Below are positions 1 through 64,000 of a DNA stretch of 64,000 nucleotides, piece by piece (within the stretch, counting starts at the first letter, position 1; every line of letters begins with the position of its first letter). The DNA comes from Pengzhenrongella sicca (GTDB lineage Bacteria; Actinomycetota; Actinomycetes; Actinomycetales; Cellulomonadaceae). The position numbers and the translations under genes were made by a program. The stretch lies in NCBI RefSeq assembly GCF_017569225.1, contig NZ_CP071868.1, positions 2,294,001 to 2,358,000 on the forward strand, read 5' to 3'. The notes beneath the pieces are model-generated. The model made no database searches, was not told the origin of the DNA, and worked only from the letters and a program-made list of their open reading frames with translations.

Positions 1-1
1 C

Positions 2-868
2 GCGATCCCGGGCCTCACCGGCATCGGGGGAGACCTCAACGTCGACGGCTCGCTCGGCTCCCACACCGCGGCCCTGCGCACGCCCTACCGGGACCGGCCG
101 ACGGGACCGACGGGCGCGGCGGGGTCCGGGTCGCTGTACCTGAGCGCGGAGCAGATCTGCAACCACCTCGCGGCGGTGACCCGCGCCGGGGTGCAGGCCG
201 GCTTCCACATCATCGGTGACCGCGCGATGGACGAGTTCCTCATCGGCCTGCGCGCGGCGAGCGACGTCGAGGGGCTCGCCGCGATCCGCCGCGCCGGCCA
301 CCGCGTCGAGCATGCCGAGCTGGTGGACGCCCCCACGCTCGCGGCGCTCGTCCTGCTCGGGATCCGGCTCAGCGTGCAACCCGCGTTCGACGCCGCGTGG
401 GGCGGGCCCGACGGGATGTACGCCGCGCGCCTCGGCGCGAGCCGCGCGGCCGCACTCAACCCGCTCGCCGACCTCGTCGCGGCGGGCGTGCCGATGGCGT
501 TCGGCTCCGACTCGCCCGTCACGCCCTTCGACCCCTGGGCGGCCGTGAGCGCCGCCGTGACCCACCACGAGCCCGACCAGCGCATCTCGGCCCGCGCGGC
601 GTTCCGCGCGCACACGCGCGGCGGCTGGCGGCTCGCCGGCCTCGACCACACGGGCGCCGGCGAGATCCGGGTCGGCGCCCCGGCGCACCTCGCGCTCTGG
701 CGCGCCGAGCACCTCGTCGTCCAGGCGGCCGACGGGCGGGTCTCGTCGTGGAGCACCGACGCCCGCGCAGGCAGCCCGCTGCTGCCCGAGGTGGGCCCCG
801 ACGCGGCCCCGCCGGTCTGCCTGCGCACGGTGCGCGCCGGCGTCGTCATCCACGACGCGTTGGGCTGA
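2..868 (+). CDS. YtcJ-like amidohydrolase family protein, 3' part (5' end outside window)
   Basis: The reading frame is open from base 2, so the start lies upstream; 288 residues are visible. The DGSLGSHTAAL segment near the beginning, the HRVEHAEL motif and the GSDSPVTPFDPW segment with its metal-binding-type Asp are typical of the amidohydrolase-3 (YtcJ/exoenzyme regulatory) group of metal-dependent hydrolases. The C-terminus folds back into the small beta domain (APAHLALW...VVIHDALG), which is usual for the superfamily. Substrate cannot be inferred; members act on cyclic amides, ureides or formyl-amino acids. The downstream gene has its own promoter, so this looks like the last gene of its transcript. 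Confidence 0.85.
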   Translation, partial: AIPGLTGIGGDLNVDGSLGSHTAALRTPYRDRPTGPTGAAGSGSLYLSAEQICNHLAAVTRAGVQAGFHIIGDRAMDEFLIGLRAASDVEGLAAIRRAGHRVEHAELVDAPTLAALVLLGIRLSVQPAFDAAWGGPDGMYAARLGASRAAALNPLADLVAAGVPMAFGSDSPVTPFDPWAAVSAAVTHHEPDQRISARAAFRAHTRGGWRLAGLDHTGAGEIRVGAPAHLALWRAEHLVVQAADGRVSSWSTDARAGSPLLPEVGPDAAPPVCLRTVRAGVVIHDALG

Positions 869-1013
869 CGCGCCCTGCGGGCGACGCGCCGGCGGCCGCC
901 GCGGGCGACACGCGGCGACACACCCTTGCGACACGCCGCGAACGACATGCCGATCGTGCGCGGGCCCGCCCGGCTGACCTGGACGGACGTCACTGAACTG
1001 GGGGAACGTCGCC

Positions 1014-1041
1014 TTGACACCCCTGCTGTACCCGGTAGGTT
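1014..1041 (+). promoter_or_regulatory. Sigma70-type promoter for lnt
   Basis: A perfect -35 TTGACA (1014-1019) is followed after 16 bases by TAGGTT (1036-1041), a good actinobacterial -10. Transcription would start near 1048, about 285 bases before the lnt start codon. It is the best match to a housekeeping promoter in this part of the window. Confidence 0.6.
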
Positions 1042-1047
1042 CACCTT

Positions 1048-1332
1048 CTGTTCCGCCTTTACCGGCGCACAACACGTCCCGTCTCCCAGGCTTCGCCCGG
1101 GAACGAGGCGGGCACCGGCTGGACCCGCGTGTTCAACAGAGAACGGGCACGACCCCTTGCAGGGACGGCGCCTGGTACGAAGGACACGCGGGTCGGTCGG
1201 GCGGTGCGACGGTGGCTCGGGACCGCCTCCGACAGCGTCGTCGCAGGCCCCCGTTCGCTACCCACCTACCTCACCCGCCCCGGTCCGGGCGTCGGGGCTC
1301 TGACCGCCCCGTGCCTGTCGTACCCTTCTCGC
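1048..1332 (+). promoter_or_regulatory. Long structured leader upstream of lnt (no gene seen)
   Basis: The 464 bases between the amidohydrolase stop and the lnt start hold no convincing gene. Downstream of the promoter there is a nested hairpin: CCCGTC (from about 1078) pairs with GGCGGG near 1112, enclosing TCCCAGGC / GCCCGGGA around a TTC loop. A second G/C-rich stem (GGGCG...CGCCC) lies near 1287-1310, just before the start. It does not match any RNA family I can recall. It may be a regulatory 5' UTR or a small RNA, or simply GC-rich pairing. Confidence 0.35.
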
Positions 1333-2898
1333 GTGCCCCAGCCCGAGCCGAACCGTTGGTGGGCCCTCGGGCTCGCCGCCGCCGGCGGGCTGCTGACCAA
1401 CGCCGCCTTCCCCGACCAGGGCTGGTGGGGCGCCGGCTTCGTCGGCATGGCCCTGCTGTTCCTCGCGCTGCGACGCGACAGCGCCCGCTGGAACGCCCTC
1501 GTCGGCTTCGTGTGGGGGCTCGCCTTCTTTGCCCCGCACATCGAGTGGGCCGACTACGTGGTCGGCCGGGTGCCGTGGGCGGCGCTCACGGTGTTCGAGG
1601 CCCTGTACATCGCGCTCTTCGGCGTGGCCTGGACCTGGGCGCGGCGCGGGCAGGCGATCTGGCGCGGCCCGTGGTTGCAGGCGTCGGCGTTCGTGCTGCT
1701 GTGGGTCGCGATCGAGGAGCTGCGCTCGACGGCTCCGTTCGGGGGATTCCCGTGGGGCCGCCTCGCGTTCTCCCAGGCCGACTCGCCGCTCGCCCGACTC
1801 GCGTGGCTCGGCGGCGCGCCGCTCGTGTCGGCCGCGGTCGCGGCGATCGGGGTGCTCGGCGCGATCTGCCTCCTCGCCGCGCGCCGCCTGCGGATCAGCC
1901 GGACGTTCGCGACCGGCGCCGTCGCCGGCGCTGTGCTCCTCGCGGGCCTCGTGATCCCCCTGGACACCCAGGCGCAGGCCGGCGAGCTCCGGGTCGGCGC
2001 CATCCAGGGGAACGTCCCCACCCCCGGCCTGGACGCGTTCGCGCAGCAGCGTGAGGTGCTGCACAACCACGCCCTCGGCACGCGCGCGCTCCTCGAGCAG
2101 GTCGAACCCGGCGAGCTCGACCTCGTCGTGTGGCCGGAGAACGGCACGGACGTCGACCCGCAGGTCGACGCCGCCGCCGCGGCCGAGATCGACGGCGTCG
2201 CGCGCGCCGTCGACGCCCCGATGCTGGTCGGCACGATCGAGTACCCCGAGACCGGCGGCCGGTACAACACCGCGGTCCTGTGGGTCCCGGGGGAGGGGGT
2301 CGTGGCCCGGTACGCCAAGCAGCACCCCGCCCCGTTCGCGGAGTACATACCGCTGCGCAACCTCGTGCGGCCGTTCTCCTCGGCCGTCGACCTCGTGCGC
2401 AACGACATGATCGCGGGCACGGAGGTCGGCGTCGTGCCGCTCGCCTCCGAGCGGCTCGACCGGACGGTGCCGCTGGGCGACGTCATCTGCTTCGAGGTCG
2501 CCTACGACCCGCTCGTGCGCAACGCCGTCCGCGCGGGCGCCGAGGTGCTGCTCGTCCAGACCAACAACGCGTCGTTCGGTTTCACGGCGGAGTCCACCCA
2601 GCAGCTCGCCATGTCGCGGCTGCGCGCGATCGAGCATGGCCGCGCGACCGTCCAGATCTCGACCGTGGGCGTCAGCGCGGTTATCGCGCCGAACGGTGCC
2701 GTCAGCCAGCGCACCGAGCTGTTCACCGCGGCCCAGCTCGTCGCGCAGCTTCCGCTGCGCACGTCGCAGACGCCCGCGACCGCGATCGGGGACTGGCTCG
2801 CGTGGGGGGTCGACGCGCTCGCGCTGCTGATCCTGACCGCCGGCTGCGTCGGCGCGGCCCGCCTGCGGCGCCCCGACCGAGCGGCGGGGCTGTCGTGA
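1333..2898 (+). CDS. lnt: Apolipoprotein N-acyltransferase
   Basis: The product (521 aa from GTG) adds the third acyl chain to the N-terminal Cys of lipoproteins at the outer face of the membrane. About six hydrophobic segments fill the first 210 residues, followed by a nitrilase-like domain. The catalytic triad is visible: Glu269 (WPENGTD), Lys329 (YAKQHPAPF) and Cys386 (VICFEVAY), with spacing like the E. coli enzyme. A final membrane helix closes the protein. The upstream frame is open to 1129, but the GTG at 1333 gives the family N-terminus. The stop overlaps the GTG of the next gene by four bases. In mycobacteria this domain and the next gene are fused as Ppm1. Confidence 0.92.
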   Translation: MPQPEPNRWWALGLAAAGGLLTNAAFPDQGWWGAGFVGMALLFLALRRDSARWNALVGFVWGLAFFAPHIEWADYVVGRVPWAALTVFEALYIALFGVAWTWARRGQAIWRGPWLQASAFVLLWVAIEELRSTAPFGGFPWGRLAFSQADSPLARLAWLGGAPLVSAAVAAIGVLGAICLLAARRLRISRTFATGAVAGAVLLAGLVIPLDTQAQAGELRVGAIQGNVPTPGLDAFAQQREVLHNHALGTRALLEQVEPGELDLVVWPENGTDVDPQVDAAAAAEIDGVARAVDAPMLVGTIEYPETGGRYNTAVLWVPGEGVVARYAKQHPAPFAEYIPLRNLVRPFSSAVDLVRNDMIAGTEVGVVPLASERLDRTVPLGDVICFEVAYDPLVRNAVRAGAEVLLVQTNNASFGFTAESTQQLAMSRLRAIEHGRATVQISTVGVSAVIAPNGAVSQRTELFTAAQLVAQLPLRTSQTPATAIGDWLAWGVDALALLILTAGCVGAARLRRPDRAAGLS

Positions 2899-3680
2899 CG
2901 GCCGCCGTCGCGACCACGACCGTCGTGATCATCCCGACCTACAACGAGCGCGATGCGCTGCCGGTGACCCTCGCGCGGCTGCGCGCCGCCGTACCGGCCG
3001 CCGACGTGCTCGTGGTCGACGACGACAGCCCCGACGGCACCGGCGAGCTCGCCGACCGGTGCGCCGCCGACGACGTCGCCGTCCACGTGCTCCACCGCAC
3101 CGGGGAGCGGGGGCTGGGTCGCGCGTACGTCGCCGGCTTCCGCTGGGCCCTCGCCCGCGGCTACGACGTCGTGGTCGAGATGGACGCGGACGGCTCGCAC
3201 CGCGCGCAGGACCTGCCCCGCCTGCTCGCGGCGGTGCCCGGCGCCGACCTGGTCCTGGGCTCGCGCTGGGTCCCGGGCGGCAAGGTCGTCAACTGGCCGC
3301 GCCGGCGGATGCTCCTGTCCCGCGCGGGAACGACGTACACACGGCTGCTGCTCGGCCTGCCGCTGCACGACGCGACGGGCGGCTTCCGCGCCTACGACGC
3401 GCGCGCGCTGGCTCGCCTCGACCTGGACGCGGTCGCCTCCCGCGGCTACTGCTTCCAGGTCGACATGGCCTGGCGCGTCGTACGGGCGGGCGGCACGGTC
3501 GTCGAGGTGCCGATCACGTTCGTGGAACGGGAGCAGGGCACGTCGAAGATGAGCCGGGAGATCGTGGTCGAGGCGCTCGCCCGCATCACCGCGTGGGGCG
3601 TGCAGCACCGCGCGCGGCAGCTCGGGCGCGGCGCGCGCGCGCTGGGCGCGAAGGTGCGCTCGTCCGTGCCGCGGCGTTGA
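2895..3680 (+). CDS. ppm: Polyprenol monophosphomannose synthase (GT2 family)
   Basis: This 261-aa glycosyltransferase should transfer mannose from GDP-mannose to polyprenyl phosphate, supplying the donor for lipoglycan and protein mannosylation. The N-terminus IIPTYNERDALP, the VVDDDSPDGTG nucleotide-sugar motif, the EMDADGSH (DXD) metal site and the GSRWVPGG and QGTSKMS motifs are diagnostic of DPM1-type enzymes. There is no C-terminal membrane domain, as in other bacterial Dpm1-like forms. The GTG start overlaps the lnt stop (GTGA), implying translational coupling with lnt, its fusion partner in Mycobacterium. Confidence 0.93.
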   Translation: MTAAVATTTVVIIPTYNERDALPVTLARLRAAVPAADVLVVDDDSPDGTGELADRCAADDVAVHVLHRTGERGLGRAYVAGFRWALARGYDVVVEMDADGSHRAQDLPRLLAAVPGADLVLGSRWVPGGKVVNWPRRRMLLSRAGTTYTRLLLGLPLHDATGGFRAYDARALARLDLDAVASRGYCFQVDMAWRVVRAGGTVVEVPITFVEREQGTSKMSREIVVEALARITAWGVQHRARQLGRGARALGAKVRSSVPRR

Positions 3681-3734
3681 CGCGAGTCGTCGCGGCGCTA
3701 GTCGTCGCGGCGCCGACGCGGGTCGTCCCGTAAC

Positions 3735-3788
3735 GCACACCGTCCGGGGTGCGACGGCCTCTCGGACGTCACACCCCGGACGGTGTGC
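3735..3788. terminator. 17-bp perfect inverted repeat between convergent genes
   Basis: Arms 3735-3751 and 3772-3788 are exact reverse complements (17 of 17) with a 20-base loop. They lie between the end of ppm (+) and the end of rbpA (-). There is no U-tract, which is common for actinobacterial terminators. It probably acts in both directions. Confidence 0.65.
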
Positions 3789-3876
3789 CGACGTTCTGTG
3801 TGAACGGCGGGTCAGGCGCGGGCGCTCAGATGCGAGCCCCCGGTGCCGCTGGACCTGAACTCAGGCCCGGCGGCGA

Positions 3877-4221
3877 TCACGCACTGCGGCGAAGCTTGCC
3901 CGCACGGAGCAGATCGAGGCGCTCCTCAAGCAGCTCTTCGAGCTCCTTGACCGTGCGCCGCTCCAGGAGCATGTCCCAGTGCGTGCGCGGCTTCTTCCCA
4001 GCCTTGGGCTCGGGCCGTGAGGCGTCGCGCAGGAGCGCTTCCTCACCGCACCGGCACTCCCAGACCAGCGGCACGTCGGCCTCGGTCGAGAAGGGCAGGA
4101 TGATCGTGTGCCCGTTGGGGCAGTCGTAGTGCGCCCGGAGCCGGGGAGCGAATTCCACGCCCTCTTCCGTCTCCAAGCTATTGGAACCGATGCGCATTCC
4201 GCGCAGGGATCGGTTCGCCAT
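3877..4221 (-). CDS. rbpA: RNA polymerase-binding protein RbpA
   Basis: RbpA (114 aa) binds the primary sigma factor and RNA polymerase and stabilises open complexes. The N-terminal tail MANRSLRGMRIG, the zinc site CPNGH plus CRC (as in Streptomyces RbpA), the basic linker (RPEPKAGKKPRTHWDM) and the C-terminal sigma-interaction helix (LLERRTVKELEELLEERL) are all present. The ATG at 4221 is preceded by GGAGGT at a 5-base spacing. A longer frame runs upstream to 4461, but it would contain the promoter, so the short form is chosen. A SigR-type promoter lies just upstream. Confidence 0.97.
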   Translation of the reverse strand: MANRSLRGMRIGSNSLETEEGVEFAPRLRAHYDCPNGHTIILPFSTEADVPLVWECRCGEEALLRDASRPEPKAGKKPRTHWDMLLERRTVKELEELLEERLDLLRAGKLRRSA

Positions 4222-4269
4222 CAGGACCTCCGTGGTGCCGTCATTGACTAATGCTCTACCGTGGTGTTC

Positions 4270-4295
4270 AACGCGCGTAACCTCGCCAGTGTTCC
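4270..4295 (-). promoter_or_regulatory. SigR/SigH-type (oxidative stress) promoter of rbpA
   Basis: On the minus strand GGAAC (4295-4291) is followed by exactly 18 bases and GTT (4272-4270). This matches the SigR consensus GGGAAY-N18-GTT. The predicted start is about 40 bases before the rbpA ATG. rbpA is a known SigR target in Streptomyces coelicolor, which supports the match. The rest of 4296-4552 shows no gene or clear signal. Confidence 0.7.
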
Positions 4296-4552
4296 TGGTC
4301 GAGGTGAAGGTCCCGTGAAGGCCGGTCGGTGACCGTGGCTCGGGATCCGAGAGGGGCGTCTGCCGCGCACGATGGTGCGCAGCCGGGGCCTTCGTTCCAT
4401 GGTGACGGGTGCAGGGCAGTAGCCGCAAATCTGTGCGTGTGACGCTCGACTCGTTGCCCATGCCGCGGCGACCGCGGCCAGCCGCTTCCCAGTCGCCGGC
4501 TCGTTGCCTTCCCCTCAGGGCGGCGGCCCGCGGCCCACGCCCGGCCGCACGC

Positions 4553-5074
4553 TCACCTCCGGGGCGTCGGGAGCACGCGGGAGCGGTCTCGGCCGATCGC
4601 GACCACCGCCCGCACGGGCACCCCGACCTGGGTCAACGCCTCGACCAATGCGGTCGACCACCCGATCTCGAACGTGCCCCGATCGCCCCCGCCGCGCCGC
4701 ACGAGCGCGACCGCGACGCTGCCGCCGGGCGCATTTCGGCCGAGGACGATGCGCAGGGTCCGTGCGAGCTGGACGACCAGCGCCCGATCCGCGATCGTCG
4801 GGACGTCGCCGATCGGCAGCACGAACGGCGTAGCGCGGCGGTCCCGGTCGAGGAGCAGCACCCAGACCGCGGGCGGGCCACCCCGCTCGGGCCCGACGAG
4901 CCTGAGCAGAAGCTCGTGCACCTCCTCGTCCGACGCGAGCAGGCTCCCCGGTGGCCCCGGGGCCACCCCGAAACCCTCAAGGTTGTCCTCGAACTCGCCT
5001 TCACGGTCGTCCTCGAACTCGTCCTCGAAGTCGTCCTCGAGCTCGTCATCCCAGCTGTCGTCGAAGGTCGTCAT
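4553..5074 (-). CDS. Hypothetical protein with acidic N-terminal repeats
   Basis: I do not recognise this 173-aa protein. Residues 4-32 are almost entirely Asp/Glu/Phe in a repeated (E/D)DEFED pattern, encoded by direct DNA repeats at about 4983-5060. The rest looks like a compact alpha/beta domain with hydrophobic strands (AVWVLLLD, ALVVQLARTLRIVL, GSVAVALV, VRAVVAIGR) and no obvious catalytic motif. Codon usage matches the neighbours. It lies upstream of rbpA on the same strand but is separated by 330 bases containing the rbpA promoter. No signal peptide is seen. Confidence 0.6.
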   Translation of the reverse strand: MTTFDDSWDDELEDDFEDEFEDDREGEFEDNLEGFGVAPGPPGSLLASDEEVHELLLRLVGPERGGPPAVWVLLLDRDRRATPFVLPIGDVPTIADRALVVQLARTLRIVLGRNAPGGSVAVALVRRGGGDRGTFEIGWSTALVEALTQVGVPVRAVVAIGRDRSRVLPTPRR

Positions 5075-5192
5075 CGCCCCACCCTCGCGCCGCGCCGAGG
5101 CGGGCGCGCGCCCTCCGCGCCGACCTGTGGACAGCCGCCGCGACCGGGCGGCTGGGGGTGGGTGAGGGTGAGGACCGGGCGAGCCGGGTCGG

Positions 5193-7268
5193 CTACAGCT
5201 CGGGGTGGCCGGGCCGGGAGAGCACGACGCCGTCCGTGAACATCACGCCGTCCGCGAAGCGCGCCTCGACGCGGCCCCCGCCGAACTGCTCGGCGTACAG
5301 CCGGGCGTACAGGCCGTCCCGCTCCGCGACGAGCTCGTCGTGGGTGCCACGTTCGACGACGCGGCCCTCGTCCACCACGAAGATGACGTCCGCGTGCCGG
5401 ATCGTGGACAGGCGGTGCGCGATCGCGAGCGTCGTGCGCGCGGTCATCGCCTGGGCGAGCGCCTGCTGGACGAGGCGCTCGGACGAGGAGTCGAGCGCCG
5501 ACGTGGCCTCGTCGAGGATGAGGACGCGGGGGTCCTTGAGCAGCACGCGCGCGATCGCGACGCGCTGCTTCTCCCCGCCCGAGAGCCGGTACCCGCGCTC
5601 GCCGACAGTCGTGGCGTAGCCGTCCGCGAACCCCACGATCCGGTCGTGGATGTTCGCCGCGCGGCACGCGTCCTCGAGCTCGGCGTCGGTGGCGTCCGGC
5701 CGGGCGTAGCGGAGGTTGTCGGCGATCGAGGCGTGGAAGAGGTACGGATCCTGGGTGACCATGCCGACGACGTCGGCCAACGACCCCTGGGTCACGTCCC
5801 GCACGTCGAGGCCGTCGATCCGGACCGCGCCCCGGTCCACCTCGTACAACCGGGGGATGAGGTAGCTCAAGGTCGTCTTGCCCGCGCCCGACGGCCCGAC
5901 GAACGCCGCGAGCTGGCCCGGCTCGACCACGAACGAGGTGTCCCGCACGGCCCACCGCCGCCGCGTCGGCGCCGCCGCGGTGCCGTCCACCCCACGGCCA
6001 TCCAACGCAGCCGCGCCGTCCCGGTCGGCGGCGGGGCGCGCGACGACACCCCCAAGCCCCGACCCGTGCCCGCCGCCGAGGCCGTACCCGACGCCGACGG
6101 CGTTGCCCCCGCCCCGGAAGCGGACCGGCCCCGGGATCGGTGCGGGCGTGCGCAGCAGCGGGGGAGGGGGGTAGGCGAACCAGACGTCCTCGAGTTCGAT
6201 GCGCCCACGCACGTCGTGGGGGTCGAGCACGGTGGCGCCGGGCCGGTCGGTGATCGCGGGGGACAGGTCGAGGTACTCGAAGATCCGGCGGAACAGCGCG
6301 AGCGAGGTCTGGACGTCCAGCGCCACGCGCATCAGCGAGAGCATCGGCATGAGCAGCCGCGCCTGGAGCGTCGAGAACGCCACGAGCGTCCCGGCGGTCA
6401 GCATCGCGGCGCCCGCGCCGCCCGAGAGCGTGTACCCGGCGGCCAGGTAGACGAGCGCCGGCGTGATCGCCATGAACGCCGTCACGACCCCGAAGAAGCC
6501 CTGGCCCGCCATCGCCTGGCGCACCTGGAGCGTGACCTGCCGGTCGTTCTCGACGCGGTACCGCGCGACCTCGGCGTCGGCCCGGTTGAAGATCTTGGCC
6601 AGCAGGATGCCGGAGACGCTCAGCGCCTCCTGGGTGATCGCGGTCATGTCCGACAGCGACTCCTGGGTCGCCCGCGCGATCCGCTGCCGCCGCGCGCCGA
6701 CCCGCCGCTGCAGCACCACGAACACTGGCATGAGCGCGAGCGCGACGAGGGTCAGCTGCCAGCTGAGCAGCACCATCGCGACGACCGACGCGATCACGGT
6801 CACCGAGCTGGACAGGATGGACGACGCCGTCGTGGTCAGGACCGAGCCGACGCCGCCGACGTCGTTGGCCAGGCGCGACTGGATCGAGCCCGTCTTCGTC
6901 CCCGTGAAGAACGCAAGCTCCATCCGCTCGAGATGCCCGAACAGCCGCGCGCGCAGGTCGGCCATCGCGAGGTTGCCGACCTTGGTCGTCAGGTACGTCT
7001 GGCCGACGCCGATGGCGGAGCTGACCAGGGGGATCGCGATCATCGCGGCAGTCAGTCGGGTCAGCAGCGCGAGGTCGACGCCGGACCCGTCGGTCGGGAA
7101 CAGCGCGTCGTCGAACACGCGCCGGGTCAGGAACGGGATGACGACGCCGAGCAGCGAGCTGACGAGGATCGCGACGGCGACCAGCACGAGCCGGCCGCGG
7201 TACGGCGTCAGCAGCGCGCCGATCCGGCGCAGCAGCGCGGGCGAGGCCGGGACCTCGGGTTCGGTCAC
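5193..7268 (-). CDS. ABC exporter, fused membrane and ATPase domains
   Basis: This is a 691-aa type IV half-exporter. Six membrane helices fill about residues 20-320, followed by a nucleotide-binding domain. Walker A is GPSGAGKTT with Lys464, then a Q-loop, the signature LSGGEKQR, Walker B VLILDEATSALD and switch His (IAHRLST). The aromatic A-loop (WFAYPPP, Trp363) lies about 100 residues before Walker A instead of about 30, because of a Gly/Pro-rich insertion of some 70 residues. The GTG start at 7268 overlaps the upstream gene's stop (GTGA); the frame is open further upstream but overlaps that gene. Substrate is unknown; multidrug or lipid export is typical. Confidence 0.88.
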   Translation of the reverse strand: MTEPEVPASPALLRRIGALLTPYRGRLVLVAVAILVSSLLGVVIPFLTRRVFDDALFPTDGSGVDLALLTRLTAAMIAIPLVSSAIGVGQTYLTTKVGNLAMADLRARLFGHLERMELAFFTGTKTGSIQSRLANDVGGVGSVLTTTASSILSSSVTVIASVVAMVLLSWQLTLVALALMPVFVVLQRRVGARRQRIARATQESLSDMTAITQEALSVSGILLAKIFNRADAEVARYRVENDRQVTLQVRQAMAGQGFFGVVTAFMAITPALVYLAAGYTLSGGAGAAMLTAGTLVAFSTLQARLLMPMLSLMRVALDVQTSLALFRRIFEYLDLSPAITDRPGATVLDPHDVRGRIELEDVWFAYPPPPLLRTPAPIPGPVRFRGGGNAVGVGYGLGGGHGSGLGGVVARPAADRDGAAALDGRGVDGTAAAPTRRRWAVRDTSFVVEPGQLAAFVGPSGAGKTTLSYLIPRLYEVDRGAVRIDGLDVRDVTQGSLADVVGMVTQDPYLFHASIADNLRYARPDATDAELEDACRAANIHDRIVGFADGYATTVGERGYRLSGGEKQRVAIARVLLKDPRVLILDEATSALDSSSERLVQQALAQAMTARTTLAIAHRLSTIRHADVIFVVDEGRVVERGTHDELVAERDGLYARLYAEQFGGGRVEARFADGVMFTDGVVLSRPGHPEL

Positions 7269-8401
7269 GAGAGCGTCCGCTCGCTCGCTCGTCGCACGAC
7301 GGCGTCGAGGTCGTCGTGCTCGGCGTACCACGCGCGCTGCCGGTCCGCGCCGGTGCCCTGGCGCAGCACCACGTCGAGCCGCGCCTCGACGCGCTCCAGG
7401 TCGCCGAAGCCCGCCAGGGCGGGCGCGACGTGCGCGAGCAGCTCGGCGACGACCATCGCCGCCGGGACGGGCAGGCCCGTGCGCGGGCTCAGCAGTTCCC
7501 CGCTCAGGCCCGAGCGCGCGGCACGCCAGGACGCGACCCGGAGCTGCTCGGTGCGCACCGCGCCGCGCCCGTCGCGCAAGGCGTCGCGGTCGCCGTCGGC
7601 CGCGTGCTCCGTGATTGCCGTCTGCGCCAGGGCACGCACCAGGGCGGCCTGCAGCAACGTGTCCTCGACCTCGAGGCACACGTCCGCGACCCGCACCTCG
7701 ACCGTGGGGTACCGCGGGGACAGCCGCGCGTCGAAGTAGACCATCCGGTCGTCGACGATCGTGCCGCTGCGCACGAGGTCGGCGACCACCCGCCGGTACG
7801 TCGCGCCGTCGCCGAACGGTGGGGTCGCGCCGGCGGTCGGCCAGCGGTTCCAGACCTGCGAGCGGTAGCTGGCGTAGCCGCTGTCGGACCCCTGCCAGAA
7901 CGGCGAGTTCGAGCTCAGCGCGAGGAGCACGGGCGTCCAGGGCCGCAGGTGGTCGAGCACGACGACGCCCTCGTCGTCGTCGGCGACCTCGACGTGCACG
8001 TGGCAGCCGCACGTCAGTTGTTCGCGCGCCACGTGGCCGAAGTCGGCGCCGATCAGCCGCGAGCGGCGGTCCCGGATCACGGTCGACGAGATCACCCCCG
8101 GGACGGTCGCGATCGCGGCGACGCGGGCCCCCGCGTGCCGGGCGGAGGCGTCGGCGCGGGACCGGCCCTCGCGGATGCCCGCCGCGAGGGTGTCCAGGTC
8201 GGCGCACGGATGGGTCGAGGTCTCGATCTGCTCCTGCTTGAACTCCTTCTCCAGCACGCCGCCCGGGGGCGGGTCCTGCATCCGGGCCGACGGCTCCGGC
8301 TCGATCGCGGCCGCGTGCTGGAGCACCGCCGGGGCGACCGAGGCCGGCCGGCCGTCGGGGGAGACCAGCATGAACTCCTCTTCGACCCCGATCGTCCGCA
8401 C
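7265..8401 (-). CDS. Carboxylate-amine ligase, YbdK / GCS2 family
   Basis: Members of this family (378 aa here) resemble plant-type glutamate-cysteine ligase and show weak gamma-glutamylcysteine synthetase activity. The N-terminal GVEEEFMLV, the ETSTHPC motif, the CGCHVHVEV metal-binding strand and YPTVEVRVADVC are diagnostic. The GTG at 8401 (giving MRTIGVEEEF) is chosen because it matches the usual family start; the frame continues upstream to 8503 and a second GTG lies two codons earlier. The stop overlaps the ABC exporter start, so the two are probably translationally coupled. Actinobacteria often carry several paralogues, so the true substrate is open. Confidence 0.85.
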   Translation of the reverse strand: MRTIGVEEEFMLVSPDGRPASVAPAVLQHAAAIEPEPSARMQDPPPGGVLEKEFKQEQIETSTHPCADLDTLAAGIREGRSRADASARHAGARVAAIATVPGVISSTVIRDRRSRLIGADFGHVAREQLTCGCHVHVEVADDDEGVVVLDHLRPWTPVLLALSSNSPFWQGSDSGYASYRSQVWNRWPTAGATPPFGDGATYRRVVADLVRSGTIVDDRMVYFDARLSPRYPTVEVRVADVCLEVEDTLLQAALVRALAQTAITEHAADGDRDALRDGRGAVRTEQLRVASWRAARSGLSGELLSPRTGLPVPAAMVVAELLAHVAPALAGFGDLERVEARLDVVLRQGTGADRQRAWYAEHDDLDAVVRRASERTLS

Positions 8402-8518
8402 CCCCACAGTCTGCGGTCCGATCGCCGGGATGTCCTGAGAAGCGCGGTGTAGACGCGGGGCAGCCACGTCCCGATCAGCCAGCACGTCCCGTCGGGAGTC
8501 CACGCCGCGCCGCCGAGA

Positions 8519-9001
8519 TCAGGCCAGGAAGCTGCGCAGCGCCTCGACCACCAACGCGTGGTCGTCGCGCTGCGCGAGCCCGGAGACGGTCACGACGCCG
8601 ACGATGCCGACGTCGGCGATGCGGATCGGGAACGCGCCGCCGTGCGCGGCGTAGCGCTGCAACGGCAGGTCGTGCTGCACCGCGAACGTCGTGCCCTTGG
8701 CGGCCGCCCGCAGCCCGACGAGGTACGACGACGCCCCGAACCGCTCGACGACCCGAACCTTGCGCTGGACCCACGAGTCGTTGTCGGGCGTCGTCCCGGC
8801 CAGCGCGACGTGAAAGAGCTGCTGACCGCCACGCCGGACGTCGATCGTGATCGGCAGGTCCCGGTCGCGCCCGAGCTCAACGAGCACGCAGCCGAGCCGC
8901 CAGGCGTCGTCGTTGTCGAACCGCGTGAGCACGAGGTCGCGCTCGTGCGCCTCGACCTCGGCGATGGTCTCGAGCAGACGGGGGTCAGGGTCGACGCTCA
9001 T
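8519..9001 (-). CDS. UPF0303 / heme-degrading (HbpS-GlcG like) domain protein
   Basis: This 160-aa protein matches the UPF0303 group: LTRFDNDDAWRLG near the N-terminus, PITIDVRRGGQQLFHVAL, VQRKVRVVERFG and the terminal FPIRIADVGIVGVVTVSGL segment. The fold is that of the GlcG/HbpS family, some members of which bind or degrade heme. Function here is not established. The gene is expressed away from the small membrane-protein gene at 9131, and an AT-rich palindrome sits inside its probable promoter, implying a dedicated repressor. Confidence 0.82.
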   Translation of the reverse strand: MSVDPDPRLLETIAEVEAHERDLVLTRFDNDDAWRLGCVLVELGRDRDLPITIDVRRGGQQLFHVALAGTTPDNDSWVQRKVRVVERFGASSYLVGLRAAAKGTTFAVQHDLPLQRYAAHGGAFPIRIADVGIVGVVTVSGLAQRDDHALVVEALRSFLA

Positions 9002-9045
9002 GCGGCCGATCCTAGACCGAGGTTCAGCCTCGTTCAGTAACGCCG

Positions 9046-9064
9046 ATAATGTACATTATGTCAA
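9046..9064 (-). promoter_or_regulatory. 14-bp palindromic operator inside the promoter of the UPF0303 gene
   Basis: ATAATGTACATTAT (9046-9059) is a perfect palindrome and strikingly AT-rich for this genome. On the minus strand a perfect -35 TTGACA occupies 9064-9059, so the palindrome falls directly in the -35/-10 spacer. This is a classical position for a repressor operator. It lies in the 129-base gap between the divergent genes starting at 9001 and 9131 and could serve both. Confidence 0.6.
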
Positions 9065-9130
9065 TCCACCGGAAATCCGGGGGTCCGCACACCGTTTCGA
9101 TCGCCACGTTATCCGTGGCAAAGTCATTGC

Positions 9131-9466
9131 ATGCCTGCATCGACGCCTGCCGAGTCCCCCGAGCCCTCCGAGTCGCCGGAATCCACCGAGACGACAGAGT
9201 CTGTCGAGTCGACGGACACGCCAGAGACGACAGAGCCTGCCGAGGAACCCGCGATCCGGGCGCAGGACCGCTGGTGGTGGTCACCGACGATGAGCCTCGT
9301 CGCCGGCGCCGTCGTCATCGGATTCCAGGGCGATTCGATCTTCGGGCCGGACGGGATCTTCCTCAACCGGCTGGTCGCCGCCATCGGCCTCGTCGTGGCC
9401 GTCTCCGGGCTGGTCCGCCTGGTGCGCGCGTTCCGCTCGCACCAGGAGTCGACGCGAGCGTCCTAG
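9131..9466 (+). CDS. Small membrane protein with Ser/Thr/Glu/Pro-rich N-terminus
   Basis: This 111-aa protein begins with about 40 residues of almost pure S/T/E/P/V (repeats such as ESPEST and ESTDTPETTEP). After DRWWWSP come two hydrophobic helices (residues about 51-66 and 80-100) and a short basic tail. It has no known domain. The low-complexity segment is probably a disordered cytoplasmic or wall-spanning tether. It is divergent from the UPF0303 gene and may share the operator at 9046-9059. Several competing frames exist, but this one shows membrane-protein codon structure. Confidence 0.55.
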   Translation: MPASTPAESPEPSESPESTETTESVESTDTPETTEPAEEPAIRAQDRWWWSPTMSLVAGAVVIGFQGDSIFGPDGIFLNRLVAAIGLVVAVSGLVRLVRAFRSHQESTRAS

Positions 9467-9473
9467 TCGCTGC

Positions 9474-9653
9474 CTAGGCGCCGGCCGCCCCGCGCGGCTC
9501 GTCGTCCCCCGTCGACTCCCCCGCGCCGAGCTCCGCCGGGTCAGACCCCGCGGCGGCGCGCAGCGCATCGGCGATCTCCTCCTCGGGTCGGGGCGGGATC
9601 GTCTCGTCGTACTCGAGGTTCGCGACGTCGTCGTGGGCGGGCTGATCGGACAC
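9474..9653 (-). CDS. Small acidic hypothetical protein
   Basis: A 59-aa acidic protein from GTG (VSDQPAHDDVANLEYDETIPP...), with a GAAGGGA ribosome-binding-like sequence about 8 bases upstream. There is no known domain; the sequence looks disordered (Glu/Asp/Ala/Pro-rich). The C-terminus ends only 8 bases from the convergent gene on the plus strand. The frame extends upstream to 9719, but the upstream residues are basic and look non-coding. Reality of the gene is uncertain. Confidence 0.4.
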   Translation of the reverse strand: MSDQPAHDDVANLEYDETIPPRPEEEIADALRAAAGSDPAELGAGESTGDDEPRGAAGA

Positions 9654-9839
9654 GGCAGGTTCCCTTCGCTGCGGAACCTTCACCGTAGGTCGCCGCAGGT
9701 GGCCGCACCAGTCGGCCAACCGAGTGCACTCGTGGGTGAGAAGTGCAGCTGTCGGCCCGGATCGCGCACGCGGGCCCCTCGCGCTCGTAGGCTGAGCTCT
9801 CCAGACAGTGCACGGCGAGACTCAGGTGGTGCTCCAGGC

Positions 9840-10457
9840 GTGATCGAAGGTAGCCCGAGCGTCGTGATCATCGGCGAGACCGAGGTCGCCCGCGGCGAGA
9901 TCAGCGTCGACGCCGGGCGGTCGCTCAGCATCCGCATCGACGAGATCCTCGGCGAGCTCCCGGTCGAGGGCGACGAGGCCGTCGTGCGCACCTTCGAGGC
10001 GATCCGGGGGCGCCGCGAGTACGTCGTCACCGTCGACGCGGTCAGGCCCGGGCTCATGATCGTCACCGACATCGAGCTGATCTCCGCATTCCAGGAGCGC
10101 GCGATCGTGCGCGTGCCGACGGACCTGCACGTGAGCCTGACGTACGAGTTCGAGGGGGACGAGATCCGCGAGACCGGCACGGCCATCCCCGCAATCATCA
10201 TCGACCTCAGCGCGACCGGCCTGCGGCTGTTCTGCACACGCCCCCTCGACGACTACTACCGCTTCGGGTTCGATCTCGCGACGGACTTCGACCAGTTCAC
10301 GCTCGTCGCCGAGTCGCTGCGACGCGAGGACGTCCCGCGCGGCTACCTCCACGGCTGCCGGCTGATCGGCACGTCCCAGCGGGAGGCGGACGCTCTGCAC
10401 CGCTACGTGCTCAGCGCGCAGATCGCGCAGCGCCGCCGGACCAACGAGTTCGACTGA
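9840..10457 (+). CDS. PilZ-domain c-di-GMP receptor (YcgR-like)
   Basis: This 205-aa protein has an N-terminal YcgR-N-like beta domain (residues about 1-80) and a C-terminal PilZ domain. Both c-di-GMP contact motifs are intact: RxxxR (Arg87-Arg91 in ERAIVRVP) and DxSxxG (Asp122-Gly127 in IDLSATG). It should therefore bind c-di-GMP and pass the signal to a partner, for example a flagellar or export component, none of which is adjacent. The GTG at 9840 is the only in-frame start that preserves the domain. It links to the c-di-GMP enzymes at 40117 and 63625. Confidence 0.85.
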   Translation: MIEGSPSVVIIGETEVARGEISVDAGRSLSIRIDEILGELPVEGDEAVVRTFEAIRGRREYVVTVDAVRPGLMIVTDIELISAFQERAIVRVPTDLHVSLTYEFEGDEIRETGTAIPAIIIDLSATGLRLFCTRPLDDYYRFGFDLATDFDQFTLVAESLRREDVPRGYLHGCRLIGTSQREADALHRYVLSAQIAQRRRTNEFD

Positions 10458-10494
10458 CCCGCTCGAGGACCCGGCCCGGCCGATCCCGGCTCGG

Positions 10495-11157
10495 CTACAG
10501 AGCGACCGGCTCGCCGTCGGCAGGGCGCCGGTACCGCGCTACCCCGAGCCCGACCCCGGCCGGTCCGAGCAGGCGGTCGATCAGCGTGACGCCGGCCGGC
10601 GAGCACACCGCGTCGTGGATCGGCACCGCGACGGCCGGCGCGACCGCGCGCACGTAGTCGATGGCGTCCGCCAGCAGCAGCCACGGGCCCGCGACCGGCA
10701 CGAGCAGCACGTCGACCGCGCGCGGCACGACGGTCAGCGAGTCCCCCGGGTGCAGCACCGACCGTCCCTCGGCGCTGACCAGGTACGCGACGTTCGCGAT
10801 GCGGGGCACGTCCGGGTGCACGACGGCGTGCAGCTCACCGAACACCTCGACCGCGAACCCGGCGACCTCGAACGCGTCGCCCGGGTGCGCCTCGTGCACG
10901 CGGGCGCTCAGCGCGGGCGCGCCGTCGAGGAGGGCCGCGACGACGGCCGCGGGCGCCCACGCCTCGAGCGCCGGGTCGGCGACGAGCGCCGCGCGCAGGT
11001 CGGCCACCACGACGTGGTCGGGGTGCTCGTGCGTGACCAGCACCGCGTCCGCGCCGTCGGTCGCGCCCGGAAGGCTGTAGGCGCCGGGGTCGAGCACGAG
11101 GCGGGCGTCGTCGGAGTCGAGGCGCACGCACGCGTGCCCCAGTCGCGTCAGGTCCAT
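10495..11157 (-). CDS. Metallo-beta-lactamase fold hydrolase (UlaG-like)
   Basis: This 220-aa protein belongs to the UlaG/YtkL branch of the metallo-beta-lactamase superfamily. It begins MDLTRLGHACVRLD and carries the zinc-binding motif THEHPDH, then HPGDS (metal-binding Asp) and a C-terminal PIHD. Relatives hydrolyse phosphoesters or lactones; no substrate can be given. It stands alone, convergent with the PilZ gene with a 37-base gap, and 95 bases downstream of the pyruvate carboxylase stop. Confidence 0.83.
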   Translation of the reverse strand: MDLTRLGHACVRLDSDDARLVLDPGAYSLPGATDGADAVLVTHEHPDHVVVADLRAALVADPALEAWAPAAVVAALLDGAPALSARVHEAHPGDAFEVAGFAVEVFGELHAVVHPDVPRIANVAYLVSAEGRSVLHPGDSLTVVPRAVDVLLVPVAGPWLLLADAIDYVRAVAPAVAVPIHDAVCSPAGVTLIDRLLGPAGVGLGVARYRRPADGEPVAL

Positions 11158-11252
11158 GCCAGCAGCCTGCCACGTCGGCCCGGGGCGCGCCGGGAGTGCC
11201 GGGAGTGCCGGCCGGCGGTCGCGTCTCGTCGGCCGCCGGCCGGCCGCGCCGG

Positions 11253-14200
11253 TCAGGCGACGACGAGCACCAGGTCGCCGCCCTCGAGCTGCTGCACGGC
11301 GCCGATGGCGAGCCGGCGCACGAGGCCCGCGACCGGCGTCGTGATCGCGGCCTCCATCTTCATCGCCTCGACGGTCGCGACGGTCTGGCCCGCGGTGACC
11401 CGCTGCCCCTCCTGCACGACCGGCGTGACCGCGCCCGCGAACGGCGCCGCGATGTGGCCGGGCTGCCCCGGGTCGGCCTTCTCGGAGCTGGCGACGTCGG
11501 ACTCGACGCCGAGGTCGCGCACCTGCAGCGGCCGGAGCTGGCCGTTGAGCGTGAACATCGCGCTGCGCATGCCGCGCTCGTCGGGTGTCCCGACCGCCTC
11601 GAGGCCCACCAACAGGCGGACCCCCTTCTCGAGGACGATCTCGACCTCTCCCCCGGGCTCCAGGCCGTACAGGTAGCTGCGCGTGTCCAGCACCGAGATG
11701 TCGCCATGGGCGGCGCGGGACGCCTCGAGCTCCTTGGTCGGGCCCGGGAACAGCAGGTGGTTGAGCCGGTCGCGGCGCGTCGCGGAGTCCGCGCCGAGGT
11801 CGTGCTTGTCCTCCTCGGTGAGCTCGGCCACCGACGTCCGCCGCGTGCGGCCCGCCAGCGCGCGCGTGCGGAACGGTTCGGGCCAGCCACCCGGGGGGTC
11901 GCCGAGCTCGCCGGACAGGAATCCGATCACCGAGTCCGGGATGTCGAAGTCCTGCGGCCGCTCGGCGAAGTCGGCCGGGTCGGCGCCGCGCGCCACCAGG
12001 TGCAGGGCCAGGTCACCGACGACCTTCGAGGACGGCGTGACCTTCACGAGGTGCCCGAGGATGCGGTCGGCGGCCGCGTAGGTCGACTCGATCGCCTCGA
12101 ACCGGTCCCCCAGCCCGAGCGAGATGGCCTGCTGGCGCAGGTTGGACAGCTGGCCGCCCGGGATCTCGTGGTCGTAGACCCGACCGGTCGGCCCGGGCAG
12201 GCCGGACTCGAACGGCGCGTACAGCCGGCGCACGGCCTCCCAGTACGGCTCGAGGTCGCAGACCGACCGCAGGCTCAGGCCCGTGTCGCGGCCCGTGAAC
12301 TCGAGCGCGGCGACGAGGGCCGACATCGGCGGCTGGCTGGTCGTGCCGGCCATCGGCGCGCTCGCCACGTCGACGGCGTCGACGCCCGCCACCGCGGCCG
12401 AGAGCAGGGTCGCGAGCTGTCCCCCGGTCGTGTCGTGGGTGTGCAGGTGGACGGGCAGGTCGAACCGGTCGCGCAGCGCTCCGACGAGCCGCCCGGCGGC
12501 CGCGGGGCGCAGCAGGCCCGCCATGTCCTTGATCGCGAGGATGTGCGCGCCTGCGGCGACGATCCGGTCCGCGAGGCGCAGGTAGTAGTCGAGCGTGTAG
12601 AGGGTCTCGGCCGGGTCGAGGAAGTTGCCCGTGTAGCACAGCGCGACCTCGGCGACGGGCGTGCCGGCCGCGCGGACGGCGTCGATCGCCGGGCGCATCT
12701 GGTCGACGTCGTTGAGGGCGTCGAAGATCCGGAAGATGTCGACGCCGGTCGCGGTCGCCTCGCGCACGAACGCGTCGGTCACCTCGACCGGGTACGGCGT
12801 GTAGCCGACCGTGTTGCGGCCGCGCAGCAGCATCTGGATCGCGATGTTCGGCAGGGTCTCGCGCAGCGCCGCGAGCCGTTCCCACGGGTCCTCCCCCAGG
12901 AAGCGCAGCGCGACGTCGTAGGTCGCCCCGCCCCAGGCCTCCACCGAGAGCAGCTCCGGGGTCAGTCGGGCGACGAGCGGCGCGACCGCGACGAGGTCGT
13001 GCGTGCGCACGCGGGTCGCCAGCAACGACTGGTGCGCGTCCCGGAAGGTGGTGTCGGTGACGGCGACGGCGCGCTGGCCCCGCAGGTCGGCCGCGAACGC
13101 GTCCGGGCCGAGCGCGAGCAGGCGCTGGCGGCTGCCGTCGGGGACGGCGGCGAACATGTCGAGCGGCGGGAGCTTGAGCCGCGGGTCGACCGAGATCGGC
13201 GGCGCGCCGTTCGGCCGGTTCACGGTGACCTCGCCGAGAAAGCCCAGCAGCTTGGTGCCGCGGTCGGCGCTGATGCGCGCCGTGAGCAGCTCGGGCCGCT
13301 CGTCGATGAACGAGGTCGTCAGCTCGCCCGCCCGGAACGCGTCGTCGGTCAGGACCGCCTGGAGGAACGCGATGTTGGTGCGCACGCCCCGGATGCGGAA
13401 CTCCGCCAGCGCGCGGCGCGCGCGCACGATCGCCGTCGGGAAGTCCCGACCGCGGCAGGTGAGCTTCACGAGCATCGAGTCGAAGTGGCCGCTGACCTCG
13501 GCGCCGGCGCTGGCCGTCGCGCCGTCGAGCCGCACGCCCGCGCCGCCCGGTGACCGGTAGGCGATGATGCGGCCGGTGTCGGGCCGGAAGCCGTTGGAGG
13601 GGTCCTCCGTCGTGATGCGGCACTGCAGCGCGAAGCCGTTGACCCGGATCGTCTCCTGGGTCAGGCCGAGGTCTGCCAGGGTCTCCCCCGCCGCGATCCG
13701 CAGCTGCGCGGAGACGAGGTCGACGTCGGTGACCTCCTCCGTCACCGTGTGCTCGACCTGGATGCGCGGGTTCATCTCGATGAAGACGTGCTGGCCGGCC
13801 CGCTCCCCCTCGGTCGCGACCAGGAACTCGACGGTGCCGGCGTTCTGGTACCCGATGCTCCGGGCGAACGTCACGGCGTCGCGGTGCAGCGCGGCGCGGA
13901 CCTCGGGGTCGAGGTTGGGGGCGGGCGCGATCTCGATGACCTTCTGGTGCCGGCGCTGCAGCGAGCAGTCCCGTTCGAACAGGTGGACGACCTCTCCCTG
14001 CGCGTCGGCCAGGATCTGGACCTCGATGTGCCGCGGCCGCAGCACGGCCTGCTCGAGGAACATCGTGTCGTCCCCGAACGCGCTCGCCGCCTCGCGCATC
14101 GCGGCCGACAGGGCCTCGCGCAGGTCGGCGCTGCGCTCCACGCGGCGCATCCCGCGGCCGCCGCCGCCCGCGACGGCCTTGGCGAACAGGGGGAAGCCGA

Positions 14201-14651
14201 TCGCGTCGGCCGCGGCCAGGAGCTCCTCCAGGTCGGCCGAGGGCGCCGACGAGGCGAGCACCGGGATGCCGGCGGCGCGCGCTGCGGCGATCGCCTGGAC
14301 CTTGTTGCCCGCGAGCTCGAGCACCTCGGGCGGCGGCCCGACGAACGTGATGCCGGCCTCCTGGCAGGCCCGCGCCAGCGCGGGGTTCTCCGACAGGAAG
14401 CCGTAGCCGGGGTAGATCGCGTCCGCGCCAGCGCCGCGCGCGACGCGGATCATCTCGTCGATGTCGAGATAGGCGCGCACCGGGTGACCGGGCTGGCCGA
14501 TCGGGTACGACTCGTCGGCCTTGAGGCGGTGGACCGAGTTCCGATCCTCGTGCGGGAACACCGCGACCGTGCGCGCCCCCAGCTCATAGGCGGCGCGGAA
14601 CGCCCGGACGGCGATCTCCGCCCGGTTCGCCACAAGGACCTTCGAGAACAC
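11253..14651 (-). CDS. pyc: Pyruvate carboxylase
   Basis: The 1132-aa length and domain order fit single-chain pyruvate carboxylase, which makes oxaloacetate from pyruvate, bicarbonate and ATP. The order is biotin carboxylase (FSKVLVANRAEIAVR at the N-terminus, GGGGRGMR ATP loop, EMNPRIQVEHTVTE), then carboxyltransferase (DTTFRDAHQSLLATR, HLHTHDTTGG metal site), then tetramerisation and biotinyl domain (VEAMKME with the biotinylated Lys). The GTG at 14651 follows AAAGGGG at seven bases and gives the standard N-terminus; the frame is open beyond it. It is divergent from the ParA gene with a 97-base gap. Confidence 0.97.
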   Translation of the reverse strand: MFSKVLVANRAEIAVRAFRAAYELGARTVAVFPHEDRNSVHRLKADESYPIGQPGHPVRAYLDIDEMIRVARGAGADAIYPGYGFLSENPALARACQEAGITFVGPPPEVLELAGNKVQAIAAARAAGIPVLASSAPSADLEELLAAADAIGFPLFAKAVAGGGGRGMRRVERSADLREALSAAMREAASAFGDDTMFLEQAVLRPRHIEVQILADAQGEVVHLFERDCSLQRRHQKVIEIAPAPNLDPEVRAALHRDAVTFARSIGYQNAGTVEFLVATEGERAGQHVFIEMNPRIQVEHTVTEEVTDVDLVSAQLRIAAGETLADLGLTQETIRVNGFALQCRITTEDPSNGFRPDTGRIIAYRSPGGAGVRLDGATASAGAEVSGHFDSMLVKLTCRGRDFPTAIVRARRALAEFRIRGVRTNIAFLQAVLTDDAFRAGELTTSFIDERPELLTARISADRGTKLLGFLGEVTVNRPNGAPPISVDPRLKLPPLDMFAAVPDGSRQRLLALGPDAFAADLRGQRAVAVTDTTFRDAHQSLLATRVRTHDLVAVAPLVARLTPELLSVEAWGGATYDVALRFLGEDPWERLAALRETLPNIAIQMLLRGRNTVGYTPYPVEVTDAFVREATATGVDIFRIFDALNDVDQMRPAIDAVRAAGTPVAEVALCYTGNFLDPAETLYTLDYYLRLADRIVAAGAHILAIKDMAGLLRPAAAGRLVGALRDRFDLPVHLHTHDTTGGQLATLLSAAVAGVDAVDVASAPMAGTTSQPPMSALVAALEFTGRDTGLSLRSVCDLEPYWEAVRRLYAPFESGLPGPTGRVYDHEIPGGQLSNLRQQAISLGLGDRFEAIESTYAAADRILGHLVKVTPSSKVVGDLALHLVARGADPADFAERPQDFDIPDSVIGFLSGELGDPPGGWPEPFRTRALAGRTRRTSVAELTEEDKHDLGADSATRRDRLNHLLFPGPTKELEASRAAHGDISVLDTRSYLYGLEPGGEVEIVLEKGVRLLVGLEAVGTPDERGMRSAMFTLNGQLRPLQVRDLGVESDVASSEKADPGQPGHIAAPFAGAVTPVVQEGQRVTAGQTVATVEAMKMEAAITTPVAGLVRRLAIGAVQQLEGGDLVLVVA

Positions 14652-14748
14652 GGGGAACCCCTTTGCTTGGTCGACCGGCGTGATCATCCCACGATCTATG
14701 GCCGTGGCGTTCGACGGCTTCACGATGACGTGCCGATATGGTGACCAG

Positions 14749-15519
14749 GTGTTGGTACTGGGGATCTGCAGCCTCAAGGGTGGAGTGGGCAAGACCTCGG
14801 TCACACTGGGGCTGGCCTCGGCGGCCCTGCAGCGCGGGATCCGCACGCTCGTGATCGACCTCGATCCCCAGGCCGACGCGACCATGGCGCTCGCCGCCCA
14901 GCGCGCCGACCGCCTCGACGTCGCGACGGTGCTCGACGACCCGCGCGCCTGGAGCGTCGAGCGCTCCATCGGCGCGAGCGGGTGGGCCACGACGGGCCTC
15001 GACGTCATGCTCGGGTCGGCGCGGTCGGCCGATCACGACGGTCCCGGCGGCGAGGACCTCGAGCGGCTCGCCTTCGCGCTGTCGTTCGTCGGCGAGTACG
15101 ACCTCGTGCTCATCGACTGCCCCCCGTCGCTCGGCGGCCTCACCCGGGCGGGCCTGACGGCCGCCGACCGCGCCGTCGTCGTCACCGAGCCCGGACTGTT
15201 CGCCGTGATGGCCGTCGGCCGCGCGCTGCGCACCATTGACGAGCTGCGGCGCGGGCCGGCCCGCCGCCTGCAGCCGCTGGGCGTCGTGGTCAACCGCGTG
15301 CAGGGCCGCTCGAGCGAGCAGGCGTTCCGGCTCGAGGAGCTGCGCGCGACCTACGGGCCGCTCGTGCTCTCGCCGGAGATCCCAGAGCGCTCGGTGCTGC
15401 AGCAGGCGCAGGGGGCGGGCCGCAGCGTGCACTCGTGGCCGGGCAAGCCGGCCGCGGAGCTCGCGCGCGCGTTCGACCTGCTGCTCGACCGCGCGCTGCG
15501 CAGCCCGCACACCTCCTAG
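14749..15519 (+). CDS. ParA-family ATPase
   Basis: This 256-aa P-loop ATPase has a deviant Walker A (KGGVGKTS), the DLDPQADAT switch and the IDCPPSLGGL Walker B-like segment typical of ParA/Soj/MinD proteins. Together these indicate a dimerising ATPase that positions DNA or protein cargo. No parB or parS is adjacent, so it is probably an orphan ParA serving another cargo. The start chosen is GTG at 14749 (VLVLGICSLKGG); an ATG eight codons earlier (14725) is possible. It is convergent with the MerR gene at the edge of the conserved division and metabolism cluster. Confidence 0.85.
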   Translation: MLVLGICSLKGGVGKTSVTLGLASAALQRGIRTLVIDLDPQADATMALAAQRADRLDVATVLDDPRAWSVERSIGASGWATTGLDVMLGSARSADHDGPGGEDLERLAFALSFVGEYDLVLIDCPPSLGGLTRAGLTAADRAVVVTEPGLFAVMAVGRALRTIDELRRGPARRLQPLGVVVNRVQGRSSEQAFRLEELRATYGPLVLSPEIPERSVLQQAQGAGRSVHSWPGKPAAELARAFDLLLDRALRSPHTS

Positions 15520-15576
15520 TTCCGGCTCAGGACCGCCCGCGCAGTGCCACTCCCGCAGTAACGCTCCGCGCGTCGC

Positions 15577-16158
15577 CTATCCGGCGGAGCGAGCCTGCCG
15601 GCGAAGCGCGAGCTCGTCGCGCGCGGCCAGCTTCGGGTCGGCGTCGATCCGTTCGGTCGGCAGCGCGGCGAGGGTTCCCTCGACCTCGCGCCACACCCGG
15701 CCGACGGCGATCCCGAACACGCCCTGGCCGCCCTGGACCAGGTCGATGACCTCGTCGGCCGAGGTGCACTCGTAGACCGAGGCCCCGTCGGACATCAGCG
15801 TGATCTGGGCGAGGTCGTCGACGCCTCGCTCGCGCAGGTGCGCGACGGCGGTCCGGATCTGCTGGAGCGAGACGCCGGTGTCGAGCAGGCGCTTGACGAC
15901 CTTGAGCACCAGGATGTCGCGAAAGCTGTACAGCCGCTGCGTGCCGGAGCCCGTCGCGGGCCGGATCGTCGGCTCGACGAGCCCCGTCCGGGCCCAGTAG
16001 TCAAGCTGCCGGTAAGTGATCCCGGCGGCGCCGCACGCGGTCGGGCCGCGGTAGCCGGTCGTGGTGTCGAGATCCGGCAGCTCGTCGCCGAAGAGCAGTC
16101 CCTGCGCACGCTGTGGGATTCCGCCCGCAGCCTCGAGGGTGTCACCGCTGCCGCTCAC
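15577..16158 (-). CDS. MerR-family regulator (DUF151/GarA cluster type)
   Basis: This 193-aa protein has a single MerR helix-turn-helix (GITYRQLDYWARTGLVEP, then YSFRDILVLKVVKRLLDTG) and a longer C-terminal region without metal-binding cysteines. It belongs to the MerR type that sits with the bifunctional nuclease, a second MerR and the FHA protein in many actinobacteria. GTG at 16158 is preceded by GGAGG at five bases, which decides the start over the upstream M at 16182. A promoter lies about 110 bases upstream. Confidence 0.85.
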   Translation of the reverse strand: MSGSGDTLEAAGGIPQRAQGLLFGDELPDLDTTTGYRGPTACGAAGITYRQLDYWARTGLVEPTIRPATGSGTQRLYSFRDILVLKVVKRLLDTGVSLQQIRTAVAHLRERGVDDLAQITLMSDGASVYECTSADEVIDLVQGGQGVFGIAVGRVWREVEGTLAALPTERIDADPKLAARDELALRRQARSAG

Positions 16159-16271
16159 GCGTCCTCCAGTTGTCCGTTGCACTCATCCGCCAAGAAGTTC
16201 GGCGCTCGTCGCCCGGCCTCGCCGACCCGGGGGGCCGACCGATCACCGAGGTGCTTCGGATGTCAGAGGCA

Positions 16272-16300
16272 ACGCTAGGCCGCGCCGGGGGGGCAGTCAA
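16272..16300 (-). promoter_or_regulatory. Promoter of the first merR gene
   Basis: On the minus strand TTGACT (16300-16295) and TAGCGT (16277-16272) are separated by exactly 17 bases. The predicted leader to the GTG at 16158 is about 105 bases. Farther upstream, ACCT-N8-AGGT (16349-16364) resembles a MerR-type dyad and could be an autoregulatory site, though it lies outside the usual spacer position. Confidence 0.5.
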
Positions 16301-16410
16301 CGACGGCGCGCCGAAAGCGGCCCGGCGTGTCGGCGTTGCGCGTGTCTCACCTTCGACCTGAGGTTGACTGTTGGCCGTCGGGGACCGAGTCGGGTGTGCG
16401 CGGCACGTCA

Positions 16411-16932
16411 TCACGGGAGCTCCCGGCCGTGCGGGTTCGGCTCCTCCCCCGTCTCGAAGTCGTCCGGAGACACCTGGTCGAGAAACGTCCGGAACTTCTC
16501 GAGCTCGAGCTCGGCGGCCCCGCTGGAGGCCTCGACCCCGGCGACCGCGACGACCTCGGCCGAGCACAGCACCGGGCTTCCCGTCCGCACGGCGAGCGCG
16601 ATCGCGTCGGACGCCCGGGAGTCGATGCGGGTCCCGGTGGCGAGCACAAGCTCGGCGTGGAACACGCCGTCCGTCAGGGCCGTGATCTCGACGCGCTCGA
16701 GCGTGGCCCCGGTCGCGGCGAGCAGGTCGCGGAGCAGGTCGTGCGTCATCGGCCGCGGCGGGACGATGCCCGCCTGGGCGGACGCGATCGCGCTCGCCTC
16801 GGTCGGGCCGATGAGGATCGGGACGAGCAGCTCCGCCGCGGGGTCGAGCAGGAGCACCACGATCTCGTCATCGTGCCGGTGCTGGCGCACCCCGATGACC
16901 TCGACCGGAACCAGTTCTTCGTCGTCGCCCAC
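16411..16932 (-). CDS. Bifunctional nuclease family protein (DUF151)
   Basis: A 173-aa protein with the BFN/DUF151 domain over residues about 8-140: VEVIGVRQHRHDDEIVVLLLD, LVPILIGPTEASAIA, THDLLRDLL, and RIDSRASDAIALAVR. Plant homologues have RNase and DNase activity; the bacterial role is not settled. The acidic C-terminal tail is variable. Its place between two MerR genes next to the FHA gene matches the mycobacterial order Rv1829-Rv1828-Rv1827, supporting orthology. Confidence 0.9.
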   Translation of the reverse strand: MGDDEELVPVEVIGVRQHRHDDEIVVLLLDPAAELLVPILIGPTEASAIASAQAGIVPPRPMTHDLLRDLLAATGATLERVEITALTDGVFHAELVLATGTRIDSRASDAIALAVRTGSPVLCSAEVVAVAGVEASSGAAELELEKFRTFLDQVSPDDFETGEEPNPHGRELP

Positions 16933-17032
16933 AGCACCACGCTACGGCCATTCGAGCCGGCGAGCGCTAGGGAATCTGCCGCCGCCGCTCTCCCCCGCCG
17001 ACGCGCGCCCGACCGGGCGGCCTCGCGCCGCG

Positions 17033-17824
17033 TCAGGGCGTGAGCTCGGCGACCCCCGCGCGCACGAGGACGGTGTGCAGCTGGCTGCACAGCTCGCCGA
17101 CCTCCGCCGCCAGGGTCCCGGCGTGAGCCCGCGAGGACGCCGCGCGCTGGCCCCGCCACGGCGCCACGACCTGGTCGACCAGGTCGACCTGGCGCTCCGC
17201 GGCGGTGCGGAAGGCGCGCAGGTGCCGGGCGTCGATGCCGTGCTCGGCCAGCGCCGCCGCGAGGACCACGACGTCGCGGGCCCACAGGTCGAACTGCCCG
17301 CGCGGGCCGGGGCGGAGCACCCCGACCTCGACGAGCTCGACGACGAGCTGCTCGTCGACGCCGGCCTCCGCCGCGAGCCCGGCCACCGTCCAGCGGCCGG
17401 CGATCGCCGGGGCCTGCCGGACGCCGTCCTGGGTCGCCAGGCGCGCGAACCCGGCGGGCTCGCCCTCGTCGCCGGCGTCGAGCGCATCGAGCTGGGCGCC
17501 GATCACCTTGAGCGGCAGGTACCGGTCGCGCTGCTGGCGCAGGACGTACCGCAGCCGCTCGACGTCGGCCGGGCTGTACTGACGGTACCCGGCCGGGGTG
17601 CGCACGGGCTGGACGAGTCCCTGCTCCTCGAGGAATCGCAGCTTGGAGTTCGTCACCGCGGGGAACTCGAGCTGCAGCGCCCCGAGCACGTCGGAGATCC
17701 GCATCGAGGACCGCCGGGAGAACCCGCGCGGCCACGGCTCGACGACGTGCGGCCGAACGGAGCCGACCGGCTCGGCCGACCCGAGGTCCAGGTCTGCCCG
17801 CAGGGAGCGGCGGGGCCCGGTCAC
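17033..17824 (-). CDS. ftsR: MerR-family regulator, FtsR / Rv1828 type
   Basis: This 263-aa protein has an N-terminal MerR DNA-binding domain (MRISDVLGALQLEFPAVTNS then RFLEEQGLVQPVRT) and a long alpha-helical C-terminal domain containing a second winged-helix-like segment. That is the architecture of Rv1828 and of Corynebacterium FtsR, an activator of ftsZ. GTG at 17824 is chosen, 10 bases after the FHA gene; a GTG/ATG start at 17863 would overlap that gene. Regulation of cell division here is inferred from homology and conserved neighbours. Confidence 0.82.
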   Translation of the reverse strand: MTGPRRSLRADLDLGSAEPVGSVRPHVVEPWPRGFSRRSSMRISDVLGALQLEFPAVTNSKLRFLEEQGLVQPVRTPAGYRQYSPADVERLRYVLRQQRDRYLPLKVIGAQLDALDAGDEGEPAGFARLATQDGVRQAPAIAGRWTVAGLAAEAGVDEQLVVELVEVGVLRPGPRGQFDLWARDVVVLAAALAEHGIDARHLRAFRTAAERQVDLVDQVVAPWRGQRAASSRAHAGTLAAEVGELCSQLHTVLVRAGVAELTP

Positions 17825-17834
17825 CGACGCCCGC

Positions 17835-18365
17835 TCACTGGCCGGAGGACGGCGCAGCCGCACCGCTCTCGCGAACGGGGCTCGGGTGGTAGGTCAGGCG
17901 GTACTTGCCGATCTGGACCTCGTCGCCCGCGCGCAACGCCGCGGCGTCGATCCGGGTGCGGTTGATGTACGTGCCGTTGAGCGAGCCGATGTCCCGCACG
18001 ATGAAGTCGTCGCCCTCGCGGACGAACTCGGCGTGCCGGCGCGAGACGGTCACGTCGTCGAGGAAAATGTCGGCGTCGACGCTCCGGCCCGCCACCGTCT
18101 TGGCGGCGTCGAGCAGGAACCGCGCGCCCGCGCTCGGGCCGCGCTGCATGATCAGCAGCGCCGACGTGCGCGGCAGCGCCGCGACGGCGGCCTGCTCCTC
18201 GCCCGTGAGCCCGGTCGGCGAGGCCGCCTCCGGGTCGGCCTGGCCGAGCTGGCCCAGGCTGATCGTGGTGTCCGCGCCGCTGCGGGGGGCGTACGGCCCA
18301 CCAATCGTGGGGCCGGGGCCGACCTCGCTCGAATCGGGCTCGGTCGCCTGGATGCCGTCGGTCAT
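17835..18365 (-). CDS. garA: FHA-domain protein, GarA/OdhI type
   Basis: This 176-aa protein has a C-terminal FHA domain (residues about 72-165) with the phosphothreonine-binding motifs GRSVDADI, SRRHAEF and GSLNGTYINR. The N-terminal tail contains GADTTISLGQL, comparable to the TT phosphoacceptor motif of GarA/OdhI that PknB and PknG phosphorylate. The known role is to inhibit 2-oxoglutarate dehydrogenase when unphosphorylated and so balance TCA flux and glutamate synthesis. The two-gene link with FtsR is conserved. The tail is longer and more Pro/Ala-rich than in GarA. Confidence 0.87.
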   Translation of the reverse strand: MTDGIQATEPDSSEVGPGPTIGGPYAPRSGADTTISLGQLGQADPEAASPTGLTGEEQAAVAALPRTSALLIMQRGPSAGARFLLDAAKTVAGRSVDADIFLDDVTVSRRHAEFVREGDDFIVRDIGSLNGTYINRTRIDAAALRAGDEVQIGKYRLTYHPSPVRESGAAAPSSGQ

Positions 18366-18452
18366 CTCGCCTCCCGAGCGCGGTCGTGGGATCGGCAGGT
18401 CTTGCCGGTCCGGATGCTGCCTACCCTATGCGCCCGCAGGCCCGCCGCGCAT

Positions 18453-19292
18453 TCACTCCCCGGCCGCAGGCTGCGCCGTGGCAAACTCCGGGACAGGTAT
18501 CGCCCTCACCGCGCTGACCTCGACCTTCTCCGCGACGGTCGAGGAGCCCCGGCCGCCCGCGGTGCGGACGGCGGCCATCGCCCCGCCGGGAATCTCGAGC
18601 GCTGGCGCGATCGTCAGCGGATCGCCGATCGCGATCCACCGGTAGGGCGAGGTAAGCAGCGTGCCGTCGACCTCCAGGCCCTCGGCCGTGTCGACGAAGT
18701 GGGAGCTCGCAACCAGGCGCAGGCCGTTGAGCTGCACGGCCTCCGCCCCCGCGTTGCGCAGCTCCTCGAGCACGTTGAACAGGGTCAGGGCGGGCACCGA
18801 GCCCGACGCGTCCGTGATCACGATCTCGATGCCGGGGCCCTCGGCGGGCAGGCGCCCGGACAGGATCCCGAGCGTCGTGGCAGACTCGGTCGCGGCGTCC
18901 AGCGCCGCCTGCTGCTGGTCCGAGCCGGTCAGCAGCTCCTGGCGGGTGCGCTCGAGCGCCGCGGCCTCGCGCTCGAGCTGGGACGCGCGCTGCGTCGTCT
19001 CGTCCAGGATCCGCACGAGGTCGGACTGCCGCAGCGCCGACAGGCCCTCGGTGTTCGTCTGGCGGACCTGCATGACGACGGCGAAGCCGAGCAGCGCGCA
19101 TAGCAGCGAGGCCAGGAGCTGGGCCCGGGTCGCGCGCGGCGCGAGCGCGCGGCGCAGCTGGTGCCAGCCCGAGGGCGGCGCCGCGGGGGCGCCGTCGTCG
19201 GCCGGAGCCGCGAAGTCGCCGTCGGCCGGAGCCGCGGGCGGGACCACGGGCACGGCGTCCGTCGTCGCGTCCTTGCGGTGGCCGCCGGGCAT
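18453..19292 (-). CDS. DUF881 family membrane-anchored protein (second copy)
   Basis: This 279-aa protein has a disordered Ala/Pro-rich N-terminus, one membrane helix (about residues 58-77, QLLASLLCALLGFAVVMQV), a coiled coil (about 90-125) and the extracytoplasmic DUF881 domain with GPGIEIVITD, NVLEELRNAGAEAVQLNGLRL and TSPYRWIAIGDP. ATG at 19292 is 2 bases after the Sbp stop. The function of DUF881 proteins is unknown; the constant link with Sbp and division regulators suggests an envelope or division role. It corresponds by position to Rv1825. Confidence 0.87.
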   Translation of the reverse strand: MPGGHRKDATTDAVPVVPPAAPADGDFAAPADDGAPAAPPSGWHQLRRALAPRATRAQLLASLLCALLGFAVVMQVRQTNTEGLSALRQSDLVRILDETTQRASQLEREAAALERTRQELLTGSDQQQAALDAATESATTLGILSGRLPAEGPGIEIVITDASGSVPALTLFNVLEELRNAGAEAVQLNGLRLVASSHFVDTAEGLEVDGTLLTSPYRWIAIGDPLTIAPALEIPGGAMAAVRTAGGRGSSTVAEKVEVSAVRAIPVPEFATAQPAAGE

Positions 19293-19294
19293 CG

Positions 19295-19627
19295 TCAGGC
19301 CCCGAAGATGTGGCGACGGATCGCCGCCGCGTTGGAGAAGATCCGGATGCCGAGCACGACGACGACGCCGGTCGACAGCTGCGTCCCGACGCCGAGCTGG
19401 TCGCCGAGGAAGACGATGAGCGCGGCCACGACGACGTTCGACAGGAACGAGACGAGGAAGACCCGGTCGTCGAAGATCCCGTCCAGCATGGCGCGGAGGC
19501 CGCCGAACAGCGCGTCGAGCGCGGCGACGACGGCGATGGGCAGGTACGGCTGGAGCGAGGCCGGGACGGTCGGCTCGAGGACCAGCCCGGCGACGACGCC
19601 GAGGGCGAGTCCGAGGACGGCGATCAT
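19295..19627 (-). CDS. sbp: Small basic protein family (Sbp, DUF1290)
   Basis: This 110-aa protein has three hydrophobic helices: MIAVLGLALGVVAGLVLEP, YLPIAVVAALDALFGGLRA and a third around residues 55-72. It also carries the conserved FGGLRAMLDGIFDDRVFLVSF segment of DUF1290. It is an integral membrane protein of unknown biochemical function, first noted near division genes in Bacillus, and always lies between two DUF881 genes in actinobacteria (Rv1824). The ATG overlaps the preceding DUF881 stop by four bases. Confidence 0.9.
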   Translation of the reverse strand: MIAVLGLALGVVAGLVLEPTVPASLQPYLPIAVVAALDALFGGLRAMLDGIFDDRVFLVSFLSNVVVAALIVFLGDQLGVGTQLSTGVVVVLGIRIFSNAAAIRRHIFGA

Positions 19628-20544
19628 GGCTGCTCCTCCTCTCGGGTCGGGTCCGACGACGGCACGCCGGTGCCGGCGTCCTGCTCGGGCACGAGCACGG
19701 TAGCCGACCGCAGCCGGAGCTCGGCCGAGCCGGGGAGCGCGAGCTCGTCCTCGCTCGAGATGTCGACCCCGATCCCATAGACGTTACGCAGGGTCGCCAG
19801 GTGCTGGCCGCCGGTGGTGCGGGCGAACTCGGTCGCGAGGCCGCCGGGCTCACCGATGGCCTCGACGACGTACGGCCCGCTCAGTGGGACGAGGTCGACC
19901 AGGATCGCGCTGCCGGCGCTGCGGATCGCCGTGATCGCGGTCAGCCGGTGGCCGTTGACGGCGATCGCCTCGGCGCCGGCCCGCCACAGGCCGTTGACCG
20001 CGATCTGCAGGTCGACGTCCTGGACCCGCTCGTCCGGGTCCGCCTGCTCGGGATCGGCCGCCGCGACGTCGGAGTCCTGGAGCGTGAGCCTCAGGCCCGG
20101 GCCCTGCACGGCCACGGCGCCCGCGGTCACGCCGTCCGCCGCGAGGGTCGCGAGCAGCTCCGGGTCCTGTGCCCCGAGCGCGGCGCTCTGCAGGCTCGCG
20201 ATCTCGGCGCTGCGGCTCTCGTTGTCGGCGAGCAGGCTCTCGGCCAGCGCGGTGCGGTCGGCGATCTGCCCCTCGAGCAGCGCCCGCGCCTGCGCGACCG
20301 CGGGCTCCGGGGCGCGCAGGTCGATCGCTGCGGCCGCGGTGAGCAGTCCGAGAGCGATCGCGAGCACGAGCAGCGCGAGCCGGTGGCCGAGGCCGGCCGG
20401 CGGCCCGCCCGCGCTCCGCCGATCGGCCGCCTGCTGGTAGCCCGGGTCGAGCGGACGCCGCATCACCTCGTTGAGCAGCGTCATCGACGCGTCGACGGGC
20501 CCGGCGGCGCCCGGGCCCGGCCGCGAGTCCGCGCGACGGCTCAC
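19624..20544 (-). CDS. DUF881 family membrane-anchored protein (first copy)
   Basis: This 306-aa protein has a cytoplasmic N-terminus (MTLLNEVMRRPLDPGY), one membrane helix (RLALLVLAIALGLLTAAAAI), a short coiled coil and the DUF881 domain with GPGLRLTLQDSD and NGLWRAGAEAIAVNGHRL. It is the likely partner of the second DUF881 protein. The GTG at 20544 overlaps the upstream pgsA stop (GTGA) and is preferred; an internal ATG at 20484 (MTLLNE) would give 286 aa. It ends in an acidic tail (TREEEQP) overlapping the Sbp start. Confidence 0.85.
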   Translation of the reverse strand: MSRRADSRPGPGAAGPVDASMTLLNEVMRRPLDPGYQQAADRRSAGGPPAGLGHRLALLVLAIALGLLTAAAAIDLRAPEPAVAQARALLEGQIADRTALAESLLADNESRSAEIASLQSAALGAQDPELLATLAADGVTAGAVAVQGPGLRLTLQDSDVAAADPEQADPDERVQDVDLQIAVNGLWRAGAEAIAVNGHRLTAITAIRSAGSAILVDLVPLSGPYVVEAIGEPGGLATEFARTTGGQHLATLRNVYGIGVDISSEDELALPGSAELRLRSATVLVPEQDAGTGVPSSDPTREEEQP

Positions 20545-21125
20545 TCGTGGGCCTGCCGCGGGTAGAGCAGCGACCGCGCCTGCGTGAAGTACAGCAGCGC
20601 CGCGAACCAGTACAGCCCGATGCCCCACCAGGCGAACGCCCAGCCGAGCGCCGACGCGACCGTGCCGACGGCGCCGCTGCGCTCGGCGAGCAGGAGTAGC
20701 GGGAACGCGTACAGCAGCGCGAACGTGCCGGCCTTGCCCGCGAAGTGGACGGGCAGGGGCCCGTAGCCGTGCCGGGCGAGCAGCGGCAGCAGCGCCGCGA
20801 GCAGCGCATCCCGGCTCACGAGCACGACGACGAGCCACAGCGGGACCACGTCGCGCCAGGCCAGGCCGATGAGCGTCACCAGGATGAAGAGCCGGTCGGC
20901 CGCCGGGTCGAGGAGCTGACCGAGCCGCGAGACCTGGTGGAACCGCCGCGCGATGAGCCCGTCGAGCCAGTCGCTCGCGCCGGAGACGGCGAGCACGATC
21001 AGCGCCCAGACGTCCTGCCCCTGAACGATGAGCACCGCGAAGACCGGGACGAGCGCCAGGCGCGCGAGGCTGATCGCGTTCGGCACGGTGAGCACGCGGT
21101 CGCTGACCTGCTCCTCGCGTGCCAC
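20541..21125 (-). CDS. pgsA: CDP-alcohol phosphatidyltransferase
   Basis: A 194-aa membrane enzyme of phospholipid synthesis, CDP-diacylglycerol plus an alcohol phosphate. The active-site signature D-x2-DG-x2-AR-x8-G-x3-D-x3-D is complete (SDWLDGLIARRF...GQLLDPAADRL). Five to six hydrophobic helices are visible. By position it matches mycobacterial PgsA2/Rv1822, so glycerol-3-phosphate is the likely acceptor. The GTG at 21125 has GGGAG four bases upstream; another GTG at 21188 would add 21 basic residues. It heads the operon that continues through DUF881, Sbp and DUF881. Confidence 0.85.
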   Translation of the reverse strand: MAREEQVSDRVLTVPNAISLARLALVPVFAVLIVQGQDVWALIVLAVSGASDWLDGLIARRFHQVSRLGQLLDPAADRLFILVTLIGLAWRDVVPLWLVVVLVSRDALLAALLPLLARHGYGPLPVHFAGKAGTFALLYAFPLLLLAERSGAVGTVASALGWAFAWWGIGLYWFAALLYFTQARSLLYPRQAHE

Positions 21126-21294
21126 TGCGCTCCCGTCGATGCCCGTTTCCGGAGTGATGCGAGCACGTCGCGAACGACCCGTGCCCACCCTGCGCTGCCG
21201 ATCCTAAGGGGCGCCGCCGCGCTCCCCGCGCGCGACCGGCCGGGCGGACGTACGGTCGAAGAACCAGTGACGTCAAAGGAGAGGGAGCACGTTC

Positions 21295-21468
21295 GTGGGT
21301 ATCGACGACAAGATCAAGAACGCGGTCGAGGATCTGACGGGAAAGGCCAAGGAAGCGGCCGGCCGCTCGACCGATGACAAGAGCCTCGAGGCCGAGGGCA
21401 AGCGCGACCAGTCGTCCGCCGACCTCAAGCGGGCCGGCGAGAACGTCAAGGACGCGTTCAAGCACTGA
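21295..21468 (+). CDS. CsbD-like stress protein
   Basis: A 57-aa protein from GTG: MGIDDKIKNAVEDLTGKAKE, then repeated charged helical segments (DKSLEAEGKRDQSSADLKRA) ending in KDAFKH. This is the CsbD pattern of small, highly charged, general-stress proteins of unknown biochemical role. AAAGGAGAGGGAG lies just upstream. A strong hairpin 17 bases after the stop makes it a single-gene unit, divergent from pgsA. Confidence 0.88.
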   Translation: MGIDDKIKNAVEDLTGKAKEAAGRSTDDKSLEAEGKRDQSSADLKRAGENVKDAFKH

Positions 21469-21484
21469 GCCCCGAGCGGACGAC

Positions 21485-21512
21485 GCGCCCCTGACCGGTG
21501 GGTCAGGGGCGC
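21485..21512 (+). terminator. Perfect 12-bp hairpin terminator after csbD gene
   Basis: GCGCCCCTGACC (21485-21496) pairs exactly with GGTCAGGGGCGC (21501-21512) across a GGTG loop. It lies 17 bases after the CsbD stop and 35 bases before the end of the convergent dehydrogenase gene. The T content downstream is low. Confidence 0.75.
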
Positions 21513-21546
21513 TTCGTCGCGCCGGCGTGCCTCAGGGCCGCATGCC

Positions 21547-22596
21547 TCAGGGCCGCACGAGCGACTTGATCGCCCGACGCTCGTCCATCGCGGCGTACGC
21601 CTCGCCGATGTCGGCGAGCGGGAGCTCAAGGTCGAACACGCGGCCCGGGTTGATCGCGCCGGACAGCACGTCGGCCAGCAGCTCCGGCAGGTAGGTGCGC
21701 ACGGGCGCGATGCCGCCGGCCACGTTGAGGTTCGCCCCGAACATCTGCCCGACCGGCAGCTCCGGGCCGCCCGCGGGAACCCCGACGTAGCCCACGTACC
21801 CGCCGGGCCGCGTGACGTCGAGCGCCTGCTGCATCGACTCGCGGGTGCCGACGCACTCGAGCACGGCCTCGGCCCCGTCCGCGCCGAGCAGCTCGCGCAC
21901 GGCGGCGACGCCGGCCGCGCCGCGCTCGGCGACGACGTCGGTCGCGCCGAACTCGCGCGCGAGCCGCTGCCGGTCGGGGTGCCGGGACATGGCGACGATG
22001 CGGGTCGCCCCCAGGCGCCGGGAGGCGAGCACCGCGCACAGCCCGACGGCGCCGTCGCCGACGACGACGACTGTGGAGCCGGCGTGGACCCGCGCCGAGA
22101 CGGCCGCGTGGTGGCCGGTGCCCATCACGTCCGACAGCGCGAGCAGGCTGGGGATCAGCTCGTCCGCGGGGTAGGTCGGCGTCGCGACCAGGTTGGCGTC
22201 GGCGAACGGGACGCGCACGAGCTCCGCCTGCGCCCCGTCGACGAGGAGGCCCTCGTGGTCGCGCCCACCCCACATCACGCCGTGCACGCACGAGGTCGGG
22301 AACCCGTTGCGGCAGTTCGCGCAGGTTCCGTCGCCGAGCGCGAACGGCGCGATCACGAACTCGCCGGGCCGCACGCCGACGACGTCGGCGCCCACGGCCT
22401 CGACCACGCCCACCAGCTCGTGGCCGATGCGCCGGGGCTCTGGCGTCGGGCGGACGCCGCGGTAGCCCCACAGGTCGGACCCGCAGACGCAGGCGGCGAT
22501 CACCCGCACGATCGCGTCGGTCGGGCGGTGCAGGATGGGGTCGGGGACCTGCTCGAGGCGGACGTCTTTCGGGCCATGGAGGACGGTTGCGCGCAT
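21547..22596 (-). CDS. Zinc-dependent alcohol dehydrogenase family protein
   Basis: This 349-aa medium-chain dehydrogenase has a GroES-like N-terminal domain with catalytic zinc ligands (CVCGSD, GHELVGVVE) and a structural zinc-site segment that is partly changed (CANCRNGFPTSC). The Rossmann domain carries VVVVGDGAVGLCAVL. The best-known relatives act on alcohols and formaldehyde or glutathione adducts; the substrate here is open. ATG at 22596 fits the family N-terminus MRATVLHGP. It is divergent from the CoA-binding protein gene with a 43-base gap, so the two may share a control region. Confidence 0.9.
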   Translation of the reverse strand: MRATVLHGPKDVRLEQVPDPILHRPTDAIVRVIAACVCGSDLWGYRGVRPTPEPRRIGHELVGVVEAVGADVVGVRPGEFVIAPFALGDGTCANCRNGFPTSCVHGVMWGGRDHEGLLVDGAQAELVRVPFADANLVATPTYPADELIPSLLALSDVMGTGHHAAVSARVHAGSTVVVVGDGAVGLCAVLASRRLGATRIVAMSRHPDRQRLAREFGATDVVAERGAAGVAAVRELLGADGAEAVLECVGTRESMQQALDVTRPGGYVGYVGVPAGGPELPVGQMFGANLNVAGGIAPVRTYLPELLADVLSGAINPGRVFDLELPLADIGEAYAAMDERRAIKSLVRP

Positions 22597-22639
22597 GCTC
22601 GGCAGCGTACGCACCGCGCCGCTGTGCTTGGGTGGTCGC

Positions 22640-23059
22640 ATGACGCACGCCAACGACCCGGCCGTGATCGACCGCCTCCTGACCACACGGGCCCGCTGGG
22701 CCGTCGTCGGGCTCTCGGCGAACCGCGCCCGCGCGGCCTACGGCGTGGCCGCGTACCTGCAGTCGACGCTGGGCATGACGATCGTGCCCGTCCACCCCAG
22801 CGCGGCGGCCGTGCACGGCTCGACCGGCTACGCACGCCTGGCGGACATCCCCGGCGGCGTCGACGTCGTGGACGTGTTCGTGAACTCCGCGCTCGCGGGC
22901 GACGTCGTCGACGAGGCGATCGCCGCGGGCGCGCGCGCGGTCTGGCTGCAGCTCGGCGTCATCGACGACGCCGCCGCCGCGCGGGCGCAGGCCGCCGGGC
23001 TCGAGGTCGTGATGGACGCGTGCCCGGCGATCGAGGGCCCGCGCCGCGCGCTCGGCTAA
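22640..23059 (+). CDS. CoA-binding protein (YccU-like)
   Basis: This 139-aa protein is a stand-alone CoA-binding Rossmann-like domain of the YccU group: WAVVGLSANRARAAYGVAAYLQ, VPVHPSAAAVHG, VDVVDVFVNS, VWLQLGV and the terminal VMDACPAIEGPR. The conserved Cys in MDACP is the site that forms mixed disulfides in characterised relatives. Its role is unknown. ATG at 22640 follows a GGTGG sequence. The coding frame continues upstream, but there it would overlap the divergent dehydrogenase. Confidence 0.87.
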   Translation: MTHANDPAVIDRLLTTRARWAVVGLSANRARAAYGVAAYLQSTLGMTIVPVHPSAAAVHGSTGYARLADIPGGVDVVDVFVNSALAGDVVDEAIAAGARAVWLQLGVIDDAAAARAQAAGLEVVMDACPAIEGPRRALG

Positions 23060-23147
23060 GGCCTGCCGAGCGTCGAGGCGCACCGCCTCTGGGCGCAACG
23101 AGCCGAGCCTGTGCGCGACGTCACGCCCGCAGGCCGGGAAGACCAGG

Positions 23148-23302
23148 TAGACTAGCCCCTGATCTTGGAGTTTCGTCGCCTCATCCCTCGTGTGTATGTG
23201 CCGGTGGTTCGATCACCGTCGATGTGTTCGGGAGAGCGACCTGCGGTCCGCTACCTGGCACCCGTACACGACTCCCACGCGACGGAACGGTTTACATCTC
23301 AC
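23148..23302 (+). promoter_or_regulatory. Probable promoter and 5' leader of the DEAD-box helicase gene
   Basis: TAGACT (23148-23153) is a good -10 candidate; the -35 is weak. It would give a leader of about 145 bases before the ATG at 23303. Long leaders are usual for cold-shock DEAD-box helicase genes, but no named RNA structure is recognised. Confidence 0.3.
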
Positions 23303-25177
23303 ATGACGATTTCCTCTGACTCCTCCGCGCCCGCAAACGGCACCGCGCCCGCAAACGCCGCGGCGCCCGAGGCCGCCGGCTTCGCGGACCTGAATCTCCC
23401 CGCCTCGCTCCTGCGCGCGATCGCGGACCTCGGCTTCACGGAGCCGACCGCGATCCAGGCCCAGGCCATCCCCGCGCTGCTGAGCGGCCGTGACATCACG
23501 GGCGTCGCGCAGACCGGTACCGGCAAGACCGCGGCGTTCGGCCTGCCGCTGCTCGCCGCGGTCGACCCGCAGCTCGGCCGGGTGCAGGCCCTCGTGCTGG
23601 CCCCGACCCGCGAGCTCGCGATGCAGACCGCCGAGGCGATCGAGTCGTTCGCCAAGCACATGCACGGCGTCGAGGTCATCGCGATCTACGGCGGCTCGCC
23701 GTTCGTCCCGCAGCAGCGCGCGCTGGCTCGCGGCGCCCAGATCGTCGTCGGCACCCCCGGCCGCGTCATCGACCACATCGAGCGTGGCACGCTGCACCTC
23801 GAGGACGTCAAGTACCTCGTGCTCGACGAGGGCGACGAGATGCTGCGGATGGGCTTCGCCGAGGACGTCGACAAGATCTTCAGCTTCGCGCCGGTCGAGC
23901 GTCAGGTCGCGCTCTTCTCCGCGACGATGCCGCCCGCGATCCGCCGCGTCGCGAACCAGCACATGACCAACCCGGTCGAGATCGCGACGTCGCGGCAGTC
24001 CTCGACCGTCACCTCGGTCAAGCAGTCGTACGCCGTCGTTCCGTTCCGGCACAAGGCCGGCGCGCTCGCCCGCGTGCTCGCCGTGACCGAGGCCGAGGCC
24101 GCCATCGTCTTCGTCCGCACCCGCGGCGCGGCCGAAGAGGTCGGCAGCGCGCTCGTCGAGCGCGGCATCTCCGCGGCCTACATCAGCGGCGACGTCGCCC
24201 AGGGCGAGCGCGAGAAGATCGTCGAGCGCCTGCGCAGCGGCGCCCTGAACGTGCTCGTCGCGACGGACGTCGCGGCCCGCGGCCTCGACGTCGACCGCAT
24301 CGGCCTCGTCGTGAACTTCGACGCGCCGAGCGAGCCGGAGATCTACGTCCACCGCATCGGCCGCACCGGCCGCGCCGGCCGTACCGGCGAGGCGCTCACG
24401 TTCGTCACGCCGAGCGAGCAGCACCGCCTGCGCCAGATCGAGCGCCTCACGCGCACGCCGCTGATCGAGATGACCCTCCCCTCTCCCGCCGACGTGTCCG
24501 CGCACCGCGTGCAGCAGCTGCTCGGCAAGGTCAACGCCCGCACCGAGGCCGGCCGCCTCGAGCTCTACCGCGAGTCCGTCGCCGTGTTCCTCGCCAAGAA
24601 CCCCGAGGTCGACATCGAGGACCTCGTGGCCTCGCTCGCTGCCCTCGCGGTCGGCGACGACGGCCCGCAGGCGCGCACCGGTCACGGCGAGGACCTCGAC
24701 GAGGCGCTCGCCCGGGCCCGCATGAGCCCCGAGCGGCCCGAGCGCGGCGGCAGGAACGACTCGCGCGACAGCCGCGGCGAGAACCGCAACGGCCCCCGCG
24801 GCGGCGCGGCCTCGCGCCGCACCGAGGGCGGCACGCGCTACCGCGTCGCCGTCGGCGCCTCGCACGGCGCCCAGCCCGGCGCCATCGTCGGCGCGCTCAC
24901 GAACGAGGGCGGCCTGACGGGCAAGGACCTCGGCAAGATCGACATCTTCCCGAGCTTCAGCCTCGTGGAGATCTCCGGCAACCTCACCCAGGACGCGTTC
25001 GACCGCATCTCCCGGGCACGGGTCGCCGGCCAGCCGCTTCGCATCCGCCTCGACGACGGCCCCGCGCCGCGCACCAACCACGCGCCGTCGCGCCCGAGCG
25101 GCTCGAGCACCGGCCCGCGCGAGCACCGCGCGCCGTCGACCGAGCGCAAGACCTACCACCGCAACGCGGCGTACTGA
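23303..25177 (+). CDS. deaD: DEAD-box ATP-dependent RNA helicase (DeaD/CsdA type)
   Basis: This 624-aa helicase has the Q motif (GFTEPTAIQAQAIP), motif I AQTGTGKT, Ia PTRELAMQ, Ib TPGRVIDH, II DEGD (an unusual variant of DEAD), III SAT, and IV-VI ending HRIGRTGRAGR. A C-terminal DbpA-like RNA-binding domain (YRVAVGASHGAQPGAIVGAL, residues about 510-585) and a basic, disordered RG/SR tail follow. It should unwind structured RNA in ribosome assembly or decay. ATG at 23303 is chosen; the frame upstream is open but lacks helicase features. Confidence 0.94.
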   Translation: MTISSDSSAPANGTAPANAAAPEAAGFADLNLPASLLRAIADLGFTEPTAIQAQAIPALLSGRDITGVAQTGTGKTAAFGLPLLAAVDPQLGRVQALVLAPTRELAMQTAEAIESFAKHMHGVEVIAIYGGSPFVPQQRALARGAQIVVGTPGRVIDHIERGTLHLEDVKYLVLDEGDEMLRMGFAEDVDKIFSFAPVERQVALFSATMPPAIRRVANQHMTNPVEIATSRQSSTVTSVKQSYAVVPFRHKAGALARVLAVTEAEAAIVFVRTRGAAEEVGSALVERGISAAYISGDVAQGEREKIVERLRSGALNVLVATDVAARGLDVDRIGLVVNFDAPSEPEIYVHRIGRTGRAGRTGEALTFVTPSEQHRLRQIERLTRTPLIEMTLPSPADVSAHRVQQLLGKVNARTEAGRLELYRESVAVFLAKNPEVDIEDLVASLAALAVGDDGPQARTGHGEDLDEALARARMSPERPERGGRNDSRDSRGENRNGPRGGAASRRTEGGTRYRVAVGASHGAQPGAIVGALTNEGGLTGKDLGKIDIFPSFSLVEISGNLTQDAFDRISRARVAGQPLRIRLDDGPAPRTNHAPSRPSGSSTGPREHRAPSTERKTYHRNAAY

Positions 25178-25207
25178 ACCCAGTACGACGCACTCGACGG
25201 GACGTTC

Positions 25208-26752
25208 ATGACTGCCGACCTCGGCGATCGACACCCGCTCGACGACCCGACCCCCGACGCGCTCGCCGCGTCGGGGGCCGAGCCCGTCCCGGCCGACGGC
25301 GCGGAGGAACCGGCGCCCGCGGACATGGCGGTCTTCCTGCGGGTCGCGCGCGAGCTCGCCGAGCTGCCGGCGGAGCACCCCGCCAACCTCGCGGCCCGGC
25401 GCGCGACGTCGTCGCTGTTCAAGGCGGTCAAGAAGGACCGACGCCTGACCAAGCGCGCGGCGATCTCGGCCGCCGACCTCGCCGTCGTCGCCGCGACCGC
25501 GACGGGCAGCCCCGGCCGGATCGACGACGAGACGCAAGGCATCGCGCTGGCCTCGGCCGCGCCGGGCGCCCTCGCGGGCACGCTGCTGCGGGCCCGCGCG
25601 TGCTACATCTGCAAGGAGCTCTACCGCGACGTCGACGCGTTCTACCACCAGCTGTGCCCCGAGTGCGCCGCGTTCCACCACACCAAGCGCGACGCGCGGA
25701 CCGACCTCACGGGTCGCCGCGCGCTGCTGACGGGCGGCCGCGCGAAGATCGGCATGTACATCGCGCTGCGCCTGCTGCGCGACGGCGCCCACACGACGAT
25801 CACGACCCGGTTCCCGCGCGACGCGGCGCGCCGGTTCAGCCAGATGCCCGACTCCGGCGAGTGGCTGCACCGGCTGCGCATCGTCGGGATCGACCTGCGC
25901 GACCCGGCGCAGGTCGTCGCGCTGGCCGACGAGGTCATCGCCGCGGGCCCCCTCGACATCCTCATCAACAACGCCGCGCAGACGGTGCGCCGCTCCCCCG
26001 GCGCCTACTCGCGGCTCGCCGACGCCGAGCTCACCCCGCTCCCGGCGGGCCGGATGCCGGAGCTCATCACCTACGGGCACACGAGCGACGCGCACCCGCG
26101 CGCGCTGGCGGGGTCCGTGTCGGCGCTGTCCGACGCCGTCGCGCAGGTCGAGGCCGCGACCGACGCAGGCGGCGTGGCTGGCCTCGCGCTCACGGCGCAG
26201 GCGGCGACGCTGGCTCGGCTCGTGGCGGGCACCGCGATCGACGCGGGCGGGCTCGTGCCCGACACGCACGCGACGAACAGCTGGGTCGCCACGGTCGACC
26301 AGGTCGACCCGCTGGAGCTGCTCGAGGTCCAGCTGTGCAACCAGACGGCGCCGTTCATCCTGATTAGCCGGCTGCGCGCGGCGATGAAGGCGGCGCCCGC
26401 GCGGCGCAAGTACGTCGTCAACGTGTCCGCGATGGAGGGCGTCTTCTCCCGCGGCTACAAGGGCCCCGGGCACCCGCACACGAACATGTCGAAGGCCGCG
26501 CTCAACATGCTCACCCGGACCAGCGCGGGCGAGCTCGCGGAGGACGGCATCCTGATGACCGCCGTCGACACCGGCTGGATCACCGACGAGCGCCCGCACC
26601 CGACGAAGGTTCGCCTCGCCGAGGAGGGGTTCCACGCCCCGCTCGACCTCGTCGACGGCGCCGCCCGGGTCTACGACCCGATCGTCCGCGGCGAGGCCGG
26701 GGACGACCTGCTCGGCGTCTTCCTCAAGGACTACAAGCCCTCGAACTGGTAA
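25208..26752 (+). CDS. Zinc-finger SDR fusion protein lacking the canonical catalytic Tyr
   Basis: This 514-aa protein joins an N-terminal helical region (1-125), a four-Cys zinc-ribbon-like module (Cys132, Cys135, Cys150, Cys153 in CYICK...CPEC, followed by His157/His158) and a short-chain dehydrogenase fold. The nucleotide loop is TGGRAKIG (from residue 175) and NNAAQ is present. The usual YxxxK active site reads TNMSK: Lys429 is kept but position 425 is Thr. An insertion of about 70 residues follows the NNAA strand. It is convergent with the threonine aldolase/DUF6421 pair. The activity is unknown; enzymatic or regulatory roles are both possible. Confidence 0.8.
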   Translation: MTADLGDRHPLDDPTPDALAASGAEPVPADGAEEPAPADMAVFLRVARELAELPAEHPANLAARRATSSLFKAVKKDRRLTKRAAISAADLAVVAATATGSPGRIDDETQGIALASAAPGALAGTLLRARACYICKELYRDVDAFYHQLCPECAAFHHTKRDARTDLTGRRALLTGGRAKIGMYIALRLLRDGAHTTITTRFPRDAARRFSQMPDSGEWLHRLRIVGIDLRDPAQVVALADEVIAAGPLDILINNAAQTVRRSPGAYSRLADAELTPLPAGRMPELITYGHTSDAHPRALAGSVSALSDAVAQVEAATDAGGVAGLALTAQAATLARLVAGTAIDAGGLVPDTHATNSWVATVDQVDPLELLEVQLCNQTAPFILISRLRAAMKAAPARRKYVVNVSAMEGVFSRGYKGPGHPHTNMSKAALNMLTRTSAGELAEDGILMTAVDTGWITDERPHPTKVRLAEEGFHAPLDLVDGAARVYDPIVRGEAGDDLLGVFLKDYKPSNW

Positions 26753-26816
26753 GCGCCCGAACAAGCCTGCCGGCTGGGCCGGGACCCGGCGGGAGCTCGG
26801 GGTCGGGCCCCCGGGG

Positions 26817-27902
26817 TCAGGCCTTGAGCTCGGCGCGCAGGGCGGCGGCGAACGCGTCGACGTCGGCCTCGGTCGTGTCGAACGCGCACATCCACCGGAC
26901 CTCGCCCGTGGCCTCGTTCCAGTCGTAGAACCGGAACGACGCGCGCAGGCGATCCGCGACGCCGGCAGGCAGGATCGCGAAGACGGCGTTGGACTGCGTC
27001 TGCTGGGTGAGCGTGACGCCGTCGAGGGGCTCGACCGCGGCGCGCAGGCGGGCGGCCATCGCGTTCGCGTGCTGCGCCGAACGCAGCCACAGGTCGCCCT
27101 CGAGCAGCGCGATGAGCTGGGCCGAGACGAACCGCATCTTCGAGGCGAGCTGCATGTCCATCTTGCGCAGGTAGCCCAGTCCCGTCGACGCCTCGGGGGC
27201 GAGCACGACGATGGCCTCCCCGAACAGCAGCCCGTTCTTGGTGCCCCCGAACGAGAGCAGGTCCACCCCGGCGTCCGTCGTGAACGCGCGCAGCGGCAGG
27301 TCGAGGCTCGCGGCGGCGTTCGCGATGCGCGCGCCGTCCATGTGCACGCCCAGCCCCAGCTCGTGCGCGTGGGCGGCCAGCGCCGTGACCTCGGCCACCG
27401 TGTACGCGGTGCCGAGCTCGGTGGTCTGCGTGATCGACACGACCCCGGGCTGCGCGCGGTGCTCGTCGCCCCAGCCCCAGGCCTGCCGGTCGACCAGCTC
27501 GGGCGTGAGCTTGCCGTCGGGGGTCGCGACGGTGAGCAGCTTGAGCCCACCGACGCGCTCGGGCGCGCCGTTCTCGTCCGACTGGATGTGCGCGGTCTCC
27601 GCGCAGATGACCGCGCCCCAACGCGGCAGCATGGACTGCAGCGAGACGACGTTGGCGCCCGTCCCGTTGAACATCGGGAACGCCTGCGCGCGCGGCCCGA
27701 AGTGGGTCGCCATGACCTCCTGCAGCCGCGCGGTGTACACGTCCTCGCCGTAGGCGACCTGGTGCCCGCCGTTGGCGGCGGCGATCGCGGCGAGGATCTC
27801 GGGGTGCACGCCCGCGTAGTTGTCGGAGGCGAAACCGCGGGCGGTGGGGTCGTGGAGGGTGTTCACCGCGACATTCTCGCGCACGCCGGCGGGCGCGCTC
27901 AC
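26817..27902 (-). CDS. Low-specificity L-threonine aldolase family protein
   Basis: This 361-aa PLP enzyme is expected to cleave threonine or other beta-hydroxy amino acids to glycine and an aldehyde. Family motifs are GFASDNYAGVHPEI at the N-terminus, FNGTGANVV, AHIQSDENGAPE, HMDGARIANA and SFGGTKNG with the PLP Lys. GTG at 27902 overlaps the DUF6421 stop by four bases (GTGA) and is chosen; GTG at 27866 (MNTLHDPTARG) is equally plausible from homology. The overlap indicates coupling to DUF6421. Confidence 0.87.
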   Translation of the reverse strand: MSAPAGVRENVAVNTLHDPTARGFASDNYAGVHPEILAAIAAANGGHQVAYGEDVYTARLQEVMATHFGPRAQAFPMFNGTGANVVSLQSMLPRWGAVICAETAHIQSDENGAPERVGGLKLLTVATPDGKLTPELVDRQAWGWGDEHRAQPGVVSITQTTELGTAYTVAEVTALAAHAHELGLGVHMDGARIANAAASLDLPLRAFTTDAGVDLLSFGGTKNGLLFGEAIVVLAPEASTGLGYLRKMDMQLASKMRFVSAQLIALLEGDLWLRSAQHANAMAARLRAAVEPLDGVTLTQQTQSNAVFAILPAGVADRLRASFRFYDWNEATGEVRWMCAFDTTEADVDAFAAALRAELKA

Positions 27903-29842
27903 GCCGTGATCCCCGCGGTCGAGGCCACGACGTCGCCGATCTTGCGGCCGAGCGCCTCGTAGAACATCGACAGCGGGAACTCGTCGGGCAGCACGGCGTC
28001 GGTCAGGCCCTTCGGCGGGCCGTCCAGCGGGAGCCCGTCCGCCCCGCGCGCCCAGGCCGACGCGGGGTGCGGGGTGAGCGTCCCGGACACCAGCGCGTAC
28101 GCGGCGAGCCAGTGCGCGACCTTGGGCCGGTCGATCGAGCGCCAGTAGAGCAGGTCGATCTCGTCGCCGAGGGCGATGACGGCGGCCGGCACGAGCGGCC
28201 AGTCGATCGTCAGTCGGCTGTTCGTCCAGTGCAGCACGTGGTGCTGGTGCAGCCACGCGAACAGCAGCTGCCCGCCGAGGCCGTCGTAGTTGCGCACCCG
28301 CGTGCCGCTCACCGCGAACCGGAAGATCCGGTCGAAGATCACGGCGTACTGCACCAGGCGAGCGTGCGGGACGCCGTCGGCCTCGAGCTTCACCGCCTCG
28401 CGGAAGGCCGTGAGGTCACAGCGCAGCTCCTCGAGCGAGTACAGGAAGAACGGCATCCGCTGCTTGATCATGAACGGGTCGAACGGCAGGTCCCCGCGCA
28501 TGTGCGTGCGGTCGTGGATGAGGTCCCACAGCACGAACGTCTCCTGCGCGAGCGTCTGGTCGCTCAGGAGGCGGTCGGCGTCCGGCGGCAGCGCCAGGCG
28601 CGTGATCGCGGCCGCGGACCGCACGACCCGCCGGAACCGCGCGGCCTCCCGGTCCGCGAAGATCGCCCCCCAGGTGAACCGCGGGACCTCGCGCATCGCG
28701 ACCGTCTCGGGGAAGAGCACCGCAGAGTTGGTGTCGTAGCCGGACGTGAAGTCGAGGAACGTGATCGGCACGAACATCGGGTTCGAGTAGGCGGAGGCCT
28801 CCAGGCCGGCGACGAACTCGGGCCACAGCACGCGCAGCAGCACGGCCTCGACCTTGCGGTCCGTGCTGCCGTTCTGGGTGTACATCGGGAAGATGACGAG
28901 GTGCACGAGCCCGTCGGTGCGGGCGAGCTCGGGGTGGAAGGCCTCGAGCGCGTCGAGGAAGTCGGGCATCGCGAACCCCCCGTCGCTCCAGCGGCCGAAG
29001 TCCTTGACCAGCGCCGCGAGGTAGTCGGCGTCGGTCGGCAGGTGCGGGGCCAGCTCGGCCGTCGCCGCGCAGATGACCTCGACCAGGTCCCGGGCCTGCG
29101 GGTGGTGGCGCGGGTCAGGGACGGATCCGTCCTGGGCCTGCAGCGGCTGCAGGGCGGTGACGGCCTCCTTCAGGCGGAGCCAGGCGGGATCGGAGGCGAG
29201 GCCTGCCTGCGCGGCGCCGGCCCGGTCGCCCGCGGCCCGACCGGTGGCCGCGGTCGGCCGGGCGGACCACACCACGACGTTGAGCAGCAGCGCCGCCGCG
29301 GTCTCGGCGGCCCGCAGGTCGCCGCCCGCGGCGCCGGCCGTGAGGTCGAGCCCGAGCGCGACGACCCGGCCGACGCCGGCGTCACCCGTCCGATCGCGCA
29401 GCGCCCCGACGACGGCGCCGGGCTGCCCCGCGCGCCCGACCAGGCGCAGCGCGGCCGTCGCGGGCTCGCGCACGGTGAGCGTCGCGACCACGGGCAGGGC
29501 GGGCGCCGTCGTCCACGCCAGCAGGTCGGGCGCGCCGGACGGCGCGGTGGCCGGGTCGACCGCCGCGACCTCGAGCGACCGCGGCGCCCCATCGGTCGCC
29601 GTGGCGACGATCCCGCAGCTCACGAGCAGCTCGGCCGCGACGGGCTCGGCCCCGAGCAGGACGACGACGCCGGCCCCGTCCCGTCGCGCCGCGCTCTCGT
29701 CGGCACCGGCGACCGCCACGACGACGTCGACGGCCGCCGGGTCGGGCAGCGCCGCGACGCCGTGCGCGAGCAGGTGCGCGCGCAGCGCGGGGGCGCGTTC
29801 GAGCAGGACGTCGGGCAGGTACACCGTCGGGAAGCCGGTCAT
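27899..29842 (-). CDS. DUF6421 family protein
   Basis: This 647-aa protein matches, from memory, the actinobacterial DUF6421 family. Residues 1-210 are variable and Ala/Val-rich. The conserved part (about 215-647) includes FPMYTQNGS, FTWGAIFADREAARFRRV, WDLIHDRTHMRGDLPFDPFM (His443 and His447, a possible metal site), SLEELRCDLTAFREA, VRNYDGLGGQLLFAWLHQH and the C-terminal FPLSMFYEALGRKIGD. Its biochemical role is unknown. ATG at 29842 has GAGGA seven bases upstream. An inverted repeat lies 102-119 bases upstream of the start. Confidence 0.8.
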   Translation of the reverse strand: MTGFPTVYLPDVLLERAPALRAHLLAHGVAALPDPAAVDVVVAVAGADESAARRDGAGVVVLLGAEPVAAELLVSCGIVATATDGAPRSLEVAAVDPATAPSGAPDLLAWTTAPALPVVATLTVREPATAALRLVGRAGQPGAVVGALRDRTGDAGVGRVVALGLDLTAGAAGGDLRAAETAAALLLNVVVWSARPTAATGRAAGDRAGAAQAGLASDPAWLRLKEAVTALQPLQAQDGSVPDPRHHPQARDLVEVICAATAELAPHLPTDADYLAALVKDFGRWSDGGFAMPDFLDALEAFHPELARTDGLVHLVIFPMYTQNGSTDRKVEAVLLRVLWPEFVAGLEASAYSNPMFVPITFLDFTSGYDTNSAVLFPETVAMREVPRFTWGAIFADREAARFRRVVRSAAAITRLALPPDADRLLSDQTLAQETFVLWDLIHDRTHMRGDLPFDPFMIKQRMPFFLYSLEELRCDLTAFREAVKLEADGVPHARLVQYAVIFDRIFRFAVSGTRVRNYDGLGGQLLFAWLHQHHVLHWTNSRLTIDWPLVPAAVIALGDEIDLLYWRSIDRPKVAHWLAAYALVSGTLTPHPASAWARGADGLPLDGPPKGLTDAVLPDEFPLSMFYEALGRKIGDVVASTAGITA

Positions 29843-29943
29843 CGAAGAGTCCTCGCAGCCGTGTCGGGGTGGGGCAGCCGCCGGCGTCGATGGCGGCGCG
29901 CGGGCCCGGTCGGGGCCCGGCGACGGCGGGACGCGCGGTGTTA

Positions 29944-29961
29944 CCGAACGGTACGGTTCGG
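29944..29961. promoter_or_regulatory. Operator-like inverted repeat upstream of the DUF6421 gene
   Basis: CCGAAC (29944-29949) and GTTCGG (29956-29961) are exact inverse repeats with a 6-base centre containing GGTACG. The layout resembles TetR-family operators. It lies in the 272-base gap between the divergent DUF6421 and peptidase genes, which holds no other gene. Confidence 0.4.
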
Positions 29962-30114
29962 CCCAGGCCCGGTCAACGGCCCTGCCGCGGGGCGGCGCCG
30001 CGCGCGTTCCGCTCACAGCGGACCCACATCGGCCGATAGGCACGGCGAACCCGATCGAGCCCCGGCGGGTCGACCCTCGCGCTCTCCAGCGCACCAGCCG
30101 GAACAGGACCCCCC

Positions 30115-30687
30115 GTGGACGGCATCGCCGCGATCAGCACCCGCATCACGCAGATCCAGACCGCCCTCGCGTCGTTCACCCCGCGCACGGCGACGGCGAC
30201 CGCCGGAACGGCGGCGGCGGCGTTCGCGTCGGCGCTCGCGTCCGAGGTCGCGATCGGCGCCGCCACCCCCGCCGCGTCCGGAGCGCTCACGGCCGACGGC
30301 GCGCCGGCCGAGCTCGCGGCCTACGGCAACGGGCAGATCCCGGCCGCGGCCCTCGACGAGATCGGGTCGACGGGGCACCGGCTGTGGGCGCCGGCGAGCG
30401 GGGCCTTCGAGCGGCTCTCGGCTGCGGCCGCTGCCGACGGCGTCGCGATCACGATCACCGACTCCTACCGCTCGTACGCGAGCCAGGTCGACGTCGCCGA
30501 CCGGAAGGGGCTGTACTCGAACGGCGGGCTCGCCGCCGTGCCAGGAACCTCCGACCACGGCTGGGGCCGGAGCCTCGACCTCGGCCTCGACGCGAGCGCG
30601 CTCGCCTGGATGCGCGAGAACGCGGCCCGGTACGGGTTCGCCGAGGACACCCCGCGCGAGACGTGGCACTGGACGTACTCGTCCTGA
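30115..30687 (+). CDS. M15 (VanY-type) D-Ala-D-Ala carboxypeptidase-like protein
   Basis: This 190-aa protein carries an M15B domain over residues 70-190. The zinc-binding motif is SDHGWGRSLDLG (HxxxxxxD) and the terminal ETWHWTY contains the catalytic Glu and third zinc ligand His. It should trim peptidoglycan stem peptides. It has no signal peptide. The N-terminus DGIAAISTRITQIQTAL resembles the leader of peptidoglycan enzymes found in actinobacterial flagellar operons, but no flagellar gene is in view. GTG 30115 is the only start that includes this segment. Confidence 0.82.
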   Translation: MDGIAAISTRITQIQTALASFTPRTATATAGTAAAAFASALASEVAIGAATPAASGALTADGAPAELAAYGNGQIPAAALDEIGSTGHRLWAPASGAFERLSAAAAADGVAITITDSYRSYASQVDVADRKGLYSNGGLAAVPGTSDHGWGRSLDLGLDASALAWMRENAARYGFAEDTPRETWHWTYSS

Positions 30688-30749
30688 CGCGCGATGCGGG
30701 GCCGCGGGGCCGCGTGCGGCAAGATGGCGGCGTCGTCGAGCGAACGGAG

Positions 30750-30785
30750 CAGGGCGTGGGTCAGGGCGTGGGTCAGGGCGTGGGT
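30750..30785 (+). repeat. Three tandem 12-bp repeats at the start of the following gene
   Basis: The unit CAGGGCGTGGGT occurs three times exactly (30750-30761, 30762-30773, 30774-30785). Each copy contains an in-frame GTG and encodes Gln-Gly-Val-Gly. GGAG lies six bases before the first GTG. Because the unit is a multiple of three, slippage changes length and start choice without shifting the frame. Confidence 0.8.
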
Positions 30786-31223
30786 GAGATCGAGCCGGTG
30801 AGCGCGCGGATCCGTCGCGTCGGGGCGCGCGTGCGCGCCGAGCACCACACGGCCGGGGTCGTCCGCACGCTCCCCGGCGCGGTGAACGAGCTCGACTGCG
30901 CGTGCGGCGTCACGCTCACGAACGGGCCTGGCTGGTCCCTCGACGAGCACCTGCGGATGCACCGCGCCGAGGTCAAGTACGAGGCGTTGCTCGCCGTCGC
31001 CCATCCCGACATGCCGCTCGTGCGCCGGTCGGTGCGGTCCCGGGGCGCGACCGCGATGGACGCCCTGCTCGCCGGCCAGGTCGGGGGCGCCACCGACGCC
31101 CTGGCGTTCGCCGACGACGCCGAGCGGGCGCGGCTGGACGCGGCCGCCCAAACGCTGCTCGCCCTGCTCGACGACGAGCGGGAGCCCGGCCGGCCCACCA
31201 CGGAGCCCGATCGCGCGAGCTGA
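30756..31223 (+). CDS. Hypothetical protein with CxC...HxxxH motif
   Basis: I do not recognise this 155-aa protein. It starts with a Gly/Val/Gln repeat. It then has a small putative zinc-binding segment, CACGVTLTNGPGWSLDEHLR, where Cys-Ala-Cys is followed by two His four residues apart (HLRMH). The rest is mostly helical and Ala-rich (LDAAAQTLLALLDDER). GTG at 30756 has GGAG six bases upstream; GTG at 30798 would remove the repeat. The cupin gene follows 44 bases later on the same strand. Confidence 0.5.
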   Translation: MGQGVGQGVGEIEPVSARIRRVGARVRAEHHTAGVVRTLPGAVNELDCACGVTLTNGPGWSLDEHLRMHRAEVKYEALLAVAHPDMPLVRRSVRSRGATAMDALLAGQVGGATDALAFADDAERARLDAAAQTLLALLDDEREPGRPTTEPDRAS

Positions 31224-31267
31224 TCGATCGGGCGCCGCGAGGCGCCGCCCCCCTCGAAGGAGTCACC

Positions 31268-31594
31268 GTGCTCGAACTGCCCGCCCTGGCCGACACCTAC
31301 CTCGCCGCCGCCCGCGCGTCCGACCGCGGCCGCAGCGCCGAGGTCGTGGTGCACGACGGTGAGCTGCGCCAGACGATCATCGCGCTCACCGCGGGCAGCG
31401 AGCTGCGCGAGCACAACGCCCCGCCGGCGGCGTCGCTGCAGGTGCTGCGCGGCCGCGTGCGCGTGACTGACGAGAAGAGCGGCGTCGAGGTGCCGGCCGG
31501 CGGGCTGTACCTGCTGACGCACCACCGGCACGCCGTGGTCGCGCTCACCGACGCGGTCTTCCTGCTGACCACCGTGACGAGCGTGCCGAGCTAG
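31268..31594 (+). CDS. Small cupin-domain protein
   Basis: A 108-aa single-domain cupin: LTAGSELREHNAPPAASLQVLRGRVRV forms the first motif and VPAGGLYLLTHHRHAVVAL the second. Metal-binding His residues are partly present (EHN, HHRHAV). No substrate can be proposed. GTG at 31268 is preceded by AAGGAG at six bases. The frame upstream is open but overlaps the previous gene. Confidence 0.8.
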   Translation: MLELPALADTYLAAARASDRGRSAEVVVHDGELRQTIIALTAGSELREHNAPPAASLQVLRGRVRVTDEKSGVEVPAGGLYLLTHHRHAVVALTDAVFLLTTVTSVPS

Positions 31595-31634
31595 CGCGCA
31601 GGCGCGATCGCCGCGGCGCACCCATGATGGTCGG

Positions 31635-32735
31635 GTGCCGCACCCGACCTCGTCCGACGACGACCGCCTCCATCGCTCTGCCCGTTTCGAGGACGTGGTC
31701 AACCGCCGCGTCGCCCACTGGCTCTGGGCGCGAGGCTGGCGCACCCGGATCGAGCCGTTCACGGGCTACGGTGCGCCCGGCTGGGTGCGGGTGCTGGCCC
31801 GCGTCGTGCTCTCGCCGCCGCCCCCGCCCGGCGCGGCACAGACCCCGGCGCTCGCCCCCCACGACGAGCCGCACCGCAGCGTCCGCGGCTGGCGCAGCCT
31901 CGCGACCGCCCAGGTCAAGGGCGCGATCGTCGAGGTGCGGGCGGGCGCGAGCGTGCACCGGGTCACCTCCGACCGGGGCGGCTACGTCGACGCCGTCGTG
32001 GCGTCGGACCTCGCGCCGGGCTGGCACGACATCCAGCTGACGGTCGCGACCGGAAGCGTGACCGCGCGGGTGTTCGTGGTCGATCCGCAGGTGCGCGCGG
32101 GCCTGGTCAGCGACATCGACGACACCGTCATGGTCACCTGGGCGCCCCGGCTGCTGCTGGCGATCTGGAACACGCTCGTGCTGCACGAGCACGCCCGCCG
32201 CCCCGTGCCGGGGATGTCGCGGCTGTACCAGCAGCTCTTGCGCGAGGACCCGCGCGTGCCGGTGCTGTACCTGTCCACCGGCGCCTGGAACGCCGCACCG
32301 GCGCTGCAGCGCTTCCTGCGCCGGACCGGGTACCCCGCCGGGCCGATGCTGCTCACGGACTGGGGCCCGACGAACACGGGGTGGTTCCGCCGCGGCGCCG
32401 ACCACAAGCGCGCGAGCCTGCGCCGCCTCGTCGCCGAGTTCCCCGACATCCGGTGGCTGCTCGTCGGCGACGACGGCCAGCGCGACCCCGAGATCTACGC
32501 CGAACTCGCCGCCGAGCGGCCCGACCTCGTGCGCGCCGTCGCGATCCGCCGGCTCAGCGGCGCCGAGCAGACCCTCGCGCGCGGCGCGCCGGTTCCGTCG
32601 CCGGACGCCTCGGACGCCCGGTCCCGGGTGACCGCCGCGGGCGTGCCCTTCGCCTCCGGGCCCGACGGAGAGCACCTCGGCCGCGAGCTGCGCGCCGCGG
32701 GGGTCGACCTGAGCTCGCCCGATCCGACCGACTGA
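31635..32735 (+). CDS. App1-type phosphatase (DUF2183)
   Basis: This 366-aa protein has the conserved catalytic domain of yeast App1, a phosphatidate phosphatase: the DIDDTVMVT haloacid-dehalogenase-like motif (nucleophile Asp), LYLSTGAWN, TGWFRRGADHKRASL and LVGDDGQRDPEIY. A beta-rich N-terminal part (residues 40-150) precedes it. Bacterial members are uncharacterised but probably hydrolyse phosphate from lipids or related molecules. The start is GTG; no signal peptide is seen. It is convergent with the epimerase gene, 12 bases apart. Confidence 0.87.
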   Translation: MPHPTSSDDDRLHRSARFEDVVNRRVAHWLWARGWRTRIEPFTGYGAPGWVRVLARVVLSPPPPPGAAQTPALAPHDEPHRSVRGWRSLATAQVKGAIVEVRAGASVHRVTSDRGGYVDAVVASDLAPGWHDIQLTVATGSVTARVFVVDPQVRAGLVSDIDDTVMVTWAPRLLLAIWNTLVLHEHARRPVPGMSRLYQQLLREDPRVPVLYLSTGAWNAAPALQRFLRRTGYPAGPMLLTDWGPTNTGWFRRGADHKRASLRRLVAEFPDIRWLLVGDDGQRDPEIYAELAAERPDLVRAVAIRRLSGAEQTLARGAPVPSPDASDARSRVTAAGVPFASGPDGEHLGRELRAAGVDLSSPDPTD

Positions 32736-32747
32736 CCGCGGCCGACC

Positions 32748-33818
32748 TCAGCCGGCGTCCGGGTGGACGCCGCGGCGGGGGCGCAGCGGCGGGCTCGAGG
32801 TGCCGCAGCCCGCCGCGATGCCGGCCACGAGCTCCGCGACGGCCTCGGCACTCGTGCGGCGGGGCCGCCAACCGAGCAGCTCCCGCGCCCGCGCGCAGTC
32901 GAGCACGGGAACCCCCGCGGCCAGGTCGAGCCAGCCCGGGCTCACGGGCAGCACGCGCGCGTGCCAGGCGCCCGAGACCGCCGCGCGGACCAGGGCGAAC
33001 GGCAGGTCGCGGTGGCGCCCGCCCGCGACGATCGCGGCGACGTCACCCGCGTGGAGCACGTCGTCGGCCGCAACGTTGAACGGGCCGCGCTGGCGGCGCA
33101 CGATGACCTCGCGGTACGCCGCCGCGAGGTCGTCCGCGTGCACGGCCTGCACCCGCAGCCCGGCGGGCCACGGCAGGACGCGGAGCTCGGTGAGCCCGCG
33201 CGCGGGCAGGAGCGGCCCCAGGACGGTGCGGGTCAGCTGCCTGCCGGCGACCCGTTGCACCACGAGCGCCGACCGCATCCGCGCGATCGTGAGCTCCGGG
33301 TGCCGCTCCTCGGTCTCGTCGAGCAGTCGCTCGACCGCGACCTTGTCGGCGCTGTGCGCCGAGCCGCGCACCCCGCCGGTCGGCCACCGCTCGGGCCGCG
33401 GCGTGTCGTCGGGCGACGGCGAGTACGCGCCGACGGACGACGCGACCACGAGCTGGGGCACGCCCGCCCGCAGCGCCGCGGCCACGACGCGCCGCGCGCC
33501 GAGCACGTTTGTCCGGCGCTGCGCGGCGCGGTTGTGGCTCGGCACGACGGCCCACGCGGCGTGCACGACGGCGTCCGCGCCCGCCATCGCGCGGGCCAGC
33601 AGCTCGATCGCGCGATCGTCCGGTCCGGGGGCGGCGATGTCGCAGCGCAGCCAGGAGGCGGCGTCGTACGGCGCGGGCAGGGTGCGCGCCGCGACGACCT
33701 CGGGCGCCGGCGGGCGGCGGGCGAGGCCGACGACCGAGGTGATGGTCGGGTCGGCCGCGAAGGCGCGCAGCAGCGCCGTGCCAACGTTCCCGCTCGCGCC
33801 GACGACGGCGACCCTCAT
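32748..33818 (-). CDS. NAD-dependent epimerase/dehydratase family protein
   Basis: This 356-aa extended SDR has the nucleotide-binding start MRVAVVGASGNVGTAL, HAAWAVVPSHN and VASSVGAYSP. The usual YxxxK becomes SADKVAVE, with Ser in place of Tyr, so classical epimerase chemistry is doubtful. A C-terminal substrate domain (about 200-340) follows. The ATG overlaps the PHP-domain gene stop (ATGA), implying a two-gene unit. Substrate is unknown; a sugar-nucleotide or a reductase role is possible. Confidence 0.82.
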   Translation of the reverse strand: MRVAVVGASGNVGTALLRAFAADPTITSVVGLARRPPAPEVVAARTLPAPYDAASWLRCDIAAPGPDDRAIELLARAMAGADAVVHAAWAVVPSHNRAAQRRTNVLGARRVVAAALRAGVPQLVVASSVGAYSPSPDDTPRPERWPTGGVRGSAHSADKVAVERLLDETEERHPELTIARMRSALVVQRVAGRQLTRTVLGPLLPARGLTELRVLPWPAGLRVQAVHADDLAAAYREVIVRRQRGPFNVAADDVLHAGDVAAIVAGGRHRDLPFALVRAAVSGAWHARVLPVSPGWLDLAAGVPVLDCARARELLGWRPRRTSAEAVAELVAGIAAGCGTSSPPLRPRRGVHPDAG

Positions 33819-34993
33819 GACGCGCCCCGCGGGGCCGGGCCGCGCCGTCGGCCGCCGTCGGTCGCCGTCGCCCGGCCGGTCCAGGCGAGCAGGCGGTCCA
33901 CCGGCCAGGTGGTGACGACACGGTCCGCCTCGAGGTCGTGCGCGACGGCGCGGTCGCAGCCCGCCCACTGCCAGTCGAGCTGTCCGGGGGCGTGGGCGTC
34001 GGTGTCGACCGTGAACAGGCACCCCGCGTCGATCGCGGACTGCAGCAACGCGTGCGGCGGGTCGAGGCGGTCGGGCCGGCTGTTGATCTCCACGGCGACG
34101 CCGTGCTCGGCGCACGCGGCGAACACCGCCTCGTGGTCGAACGTGCTCGGCGGCCGGAGCCGGCCGGTGACCTGGCGCCCCGTGCAGTGCCCGAGCACGT
34201 CGACGTGGGGGTTGGCGACCGCGGCGAGCAGCCGCCGGGTCATCGGCGCGCGCTCCATCCGCAGCTTCGAGTGCACCGAGGCCACCACGACGTCGAGCTC
34301 GGCGAGCAGCTCCGGCTCCTGGTCGAGCGCGCCGTCGTCCAGGATGTCGACCTCGATCCCGGTGAGCACCCGGAACGTGGAACCGGCCGCGCCGAGGGCA
34401 CCGTTGAGGGCCGCGATCTGGTCGATCTGGGCCCGCAGCCGGGCCGGGCTCAGCCCGTGCGCGACCGTCAGCCGCGGCGAGTGGTCGGTGATGGTCAGGT
34501 AGTCGTGCCCGAGGTCGATCGCCGCGAGCACCATCTCCTGCAGCGGGCTGCCGCCGTCGCTCTCGTCCGTGTGCGCGTGCAGGTCGCCTCGCAGCGCGGC
34601 GCGCAGCGCCTGCCCCGGCCCCGTGTGGGCGACCGCCTCCCGCTCGAGCTCGTCGAGGTAGGCCACCGGCCGCCCCGACAGGCGGGCCTCGATCACGCCC
34701 GCGGTGCGGTCCCCCACCCCGGGCAGGTCCTTGAGCCGGCCGGCCGCCGCGAGGGCGAGCAGCTGCGCCGGCTCGGTCGCCTCGACGGTCCGCGCGGCGC
34801 CGCGGAACGCCGCGCTGCGGTAGGACTCGCCGCGCGAGCGCGACCGGCCGCGTTCGAGCAGGAGCGCGATCCGCCGCAGGGTGGCCGTCACCTCCTCGCG
34901 GGCAGCCGCGGCGTCGGCGGTTGGCGCGCCCGTGGAGCCCGTCGGGCCGGTATCGACCTGTTCCGGGGCGCGCCCGGCGCGCTCGCGTGCCAC
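33815..34993 (-). CDS. Helix-hairpin-helix plus PHP-domain protein (PolX C-terminal like)
   Basis: This 392-aa protein has an N-terminal helical region resembling the 8-kDa domain of PolX (IALLLERGRSRSRGESYRSAAFR), a helix-hairpin-helix (LKDLPGVGDRTAGVIEARL), and a PHP phosphoesterase domain: GDLHAHTDESDG, LTITDHSP, GIEVDIL, VASVHSK, HCTG, VEINSR and DTDAHAPG. The central DNA polymerase beta palm is absent. It could act as a 3' phosphatase or nuclease on DNA ends. The 12-base gap to the Ku gene, same strand, supports a repair role. Confidence 0.85.
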   Translation of the reverse strand: MARERAGRAPEQVDTGPTGSTGAPTADAAAAREEVTATLRRIALLLERGRSRSRGESYRSAAFRGAARTVEATEPAQLLALAAAGRLKDLPGVGDRTAGVIEARLSGRPVAYLDELEREAVAHTGPGQALRAALRGDLHAHTDESDGGSPLQEMVLAAIDLGHDYLTITDHSPRLTVAHGLSPARLRAQIDQIAALNGALGAAGSTFRVLTGIEVDILDDGALDQEPELLAELDVVVASVHSKLRMERAPMTRRLLAAVANPHVDVLGHCTGRQVTGRLRPPSTFDHEAVFAACAEHGVAVEINSRPDRLDPPHALLQSAIDAGCLFTVDTDAHAPGQLDWQWAGCDRAVAHDLEADRVVTTWPVDRLLAWTGRATATDGGRRRGPAPRGAS

Positions 34994-35005
34994 GTCAGGC
35001 CCGCG

Positions 35006-36112
35006 TCAGGACGCGCGACGGCGGGTCGCGGCTCGGGTGCCCTCCGCCTTCGCGGCGGTGGCCTTCCTCGCGGGCGCCTTCGCCGCGGCGGCCTTCGCGG
35101 CGGGTGCCTTCGTTGCGCTCGTCTTCGCCGCGGTCGTCTTCGCCGCGGCAACCTTCGTCGCGGTCGTCTTGGCCGCGGTGGCCTTCGTGGCCGGCGTCGC
35201 CGGGGTCGCCCGCTTCGTCGCCGCCGCCGCCTTCGCTGGCGCCCTCTTCGCTGGCGCCCTCTTCGCCGGCACCGCAGCCTTGCCCCCGGCCGAGGTCGAC
35301 GCACGCACGGGCTCGCCGCGGGCCTCGCGCGCCTTCTCCACGCTGCGCTGCAGCGCGGCGAGCAGGTCGATGACCTCCCCCGCGCCCGACGTGGCGCCGT
35401 CGGCCCCCTCGGCGGCCGGCACCGACCGGGTCGCGCCGGCCGAGACCTTCGACTCGATCAGCGTCTCGAGCGCCGCCTGGTACCGGTCCTCGAACGCGGA
35501 CGGGTCGAAGTCCGCGGCGAGCGAGTCGACCAGCGACGACGCCATCTGGAGCTCCTGGGGGCGGACCGAGATGTCGGCGTCGAGCACCGGGAACTCCGCG
35601 GCGCGCACCTCGTCCGGCCAGAGCAGGGTCTGCAGGCAGATGACGTCGCCGCGCACCCGCAGCACCGCCATCGACTCGCGCTGGCGCAGCGCGACCTTGA
35701 CGACGGCCATCCGGTCGCTCGCCGCGAGGGCCTCCCGCAGCAGCGCGTAGGGCTTCGCCGCGGTCTTCTCGGGCTCGAGGTAGTAGGTCTTGGCGAGCAG
35801 GATCGGGTCGACCTGCTCCGACGGGACGAACTCGAGCACCGAGATCTCGCGGTCCGTCGCGAGCGGGAGCTCCGCGAGGTCCTCGTCCGTGAGCACGACG
35901 ATCTCGCCGTCGTCGGTCTGATAGCCCTTCGCGATGTCGCTCATCTCGACCGGCTCGCCGCAGACGCTGCACGTCTTGCGGTACCGGATCCGGCCCGCGT
36001 CGGCGCGGTGCACCTGATGCAGCGGGACCTCGTGCTCGCCCGTGGCCGAGTAGAGCTTGACCGGGACGTTGACCAGCCCGAACGCCACCGCGCCCTTCCA
36101 GATTGCCCGCAC
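35006..36112 (-). CDS. ku: Ku protein (non-homologous end joining)
   Basis: This 368-aa homodimeric DNA-end-binding protein has the bacterial Ku core in residues about 1-255 (MRAIWKGAVAFGLVNVPVKL, YRKTCSVCGEPVEMSDIAKG, ETLIESK). It recruits the ligase and polymerase modules encoded opposite. The C-terminal 110 residues are almost only Ala/Lys/Thr/Pro repeats (KATAAKTTATK type), like the histone H1-like tails of some actinobacterial Ku proteins that bind DNA. GTG at 36112 is the family start. It is divergent from the ligase gene across a 99-base region with nested inverted repeats. Confidence 0.95.
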   Translation of the reverse strand: MRAIWKGAVAFGLVNVPVKLYSATGEHEVPLHQVHRADAGRIRYRKTCSVCGEPVEMSDIAKGYQTDDGEIVVLTDEDLAELPLATDREISVLEFVPSEQVDPILLAKTYYLEPEKTAAKPYALLREALAASDRMAVVKVALRQRESMAVLRVRGDVICLQTLLWPDEVRAAEFPVLDADISVRPQELQMASSLVDSLAADFDPSAFEDRYQAALETLIESKVSAGATRSVPAAEGADGATSGAGEVIDLLAALQRSVEKAREARGEPVRASTSAGGKAAVPAKRAPAKRAPAKAAAATKRATPATPATKATAAKTTATKVAAAKTTAAKTSATKAPAAKAAAAKAPARKATAAKAEGTRAATRRRAS

Positions 36113-36134
36113 AGGCCACCTCCCGACTCGATGT

Positions 36135-36191
36135 GGTCCGTCTCGGGCGCACCGGCGCTGCCGGTGCGCGCACGGCGCGACGAAACGGACC
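36135..36191. repeat. Nested inverted repeats in the ku / ligase divergent promoter
   Basis: An inner perfect 10-bp stem, GCGCACCGGC (36147-36156) with GCCGGTGCGC (36160-36169) around a 3-base loop, is enclosed by GGTCCGT (36135-36141) and ACGGACC (36185-36191). The whole occupies the gap between the Ku start (36112) and the ligase start (36212). It could be a shared regulatory site. Confidence 0.55.
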
Positions 36192-36211
36192 TCTGTGGGC
36201 AGGATGGACCC

Positions 36212-37147
36212 GTGCAGCCCATGCTCGCTACCCGAGCGGCGAATCCCGCCGCGCTTCCGACCGGCCCAGGCTGGGCCTATGAGGTGAAATGGGACGGCGT
36301 CCGGCTCCTCGCCGACACCACGGGCGGGCCCCTGCGGCTGCTCAGCCGGACCGGCCGGGACGTCACCGTCTCCTATCCCGAGCTCGGCGGGCTCGGGGAG
36401 ATCCAGGGCGCCGTGCTCGACGGCGAGGTTGTCGCGATGGTCGACGGCCGCCCGTCGTTCGCCGCGCTCGCGGACCGCATGCACGTCCAGGATCCCGCCC
36501 GGGCCCGCGCCCTGGCGGCCCAGCGCCCCGTGAGCTACATGGTGTTCGACGTGCCCGCGCTCTACGGCGTCGAGCTCGCGCGCCGCCCGTTCGACGAGCG
36601 CCGCGCGACGCTCGAACGCCTCGACCTGCCGGCGCCCGCGCTGCTCTCACCCGTGTACGACGACGGCGCGGACCTGTGGGAGGTGACGCGCGAGCACGGG
36701 CTCGAGGGCGTCGTCGCGAAGCGGCGCGCGTCGACCTACCAGCCGGGCCGGCGCTCCCACGACTGGGTCAAGGCCGCGCACCGGTTCACGCGGGCGGCCC
36801 TCGTCGGCGGGTGGCGCGCGGAGAGCACGGGGTCGGGGCGGCTCGGTGCGGTGCTCCTCGGCGCGCCCGACGCCACCGGTGCGCTGCGCTACCTCGGCCG
36901 CGCGGGCAGCGGCCTCACCGGCCCGATCGGCGCCGCTCTGACCGAGCTGCTCGTCCCGCGTGCGCGCGACGCGAGCCCGTTCGACGAGCCCGTGCCCGCC
37001 CTGGACGCGCGCGGCACGCACTGGTGCGAGCCCACGCTCGTCGTCGACGTCGTCTACCTCACCCGGACGCCGACGGGCCGCCTGCGCCAGCCCGTGGTGC
37101 GCGGCGTGCGGGACGACAGCCCCCCCGACCCGTGGGACGAGCCGTGA
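36212..37147 (+). CDS. ATP-dependent DNA ligase, stand-alone LigD-type ligase module
   Basis: This 311-aa ligase seals breaks during end joining. It has the adenylation motif I EVKWDGVR (nucleophile Lys26), motif III (LLSRTGRDVT), motif IV (DLWEVTREHGLEGVVAKR), motif V and a C-terminal OB domain (residues about 210-305). There is no polymerase or phosphoesterase domain in the same chain, unlike mycobacterial LigD. The next gene supplies the polymerase. GTG at 36212 begins VQPMLAT; the longer upstream frame would read through the regulatory region. It overlaps the next gene by four bases. Confidence 0.9.
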   Translation: MQPMLATRAANPAALPTGPGWAYEVKWDGVRLLADTTGGPLRLLSRTGRDVTVSYPELGGLGEIQGAVLDGEVVAMVDGRPSFAALADRMHVQDPARARALAAQRPVSYMVFDVPALYGVELARRPFDERRATLERLDLPAPALLSPVYDDGADLWEVTREHGLEGVVAKRRASTYQPGRRSHDWVKAAHRFTRAALVGGWRAESTGSGRLGAVLLGAPDATGALRYLGRAGSGLTGPIGAALTELLVPRARDASPFDEPVPALDARGTHWCEPTLVVDVVYLTRTPTGRLRQPVVRGVRDDSPPDPWDEP

Positions 37148-38037
37148 GCCCCCGCGACGGCGGGCAGCTCGTCGACGTAGCCGGCCGGCAGGTGCGCATC
37201 ACGAGCCTGGAGAAGGTGATGTACCCGGCGGTCGGGATGACGAAAGCCGAGGTGATCGACTACTACGCGCGCGTCGCGGACGCGATCCTGCCGCAGCTGA
37301 AGGACCGGCCCGTGACGAGGATCCGGTTCCCCGACGGCGTTGCCGGGCAGCAGTTCTTCGAGAAGAACGTCCCGGCCGGCGCCCCGGACTGGGTGCGCCG
37401 GCAGCGCCTCGCGGCGTCGCCCGGCGCCGAGGACGAGGGCACGATGCTGACCTTGCCGTTCCTGGACGACCTGCCGAGCCTCGTGTGGTCGGCCAACCAG
37501 GGTGCCCTGGAGCTGCACACCCCGCAGTGGCGCGTCGGGCCGCGCGGCGGGCTGCGCAACCCCGACCGGCTCGTGATCGACCTCGACCCGGGCGCGCCCG
37601 CGGCGTTGCACGACTGCGCGCGCGTCGCGCACCTCGTGGCGGACCGGCTGCGCGCGGACGGGCTCGAGCCCGTCCCGGTGACCTCGGGGAGCAAGGGCCT
37701 GCAGCTGTACGCCCCGCTGCGGGGACGGCGCACGGTGCTCGAGGTGCGCCAGTACGCGCGCGACCTCGCCCACGAGCTCGCCGCCGAGCACCCACGCCAG
37801 ATCGTCGCGCTGATGACCAAGAACCTGCGCGGCGGGAAGGTGCTCCTCGACTGGTCGCAGAACCACCCGGCCAAGACCACGATCACGCCGTACTCGCTGC
37901 GCGGCCGCGACCGCCCGACCGTCGCCGCCCCCCGCACCTGGGCCGAGCTGGACGACGACGAGCTGCGGCAGCTGACCCCCGACGAGGTGCTCGACCGCCT
38001 GGCCGACATCGGCGATCTCCTCGCTCCCGGCCGGTGA
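37144..38037 (+). CDS. LigD-type polymerase/primase module (NHEJ polymerase)
   Basis: This 297-aa archaeo-eukaryotic primase-like polymerase fills or adds nucleotides at broken ends. Motifs: LEKVMYPAVGMTKAEVIDYY for phosphate recognition, RFPDGVAGQQFFEKN, VIDLDPG (metal-binding Asp pair), SGSKGLQLYAPL, and MTKNLRGGKVLLDWSQN. In the SGSKGLxLY motif many family members have His where this protein has Gln. The GTG overlaps the ligase stop (GTGA). Split ligase and polymerase genes next to ku are common in actinomycetes other than mycobacteria. Confidence 0.9.
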   Translation: MSPRDGGQLVDVAGRQVRITSLEKVMYPAVGMTKAEVIDYYARVADAILPQLKDRPVTRIRFPDGVAGQQFFEKNVPAGAPDWVRRQRLAASPGAEDEGTMLTLPFLDDLPSLVWSANQGALELHTPQWRVGPRGGLRNPDRLVIDLDPGAPAALHDCARVAHLVADRLRADGLEPVPVTSGSKGLQLYAPLRGRRTVLEVRQYARDLAHELAAEHPRQIVALMTKNLRGGKVLLDWSQNHPAKTTITPYSLRGRDRPTVAAPRTWAELDDDELRQLTPDEVLDRLADIGDLLAPGR

Positions 38038-38071
38038 GCCGGGCGCCTCGCCACACGGGTGAGCCGGGTGC

Positions 38072-39007
38072 CTAGCCGCGCCGGTGGTCCTGGACGGCCA
38101 GGCGTGGGCCGCGGCGCGGGGCGCGCGCCTGCCCGCCGAGCTCGAGCAGCCGGATGACCCGGTACCGGTGCGGCCGCCACGGCTCGAGCAGCACGAGCAT
38201 CTCGGCGTCGTCGACCCGGCGGCCGACGAGCGCCCAGCCGACGGCCGCGGCGAGGTGGTAGTCGCCCACCGACACGGCGTCCGCGTCCCCCAGCGCGCGC
38301 TGCGCGACCTCGGCCGCGGTCCATGGGCCGACGCCGGGGACGGCCTGCAGGCGGCGGGTCGCGTCGGCGGGGCTCATCGACGACGCCTCCTCGAGCCGGT
38401 GCGCGACCCGGGCGCAGGCCCGCACGGTACGGGCGCGGCCGGGGTCGACGCCCGCGCGGTGGAAGTCCCAGCTCGGCACGCGCAGCCACCCCTGCGCATC
38501 CGGGACCACGCGCAGGCCCGCCGGAGCCGGCCCCGGCGCGGGCGTTCCATGCCGGTCCAGGAGCCAGCGCCACGCCGTCGTCGCCGTGCTGGAGATCACG
38601 CGCTGCTCGAGCACGGCGGGCACGAGTGACTCCAGCACCCGCCCGGTACGGGGGATCCGCAGCCCTGGGTGGCGCAGGTGCGCTGCCGCCAGGGCGGGGG
38701 TGAGCGGGGCGAAGGCGGCGGGGTCGTCGCCCGCGCCGAGCAGCGCGGGCAGGCCGTCGAGCGCCGCCCGGGCGCCCGGGCCCCAGGCGCGGGCGTCGAC
38801 CCGGTGGGCGTTGACCTGGACGAGCCGGCACGTTGCCGGACCGGCGCCGGCAAGGGTCGTGCGCCACAGGGCGCCGTCGGGCGCGCGCCGGGTCGTCGGG
38901 TCGAACCGGCCGTGCGCCAGGCGCGCCAGCGTGCTGACCAGGTCGACCGGGGTCGCGGACTCGTAGGTCGCGGACGCCTCGGTCGCGGACTCCTCGGCCA
39001 TCGTCAT
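38072..39007 (-). CDS. DNA-3-methyladenine glycosylase (AlkA-like, HhH-GPD)
   Basis: This 311-aa base-excision glycosylase carries the helix-hairpin-helix LQAVPGVGPWTAAEVAQRAL and the catalytic Asp in VSVGDYHL, the HhH-GPD signature of AlkA-type enzymes. The N-terminal 110 residues form the beta domain. No iron-sulfur cluster cysteines are present, as expected for AlkA. ATG at 39007 overlaps the ligase stop by one base (TGATG), so the pair is coupled. It would remove alkylated purines. Confidence 0.87.
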   Translation of the reverse strand: MTMAEESATEASATYESATPVDLVSTLARLAHGRFDPTTRRAPDGALWRTTLAGAGPATCRLVQVNAHRVDARAWGPGARAALDGLPALLGAGDDPAAFAPLTPALAAAHLRHPGLRIPRTGRVLESLVPAVLEQRVISSTATTAWRWLLDRHGTPAPGPAPAGLRVVPDAQGWLRVPSWDFHRAGVDPGRARTVRACARVAHRLEEASSMSPADATRRLQAVPGVGPWTAAEVAQRALGDADAVSVGDYHLAAAVGWALVGRRVDDAEMLVLLEPWRPHRYRVIRLLELGGQARAPRRGPRLAVQDHRRG

Positions 39008-40080
39008 CAGCGGGCCGCGAGCACGTCCGTCAGCGCGTAGCTGACCGGCTCCTCGAGCTGCGCGTAGGTGCACGAGAGCGGGTCGCGGTCGGGCCGCCAG
39101 TGCCGGAACTGCGCGGTGTGCCGCAGCCGCGTGCCCTCCATGTGGTCGTACGCGACCTCCAGCACGCGCTCGGGCCGCAGCGGGACGAACGACAGGTCCT
39201 TGCCCCGGTTCCACCGGCTGGTCTCGGCCTCGCGCGGCGTTCGCGCGGACGCCGCCTCGACCGCCGCCCCCCACGGGTGCGCGGCGAGGTCGGTGCGCAG
39301 GGGTTGGAGCTCGGCGAAAAGCTCGCGCCGGCGGGCCATCGTGAAGGCGCCGACCACCCCCACGGAGGCGAGCGAGCCGTTGTCGGTGTACAGGCCGAGC
39401 AGCAGCGAGCCGACCGCGTCCGGACCCGACGTGTGCACGCGGTAGCCGGCGACGACGCAGTCGGCCGTCCGGTCGTGCTTGATCTTGCTCCAGCCGCGCT
39501 TGCCGGGCAGGTACGGACCGTCCGCACGCTTGGCGACGACGCCGTCGAGGCCCGCGCCCTCGAACTGCTCGAACCACCGGGCCGCGACCGCGACGTCGTC
39601 GGTGCTCGGCGTGACGTAGAACGGGTGCTCCGCGCCGGAGCCCGCCAGCGCCTGGACGAGGCCCGCGCGCCGGTCGTCGAACGGCCGGGCGGTCAGGTCC
39701 TCGTCGTCGAGCGCGAGCAGGTCGAACGCGACGAACAGGGCCGGCGTCGTCCGGGCGAGCAGCTCGACGCGGGAGGCGGCCGGGTGGATCCGCTGCAGGA
39801 GCGCCTCGAAGTCGAGCCCCGCATGCGTGACGCTCGGGACCACGATCTCGCCGTCGAGCACGCACCGCTGCGGCAGGTTGGCGAGGGCGCCCGCGACGAC
39901 CTCCGGGAAGTACCGCGCGATCGACTTCGTGTTCCGGCTGGTGATCTCGACGTCGGGGCCGTCCCGGAAGACGATCGCCCGGAATCCGTCCCACTTGGGC
40001 TCGTACCGCTGCCCCGCGGGGATGGCCGGGACGGACTTGGCGAGCATCGGGTCGACCGGCGGCTGAACGGGAAGGTCCAT
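39007..40080 (-). CDS. ligC: ATP-dependent DNA ligase, LigC type
   Basis: A second, independent ATP-dependent ligase (357 aa) with motif I YEPKWDGFR (Lys29), SRNTKSIARYFPEV (motif Ia/III region), LDGEIVV, GLDGVVAKR (motif IV) and WSKIKHDRTADCVV (motif V), and an OB-fold C-terminus with the extended tail of mycobacterial LigC. LigC-type ligases act as back-up ligases in base-excision repair and end joining. Coupling to the AlkA-like glycosylase fits a base-excision unit. Confidence 0.92.
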   Translation of the reverse strand: MDLPVQPPVDPMLAKSVPAIPAGQRYEPKWDGFRAIVFRDGPDVEITSRNTKSIARYFPEVVAGALANLPQRCVLDGEIVVPSVTHAGLDFEALLQRIHPAASRVELLARTTPALFVAFDLLALDDEDLTARPFDDRRAGLVQALAGSGAEHPFYVTPSTDDVAVAARWFEQFEGAGLDGVVAKRADGPYLPGKRGWSKIKHDRTADCVVAGYRVHTSGPDAVGSLLLGLYTDNGSLASVGVVGAFTMARRRELFAELQPLRTDLAAHPWGAAVEAASARTPREAETSRWNRGKDLSFVPLRPERVLEVAYDHMEGTRLRHTAQFRHWRPDRDPLSCTYAQLEEPVSYALTDVLAAR

Positions 40081-40116
40081 CGCGCTAGTGTGCCGCCGGC
40101 GCGGCGCGCTCGCTCG

Positions 40117-42459
40117 CTAGCGCCCGGCCCCGACCGTGGGAACGTGCAGCACGGACGGGAGCCGGTCGTGGATGCGCCGGACGACCTCCGGCAACTGCGG
40201 CCCGGGAACAGGCCGGCCCAGGCCGAAACCCTGCGCGGCGTGGCACTGCATGTCGCGCAGCGCGAGCAAAGTCTCGTCGTCTTCGACGCCCTCAGCGATG
40301 ACATCGAGGCCGAGGTGGCGGGCCAGCTCGACCGTCGAGCGCACGATGGCGGCCGACGCGGCGTCGTCGAGGATGCCCGCCACGAACGACCGGTCGATCT
40401 TGAGCCGGCGCACCGGCAGCTTCTGGAGGTATGCGAGCGAGCTGTACCCGGTGCCGTAGTCGTCGATCGACAGGGTCACGCCCATCCCGGAGAGCGCGCC
40501 GAGCACCTGACGTGAGCGCCGCGGGTCGACCATCGCGCTGCCCTCGGTCAGCTCGAGCTCGAGCACGGTCGGGGAGAGCCCGTGCCGATCGAGCGCCGCC
40601 TGGACGTCCTCGACGAGGCCGCGGTCGAGCAGGTTCAGCACGGAGAGGTTCACGGCGACGGTGAGCACGAGGCCCTCGGCCCGCCACCGCGCGCACTGCT
40701 CGAGCGCCGCGTCGAGCACGAACTGCGTAAAGGTGCCGATCATCCCGGTGCGCTCGGCCGCTTGGATGAACGAGTCCGGGCCGAGCAGGCCGTAGACCGG
40801 GTGCTGCCACCGCGAGAGCGCCTCGACCCCGAAGACGCGCCCGGTGCCGATCTCGACCTGCGGCTGGTAGTACACGACGATGTCGCCCGCCTCGAGTGCG
40901 CCGCGCAGCTCACCGATGACCAACGGCGCGAGCGTCCCGCCCGACTCGAGCTCGGTCCCGTAGTAGGCCGTCCGGACCGGCCGGTCCTTCGCGGCGGAGA
41001 GCGCGACGTCGGCGCGGTGCAGGGCGAGCGCGGGGTCGGTGCACGTGGGCTCGAGGTCGAACGCTCCGACGGCCACCTCGACGCTCACGCTGACGTCGTC
41101 GAGGTCGAGGGGCTCCTCGAGGGCGCGCCGCAGGTCCCCCGCCAGGTCCAGGCCGCCGACGCCGACTCCGACGGTGCGCACCGGGTGCGGGACGAGCACG
41201 GAGAAGGTGTGGTCCCCCGTGCGCGCGACGGTCGCGCCCCGGCCGCAGAGCTGGATCAGCCGCACGCCGACGGAGTGCAGGATCTCGTCCCCGATGCGAT
41301 GACCGAGGGTGTCGGTCAGCTCGGCGAAGCGCTCGAGGTCGACGAGCAGCACGATCAGCCGGCCGCGGTCCCCCGGCGCCCGCTCGCCGCCGCCGGAGAC
41401 GGCGGCTGCGAGCAGATCGGCGAACTTGCGACCGTTGGCCAGGCCCGTCACGAAGTCCCGATCGGCGAGCTCGCGCAGCCGTTCGGCCTGGCGCTGCGAG
41501 AGCTGCACGAGGTGGACCATCCGCGCCAGCACGAGCACCCCGAGCAGACAGCCCGCGATCACCACCGACCACTCGCTGGTCGGCACCCCGGCGAGCAGCT
41601 GGCCGGCGACGATGACCGGTCCGGTGACCAACGCGGCCGTCAGCCCGAGCATCCTCGCGACCTGCATCTGCTCGGGGCGGTCCGGCGCGATCGCCGACAG
41701 CGCGACCATCGACGGATGGAGCGCGGCGGCGCCCCACAGCACGTACGCGACGAGCCAGATCGGGTCGAGCAGGCCCACCCCGCTAGCGAGCGCCGGTGTG
41801 AAGCTCGCGGCCTCGAACAGGCTGTCGGCCACGATGAGTGCAGTGATCGAGCTCGCAAGCAGCCGCGTCGCGGTGTTCCAGGTCCCGGCGGCCGTCGCGA
41901 GGCGCACGAGCATCGCGAAGAGGAGGACGTCGCCGAGCGGGTACGAGACGGCGACGGCAAGCTCGAGGGTCCGCTCGCCGCCGGCGACCAAGGTCGGCTG
42001 GACGAGGTACACCCAGGAGAGCAGGCCCGCCGCGACCGTGAAGATCGAGCTGTCGAGCAGCGCGGTCGGGCCGCGCTCGGGCCCGCGGCTGCGCACCAGG
42101 ATCAGGAGCCCGGCGGCCAGGCCCGGGTAGGCGGCCAGGTAGAACAGGTCCGAGAGCAGCAGGCTGGTCCCGCCCAGGGTGCCGTCGGGGTACCACGAGT
42201 AGATCGCGTCGCCGACGGCCCAGGCGGCGATCCCGGTGCCCATGAGGTACCAGGCCCGGGCGTCGCGCGGCCGATTCCGCCGCACGCCCACCACGATCGC
42301 GAGGATGCCGGTGAGGCTGACCAGCAGGTAGGCGAAATCCCGGACGAACCCGGGCGGCGCGGCGAGGATCGCGACGGCTGCGCAGCTGCCGCCGACCAGG
42401 TAGTGCCGCCAGCTCAACACCGTCGCTCCGCCGCTCTCGCCCGCCACGCACTGCCGCAT
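40117..42459 (-). CDS. Membrane GGDEF-EAL protein, degenerate cyclase and likely active phosphodiesterase
   Basis: The 780-aa protein starts with about eight to nine membrane helices (residues 15-310), followed by a GGDEF domain and an EAL domain. The GGDEF signature is replaced by TGDHTF (residues 414-419), so cyclase activity is unlikely. The EAL domain keeps the catalytic set: Glu546 in VEALSRW, NLS, ELTEGS, IDDYGTGYSS, KIDRSF, AEGVED and QGFGLGRP. It should therefore degrade c-di-GMP in response to a membrane or ligand signal. It is a single gene with 36 bases to the ligC start. Confidence 0.93.
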   Translation of the reverse strand: MRQCVAGESGGATVLSWRHYLVGGSCAAVAILAAPPGFVRDFAYLLVSLTGILAIVVGVRRNRPRDARAWYLMGTGIAAWAVGDAIYSWYPDGTLGGTSLLLSDLFYLAAYPGLAAGLLILVRSRGPERGPTALLDSSIFTVAAGLLSWVYLVQPTLVAGGERTLELAVAVSYPLGDVLLFAMLVRLATAAGTWNTATRLLASSITALIVADSLFEAASFTPALASGVGLLDPIWLVAYVLWGAAALHPSMVALSAIAPDRPEQMQVARMLGLTAALVTGPVIVAGQLLAGVPTSEWSVVIAGCLLGVLVLARMVHLVQLSQRQAERLRELADRDFVTGLANGRKFADLLAAAVSGGGERAPGDRGRLIVLLVDLERFAELTDTLGHRIGDEILHSVGVRLIQLCGRGATVARTGDHTFSVLVPHPVRTVGVGVGGLDLAGDLRRALEEPLDLDDVSVSVEVAVGAFDLEPTCTDPALALHRADVALSAAKDRPVRTAYYGTELESGGTLAPLVIGELRGALEAGDIVVYYQPQVEIGTGRVFGVEALSRWQHPVYGLLGPDSFIQAAERTGMIGTFTQFVLDAALEQCARWRAEGLVLTVAVNLSVLNLLDRGLVEDVQAALDRHGLSPTVLELELTEGSAMVDPRRSRQVLGALSGMGVTLSIDDYGTGYSSLAYLQKLPVRRLKIDRSFVAGILDDAASAAIVRSTVELARHLGLDVIAEGVEDDETLLALRDMQCHAAQGFGLGRPVPGPQLPEVVRRIHDRLPSVLHVPTVGAGR

Positions 42460-42537
42460 GGCTACGGACGACCCATCGGCCCGGTCGCGTCCGAAATGAG
42501 CGATCCGGCCGTTCTGATCGGCCGACGACGGCGCTCG

Positions 42538-43299
42538 TCAGGGCGCGGCCGGACCCGGGTGCGGAGCGCTGCTGTCTGTGGCGTGGGTGTGCTTGGCGTC
42601 GAGCCGCCCGACCTCGGCCCACGTGTCCGCGTCGGCAGCGTCGTCGGCGTCGTCGGGCACGGCACGCAGGCGAGCCCCGGCGAGCAGTCGGCGCAGCGCC
42701 GCATCGCGCACCCCGACGCTCGCCGCGAGCTCTGCGAGCGACCGGTCGAGCAGGGCCCGGCGATACACCCCCAGCAGCGGCTGGTGCCGGCCGTCGGCGT
42801 CGACGACCTGCGCTCCGTCGAGCCCGTCGGCGACGGCCGCGCGGGCGGCGGCGACGAGCCGGGCGACGAGGAGGTGGGCGGCTGGGACGTCGCACGCGAG
42901 CAGCAGCACGAGCGCGGCGCGGCCGTCGCGGGTCGCGGCCTGGTCGAGCGCGCGCAGCCCGGCGTCGACTCCGGCGACCGGCCCACCCCACGGCGGATCC
43001 TCCTGCGCCGTGAGCACGGGCGGAGTGGCCAGGCCGGACGGTCCGACGACGACCGTGCGGCGCGCACCCGCCGCCGCGTCGAGCGCGTGGTCGATCAGGC
43101 GCCGGCCGCCTACGAGCACCATCGGCTTGGACTGCCCGCCGAGGCGCGTCGCGCGCCCGCCGGCCAGGATCACGGCGTCGAACGCGCCGATCGGGTCGGA
43201 CAGGTCGAACGGGCCGAACGGGCCGAACGGGCCGGAAGGGTCGAGGCCGTGCGCGCCGGGGTCGGCGGATCCGCCGTGGGGGTCGCCTGCGTTCTGCAC
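42538..43299 (-). CDS. mobA: MobA-like nucleotidyltransferase (molybdenum cofactor)
   Basis: This 253-aa NTP-transferase has the signature VILAGGRATRLGGQSKPMV and the second motif LLLACDVPAAH, as in MobA and MocA, which attach GMP or CMP to molybdopterin. The companion mog and moaE genes favour this role. The N-terminus contains FGPFGPF repeats from three exact 9-bp DNA units (43208-43234). GTG at 43299 is the start; the region upstream overlaps the divergent mog gene. The C-terminal tail is poorly conserved. Confidence 0.82.
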   Translation of the reverse strand: MQNAGDPHGGSADPGAHGLDPSGPFGPFGPFDLSDPIGAFDAVILAGGRATRLGGQSKPMVLVGGRRLIDHALDAAAGARRTVVVGPSGLATPPVLTAQEDPPWGGPVAGVDAGLRALDQAATRDGRAALVLLLACDVPAAHLLVARLVAAARAAVADGLDGAQVVDADGRHQPLLGVYRRALLDRSLAELAASVGVRDAALRRLLAGARLRAVPDDADDAADADTWAEVGRLDAKHTHATDSSAPHPGPAAP

Positions 43300-43342
43300 G
43301 CCGCCACCGTACCGACCCGAACCCGACCGGTACCGTGGCCCG

Positions 43343-43849
43343 GTGACCCACTCCCCCAGCGCTACCCCGCTCCGCGCCGTCGTCGTCGTGGTCTCGGACC
43401 GGTGCGCGGCGGGATCGGCGACCGACCGCTCAGGCCCCCGCGCCGTGGAGCTCCTGTCCGCGGCCGGCATCGTGGACGCCACGCTGCGGGTCGTTCCGGA
43501 CGGCGTCGAGTCCGTCGCCGACGCCCTCGCCGACGCGCTGGCCACCGGAGCCCGGCTCGTGATCACCTCGGGCGGCACCGGCGTCGGACCGCGCGACCTG
43601 ACCCCCGAGGGGACGGTCGGCCTGCTCGATCGGCAGCTACCGGGGCTGGCCGAGGCGATGCGCCGCGACGGCGCCGCGCACGTGCCGACGGCGGTGCTCT
43701 CGCGCGGCCTCGCGGGGGTCACGGCGGGCGGCGCCGTGATCGTCAACCTGCCGGGGTCGCCGTCGGCGGTCGAACAGGGCCTCGCGGTGCTACTCCCCCT
43801 CGTCCCCCACCTCGTCGACCAGCTCGCGGGCGGGGATCACCGTGGCTGA
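43343..43849 (+). CDS. mog: Molybdopterin adenylyltransferase (MogA/MoaB family)
   Basis: This 168-aa protein adenylates molybdopterin before metal insertion. Motifs: VVVVSDRCAAGSATDRSGPR, ITSGGTGVGPRDLTPE (the diagnostic MoaB/Mog loop) and VNLPGSPSAVEQGL. The GTG at 43343 lies 43 bases from the divergent mobA-like start. The stop overlaps the moaE start by eight bases. Confidence 0.9.
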   Translation: MTHSPSATPLRAVVVVVSDRCAAGSATDRSGPRAVELLSAAGIVDATLRVVPDGVESVADALADALATGARLVITSGGTGVGPRDLTPEGTVGLLDRQLPGLAEAMRRDGAAHVPTAVLSRGLAGVTAGGAVIVNLPGSPSAVEQGLAVLLPLVPHLVDQLAGGDHRG

Positions 43850-44357
43850 TCGGGTGGTGGCTAAGCCGACAGGGGCAGAGCCGACCGTGGCGGAGGCGAC
43901 CGTGGCTGAGCCCGCGCCGTTCACGGCGATCTCCGCGGCGCCGCTCGAGCTCGCGGTCCACGTCGCGGCGGTCAGCGGACCGCGGGCGGGTGCGATCGCC
44001 ACCTTCCTCGGCACCGTGCGCGACCACGACCCGGAGGTCTCCGGCGAGGTCGTCGCGCTGGAGTACTCCGCCCACCCCGATGCGGCCGCGATCCTTGCGC
44101 GCATCGCGGCCCAGGTCGCCGCGGCGGACGGCGTGCTCGGGGTCGCGGTCAGCCATCGCGTCGGGAGGCTCGGAGTCGGCGAGCCCGCGATCGTCGCGGC
44201 GGTCGCGACGGCGCATCGCGCTCTCGCATTCGACGTGTGCCGCGCATTGGTCGAGCGCGTCAAGGCCGAGCTGCCGGTGTGGAAGCGCGAGATCCTGGTC
44301 GACGGCAGCCACGTCTGGGTCGGCCTCGGGCTGGCCCCGGCCGACGGGCCGGCGTAA
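43842..44357 (+). CDS. moaE: Molybdopterin synthase catalytic subunit MoaE
   Basis: This 171-aa subunit inserts sulfur into precursor Z together with MoaD, which is not in the window. The family motifs GAIATFLGTVRDHD, LEYSAHPDAA, HRVGRLGVGEPAIVAAV and VKAELPVWKREIL (with the catalytic Lys) are intact. The first 30 residues (PTGAEPTVAEATVAEPA) are an extra low-complexity extension. It overlaps the Mog gene, so translation is coupled. Confidence 0.95.
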   Translation: MADRVVAKPTGAEPTVAEATVAEPAPFTAISAAPLELAVHVAAVSGPRAGAIATFLGTVRDHDPEVSGEVVALEYSAHPDAAAILARIAAQVAAADGVLGVAVSHRVGRLGVGEPAIVAAVATAHRALAFDVCRALVERVKAELPVWKREILVDGSHVWVGLGLAPADGPA

Positions 44358-44424
44358 CGGTCCGTACTGATCCCTGGCCCTGGTCCCCGCTCGCAGCTCG
44401 CAGGCCCCGCTGCGGCCCCTTCGT

Positions 44425-46200
44425 TCAGAACGGTGGGGTGGAGGGGATGACGGCCCGGGGTCGGGTCGGTGGCGGTGGGTCGGGGTTGGTGTCTCTGCCG
44501 GGTCGGGTGTAGCGGTGCCTGGTGGGGGTGATCCAGTGGGTGTCGCCGGTGCTGGCGTCGCGGGTCACGTGCCAGCCGGCGTAGGTCTTGAGGCGGTGAT
44601 GGTGGCGGCACAGGCAGTGCAGGTTCTCGGGGCAGGTTTGACCGCCGGCGTCGGGGTCGTGGTGGTTGTACGGGTCGCGGTGGTCGAGGTCGCAGCGCCA
44701 GGCGGGCATGCGGCAGCCGGGGAAGGTGCAGGTGCGGTCGCGGGCGACCACGGTGCGGGTCAGGTCGGCGCCGGGGCGGTAGGTGCGGGTGCCAACGGCG
44801 GTGACGAGGCCGGAGCCGGGGTCGGTGAAGATGCGTCGCCAGGTCGCGTCGGTGGCGATCTCGCGGGCGAGGTCGGCCGGGATGGGGCCGTACCCGGCGA
44901 GGTCGGCGGGGGTGTCGTCGAGGCCGAGCAGGGTGGTCGCGGCGGCGGTGATCAGCAGCTGGGGGCGGGTGCCGTGGGCGGTGGGCAGGGGCGTGCCGGT
45001 GGGGGTGAGGCCGGTGCGCAGGATCACCTCGCACACGTCGGTCAGGGCGTCGGCGCGCCGTTGATCGACGGTGCGGGGGTCGGCGGGGTCGGCGGTGGCG
45101 GCGAGCGCGTCGATCGCGGTGTAGATCGTCATTGCGTCTTCGGCGGGGAGCAGGGCGCTGATCCAGGCCATCGCGGTGGTGCCGGGGGCTGGGGCGATAC
45201 GCACGTGTCGATCGCCGCGTTCGCGCCGGGCGCGGTCGCGGGTCGCGTCGGGGTTGCAGGTCAGCTCGAGGCGGCGGACCTTCGCCCGGAGCGCGGGCAC
45301 GGTCAAGGACGGCGCCACGGGCAGGGCGCCGGCCAGGACCGTCGCCGCGGTGTCCGGGTCCAGGTGCGCGACCGCGTCAGTCAGGGCGGTGGCCTTGCGG
45401 TGGTCCAGCACTCCGCACGCGAGTGCGTCGTGGACCGCGGGTGCCTGGGCCAGGGCCATCCCCAGGGTGATCTTCGCGTCCGCGACCGCGCGGGTGGTCA
45501 CCAGGCGGGAGGCGACCTCGTCGCCCGTGAACTCGCCCAGGCCCGCGCGTTCGCGGCGAGCCGCGAGCTCGGCCAGAACCTGTCCTTGGCGGGCCGTGGC
45601 CAGCGACGTGATCCGTTCCCACCCGGCGGCGGCCTCGATCAGCACCGCGTCATGCACGCCGGCCAGGTCCAGGCCCTCGAGCGCGGTGACAAGGCTCGCG
45701 CCCGGGGCGCGGACATCCAGGTCCTGGGCGAGCGCGAACTGCTCGGCCAGCACCGCGTCCGTGGCCGCCCGCGCGGTCCGCAGCGCCGCCGTCAACGCGA
45801 CCTGCCCCGCCCGCGCCGCCACCACGGCGCGAGCCGCCGCCGTGTCGGCATCGACGCTCGAGCCGGCACCAGCGGCGCCGTCCGCCTCATCGGCTCGGGC
45901 GGCGGCGCCGCCGGCCCTGTCGGCTCCGGCAGCGCCGGCCTCGCAGGCTCCGGTGGCGGTGGCGGTGGCGGTGGCGCTGGCGGTGGCGTCGGCCAGGGCC
46001 GCGGCCACGCCGGCCAGCGAGAGCCCGACCAGCGTGAGCATGCTCGCCTTCAAGCCCACCAGCACGAATCCGCCCCGCGCCACACATACCCCCGCAGCCA
46101 CACCCCGGCTACCGGGCGCATCGCCGTCGGAGGCGACCTGCGCCTTCTCGTTCACCCGATCATCGAACATGTGTTCGACCCTACGCGGAGGGTGTGACAC
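44425..46200 (-). CDS. DUF222 plus HNH endonuclease protein (13E12-repeat family)
   Basis: This 591-aa protein has a DUF222 domain (residues about 120-430) and a C-terminal HNH motif (CDLDHRDPYNH...CPENLHCLCRHHHRLKT). It belongs to the large, multi-copy actinobacterial family that includes mycobacterial 13E12 repeats. An Ala/Thr repeat (ATATATATG) near residue 75 comes from a (GCGGTG)-type DNA repeat. It sits between moaE and moeA, interrupting the molybdenum genes, which suggests insertion or homing. Function is unproven. A start at Met11 (MFDDRV) is also possible. Confidence 0.88.
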   Translation of the reverse strand: MSHPPRRVEHMFDDRVNEKAQVASDGDAPGSRGVAAGVCVARGGFVLVGLKASMLTLVGLSLAGVAAALADATASATATATATGACEAGAAGADRAGGAAARADEADGAAGAGSSVDADTAAARAVVAARAGQVALTAALRTARAATDAVLAEQFALAQDLDVRAPGASLVTALEGLDLAGVHDAVLIEAAAGWERITSLATARQGQVLAELAARRERAGLGEFTGDEVASRLVTTRAVADAKITLGMALAQAPAVHDALACGVLDHRKATALTDAVAHLDPDTAATVLAGALPVAPSLTVPALRAKVRRLELTCNPDATRDRARRERGDRHVRIAPAPGTTAMAWISALLPAEDAMTIYTAIDALAATADPADPRTVDQRRADALTDVCEVILRTGLTPTGTPLPTAHGTRPQLLITAAATTLLGLDDTPADLAGYGPIPADLAREIATDATWRRIFTDPGSGLVTAVGTRTYRPGADLTRTVVARDRTCTFPGCRMPAWRCDLDHRDPYNHHDPDAGGQTCPENLHCLCRHHHRLKTYAGWHVTRDASTGDTHWITPTRHRYTRPGRDTNPDPPPPTRPRAVIPSTPPF

Positions 46201-46260
46201 GACCCCCGCACGTCCACAGCCGGAGAGCGACGCGGGGCCTACGAGCCCAGCCGCGGCGGG

Positions 46261-47472
46261 TCAGACGACGAGCACCCGCACGCTGTCCCCCGGCCGGACC
46301 TCGCCCGCGCCGGCGCCCACGACCGCGAGCCCTTGGGCGCCCGCGAGGCCGGCCACGAGGTGCGAGCCCGAGCCGCCGCGCGCGGCGCGCCGCGCCAGCC
46401 AGCCCGCAGGACCCCGCTCGAGCGCGACCGGCATGTACTGCGTGCGCTCGCCGGGCGGCTGCCAGCCGTCCACGACAGTCGCGCAGACCTCGGGGCGGCC
46501 GAGGTCCATCCGGCCCGCGAGCCGGCGCAGCGCCGGGCGGACGAAGACCTCGAACGACACGAACGCGCTCACGGGGTTGCCCGGCAGCGCAAACAGCGGC
46601 GTCCCGTCCGTCAGGGTTCCGAGCCCCTGCGGCTTGCCGGGCTGCATCGCGACCTGGACGAACTCCATCCCGGGCTCCGCGGTGAGCACCTCTTTCACGA
46701 CGTCGTACGCACCCATGCTGACGCCGCCCGACGTGACGATCGCGTCGACCTGCCCCTGCTGCTCGGCGAGGACCCGGCGCAACGTCGCCGCGTCGTCGGG
46801 CACCGCCCCGATCCGGACCGCGATCCCGCCGGCCGCGCGGACCGCGGCGGCGAGCAGGAACGAGTTCGAGTCAGGGATCTGCCCGCGCCGCAGCTCGGCG
46901 CCCGGTGCCACGAGCTCGCTGCCGGTCGAGAGCACCGCGATCCGCGGCCGGCGGTGCACGAGCAGGCGCGCAAACCCGGCCGCGGCCGCCGCGGCGATCT
47001 GCTGCGGGCCGAGCGTGGTCCCGGCGGCCAGCACGAGATCGCCAGGCCGCGCGTCCTCACCTGCTCGACGCACGTGGGTGCCGGCGCGCGTTCCCGCATC
47101 GATCCGGACCTGCGTCAGCCCGCCGTCGGTCAGCTCGACCGGCACGATCGCGTCGGCCCCCGGCGGCACGGGCGCACCCGTCATGATCCGGGCGCACGTG
47201 CCGGGTCCGACCTCGGGGTGCTCCGCGCTGCCGGCGGCGAGGTCGGCGAGCACGACGAGCCGGACCGGGTCGGCGGCCGTCGCGGCGGCCACATCACTCG
47301 CGCGGACGGCGTACCCGTCCATCGCCGAGTTGTCGAAGCGCGGCAGCTCGACCGCGCACGTCACGTCCAGCGCCAGCACCAGGTCGAGCGCGTCCTCGAG
47401 GGCGACCTCCTGCGGGTCGAGCGGGCGGACGAGCGCCAGGGCCGCGGCCAGGTGTTCCTCGATCGTGCGCAT
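46261..47472 (-). CDS. moeA: Molybdopterin molybdenumtransferase MoeA
   Basis: The 403-aa enzyme inserts molybdate into adenylated molybdopterin. It shows the MoeA pattern: FDNSAMDGYAVRASD, MTGAPVPPGADAIVPVE, VLSTGSELVAPG, VTSGGVSMGAYDVVKEV and FALPGNPVSAFVSFEVFVRP, then domain IV. ATG at 47472 is the natural start; the upstream frame is long but non-conserved. It is divergent from the MFS transporter with a 150-base gap. The gene completes the late cofactor steps begun by mog and mobA. Confidence 0.95.
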   Translation of the reverse strand: MRTIEEHLAAALALVRPLDPQEVALEDALDLVLALDVTCAVELPRFDNSAMDGYAVRASDVAAATAADPVRLVVLADLAAGSAEHPEVGPGTCARIMTGAPVPPGADAIVPVELTDGGLTQVRIDAGTRAGTHVRRAGEDARPGDLVLAAGTTLGPQQIAAAAAAGFARLLVHRRPRIAVLSTGSELVAPGAELRRGQIPDSNSFLLAAAVRAAGGIAVRIGAVPDDAATLRRVLAEQQGQVDAIVTSGGVSMGAYDVVKEVLTAEPGMEFVQVAMQPGKPQGLGTLTDGTPLFALPGNPVSAFVSFEVFVRPALRRLAGRMDLGRPEVCATVVDGWQPPGERTQYMPVALERGPAGWLARRAARGGSGSHLVAGLAGAQGLAVVGAGAGEVRPGDSVRVLVV

Positions 47473-47622
47473 CGGGCTCCCATCGCCGGGCCCGAGCCAG
47501 GCCCGCGTCGACGCCGCGGCGGCGCGGCCGATCCGCACCCGGCCCGTCGGCGGACCCCGGCACGGTACCGCGGGCCGGACGCGCGGCCGACCCGGCCCCG
47601 ACTGGTGGCAGCATGATGCGAC

Positions 47623-48978
47623 GTGGAGACCCGGACAGACCCCGACAGTGCGCACCTGACGCTGACCGAACGGCTGGATGCGCTGCCGTTCACGCGCGAG
47701 CACCGGCGCGTGCTGGTCGGCTCGGGCGTCGGCTGGGCCTTCGACGCGATGGACGTGGGCCTGATCTCGTTCGTGCTCGCGCAGCTCGCCGTGACCTGGC
47801 AGGCCACCTCGACCGAGCTGTCGTGGATCGCCTCCGCCGGGTTCGTCGGGATGGCGATCGGCGCGGGCGTCGGCGGCCTCCTGGCCGATCGCCTCGGCCG
47901 CCGGCAGGTCTTCGCGGCCACGCTGCTCCTGTACGGCCTCGCGACCGGAGCCTCGGCGCTGTCCTGGTCGGTCGCGTCCCTGATCGCCCTGCGCTTCGTG
48001 GTCGGTCTCGGCCTCGGCGCGGAGCTGCCGGTCGCGTCCACGCTGGTGAGCGAGTTCGCGCCGCCGCGGATCCGTGGCCGGATGGTCGTGGCGCTCGAGG
48101 CCTTCTGGGCGCTCGGCTGGACAGCGGCCGCGGTCATCGGGTTTCTCGTCGTGCCGAACGGCGATTCCGGCTGGCGCTGGGCACTCGCCCTCGGCGCACT
48201 GCCCGCCCTGTGGGCCGTCGTCGTGCGCCGGAGCCTGCCGGAGTCGGTCCGCTTCCTCGTGTCCACCGGCCGGCACGACGCCGCCGAGGCCACCGTGCGC
48301 CGGTTCGAGCGCTCGGCCGGGATCACGCCGACGACGCCGGCACGCGCCCCGGCCGCACCCGCTCGCCCGCGCGTCGGGCCGCTCCCCCGCGTCCGGGACC
48401 TGCTGGCGCCGGGACTGCGCGATCGCACCCTCACGCTCTGGGCCGTGTGGTTCACCGTGAACTTCGCGTACTACGGCGCCTTCATCTGGCTGCCCACCGT
48501 GCTGCACGCCTCGGGCCTGTCCCTCGTGCGCTCGTTCGGCTACACGCTGATCATCACCCTCGCGCAGCTGCCCGGGTACGCCGCCAGCGCCGTGCTCGTC
48601 GAACGCTGGGGGCGGCGGCCGACGCTCGCGGCCTTCCTGGTCGGCGCCGCGGCCGCCGCGGGCCTGTTCGCGGGAGCTGCGGGCTCCGCGCAGGTACTGA
48701 CCGCGGGGATGTTGCTGTCGTTCTTCAACCTCGGCGCCTGGGGCGCCCTGTACGCGATCACCCCCGAGCTGTACCCGACCCGGCTGCGCGCCACCGGCTC
48801 GGGCTGGGCCGCCGGCGTCGGCCGCATCGCTTCGATCCTCGCGCCGCTGGCAGTTCCGCAGCTGCGCGCGCTGGGCGGGACCCCGCTGCTGTTCGAGGTC
48901 TTCGCCGCCGTCTTCGTCGTCGCGGCGCTGTGCGCGCTGCGCCTGCCCGAGCGGCGCGGTCAGGAGCTCGAGGAATGA
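47623..48978 (+). CDS. MFS transporter (sugar / aromatic-acid porter like)
   Basis: This 451-aa protein has 12 predicted helices and the MFS motifs: AFDAMDVGLISFVLAQL in helix 1, GGLLADRLGRRQVF in loop 2-3, GRMVVALEAFWALGW in helix 5 and a second half with VERWGRRPT. The overall pattern resembles the NiaP/AAHS group of nicotinate or aromatic-acid carriers; substrate is unknown. The GTG is at 47623. ATGA overlap with the next gene shows a two-gene operon. Confidence 0.87.
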   Translation: METRTDPDSAHLTLTERLDALPFTREHRRVLVGSGVGWAFDAMDVGLISFVLAQLAVTWQATSTELSWIASAGFVGMAIGAGVGGLLADRLGRRQVFAATLLLYGLATGASALSWSVASLIALRFVVGLGLGAELPVASTLVSEFAPPRIRGRMVVALEAFWALGWTAAAVIGFLVVPNGDSGWRWALALGALPALWAVVVRRSLPESVRFLVSTGRHDAAEATVRRFERSAGITPTTPARAPAAPARPRVGPLPRVRDLLAPGLRDRTLTLWAVWFTVNFAYYGAFIWLPTVLHASGLSLVRSFGYTLIITLAQLPGYAASAVLVERWGRRPTLAAFLVGAAAAAGLFAGAAGSAQVLTAGMLLSFFNLGAWGALYAITPELYPTRLRATGSGWAAGVGRIASILAPLAVPQLRALGGTPLLFEVFAAVFVVAALCALRLPERRGQELEE

Positions 48979-49703
48979 CCGCGCACCAGCACGGCGGTCC
49001 GGACGAGGGCGTGCGCCTGCTCCTCGTGCGCCACGGCGAGACGCCGTCGAACGTCCGGCACGTGCTCGACACGGCCGCGCCGGGCGCGTCGCTGACCGAG
49101 CACGGCAGCGCGCAGGCGGCCCGGCTCGCGACCGCACTGGCCGGCGCCGAGATCGCCGCGATCTACGCCTCCACGCTCGTGCGCACCCAGCAGACCGCGG
49201 CGCCCCTGGCCCAGTCGCGCGGCCTGCCCGTGCACGTGCGGGACGGGCTGCGCGAGATCTCGGCGGGCGAGCTCGAGATGCGCGGCGACCACGCGTCGAT
49301 CGAGCGGTACCTGGCGACGGTTTTCGCCTGGCCGGAGGCGGACCTCGCGCCGCGGCTGCCCGGCGGGGAGGCGGGCGCAGCGATGCTCGCGCGCTTCGAC
49401 GGGGCGGTCGCCGGCGTCGTCGCCGACCTGGCCCGGGGCGCCGACGGCGCAGCACCCACGGCCCTCCTCGTGAGCCACGGAGCCGCGATCCGCGTCTGGG
49501 TCGCGGCGCGGACCGACAACGTCGACGCGCGCTTCGCGGCCGAGCACCCGCTCGACAACACCGACGTCGTCGTCGTGGACGGCGATCCGGTCGCCGGCTG
49601 GCACGTCTCCTCGTGGGCCAGCGCCGGCGTCACGCCGTCGTGGTCAGCGCCGACGCGGCCCGCACGAGGAGGACCACCGCGACGGCCGCCACGACCATCG
49701 TGA
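48975..49703 (+). CDS. Histidine phosphatase family protein
   Basis: This 242-aa phosphoglycerate-mutase-like phosphatase carries the RHG motif LLVRHGETPSN (catalytic His), LREISAGELEMRG, and SHGAAIRVW with the second catalytic His. Target is unknown. The ATG overlaps the MFS stop. The C-terminal Pro/Arg-rich tail overlaps the 3' end of the convergent prenyltransferase by 74 bases, which suggests the tail is under little constraint. Confidence 0.85.
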   Translation: MTAHQHGGPDEGVRLLLVRHGETPSNVRHVLDTAAPGASLTEHGSAQAARLATALAGAEIAAIYASTLVRTQQTAAPLAQSRGLPVHVRDGLREISAGELEMRGDHASIERYLATVFAWPEADLAPRLPGGEAGAAMLARFDGAVAGVVADLARGADGAAPTALLVSHGAAIRVWVAARTDNVDARFAAEHPLDNTDVVVVDGDPVAGWHVSSWASAGVTPSWSAPTRPARGGPPRRPPRPS

Positions 49704-50478
49704 GGTAGAACGGCGCCTTGCTCCGGTGCCGCCGCAGCGCGATGGCCCCGCCGGCGCCGGCGAGCGCCGCGGCCGCCGCCAGTCCCACCCACGACCCGGC
49801 CGGCGCGGGGCCGGGCGGCCCGAGGACGACGAGCGCCGTCGCGGCCACGAGCAGCCCGGGCGCGAGCAGGCTTGCGCCCACCCGCCCGAGGCGGTGCGGC
49901 AGCCCCCGGACGCCCGTCGCGTCGTCGTCCTCGAGATCGGGCAGCACGTTGGCCAGGTGCGCGCCGACGCCGAGCAGTCCCGCCGCCACCGGGACCCACC
50001 ACGCCGGCCACGGGTGCCCCGGCAGCGCCAGGGTCACGAAGGCGGTGAGCAGCCCGAACGACAGCGCGTACGGCGCCCACGACCACGGGGTGCTCTTGAG
50101 CCCCAGGTTGTAGCTCCAGGCGGAGGCGACGGCGAGCACGTGCGCGGCTCCCGCGAGCCAGCCGACCGCGAACGACAGCCCGACGCACGCCGCCGCGGCG
50201 CCCAGCGCGGCGCCCCGCAGCGTCCGCGCCGAGACCAGCCCGGACACGACCGGCTTGTCGCGCCGACCCACCGCGAGGTCCCGCCCCGCGTCGATCCAGT
50301 CGTTGGACCAGCCGACCGAGAGCTGGCCCGCGAGCACGGCGGCCCCCAGGACCGCAGCCGTCCCAGCGTCGACGCCGACGCCGAGCGCCAGCGCGAGCGC
50401 GAGCGCCGTGACCGCGAGCGTGGGGCCCAGGTGGCAGGAGATCGCCAGCCCCTGGGCTACCCGGCCGACACGTCGCAC
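49630..50478 (-). CDS. UbiA-family prenyltransferase (MenA-like)
   Basis: This 282-aa membrane enzyme has eight or nine hydrophobic helices and both Asp-rich motifs, NDWIDAGRDLAVGRRDKP and LPDLEDDDATG, which bind prenyl diphosphate through magnesium. It should attach an isoprenoid to an aromatic acceptor, for example dihydroxynaphthoate (MenA) or a polyketide-derived resorcinol. It is divergent from the type III PKS gene by 102 bases, making a link to that pathway plausible. GTG at 50478 is chosen; the frame is open farther upstream but overlaps the PKS. Confidence 0.83.
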   Translation of the reverse strand: MRRVGRVAQGLAISCHLGPTLAVTALALALALGVGVDAGTAAVLGAAVLAGQLSVGWSNDWIDAGRDLAVGRRDKPVVSGLVSARTLRGAALGAAAACVGLSFAVGWLAGAAHVLAVASAWSYNLGLKSTPWSWAPYALSFGLLTAFVTLALPGHPWPAWWVPVAAGLLGVGAHLANVLPDLEDDDATGVRGLPHRLGRVGASLLAPGLLVAATALVVLGPPGPAPAGSWVGLAAAAALAGAGGAIALRRHRSKAPFYLTMVVAAVAVVLLVRAASALTTTA

Positions 50479-50580
50479 CGCAGCCGCCCTTTCGTGGAGT
50501 CCGCTTGCCAGGAGTCGGCCCGTTCGCGTGGACCCTACCGACAGCGAGCCGAGCGCGCCCCCGCATGGCACGATGCCCGA

Positions 50581-51660
50581 ATGTCCCGCATCGCAGCAGT
50601 TGCCCCGGTCCTGCCAGCCCGGGCGTCCGCCCAGCGGGACATCACCGCGGCCCTCGCCCCGCTGCTCACCGCGGCCGGCTCGCCGCGTCGCGCCGCGCTC
50701 GAGCGGCTGCACGCCGCCACGGGCGTGCAGTCCCGCCACCTGGCGCTGCCTCTCGAGGGCTACCGAGAGCTCGACTCCTTCGGCCGGGCCAACGACCTGT
50801 TCGTCGCCATCGGCACCGACCTGGCGGAACAGGCGGTGCGGGCGGCGCTGGCCGACGCCGGCCTCCGCCCCGACGACGTCGACCTCGTCGTCTTCACCTC
50901 GGTGACGGGGCTGTCCGCGCCGTCGATCGACGCGCTGCTCGTCCCGCGGCTGGGGCTGCGCAGCGACGTCAAGCGCATCCCCGTGTTCGGGCTCGGCTGC
51001 GTCGCGGGCGCCGCCGGCATCGCCCGCGTGCACGACTACCTGGCCGGCCACCCCTGGGACGTCGCGGTGCTCGTCTCGGTCGAGCTCTGCTCGCTCACTC
51101 TGCAGCGCGGCGACGACTCGACCGCGAACCTCGTCTCCACCGGGCTGTTCGGCGACGGGGCGAGCGCCGTCGTCATGCTCGGCGACGGCCGCGCGCACGC
51201 GAGCGGGTCGCCGGGGCCCGATGTCGTGGCGACCCGCAGCCGGCTGTATCCCGAGACCGAGGGCGCGCTCGGCTGGGACATCGGCGGCAGCGGGTTCCGG
51301 ATCGTCCTCTCCGCGAGCCTGGCCGACGTCGTCGAGCGGCACCTGGGCGACGACGTCGCCGACCTGCTCGCGGCGCACGACCTCAAGATCGGCGACGTGC
51401 CGACCTGGATCGCGCACACCGGCGGCCCGCGGATCCTCGAGGCGGCGGCGCGGTCCCTCGACCTGCCCCGCGCGGCGCTCGAGCTCAGCTGGCGATCGCT
51501 CGAACGCGTCGGCAACCTGTCGTCCTCCAGCGTGCTGCACGTGCTCGCGGACACGCTCGCGCGAGGGGACCAGGCGCCCGGCACGCCCGGGATGCTGTTC
51601 GCGCACGGCCCCGGCGTGTGCGCCGAGCTGGTCCTGCTGCGCTGGCCCGACGAGGCCTGA
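50581..51660 (+). CDS. srsA: Type III polyketide synthase (SrsA-like)
   Basis: This 359-aa thiolase-fold enzyme extends an acyl-CoA with malonyl units. The catalytic triad is Cys140 (GLGCVAGAAG), His279 (AHTGGPRIL) and Asn312 (GNLSSSS), spaced 139 and 33 residues, exactly as in chalcone synthase. The order PKS, ICMT-like methyltransferase and flavoprotein matches srsABC of Streptomyces griseus, which makes methylated alkylresorcinols and quinones. The product here is inferred. ATG at 50581 starts cleanly after the divergent promoter. Confidence 0.9.
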   Translation: MSRIAAVAPVLPARASAQRDITAALAPLLTAAGSPRRAALERLHAATGVQSRHLALPLEGYRELDSFGRANDLFVAIGTDLAEQAVRAALADAGLRPDDVDLVVFTSVTGLSAPSIDALLVPRLGLRSDVKRIPVFGLGCVAGAAGIARVHDYLAGHPWDVAVLVSVELCSLTLQRGDDSTANLVSTGLFGDGASAVVMLGDGRAHASGSPGPDVVATRSRLYPETEGALGWDIGGSGFRIVLSASLADVVERHLGDDVADLLAAHDLKIGDVPTWIAHTGGPRILEAAARSLDLPRAALELSWRSLERVGNLSSSSVLHVLADTLARGDQAPGTPGMLFAHGPGVCAELVLLRWPDEA

Positions 51661-51665
51661 CCGCC

Positions 51666-52208
51666 ATGACCGTGAGCTCCGTGACCCTGTTCGACCTGCT
51701 CATCGCCGCCGTCGCCGCCGAGCGCCTCGCCGAGCTCGTCGTCGCCCGCCGCAACGCGCGGTGGGCGTTCGCGCACGGCGGGATCGAGTCCGGCCGGTCC
51801 CACTACCCGCCGATGGTCGCGCTGCACGCGGGCCTGCTCGCGGCGTGCGTCCTCGAGGTCCACGCCGCCGGTCGGCCGTTCCTGCCCGCGCTCGGCTGGG
51901 CGGCGCTCGTCGCCGCGCTTGCGAGCCAGGGGCTGCGCTGGTGGTGCATCGCGACGCTCGGGCCGCGCTGGAACACCCGCGTGATCGTGGTGCCGGGCCT
52001 CGCGCTCGTGGACCGGGGGCCGTACCGCTGGCTGCGGCACCCGAACTACGTCGCGGTCGTCGTGGAGGGCATCGCGCTGCCGCTGGTGCACACGGCGTGG
52101 GTGACGGCGCTCGCCTTCACGGCGCTGAACGCGGTGCTGCTGCTGCGCTACCGGATCCCGGCCGAGGAGCGCGCGCTCGCCGGGGCGGCCGGGCCCGACT
52201 CGCGATGA
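51666..52208 (+). CDS. srsB: ICMT-like isoprenylcysteine/phenolic O-methyltransferase (SrsB-like)
   Basis: This 180-aa membrane methyltransferase has four to five helices and the ICMT signature GPYRWLRHPNYVAVVVEGIA plus RYRIPAEERAL, which together bind S-adenosylmethionine. In srs clusters this enzyme methylates the resorcinol hydroxyl. It starts six bases after the PKS stop and overlaps the following flavoprotein gene by four bases (ATGA). Confidence 0.85.
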   Translation: MTVSSVTLFDLLIAAVAAERLAELVVARRNARWAFAHGGIESGRSHYPPMVALHAGLLAACVLEVHAAGRPFLPALGWAALVAALASQGLRWWCIATLGPRWNTRVIVVPGLALVDRGPYRWLRHPNYVAVVVEGIALPLVHTAWVTALAFTALNAVLLLRYRIPAEERALAGAAGPDSR

Positions 52209-53257
52209 CGGCCGCGGTCGACGCCGACGTCCTGGTCGTGGGCGGCGGCCCGATCGGGCTCGCGGCCGCGATCGAGGCGCGCCTGGCGGGGCTGAGCGTC
52301 GTCGTGGTGGAGGCGCGGCCGGGCCCGATCGACAAGGCGTGCGGCGAGGGCCTGATGCCCGGCGCGGTCGCGGCGCTCGCCCGGCTCGGCGTCGCACCCG
52401 ACGGGCACGTGCTGGCGGGCATCGGCTACCGCTCGGGTCCGCGGCACGCCGAGCACCTGTTCGCGACCGGGACCGGCCTCGGCGTGCGCCGCACCACGCT
52501 GCACGCGGCGCTGGCCGCCCGCGCGACGACCCTCGGCGTCGAGCGCGTGACCGCGCGCGTCCGGACGATCGAGGCCGATCCGGGCGGCGTCACGGCTGCC
52601 GGGGTGCGCGCCGGCTGGCTCCTGGGGTGCGACGGCCTGCACTCGACGGTGCGCCGCCTCGCCGGGCTCGCGCGGCCGGTCACCGCGTGGCGCACGCCCC
52701 CCGGCGCGCGAGACCGCCGGCGGTACGGCGTCCGGCGGCACTTCCGCGTCGCGCCGTGGACGGACCTTGTCGAGGTCTACTGGGCCCGGCGGGTCGAGGC
52801 CTACGTCACGCCCGTGACCGACGACGTCGTCGGGGTCGCGCTGCTCGGCCCCGCGCGCGTCGACTACGCCGCCGAGCTCGCGGGCATCCCACGGCTCGCG
52901 CGGCTCCTCGACGGCGCGGAGCCCCTCGGGCCGCCGCTCGGGGCCGGCCCGCTGCGCCAGCGCACGACGGCGCGGTCGGCCGGCCGGATCCGCCTCGTCG
53001 GCGACGCCTCCGGGTACGTCGACGCGCTGACGGGCGAGGGCCTGCGCGTGGGCCTGGCCCAGGCGGCCGCCGCGATCACGCACCTCGAGGACGCCGCCGC
53101 GTACGAGCGCGCCTGGACGCGCTCGACCCGCGACTGCCGCCTGCTCACGTCCGCCCTGGTCGCGGCCGCGACCTCACCGCTGCGACCCGCCATCGTGCCG
53201 GTGGCCGTCGCGGCGCCCCGGATCTTCGCCGCCGGCGTCGAGCGACTCGCCCGCTGA
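52205..53257 (+). CDS. srsC: FAD-dependent monooxygenase/oxidoreductase (SrsC-like)
   Basis: This 350-aa flavoprotein has the Rossmann motif VLVVGGGPIGLAAAIEARLAG, a GCDGLHSTVRR (DG) motif and GDASGYVDALTGEGL near the C-terminal third. The last matches the geranylgeranyl-reductase-like hydroxylase subgroup. In srs-type clusters the flavoprotein hydroxylates the phenolic ring, leading to quinones. It is the last gene of the operon; an AT-rich region with an inverted repeat follows. Confidence 0.86.
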   Translation: MTAAVDADVLVVGGGPIGLAAAIEARLAGLSVVVVEARPGPIDKACGEGLMPGAVAALARLGVAPDGHVLAGIGYRSGPRHAEHLFATGTGLGVRRTTLHAALAARATTLGVERVTARVRTIEADPGGVTAAGVRAGWLLGCDGLHSTVRRLAGLARPVTAWRTPPGARDRRRYGVRRHFRVAPWTDLVEVYWARRVEAYVTPVTDDVVGVALLGPARVDYAAELAGIPRLARLLDGAEPLGPPLGAGPLRQRTTARSAGRIRLVGDASGYVDALTGEGLRVGLAQAAAAITHLEDAAAYERAWTRSTRDCRLLTSALVAAATSPLRPAIVPVAVAAPRIFAAGVERLAR

Positions 53258-53361
53258 CGCGCCGATCCCGCGCGAGGGGGTCGCCCCGCACGATCTTTGC
53301 GATCTATGTCACGATTTAGCGACTCGAATTCGCGCGAATCGCGACATTCTAAGCCCGCAAA

Positions 53362-53406
53362 AAATGTCCGGTTAAGCCCCTAATATTCACACCGATATGG
53401 ACATTT
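53362..53406 (+). terminator. Inverted repeat after the phenolic-lipid operon
   Basis: AAATGTCC (53362-53369) and GGACATTT (53399-53406) are exact 8-bp inverse repeats, followed by T-rich sequence. A second small hairpin, CGGGAC-CTAT-GTCCCG, lies at 53431-53446. They probably separate the PKS operon from the next gene, though an operator is possible. The rest of 53258-53480 is AT-rich with no gene. Confidence 0.4.
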
Positions 53407-53487
53407 GGTGCCATTCTTCGTCTTTCTAGACGGGACCTATGTCCCGCGCGATTACATTGTTGTCACGGATATTGTTTAGATATCCCC

Positions 53488-53701
53488 GGGCGCCACTGGG
53501 GGTTGCCTCAGATGGATTGCCGCATCCTGCCGCCATCGAAGGTCACTAAAGAAACTCGCTGGCAGGAGCGGGGCTGATCGACGAGTTCGGGCCTCCTCAC
53601 CTCGGAGGTCACCGCAGACGCAACGGCGTGACCGCAATTTCCGCCGCTACGCGTCCTCGGACCGTCGAGCATTCCTCCGCAGGCGCCGGAAAGGCCACCT
53701 C
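53488..53701 (+). promoter_or_regulatory. Diverged ydaO/c-di-AMP-type leader of the SLH-protein gene
   Basis: Segments shared with the conserved ydaO element at 55822: GCCGCATCCTGCC (53519-53531), GGCAGGAGCGGGG (53561-53573), CTCACCTCGGAGGTCACC (53596-53613) and CCGGAAAGGCC (53686-53696), the last containing the ribosome-binding site. The central GGGGTGAAT and GGGCGAAC core motifs are missing. It is therefore a rearranged homologue that may not bind c-di-AMP. Confidence 0.5.
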
Positions 53702-55576
53702 ATGCGTACCACCTCTGGTCCCGCACGCCCTGAAGTCGCCCGCAGAACCCGCAGCGCGCACACATTGACGCACCGCTGGGGACGGCGCGCGGCGGTGATG
53801 GCGACGTTGAGCGGCCTGACGGTAGCCGGCCTGGCCGCACCCGGGATGGCAGCGGACCCCGATCCGCGCGTCGCGGGGCTGCATCCGTTCTCCGTGGCCT
53901 CGGCCGCAAACACTGCGATCGGCTCCGGCGCCATCTTCGAGTCCGCAACCGCCACCCGCACGGCGGCGCTGCTCAAGGGCACCGCGACCATCAACTCCAC
54001 CGCCTGGTCCATCGCGGTCTACATCGCCAAGACGTCCGACCCGGTCGTGACCCTCACGGACTCCTCCAAGGGCGTCGTGCGCAGCATCTACCTGCCCGCC
54101 GACGCCCAGGTCACCGCGGGCCTCGACAAGGCCCTGACGGTCGTCCAGCCCGATGGCGTGACGGCGTACGAGACCTACAAGATGGCGAAGCTCTCCGCGA
54201 CTGCGTGGACCTCCACGAACGTCATCCAGACCGACCTGCGCAACACCGGCCTGCTCGGCGGGACGCGCGCGGCGGGCATCAGTCAGCTCGTCGGCCTGAT
54301 CCGCACCGAAGAGGTCGCCGCGGCCAAGATCCCGCACGTCCTCGCCGTCTCGATCCCCGACTCCATGCTCAAGGTCGGGCCGGTGTGGCCGGCTCGCCTG
54401 CAGGACAACAACTCCGCGACCGCCTACAAGGGCCCGATCGCGATGGGCACCATGATGGGCATCCCGCCGAGCGTGAACCTGGCCACCCTGGGCCTGTCCG
54501 CCGAGGGCCTGGCCCTCGCCAAGGCCTTCCAGGACTACGGCGCCTACGTGGTCGACCGCTCCGAGACCATCGCGCTCTACACCGACCCGAAGTCCAACGC
54601 CACCGCCGTCGCCCGCATGAAGTCCGACTACCAGAAGAAGCTCTTCCCGCTGCTGCGCATCATCACCAACAGCACCGCGACCAACATCGCCGGCGGCGGC
54701 ACCCGCCGCCAGCCCGCGGCCGCCGAGTTCTACGTCGCGCCGCCCGCGCCCGTCGCGCCGGGCCAGCCCGTCGTCACCTCGGCCGCAGCCGGCGACCGGC
54801 AGGCGACCGTCGGCTGGACCGCACCCACCAGCACCGGCGGGTCGGCCATCACGGGCTACACCGTCACCTCCAGCTCAGGCACGACCAGCACGACGGACGG
54901 CAGTGCTCGCAGCGCCGTCGTGACCGGGCTCACGGCCGGCCAGAGCTACACCTTCACCGTCACGGCCCGCAACGCCGTCGCCTCCGGCGCGGTCAGCACG
55001 GCGAGCTCCGCCGTCAAGCTCGCCTACACCGATGTCGCCGCCGGCAGCGCCTTCGCGGCCGACGTCGACTGGTTCGTCTCGACCGGTCTCGGAACGGGGC
55101 TCGCCGACGGCTCGTTCGGCGCCGCGAACGCGAACACCCGCGCCGAGATCGCCGTGCAGCTGTACAAGCTCGCCGGCTCCCCCGCCGTCACGGCGACCAC
55201 GTCGGCCTTCACGGATGTACCCGTCTCGAGCCCGTCGTTCAAGGCGATCACCTGGATGGCGGCACAGGGCATCACGACCGGGACCCTGCTGGCGGACGGC
55301 ACGCGGGTCTTCAGCCCGAACGACCAGGTCTCGCGCGCCATCACCGCGGTCTTCCTGTACCGCGCGGCCGGGTCGCCCGCCTTCACCGCCCCCGCCACGT
55401 CACCGTTCACCGACGTCGCCACGACGTACTCGTTCTACAAGGAGATCACCTGGCTCGTCGCCAACGGCATCGCGAAGGGCACGACGGTCCCCGCCAGCAC
55501 CACGTACCAGCCGACGGCCCCGACCACCCGCCTGGTCACCGCGACCTACTTGCACCGGTTCGACGCGCTCGCCTGA
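53702..55576 (+). CDS. Secreted FN3-SLH surface protein with a domain of unknown function
   Basis: This 624-aa protein has a long signal peptide (basic n-region, hydrophobic VMATLSGLTVAGLAAPGMAA). A roughly 280-residue domain (about 58-340) follows, then an FN3 domain (about 352-440) and three SLH repeats (about 442-622: FAADVDWFVSTGLGTG, FKAITWMAAQGITTG, YKEITWLVANGIAKG). SLH repeats anchor proteins to wall polymers. The first domain has HPFSV, GSGAIFES, WPARLQDNN, GIPPSVNL and FQDYGAYVVD motifs and is paralogous to the gene at 56012; I cannot assign a fold. ATG follows GGAAAGG at seven bases. Confidence 0.85.
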   Translation: MRTTSGPARPEVARRTRSAHTLTHRWGRRAAVMATLSGLTVAGLAAPGMAADPDPRVAGLHPFSVASAANTAIGSGAIFESATATRTAALLKGTATINSTAWSIAVYIAKTSDPVVTLTDSSKGVVRSIYLPADAQVTAGLDKALTVVQPDGVTAYETYKMAKLSATAWTSTNVIQTDLRNTGLLGGTRAAGISQLVGLIRTEEVAAAKIPHVLAVSIPDSMLKVGPVWPARLQDNNSATAYKGPIAMGTMMGIPPSVNLATLGLSAEGLALAKAFQDYGAYVVDRSETIALYTDPKSNATAVARMKSDYQKKLFPLLRIITNSTATNIAGGGTRRQPAAAEFYVAPPAPVAPGQPVVTSAAAGDRQATVGWTAPTSTGGSAITGYTVTSSSGTTSTTDGSARSAVVTGLTAGQSYTFTVTARNAVASGAVSTASSAVKLAYTDVAAGSAFAADVDWFVSTGLGTGLADGSFGAANANTRAEIAVQLYKLAGSPAVTATTSAFTDVPVSSPSFKAITWMAAQGITTGTLLADGTRVFSPNDQVSRAITAVFLYRAAGSPAFTAPATSPFTDVATTYSFYKEITWLVANGIAKGTTVPASTTYQPTAPTTRLVTATYLHRFDALA

Positions 55577-55605
55577 CAAGCGCGCACGGCACCACCCGCA
55601 GGACC

Positions 55606-55648
55606 CGCACGCGTTGCCCCCGCCGGCTCGGTGGGGGCAACGCGTGCG
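55606..55648 (+). terminator. Perfect 16-bp hairpin terminator after the SLH-protein gene
   Basis: Arms 55606-55621 and 55633-55648 are exact inverse complements (16 bp, including CGCACGCGTTGC) with an 11-base loop. The hairpin starts 30 bases after the stop codon. It is followed by the promoter and riboswitch of the next gene. Confidence 0.8.
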
Positions 55649-55766
55649 TTGCGCGCGACATCCCCGGCCTACGTGATGTACCTCACAAAAGGCCCTGGGG
55701 TGACGGCGCGACCTGCCCCACTTCACCCCGCGAGAGGTCTGGAATTGGTTGGGGACCGTGATCTTC

Positions 55767-55797
55767 TTGTGATACACGGCAATAACGTGGTTATATC
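55767..55797 (+). promoter_or_regulatory. Promoter candidate for the riboswitch-controlled gene
   Basis: TTGTGA (55767-55772) lies 18-19 bases before TTATAT/TATATC (55791-55797). The sequence is AT-rich for this genome. Transcription would start near 55804, just before the riboswitch. The upstream leader of the paralogue shows a related sequence at the same relative position. Confidence 0.45.
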
Positions 55798-55821
55798 GTC
55801 CATCCCCGGGCGCCACCGGGG

Positions 55822-56006
55822 CGCCCGAGGTGGACCGCCGAGTCCTGCCACCACCGAAGGCTCCTATGAATTCTCGCGGCAGGAGCGGGGAACCCAGGTT
55901 TGCGGGCTCAGCACTCAGGTGCCCTTGGGGTGAATCCGGTCGACATGACCGGTAGGGCGAACTCCCGTCCGAACCCGACAGCTCACCTCGTAGGCGACCG
56001 GAGAGG
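55822..56006 (+). ncRNA. Cyclic di-AMP riboswitch (ydaO-yuaA family)
   Basis: The conserved ydaO blocks appear in order: GCCGAGTCCTGCC (55837-55849), GGCAGGAGCGGGGAACC (55878-55894), TTGGGGTGAATCC (55925-55937), GGGCGAACTCCCG (55955-55967) and CCCGACAGCTCACCTCG (55974-55990) followed by TAGGCGACCGG. A 7-bp hairpin GGGCGCC/GGCGCCC (55808-55826) sits at the 5' edge. In actinobacteria this class binds c-di-AMP and lowers expression of cell-wall proteins. GGAGAGG (56000-56006), the ribosome-binding site, overlaps the 3' end, so control of translation is likely. Confidence 0.9.
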
Positions 56007-56011
56007 CCCTG

Positions 56012-57481
56012 ATGCCCCAATTCCTTGATTCCGCACGCCCGCGCGTGCCGGCCGAACGCCGTGCGTTCGCGCCCGCCGAACCGGCAATCCCCGCCGGCAA
56101 GATCTCCGTCCTCGGGCGCCGTTCGGTGACGTCCGTCCTGGTCTCGGGACTGATCGTCACGATGTTCACGTCGCCCACCTTCGCGGCTCCGGTCACTTCC
56201 TCGGACCGTGCCAGCCGCCCGCAGTCGGCAGAGGTCGCCGGGCGGGAACGCCCGGCGTCGTCCCTGCTGTACCGCTCGTCCGCCTCCCGATTCGGGACCT
56301 GGTCGACGCCGTGGACGTTCGACCACACCGTCGTGCGCGTCACCCCCGACCCCGCGCCGGCCCCGCCCGCCTCCCCCGAGCCCGACCCCGACCCCGACGA
56401 GAGCGACCTGACCGGCACGGCGGCGGACGTCGCACTGGTCGACGAGTCGCCCATCGACGACGCGGCCGCCGACGCCGCGCTCGCCGAGGCCGCCGCCACG
56501 GAGGCCGAGCCCACGGCCGAGGAACTCGCCGAGGACGAGCTGTCCCTGTCCGCCGACCTGTCGGCGACCGGGCTCGCTCAGACCGACGCGGCCGGCGCGA
56601 CGGCCGCGGCGACCCGCGTCGCCACGTACCACCCGTTCGCCATCAGCGCGCCCGCCAACATCTCCCTCGGGTCGGGCGCCAAGTTCGAGAGCTCGTCGTC
56701 AACCCGGACGGCCGCCTTCCTCCGAGGTACGCCCGTGATCAACCACACGACCTGGACGATCGCCACGGCCATCGCGACGTCGTCCTCTCCCCTGGCCAAG
56801 GTGAAGAACCTCAAGACGGGCGTCACCACGACCATCCGGATCCCCAGCACGGCCAAGTCGACGAACGACTCCGACAAGGCCATGACAGTCATCCAGCCCG
56901 ACGGCTACACCGCGTACGAGTGCTACAAGATGACGAAGGTCGGCACGAACTCCTGGACCACGACCTCGATGGTCAAGCAAGACCTGCGCAGCACCGGCCT
57001 CGCGGTCGGCACCCGCGCGTCGGGCGTGAGCCAGCTCATGGGCCTCATCCGGGCGAAGGAGGTCGCAGCGAAGAAGATCCCGCACACGATCGCGATCGCC
57101 ATCCCCGACGCGATGCTCAAGACCGGGTACGTATGGCCGGCCCGCCGCCAGGACTCCAACGCGAGCAGCGCGTACAAGGGCCAGGTGCCCATGGGGACGA
57201 TGCTCGCGATCCCGCCGAGCGTCAACGTCTCCTCGCTCGGGCTCTCGGCTGAGGGCCTCGCGCTGGCTCGCGCGCTGCAGGACTACGGCGGCCACATCGT
57301 CGAACGTGCCGGCATGGTCGCGCTGTACGCCGAGCCGTCCGCGGACGCGGCGGCGATCGCGCGCATGAAGGTCGACTGGCGCAAGCTGTACCCGCTGATG
57401 CGGGTCGTCACGAACAACACGTCGACCAACATCGGCGGCGGCGGCACCCGCCGGCAGCCGGCAGCCGGCGCGCTGCAGTAG
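56012..57481 (+). CDS. Secreted protein with acidic linker and the paralogous unknown domain
   Basis: The 489-aa protein has a long basic N-terminus and a hydrophobic export signal (VTSVLVSGLIVTMFTSPTFAA, about residues 39-59). An acidic Pro/Asp/Ala/Glu-rich linker (about 110-185) and one copy of the unknown domain (about 205-485) follow: YHPFAISAPANISLGSGAKF, WPARRQDSN, AIPPSVNVSSLGLSAEGLAL, TNIGGGGTRRQPA. It is clearly paralogous to the 53702 product but lacks FN3 and SLH domains. Expression should respond to c-di-AMP through the upstream riboswitch. ATG is five bases after GGAGAGG. Confidence 0.83.
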   Translation: MPQFLDSARPRVPAERRAFAPAEPAIPAGKISVLGRRSVTSVLVSGLIVTMFTSPTFAAPVTSSDRASRPQSAEVAGRERPASSLLYRSSASRFGTWSTPWTFDHTVVRVTPDPAPAPPASPEPDPDPDESDLTGTAADVALVDESPIDDAAADAALAEAAATEAEPTAEELAEDELSLSADLSATGLAQTDAAGATAAATRVATYHPFAISAPANISLGSGAKFESSSSTRTAAFLRGTPVINHTTWTIATAIATSSSPLAKVKNLKTGVTTTIRIPSTAKSTNDSDKAMTVIQPDGYTAYECYKMTKVGTNSWTTTSMVKQDLRSTGLAVGTRASGVSQLMGLIRAKEVAAKKIPHTIAIAIPDAMLKTGYVWPARRQDSNASSAYKGQVPMGTMLAIPPSVNVSSLGLSAEGLALARALQDYGGHIVERAGMVALYAEPSADAAAIARMKVDWRKLYPLMRVVTNNTSTNIGGGGTRRQPAAGALQ

Positions 57482-57492
57482 GACCGCTCGCA

Positions 57493-57532
57493 CGACGCCG
57501 CCGGGTTGCCCTCCTCGCGCCCGGCGGCGTCG
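57493..57532 (+). terminator. 13-bp hairpin terminator
   Basis: CGACGCCGCCGGG (57493-57505) pairs exactly with CCCGGCGGCGTCG (57520-57532), loop 14 bases, 12 bases after the stop of the riboswitch-controlled gene. The following 180 bases hold no gene. CACGGTTC/GAACCGTG (57658-57665 and 57692-57699), another exact inverted repeat, lies just before the acyltransferase ribosome-binding site. Confidence 0.75.
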
Positions 57533-57715
57533 TCGAGCCCTGGACAGCGTCGACGCGCCCACCACGCCGCAGCAAGCCCCGGTCCAGACGCGGGTGAAAT
57601 GTCCGAACTGATCGGGCGAATTGGGCGTCATGAGAGCAGTTCGGCCCTACTGTGAGCCACGGTTCAGGGCCCACCCGGGGCGCCCGGCGACGAACCGTGA
57701 CCCGCGAGGAGCAGC

Positions 57716-59914
57716 ATGGCGGCGTCGACCGCGGCCCGGCCCGCGCGGCCAGCGACAGCGCGTCCCGCGCCCGGCCAGCGCCCGCCCGCCACCAGCTTCC
57801 GCCGGGACATCCAGGGCCTGCGCGCGATCGCCGTCCTGCTGGTCGTGCTCGACCATGCGGGCATCGTGGAGCTGCACGGTGGCTATGTCGGCGTCGACGT
57901 CTTCTTCGTCCTGTCCGGCTTCCTGATCACCGGGCTCCTCCTGCAGGACGCGGGGCGCACCGGGAGGGTGTCGTTCCAGACCTTCTACGCGCGCCGCGCC
58001 TGGCGGATCCTCCCCGCGGCGACCCTCGTCCTCGTCGTGACCGGCGCCGCCACCTACCTGCTGCTCAACTACGTGCGCGCCGCCGCGGTGCTGCGCGACA
58101 TCGTCTGGGCCGCCTTCTTCGGGGCGAACATCCGCTTCGCGCAGGTCGGGACCGACTACTTCGCGGCCGACACCCCCGCATCCCCGGTCCAGCACTTCTG
58201 GTCCCTCGCCGTCGAGGAGCAGTTCTACCTCGTGTGGCCGGTGCTCCTCGCCGCCGTGCTGTTCGCCACCCACCGGCGGCGCCGGGTCCGGGGCTCCCGG
58301 CACCGGGACCGGCCAGCGCCCGTCCCGGTGCGCGCCGTGCTGGCCGTCCTGGTCGTCGTGATCGGCGCCTCGCTCGCCTGGTCGGTGCTGTCCACCGAGT
58401 CGAGCCCGGCGTCCGCCTACTTCTCCACGTTCGCGCGCGGCTGGGAGCTCGGGGTCGGTGCGCTGCTCGCCACGCTCGCGCTCGTGATCACCCGCATCCC
58501 GACGGCGGTCCGGGTCATCCTCAGCTGGGCCGGCCTCGCCGGCATCCTGGTCGCCGCCGTCGTCTACGACCCGACGACGCCGTTCCCCGGCTGGGCCGCG
58601 CTCCTGCCCGTGCTAGCCACCGCAGCGGTCGTCGCCTCGGGGATCGGCGGGGCGCCGCGGTTCGGCGCCGGGCTGCTGCTGGGCACCCGCCCGTTCACCT
58701 ACGTCGGCGACATCTCCTACTCGCTGTACCTGTGGCACTTCCCGGTCCTGGTGATCGCGGCGGCGTACGTCGGGCGAGGGCTCACCCTGCGCGAGAACCT
58801 GCTGCTCGTCGGGCTTGCGATCGTGCTGTCCGCCGCGAGCTATCGGTGGTTCGAGGACCCGCTGCGGCGGGCCCGGCCGCAGTGGCTGACCCCGCGCGAC
58901 CGGCTGCTGCTGTGGCCCGCCTCGATCTCGGTCGTCCTGGTGTTCACGTCGCTGGCGACCTCCGCCGTGTGGACCGACGCGCAGGCAGCCCAGGCGTCCG
59001 CCTACAACAGCCGGGTCGCCGCCGCCGGCACCGCGCTCGAGCCCACCCCCGAACCCACGCAGACGGTCGCCGCCGCCCCGGCGACGCCGAGCGAGGCCGC
59101 CGCCGCGGCAGTGGCGGCCTCGGTCGAGCAGGCGGCGGCGGACGCCCCGCTGCCCGCCTTGAACCCCGACCTGCTCAGCCTGGCCGACGACGTCTACTAC
59201 CTCGGCGGCTGCAGCGCGTACCAGGTCACGACCAACCGCATCTGCCGCCTGGGCGATCCCGACGGCGACCGGACGATGGTGGTGTTCGGCAGCTCCAAGG
59301 CGCAGAACTGGATGCCCGCGCTCGACGCGATCGGGGCCCGGGCGGGAATCACACTCATCCCGTTCATCAAGGAGGCGTGCACGGACGACGAGATGGCCGC
59401 GGCCGACGGCATCGGAGCCGGCGACTGCTCCGTCTGGGCGGACTGGGCCGCGGAGCAGATCCAGGACCTGCACCCGGAGGTGATCGTGTTCGCCGGGAAC
59501 TCCGGGGTGAACCTCGCCAACCTCGACGACTTTCGCTGGACGCGCTGGGACACGTCCGTCGCGGCGATCCTCGCCAGCTTCAGCGGAGCCTCGGACCGGA
59601 TCGTCAGCCTCGCAGACGTGCCGATCCTGCCGACCCAGCCGGGCGAGTGCCTCCTTGCCCGCGACGCCACGCTCGGGACGTGCACCTTCGACGTCCAGCG
59701 GGGCAACCTGAACCTGGAACGCCGGAGCGAGAAGCAGGCGCTGGACGCCGAGGTGCAGTTCCAGCCGACCTCCCAGTGGTTCTGCGCGAGCGGCAAGTGC
59801 CCCGTGGTGGTCGGATCGACGATCGCCTACCGCGACCAGGTGCACGTCACCGCGACCTACTCGACCCAGCTCGCGGACGCGCTTGAGTCGTCCCTCGGTC
59901 TCGCCGCACCGTGA
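57716..59914 (+). CDS. OatA-like membrane O-acyltransferase with SGNH domain
   Basis: The 732-aa protein joins an acyltransferase-3 membrane domain to a C-terminal extracytoplasmic SGNH hydrolase-like domain (about 480-732). The membrane domain has about 10 helices (residues 30-420) with RDIQGLRAIAVLLVVLDHAG, FFVLSGFLITG and HFWSLAVEEQFYLVWP. This architecture O-acetylates peptidoglycan or surface glycans. The SGNH block I reads FGSSKAQNW (Ser527) where GDSH is usual, while Asp707/His710 in DQVH are conserved. ATG at 57716 follows GAGGAGC. An Ala/Pro-rich linker joins the halves. Confidence 0.87.
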   Translation: MAASTAARPARPATARPAPGQRPPATSFRRDIQGLRAIAVLLVVLDHAGIVELHGGYVGVDVFFVLSGFLITGLLLQDAGRTGRVSFQTFYARRAWRILPAATLVLVVTGAATYLLLNYVRAAAVLRDIVWAAFFGANIRFAQVGTDYFAADTPASPVQHFWSLAVEEQFYLVWPVLLAAVLFATHRRRRVRGSRHRDRPAPVPVRAVLAVLVVVIGASLAWSVLSTESSPASAYFSTFARGWELGVGALLATLALVITRIPTAVRVILSWAGLAGILVAAVVYDPTTPFPGWAALLPVLATAAVVASGIGGAPRFGAGLLLGTRPFTYVGDISYSLYLWHFPVLVIAAAYVGRGLTLRENLLLVGLAIVLSAASYRWFEDPLRRARPQWLTPRDRLLLWPASISVVLVFTSLATSAVWTDAQAAQASAYNSRVAAAGTALEPTPEPTQTVAAAPATPSEAAAAAVAASVEQAAADAPLPALNPDLLSLADDVYYLGGCSAYQVTTNRICRLGDPDGDRTMVVFGSSKAQNWMPALDAIGARAGITLIPFIKEACTDDEMAAADGIGAGDCSVWADWAAEQIQDLHPEVIVFAGNSGVNLANLDDFRWTRWDTSVAAILASFSGASDRIVSLADVPILPTQPGECLLARDATLGTCTFDVQRGNLNLERRSEKQALDAEVQFQPTSQWFCASGKCPVVVGSTIAYRDQVHVTATYSTQLADALESSLGLAAP

Positions 59915-60033
59915 CGCACGCCGGCGGTCGCCCGATCGGGCGCCCACCGCGCCGTATCATCGGGGGGCCATCCGCCGAGCCGGGCGCCGACGCGCCCGAG
60001 CACCGGCCGCTCGCCGCCGCTTGAAGGAGCCCC

Positions 60034-60774
60034 GTGTCCGCTCACGCCCGCGATCTAACCCCGCTCGACCCGACCGCCCTCACGCGGTCCGACGTCGCGG
60101 CGATCGTCGACCACACCCTGCTCGCGCCCCAGGCGACCGCCGCCCAGGTGGCCGCGTTCGTCGTCGAGGCCCAGCAGCTGGGCGTCGGCGCGGTCTGCGT
60201 CTCGCCGTCGATGCTGCCGATCGCCGCCCCGGGCCTGCGCGTCGTCGCGGTGTGCGGTTTCCCGGCCGGTACGCACCACAGCGAGATCAAGCGCGCGGAA
60301 GCGGCCCGATCCGTCGCGGACGGCGCTGACGAGGTCGACATGGTGATCAACCTAGGCGCGGTGCTGGCGGGCGACTGGGCGGCCGTCGAAGCCGACATCG
60401 CCGACGTGCGCTCGGCCGTCCCGGCGCCCCACCTGCTCAAGGTCATCATCGAGTCCGCCGTGCTCGACGACGCCCAGATCGTCGGGGCCTGCCGCGCGGC
60501 CGAGGCCGCCGGCGCCGACTTCGTCAAGACGTCGACCGGCTTCCACCCCGCCGGCGGCGCGAGCGTCGAGGCGGTCACGCTCATGGCGGCGACCGTCGGC
60601 GGGCGGCTCGGCGTGAAGGCTTCCGGCGCCATCCGCACGGCGGCGGCGGCCCGCTCGATGATCGCCGCGGGCGCGACCCGGCTCGGGCTGTCCGGCTCGT
60701 CCGCGATCCTCGCCGAGCTCGACGGCTCCGCGGGAGGACCCGCGCGCGAAGCCGCCGAACCCGCCGGGTACTAA
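60034..60774 (+). CDS. deoC: Deoxyribose-phosphate aldolase
   Basis: This 246-aa class I aldolase splits 2-deoxyribose-5-phosphate into glyceraldehyde-3-phosphate and acetaldehyde in deoxynucleoside catabolism. DeoC motifs are intact: [58 protein letters not shown] (Schiff-base Lys) and [13 protein letters not shown] at 60034 has AAGGAG upstream. It is a stand-alone gene, with a weak GC hairpin (60785-60807) after it. Confidence 0.95.
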
Positions 60775-60784
60775 CCCAGGACGA

Positions 60785-60807
60785 CGGGCCCGCAGGCCGC
60801 CGGCCCG
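60785..60807. terminator. Short GC hairpin between convergent genes
   Basis: CGGGCC (60785-60790) pairs with GGCCCG (60802-60807). It lies between deoC (+, ends 60774) and the repeat-protein gene (-, ends 60808). Weak but well placed. Confidence 0.35.
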
Positions 60808-61134
60808 CTAGTCGAGCCGGTCGGACCTGATCCGGTCTGCCTCGCTCGCGCTGCCGTCGTCGGCGTTCGACAGGCCGGACACGTCGGAGGCCTGGCCGAG
60901 GCCCGCCGCCGCGATCCTGGACGCCTCGGTGGCGTCCCCGGTGTCGGTGCTGGTCAGCCCCGCCACCGCGGCCGGCTGCTCGAGCTCGTCCGAGCGCACC
61001 TTCGCCGCCGTGGTCTCGAGCCCGGAATCGGCATTGGCCCCGGTCGCCGAGGCGGGCTCGGTGATCTCGTCGGAGCGGATCTCGTCGGCCTCGGTTGCAG
61101 ATCCGGGCTCGTGCGGGTGATCGTTCGGCGCCAT
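60808..61134 (-). CDS. Repeat protein made of 28-residue units
   Basis: This 108-aa protein is almost entirely built from three and a half copies of a roughly 28-residue unit beginning ATEADEIRSDE / TTAAKVRSDE / ATEASRIAAAG / ASEADRIRSDR and ending near (N)ADSG, TDTG or DDG. It is acidic, has no membrane segment or Cys, and resembles no family I know. AAGGAG precedes ATG at 61134 at good spacing, so translation is likely. Neighbours give no functional hint. Confidence 0.65.
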   Translation of the reverse strand: MAPNDHPHEPGSATEADEIRSDEITEPASATGANADSGLETTAAKVRSDELEQPAAVAGLTSTDTGDATEASRIAAAGLGQASDVSGLSNADDGSASEADRIRSDRLD

Positions 61135-61213
61135 GGCTGTCTCCTTGTCGTGGTCACTCGACCGTACGCCGGGCGCGCTGATCCCGCGTGTTCAGTGGTG
61201 GCCAGCGGGTCGA

Positions 61214-61918
61214 TCAGCGGGGCGCGGGCTCACCGGGTCGCGCGGCCGCCCGCACCAGTGCGAAGGGCGCGGTGACGGTGCCGAGCGCCGTTCGCACGTG
61301 GTACCGGGTACGGCCCCGGGTGATGACCTGCCCGGACAGCCCGGCGTATCGACCGCTCCCGCCGAGCACGACCGTCGTACCGGGGCTGAGCCAGGCGACG
61401 GGCGCCCGCGCGGGGCCGCTGCGCGGCAGCGCGGCGAGCTCCGCGAGCTGGGCCGGCGTCAGCAGCACGGGCCGGCCGTTCAACCGCCACGCGAGCAGGT
61501 GCGCGACGTCGAAGCGGCGCCCGCACCGGTCGCACGACGACGGCCGCGTCGGGCGCCGGTGCCGGTACACCTCGTGACCGCGGGCGCATACCCCGACCCA
61601 GGGGGCTCGCGCCCGCGGCGCGGTCGGGGCCAGGCACCGCTGGCCGTCACCGCCGATCGCGAGGGCCTTCGCGCGCCAGGCCGCGTCGTGCCCGTGCCCG
61701 GGGGCGAGCAGCGCGTGCGCGATCTCGTGCAGGATCGTCCCGCGCACCGTCTGCTCCGGGTGCAGCTCCGTGAGCACCCGGCTCAGCCCGATCTCGCGGC
61801 GGTCGTAGCGACAGACCCCCGCTCGGGTGCGGGCCCGGTCGAACACGAGCGTCCACGCCGTCAGCCCGTGAGTCCGCATGAGCCCCTCGGCGAGCGATCT
61901 CGCCTCATCGATGTCCAT
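61214..61918 (-). CDS. SprT-like zinc metalloprotease-domain protein
   Basis: This 234-aa protein has a SprT-like domain in residues about 1-150: GLMRTHGLTAWTLVFDRART, and the metalloprotease motif HEIAHALL with a third ligand in GHGHDAAW. A zinc-ribbon-like segment (VCARGH...SSCDRCGRRF) follows, then a C-terminal KOW-like/SH3 region (about 180-225). Spartan/SprT proteins process DNA-protein crosslinks in eukaryotes; bacterial roles are unknown. ATG at 61918 is chosen. Confidence 0.83.
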   Translation of the reverse strand: MDIDEARSLAEGLMRTHGLTAWTLVFDRARTRAGVCRYDRREIGLSRVLTELHPEQTVRGTILHEIAHALLAPGHGHDAAWRAKALAIGGDGQRCLAPTAPRARAPWVGVCARGHEVYRHRRPTRPSSCDRCGRRFDVAHLLAWRLNGRPVLLTPAQLAELAALPRSGPARAPVAWLSPGTTVVLGGSGRYAGLSGQVITRGRTRYHVRTALGTVTAPFALVRAAARPGEPAPR

Positions 61919-62000
61919 CGCGCCTCCCTGCGGTCATCGGCCACCGTCCGGACGCTAGCCGGAGGCACCGACACGGCCGCCGCGGCGGCGGCAGGCCACG

Positions 62001-62414
62001 TCAGGGGGTCGGGCGGACCTTCCTCGGGTGCAGGAGGCGCTCGGCGTCGCGCGCCGCGACGCGCTCGTCCTCCGCGGTGACGTCGGCGTGAGTCGCCCGC
62101 TCACGGACGAGCCAGGCGGGCTTCTGCTGGCCGATCTCGACGATCTCGGCAGTCGTCAGCGCCTGCGTCACGCCGCCGCGCGAGAGCCCGGCGATCGAGA
62201 CGCCGAGGCGGCTCGCGACGACCTCGCGGGGGTGCGGCCCGTTCTCGCGCAGCTCGACGAGCCACTCGGGCGGGGTGTTGATGAGCGCCGCGAGGTCGGA
62301 CCGGCTGATCGCCTCGGCGTCGCGGAACGACTCGGGTGCGGCGGGCAGGTGGATGCCCAACTTCTTCGCGGCCGTCACCGGCTTCATGGTCTGGTGCGTT
62401 CTGGCCGAGGTCAT
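62001..62414 (-). CDS. DUF5997 family protein
   Basis: This 137-aa protein matches DUF5997 from memory: MKPVTAAKKLGIHLPAAPESF, the helix SRSDLAALINTPPEWLVELRENGPHPREVVA and SRLGVSIAGLSRGG. The region resembles a DNA-binding helical fold but this is not proven. ATG at 62414 is 82 bases from the divergent LysR gene; this pairing is recurrent in actinomycetes, so the LysR may regulate it. Confidence 0.8.
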   Translation of the reverse strand: MTSARTHQTMKPVTAAKKLGIHLPAAPESFRDAEAISRSDLAALINTPPEWLVELRENGPHPREVVASRLGVSIAGLSRGGVTQALTTAEIVEIGQQKPAWLVRERATHADVTAEDERVAARDAERLLHPRKVRPTP

Positions 62415-62495
62415 CCGGTCATCGTATCCGCCGGACTCGCTTAGCCTTGAACCATGCCCGCGCGACAGTGCGTCGGCGCGAGCGAGGAGTTCCGA

Positions 62496-63533
62496 GTGGA
62501 TGTCGATCTGGTCCGGCTGCGCTATTTCGCGACGGTGGCCGACCACCTGCACTTCGGCCGCGCGGCCGCGGCTCTCCACATCTCGCGGCCGGCGCTGAGC
62601 CGGACCGTGACCGAGCTCGAGGCCGAGCTCGGGGTGGAGCTGTTCGTGCGGCCGTCCGAACACACCGAGCTGACGGCCGACGGCGAGGCGCTGCTCGCGC
62701 GCGCCCGCACGCTGCTGGCCGAGGACGCCGCGCGGGACGACCCCGACCTGTCCCCCGCCGACGGCTCCGCGCCCGCCTTCACGGTCGCGATCATGCCGGG
62801 CGTGACCATCTCCAAGTGGACCAAGCTGTGGGCCGAGCGGATGCCGGACCGCCCGTTGCGGGTGCTCCGCACGGACGCCGACACGCAGACCACCGTGCTG
62901 CGGGACGGTCTCGCCGACGTGAGCTTCGTGCGCCTCCCGATCGACAAGACCGGCCTGAGCACGATCCCGCTGTACGCCGAGATGCCCGTGGTCGTGGTCC
63001 CGAAGGATCACGAGATCGCCTCGCTCGAGTCGATCTCGGTCCTGGACCTGGTCGACGAGCACCTCCTGCAGGACCCGGACGACGTGCCGCAGTGGCGCGA
63101 CGCCGCGCGCCGGGGCCGCACGGCCCCGCGACGCCCCCTGCCCGAAATGGCGTCGACCGCGGACGCGATCGCGCTGGTCGCGGCGGGCCTGGGCATCGTC
63201 ATCGTGCCCCAGTCCGTCGCGAGGATGAACCACCGCAAGGACGTGACCTACCGCCCCGTCCGGGGCGTCGACGAGTACCCCGTCGCGATGGCATGGTCGG
63301 CCGACGACACGTCCGCCGAGGTCGAGGTGTTCATCGGGATCGTGCGCGGGCGATCCGCGCACAGCTCGCGCTCCGCCAACCCGGCGCAGCAGCCCGCCGC
63401 GGCCGCGCGCCGGGGCGACCAGCCGCGTCAGGGCGAACAGCCGCGCCGGGGCGACCAGGCCGCGGCGCCGTCGTCGGCCCGGCGAAAGTCGAAGGTCCAG
63501 CCGAAGGCGCGCCGACCGCGCGGCACCCGCTAG
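62496..63533 (+). CDS. LysR-family transcriptional regulator
   Basis: This 345-aa regulator has an N-terminal LysR helix-turn-helix (VRLRYFATVADHLHFGRAAA, ISRPALSRTVTELEAELGVELF) and a LysR substrate-binding domain (about 95-290). A basic C-terminal tail (about 295-345) with repeated RRGDQPRQGEQPRRGDQ follows, which is unusual for the family. GTG at 62496 with AGGAG upstream gives the family N-terminus; an ATG at 62454 would add 14 residues. Its stop is only four bases before the c-di-GMP riboswitch. Confidence 0.88.
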   Translation: MDVDLVRLRYFATVADHLHFGRAAAALHISRPALSRTVTELEAELGVELFVRPSEHTELTADGEALLARARTLLAEDAARDDPDLSPADGSAPAFTVAIMPGVTISKWTKLWAERMPDRPLRVLRTDADTQTTVLRDGLADVSFVRLPIDKTGLSTIPLYAEMPVVVVPKDHEIASLESISVLDLVDEHLLQDPDDVPQWRDAARRGRTAPRRPLPEMASTADAIALVAAGLGIVIVPQSVARMNHRKDVTYRPVRGVDEYPVAMAWSADDTSAEVEVFIGIVRGRSAHSSRSANPAQQPAAAARRGDQPRQGEQPRRGDQAAAPSSARRKSKVQPKARRPRGTR

Positions 63534-63537
63534 CCGA

Positions 63538-63618
63538 CCGGCAACGGCAAACCCGTCGCAAGGCGGGGACGCACAGCCACGGGACCCTCCGGGTCAGCCG
63601 GGCTCCCGAGGGAAGGAT
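63538..63618 (+). ncRNA. Cyclic di-GMP-I riboswitch (GEMM)
   Basis: The GEMM-I core is clear. CCGGC (63538-63542) pairs with GCCGG (63597-63601) to close the aptamer. GGCAAACC leads into a 6-bp stem capped by a GCAA tetraloop (CCCGTC-GCAA-GGCGGG, 63552-63567). GGACGCACAGCC and a second stem (GACCC-TCC-GGGTC) follow. The 3' side contains TCCC-GA-GGGA next to the ribosome-binding GGAAGGA (63611-63617), suggesting translational control. It precedes an EAL phosphodiesterase gene, so c-di-GMP would control its own breakdown. Confidence 0.87.
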
Positions 63619-63624
63619 CACCCG

Positions 63625-64000
63625 GTGCGCAGGCGGACCGATGGAACGTTGCCGACACAGGGCCGGCAGCCGGCCGGCCAGGCCGCCGACGCGGTGTTCG
63701 AGCGTGAGCTCGCCGCGGCCGTCTCGCGCGGGGAGCTCGTGGTGCACTACCAACCGGTGCTGTCGCTGCCGTCTCGCCGGTGCACCGCCGTCGAGGCGCT
63801 GGTGCGCTGGGTGCACCCGCGCCACGGACTGCTCCTGCCGGACGCGTTCATCCCGGTCGCCGAGCGGACCGGCGCGATCGCCGCGATCGGCTCGTTCGTT
63901 TTGCGCCGCTCGTGCGCCGACGCGGCGACCTGGCGGGACACCCACCCGGGCTCGCCGCTCGCGCTGCACGTCAACATCTCGGCGCTCCAGCTCCACGACG
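63625..64000 (+). CDS. EAL-domain c-di-GMP phosphodiesterase, 5' part (truncated by window end)
   Basis: The visible 125 residues from GTG at 63625 begin an EAL domain: FERELAAAVSRGELVVHYQP, then VEALVRWVHPRHGLLLPD with the catalytic Glu-Ala-Leu, FIPVAERTGAI and the metal-binding NIS near the end. Completion of the active site lies outside the window. The N-terminus is short and unconserved, with no membrane helix or GGDEF domain before EAL, so it may be a stand-alone EAL enzyme. The upstream riboswitch and GGAAGGA site match this start. Confidence 0.85.
   Translation, partial: MRRRTDGTLPTQGRQPAGQAADAVFERELAAAVSRGELVVHYQPVLSLPSRRCTAVEALVRWVHPRHGLLLPDAFIPVAERTGAIAAIGSFVLRRSCADAATWRDTHPGSPLALHVNISALQLHD

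Follow-up and report, generated by a model that had tools for sequence, protein, structure and literature searches.

A predicted c-di-AMP riboswitch in front of a gene for a probably secreted protein with an unassigned domain in Pengzhenrongella sicca

According to the accessible text of three reports, the targets of actinobacterial c-di-AMP riboswitches are wall hydrolases and Rpf proteins (PMC9960051, PMC8079986, PMC10117811). The riboswitch of nlpC in Corynebacterium glutamicum, which is of the ydaO/yuaA type (RF00379), is described in the available part of PMC9960051 as a c-di-AMP OFF switch acting most likely at the level of translation, and a CTCC-GGAG pseudoknot has been proposed there. 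For rpfA of Streptomyces coelicolor, c-di-AMP binding is reported to terminate transcription, as far as the accessible text of PMC10117811 goes. Complementarity between loop and tail is also present in the crystallised ydaO RNA in PMC5393176, judged by eye from the sequence printed there. A search of the literature outside subscription journals retrieved no report on Cellulomonas c-di-AMP riboswitches.

Here, we analysed a stretch of 64,000 nucleotides from P. sicca (subsequently designated the window), in which a putative riboswitch precedes the gene starting at position 56012 (gene 56012). Like the nlpC type of C. glutamicum, this leader possesses the same aptamer core placed directly before the start codon, an SD sequence in the 3' tail and a CUCC block in the loop, and the signal region of the encoded protein resembles the one found in NlpC/P60 targets of the same bacterial family. 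In contrast to the NlpC/P60 type, the gene 56012 product carries an unassigned domain instead of the catalytic domain, and the helix between loop and SD comprises just 4 bp. Aptamer class and envelope target are also shared with the S. coelicolor rpfA riboswitch, which differs in its lysozyme-like Rpf target and in the transcription termination reported for it in the accessible text of PMC10117811. The reading that we favour, with a probability of roughly 0.7, is that c-di-AMP turns off the translation of gene 56012, whose product would be secreted and carries a new domain, that this arrangement arose through domain exchange from an NlpC/P60 gene and that the paralogues, whose leaders are core-less, have probably escaped c-di-AMP control. 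It builds on the aptamer, the loop-SD complementarity across the family, the likeness of the N-termini, the absence of the NlpC/P60 domain and the core-less paralogue leaders, all of which were computed directly.

The aptamer in the leader of gene 56012

The original prediction had placed a c-di-AMP (ydaO) riboswitch in front of gene 56012. Indeed, cmscan detected RF00379 on the forward strand at 55842-56010 with 70.7 bits (gathering cut-off 38; E 2.1e-14 for the whole window), and the match covers the full model (1-134). The main ydaO sequence blocks, whose presence had likewise been claimed, were all found in the leader, i.e. GGGGUGAA, CCGAACCCG and CAGCU.AC, which a pattern search detected in 115, 113 and 114, respectively, of the 115 distinct family loci. 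Alignment of the leader to the covariance model begins at 55842 with several non-standard pairs marked. When read directly from the sequence, the aptamer starts slightly 5' of the model match, and the predicted start at 55822 fits better than 55842 with the positions of P1 and P2 (Table 1). The labels P1 to P6 were set by eye, guided by what we take to be the ydaO fold. The 5' hairpin ahead of the aptamer contains the CCCGGGCGCCAC block, which also opens the leaders of both paralogues in the leader alignment.

Table 1. Features of the gene 56012 region and of the paralogue leaders. Positions refer to the window unless a locus is named.
Feature	Positions	Strand	Basis and remarks
5' hairpin ahead of aptamer	55805-55830	+	MFE fold; contains CCCGGGCGCCAC block
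c-di-AMP (ydaO) aptamer with pseudoknotted tail	55832-56006	+	RF00379, 70.7 bits; helices by eye
P1	CGCC 55836-55839 / GGCG 55993-55996	+	by eye, letters checked
P2	UCCUGCC 55843-55849 / GGCAGGA 55878-55884	+	by eye, letters checked
P3	55885-55890 / 55986-55991	+	by eye, letters checked
GGGGUGAA block	55927-55934	+	letters checked
P5	55936-55941 / 55947-55952	+	by eye, letters checked
P6	55955-55958 / 55967-55970	+	by eye, letters checked
Anti-SD CUCC in P6 loop	55962-55965	+	can pair with GGAG 56000-56003, 4 bp
CCGAACCCGACAGCU block	55969-55983	+	letters checked
Shine-Dalgarno GGAGAGG	56000-56006	+	sequence; 5 bases 5' of ATG 56012; 3' of P1
Probably secreted protein, 489 aa	56012-57481	+	ORF; N-terminal HMM 40.3 bits; domain alignment
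New ~280-aa domain	56633-57478	+	model pLDDT 87.4; domain alignment
Paralogue with same domain, fn3 and SLH, 624 aa	53702-55576	+	upstream neighbour of 56012
Core-less leader of paralogue 53702	53487-53701	+	5' half homologous to 56012 leader; ligand core lost
Core-less leader of paralogue L005	L005 1104-1317		

MFE folding of the leaders was weakly informative or not informative (z -1.89 and -1.70), the 56012 leader folding no better than its shuffles (z -0.14). In blastn comparisons with the 113 other family leaders, the best nine were 77-81% identical to the 56012 leader over 192-273 nt, among them L003 from the same genome, and the DNA alignments extended beyond position 56040 for only 9 of the 113 subjects. 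The genome, a single contig of 4.395 Mb, contains three RF00379 matches, of which the one in front of gene 56012 has the top score. Judged by its sequence, the riboswitch is thus a standard member of RF00379, for which ligand binding is predicted.

Loop-SD complementarity and mode of control

An overlap of the ribosome-binding site with the aptamer's 3' strand had also been predicted. This holds true in the sense of a pseudoknot, because the SD is located 3' of P1 and contains GGAG, which can base-pair with the CUCC of the P6 loop. Complementarity was assessed across the family between the P6 loop (12 bases) and the 17 nt that follow P1 in 114 of the 115 loci, which gave 98 distinct combinations of loop and tail. 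Their mean duplex energy was -10.82 kcal/mol as compared to -9.92 kcal/mol (sd 0.19) when loops and tails were re-dealt, and none of 10,000 permutations of the 98 distinct pairs equalled the observed value, although re-dealing eliminates the influence of common descent only in part. Cruder measures gave weaker results: the longest run including G-U pairs was equalled in 15 and the longest Watson-Crick run in 182 of 10,000 permutations. In sets thinned to 80 (<90% identity), 28 (<80%) and 5 aptamers (<72%), the counts were 0, 2 and 76 of 10,000, respectively, as compared to 1006 to 6301 of 10,000 for two control segments taken from the same RNAs. The helix in the 56012 leader, with 4 contiguous pairs only, is among the weakest of the set. 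The loop can track SD sequences that deviate from GGAGAGG, as seen for UCUCCU with AGGAGA (L062) and for AUACCUCG with CGAGGUAU (L066). The complementarity at L066 spans eight bases, making this locus a good test case for SD sequestration.

The start codon is located 0-3 nt after the end of the aptamer model in 30 of 43 loci, before it in 12 and 7 nt after it in one. As the tail contains the SD and the start codon is mostly 0-3 nt away, folding stabilised by the ligand should hide the SD directly, and the proximity of the start codon to the aptamer end leaves scant space for a separate expression platform. No terminator-like site was found on the forward strand between 53300 and 57700, and a scan of this strand for consensus promoters yielded no match. 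Control of gene 56012 is likely translational, the switch being turned OFF through SD sequestration. In the mechanism that we infer, including ligand binding and the direction of control, c-di-AMP would bind the 56012 leader; the genome contains one DAC-domain gene (94.2 bits). As the aptamer folds, its P6 loop would pair with the tail, and since the tail is the SD, ribosome loading would be blocked. When c-di-AMP drops, the SD would be released and the 56012 protein would be made alongside the two wall endopeptidases of the NlpC/P60 kind that belong to its regulon. Loop-SD complementarity across the family provides comparative support for the direct SD-sequestration model proposed in C. glutamicum.

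The same switch responding to the same ligand could also act through premature transcription termination, or through both modes, as the accessible text of PMC10117811 reports for S. coelicolor rpfA, and the short loop-SD helix of the 56012 leader would be in line with this. We nevertheless consider termination unlikely, in view of the forward strand devoid of terminator-like sites between 53300 and 57700, the scant platform space at the 30 loci mentioned above, the complementarity found across the family and the translation-level control inferred for nlpC in the available part of PMC9960051. Much less probable still is that the 56012 aptamer is decaying and regulation is gone. Such a fate would match the loss of the core from two of the three leaders of domain genes in this genome, whereas the 56012 leader has intact core blocks, scores highest of the three RF00379 matches and retains 77-81% identity to its nine best counterparts.

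The 489-residue protein and its new domain

RF00379 is commonplace in the taxonomic family, with matches in 218 of its 221 genomes at E<=0.001 (217 above the cut-off). For study, 118 of the RF00379 places detected in the family were taken, of which 115 are distinct, and the target counts concern these; L104, in which the motif pattern was not recovered, was omitted from the loop-SD and target analyses, leaving 114. Pfam NLPC_P60 matched 110 of the 114 riboswitch-linked downstream frames, including those behind the other two RF00379 matches of the P. sicca genome (L002, L003), which precede proteins of the NlpC/P60 kind. This count and the accessible text of PMC9960051, PMC8079986 and PMC10117811 agree with the prior statement that wall hydrolases and Rpf proteins are the usual targets. 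The four frames without NLPC_P60 are gene 56012, L061 and L130, both cut by contig ends, and L156, a broken frame of 77 aa. As the latter three are cut or broken, the 56012 target is the sole clear departure among the 114 frames examined. L151 lacks the DCSG motif, yet its Pfam NLPC_P60 match is present. In seven other genomes bearing the new domain, 10 of 11 RF00379 riboswitches precede a frame with DCSG (two of the 11 are already in the main set). The eleventh is L206 (G156:C527:4384-4542), for which our script called a downstream frame of just 43 aa.

The 489-aa protein consists of a signal and linker region like that of NlpC/P60 targets (residues ~1-130), an acidic low-complexity linker and the new domain (residues ~208-489). 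Its N-terminus, read by eye, suggests that the protein is probably secreted. The NLPC_P60 catalytic domain is absent according to Pfam, and no Pfam or NCBIfam match was obtained at E<=0.1, in keeping with the earlier description of the domain as unassigned. An HMM built from 37 other riboswitch targets matched the N-terminal ~130 residues with 40.3 bits, whereas eight other domain proteins (seven from Cellulomonas, one from a MAG) reached 3.5 bits at most. With an HMM of 113 targets, the 56012 protein had the best score among 1348 ORFs (17.6 bits, E 2.1e-4), followed by an unrelated ORF with 10.7 bits; this match is bias-sensitive (bias ~35, best single stretch 12.6 bits). The alignment is ~120 residues long and covers the GRRS..SGL core and the W-F-D ... 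D-P-x-P linker. We infer an order of events in which gene 56012 was born of domain exchange: an NlpC/P60 gene would have provided the leader and start together with the signal peptide and the first linker, while the catalytic domain would have been swapped for the new domain.

The genome contains three copies of the domain. Across the 221 genomes of the family, 11 have a match at E<=1e-5, with three weak ones among them, and four congeners have no copy. Order-wide, 17 of 396 genomes matched the domain profile at E<=1e-20, two of which had been counted before; among these matches are distant relatives in other families of the order. When relatives were searched, a single domain sequence found nothing, while an alignment query yielded 11 loci, which stem from four Cellulomonas species and one Micrococcales MAG and, as distant matches, from Bradyrhizobium, Rhizobiales and Akkermansia records. 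The Cellulomonas relatives (C. marina, C. humilata, sp. Leaf395 and sp. URHD0024) share 47-56% identity in the domain. Their proteins have the same ~280-aa domain and differ from the 56012 protein in their N-terminal parts, i.e. PKD in one C. marina protein and proline-rich linkers elsewhere, and in lacking RF00379. Lectin-like repeats were seen by eye in other Cellulomonas domain proteins; Pfam finds none.

A profile search of PDB sequences with the domain gave no match at E<=1, and no Pfam-A family exceeded its gathering cut-off, DUF922 alone appearing at E 0.17 (12.4 bits, cut-off 27). In an alignment of 15 domain sequences, N, W, D, R, E and H positions are invariant, which would suit an enzyme, and the domain probably acts on wall or surface glycans. 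A first structure model had a pLDDT of 78.4 and a second, for which three distant relatives were added, 87.4; no firm fold emerged from either. The top structural match of the second model was MltA-like 3czb (Z 4.4, 178 residues, rmsd 5.9), followed by matches to 7esj (MltA; Z 3.4) and to sugarwin, cerato-platanin and barwin (2.1-2.6). Unrelated ATP synthase rows interleave (ATP synthase epsilon, Z 3.9), and Foldseek E-values for the domain models were 0.46 or worse. MltA, expansin, sugarwin, cerato-platanin and barwin share the double-psi beta-barrel. A glycan-active double-psi beta-barrel is a lead suggested by the models, not a result.

Two further alternatives concern the protein itself. 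Its N-terminal likeness to NlpC/P60 targets could reflect convergence of signal peptides, the leader alone being shared or transposed. Upon correction for bias (34-35), the score drops to 17.6 bits, with 12.6 for the best stretch, and DNA alignments pass position 56040 in only 9 of 113 subjects, as such a history would predict; an alignment of ~120 residues including both the GRRS..SGL core and the W-F-D ... D-P-x-P linker, and the scores of at most 3.5 bits for eight other domain proteins, make convergence improbable in our view. We attach somewhat more weight, while still doubting it, to the idea that the domain is a peptidoglycan enzyme with a double-psi beta-barrel similar to MltA or expansin. 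The target would then be just one more wall hydrolase, by which the known regulon is extended in an ordinary way. The ranking of 3czb, 7esj, sugarwin, cerato-platanin and barwin points in this direction, as do MltA and expansins among the structural rows of the first model. However, no Z-score reaches 5, unrelated proteins such as ATP synthase epsilon score about as high, Foldseek E-values are at least 0.46 and a PDB sequence match is lacking at E<=1.

Core-less paralogue leaders and riboswitches at other domain genes

The other two domain genes of the genome are 53702 and L005. The core blocks are missing from their leaders, and RF00379 was undetectable in the 53702 leader at E<=1 and in both at E<=5. 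In comparison with the 56012 leader, the 5' parts are 77.1% (53702; 100 shuffles reached at most 74.3%) and 80.5% (L005; above all 100 shuffles) identical. Identity in the core is 61.4% for 53702 (shuffle mean 61.3%) and 64.5% for L005 (shuffle mean 59.3%), and 68.2% between the two paralogue leaders (shuffle mean 59.6%, maximum 73.7%). The 3' parts are 80.0% (53702; shuffle mean 59.4%, maximum 84.2%) and 73.1% (L005) identical, neither beating the best of 100 shuffles. For comparison, the coding domains of the three genes share 69.7-81.0% DNA identity. In blastn, likeness of the paralogue leaders to other leaders is confined to the 5' half, except for a 22-base piece in the 3' half of L005 (E 0.003, versus L097), which we took as chance or as a peripheral hairpin. 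By eye, the core-less leaders retain P1, P2, P3, the SD and a GGUCAC/GUGACC hairpin, and their cores measure 102 and 100 bases as compared to 96 in the 56012 leader. A hairpin similar to GGUCAC/GUGACC is present by eye in the canonical leader L002. Both core-less leaders have a CAAU block after the hairpin, which was not seen by eye in canonical leaders.

In the simplest reading, ligand control of the core-less leaders was lost after duplication; with the ligand core gone, the paralogue copies are probably no longer controlled by c-di-AMP. The N-termini of 53702 and L005 scored 22.3 and 15.8 bits, respectively, with the 37-target HMM; with the 113-target HMM, L005 reached 3.1 bits (E 6.1) and 53702 was not listed. 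Whether the paralogue signal peptides also derive from NlpC/P60 targets is therefore unsure. In a scan for core-less ydaO leaders in other genomes, which covered 12 of 29 loci, the other 17 being short matches outside the scan, 11 had RF00379 and are thus canonical leaders, and L032, a 34-base match, had none.

The domain is seen behind an RF00379 riboswitch in one genome only. RF00379 was found at the own leader of none of 16 other domain loci, nor in eight further records, most of which represent these genes with more flanking sequence. Among the other domain genomes, seven of ten were compared, and all 11 RF00379 matches are separated from the domain by more than 100 kb or are located on a different contig. 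At 20 distant domain loci of the order, no Rfam family reached its gathering score. One C. marina domain gene (L023, minus strand) has a c-di-GMP-I-GGC riboswitch (62.9 bits) in place of RF00379, immediately 5' of its start; the match at L023 3684-3758 (-) is the same place as L083 1509-1583 (-), and the gene product is the PKD protein with the new domain. This is the one case among 16 loci.

Such cases could mean that cyclic-dinucleotide riboswitches are exchangeable modules of this surface-protein family, responding to c-di-AMP here and to c-di-GMP in C. marina, and that the core-less leaders are ydaO shells re-used for another ligand or none rather than dead; we regard this as quite improbable. 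Within the window, a c-di-GMP-I-GGC riboswitch (63537-63611, forward strand, 61.1 bits) is also located directly 5' of an ORF starting at 63625, whose product has an EAL domain (89.7 bits in Pfam for the portion encoded within the window). The genome contains four c-di-GMP-I-GGC matches, three of them over the cut-off.

With gene 56012, the actinobacterial c-di-AMP regulon would gain a target that is no recognised wall hydrolase. We hypothesize, from the sequence of one gene in one genome, that its product may represent a new class of c-di-AMP-regulated envelope protein. The case shows how a regulated unit of leader and signal may move onto a new protein.
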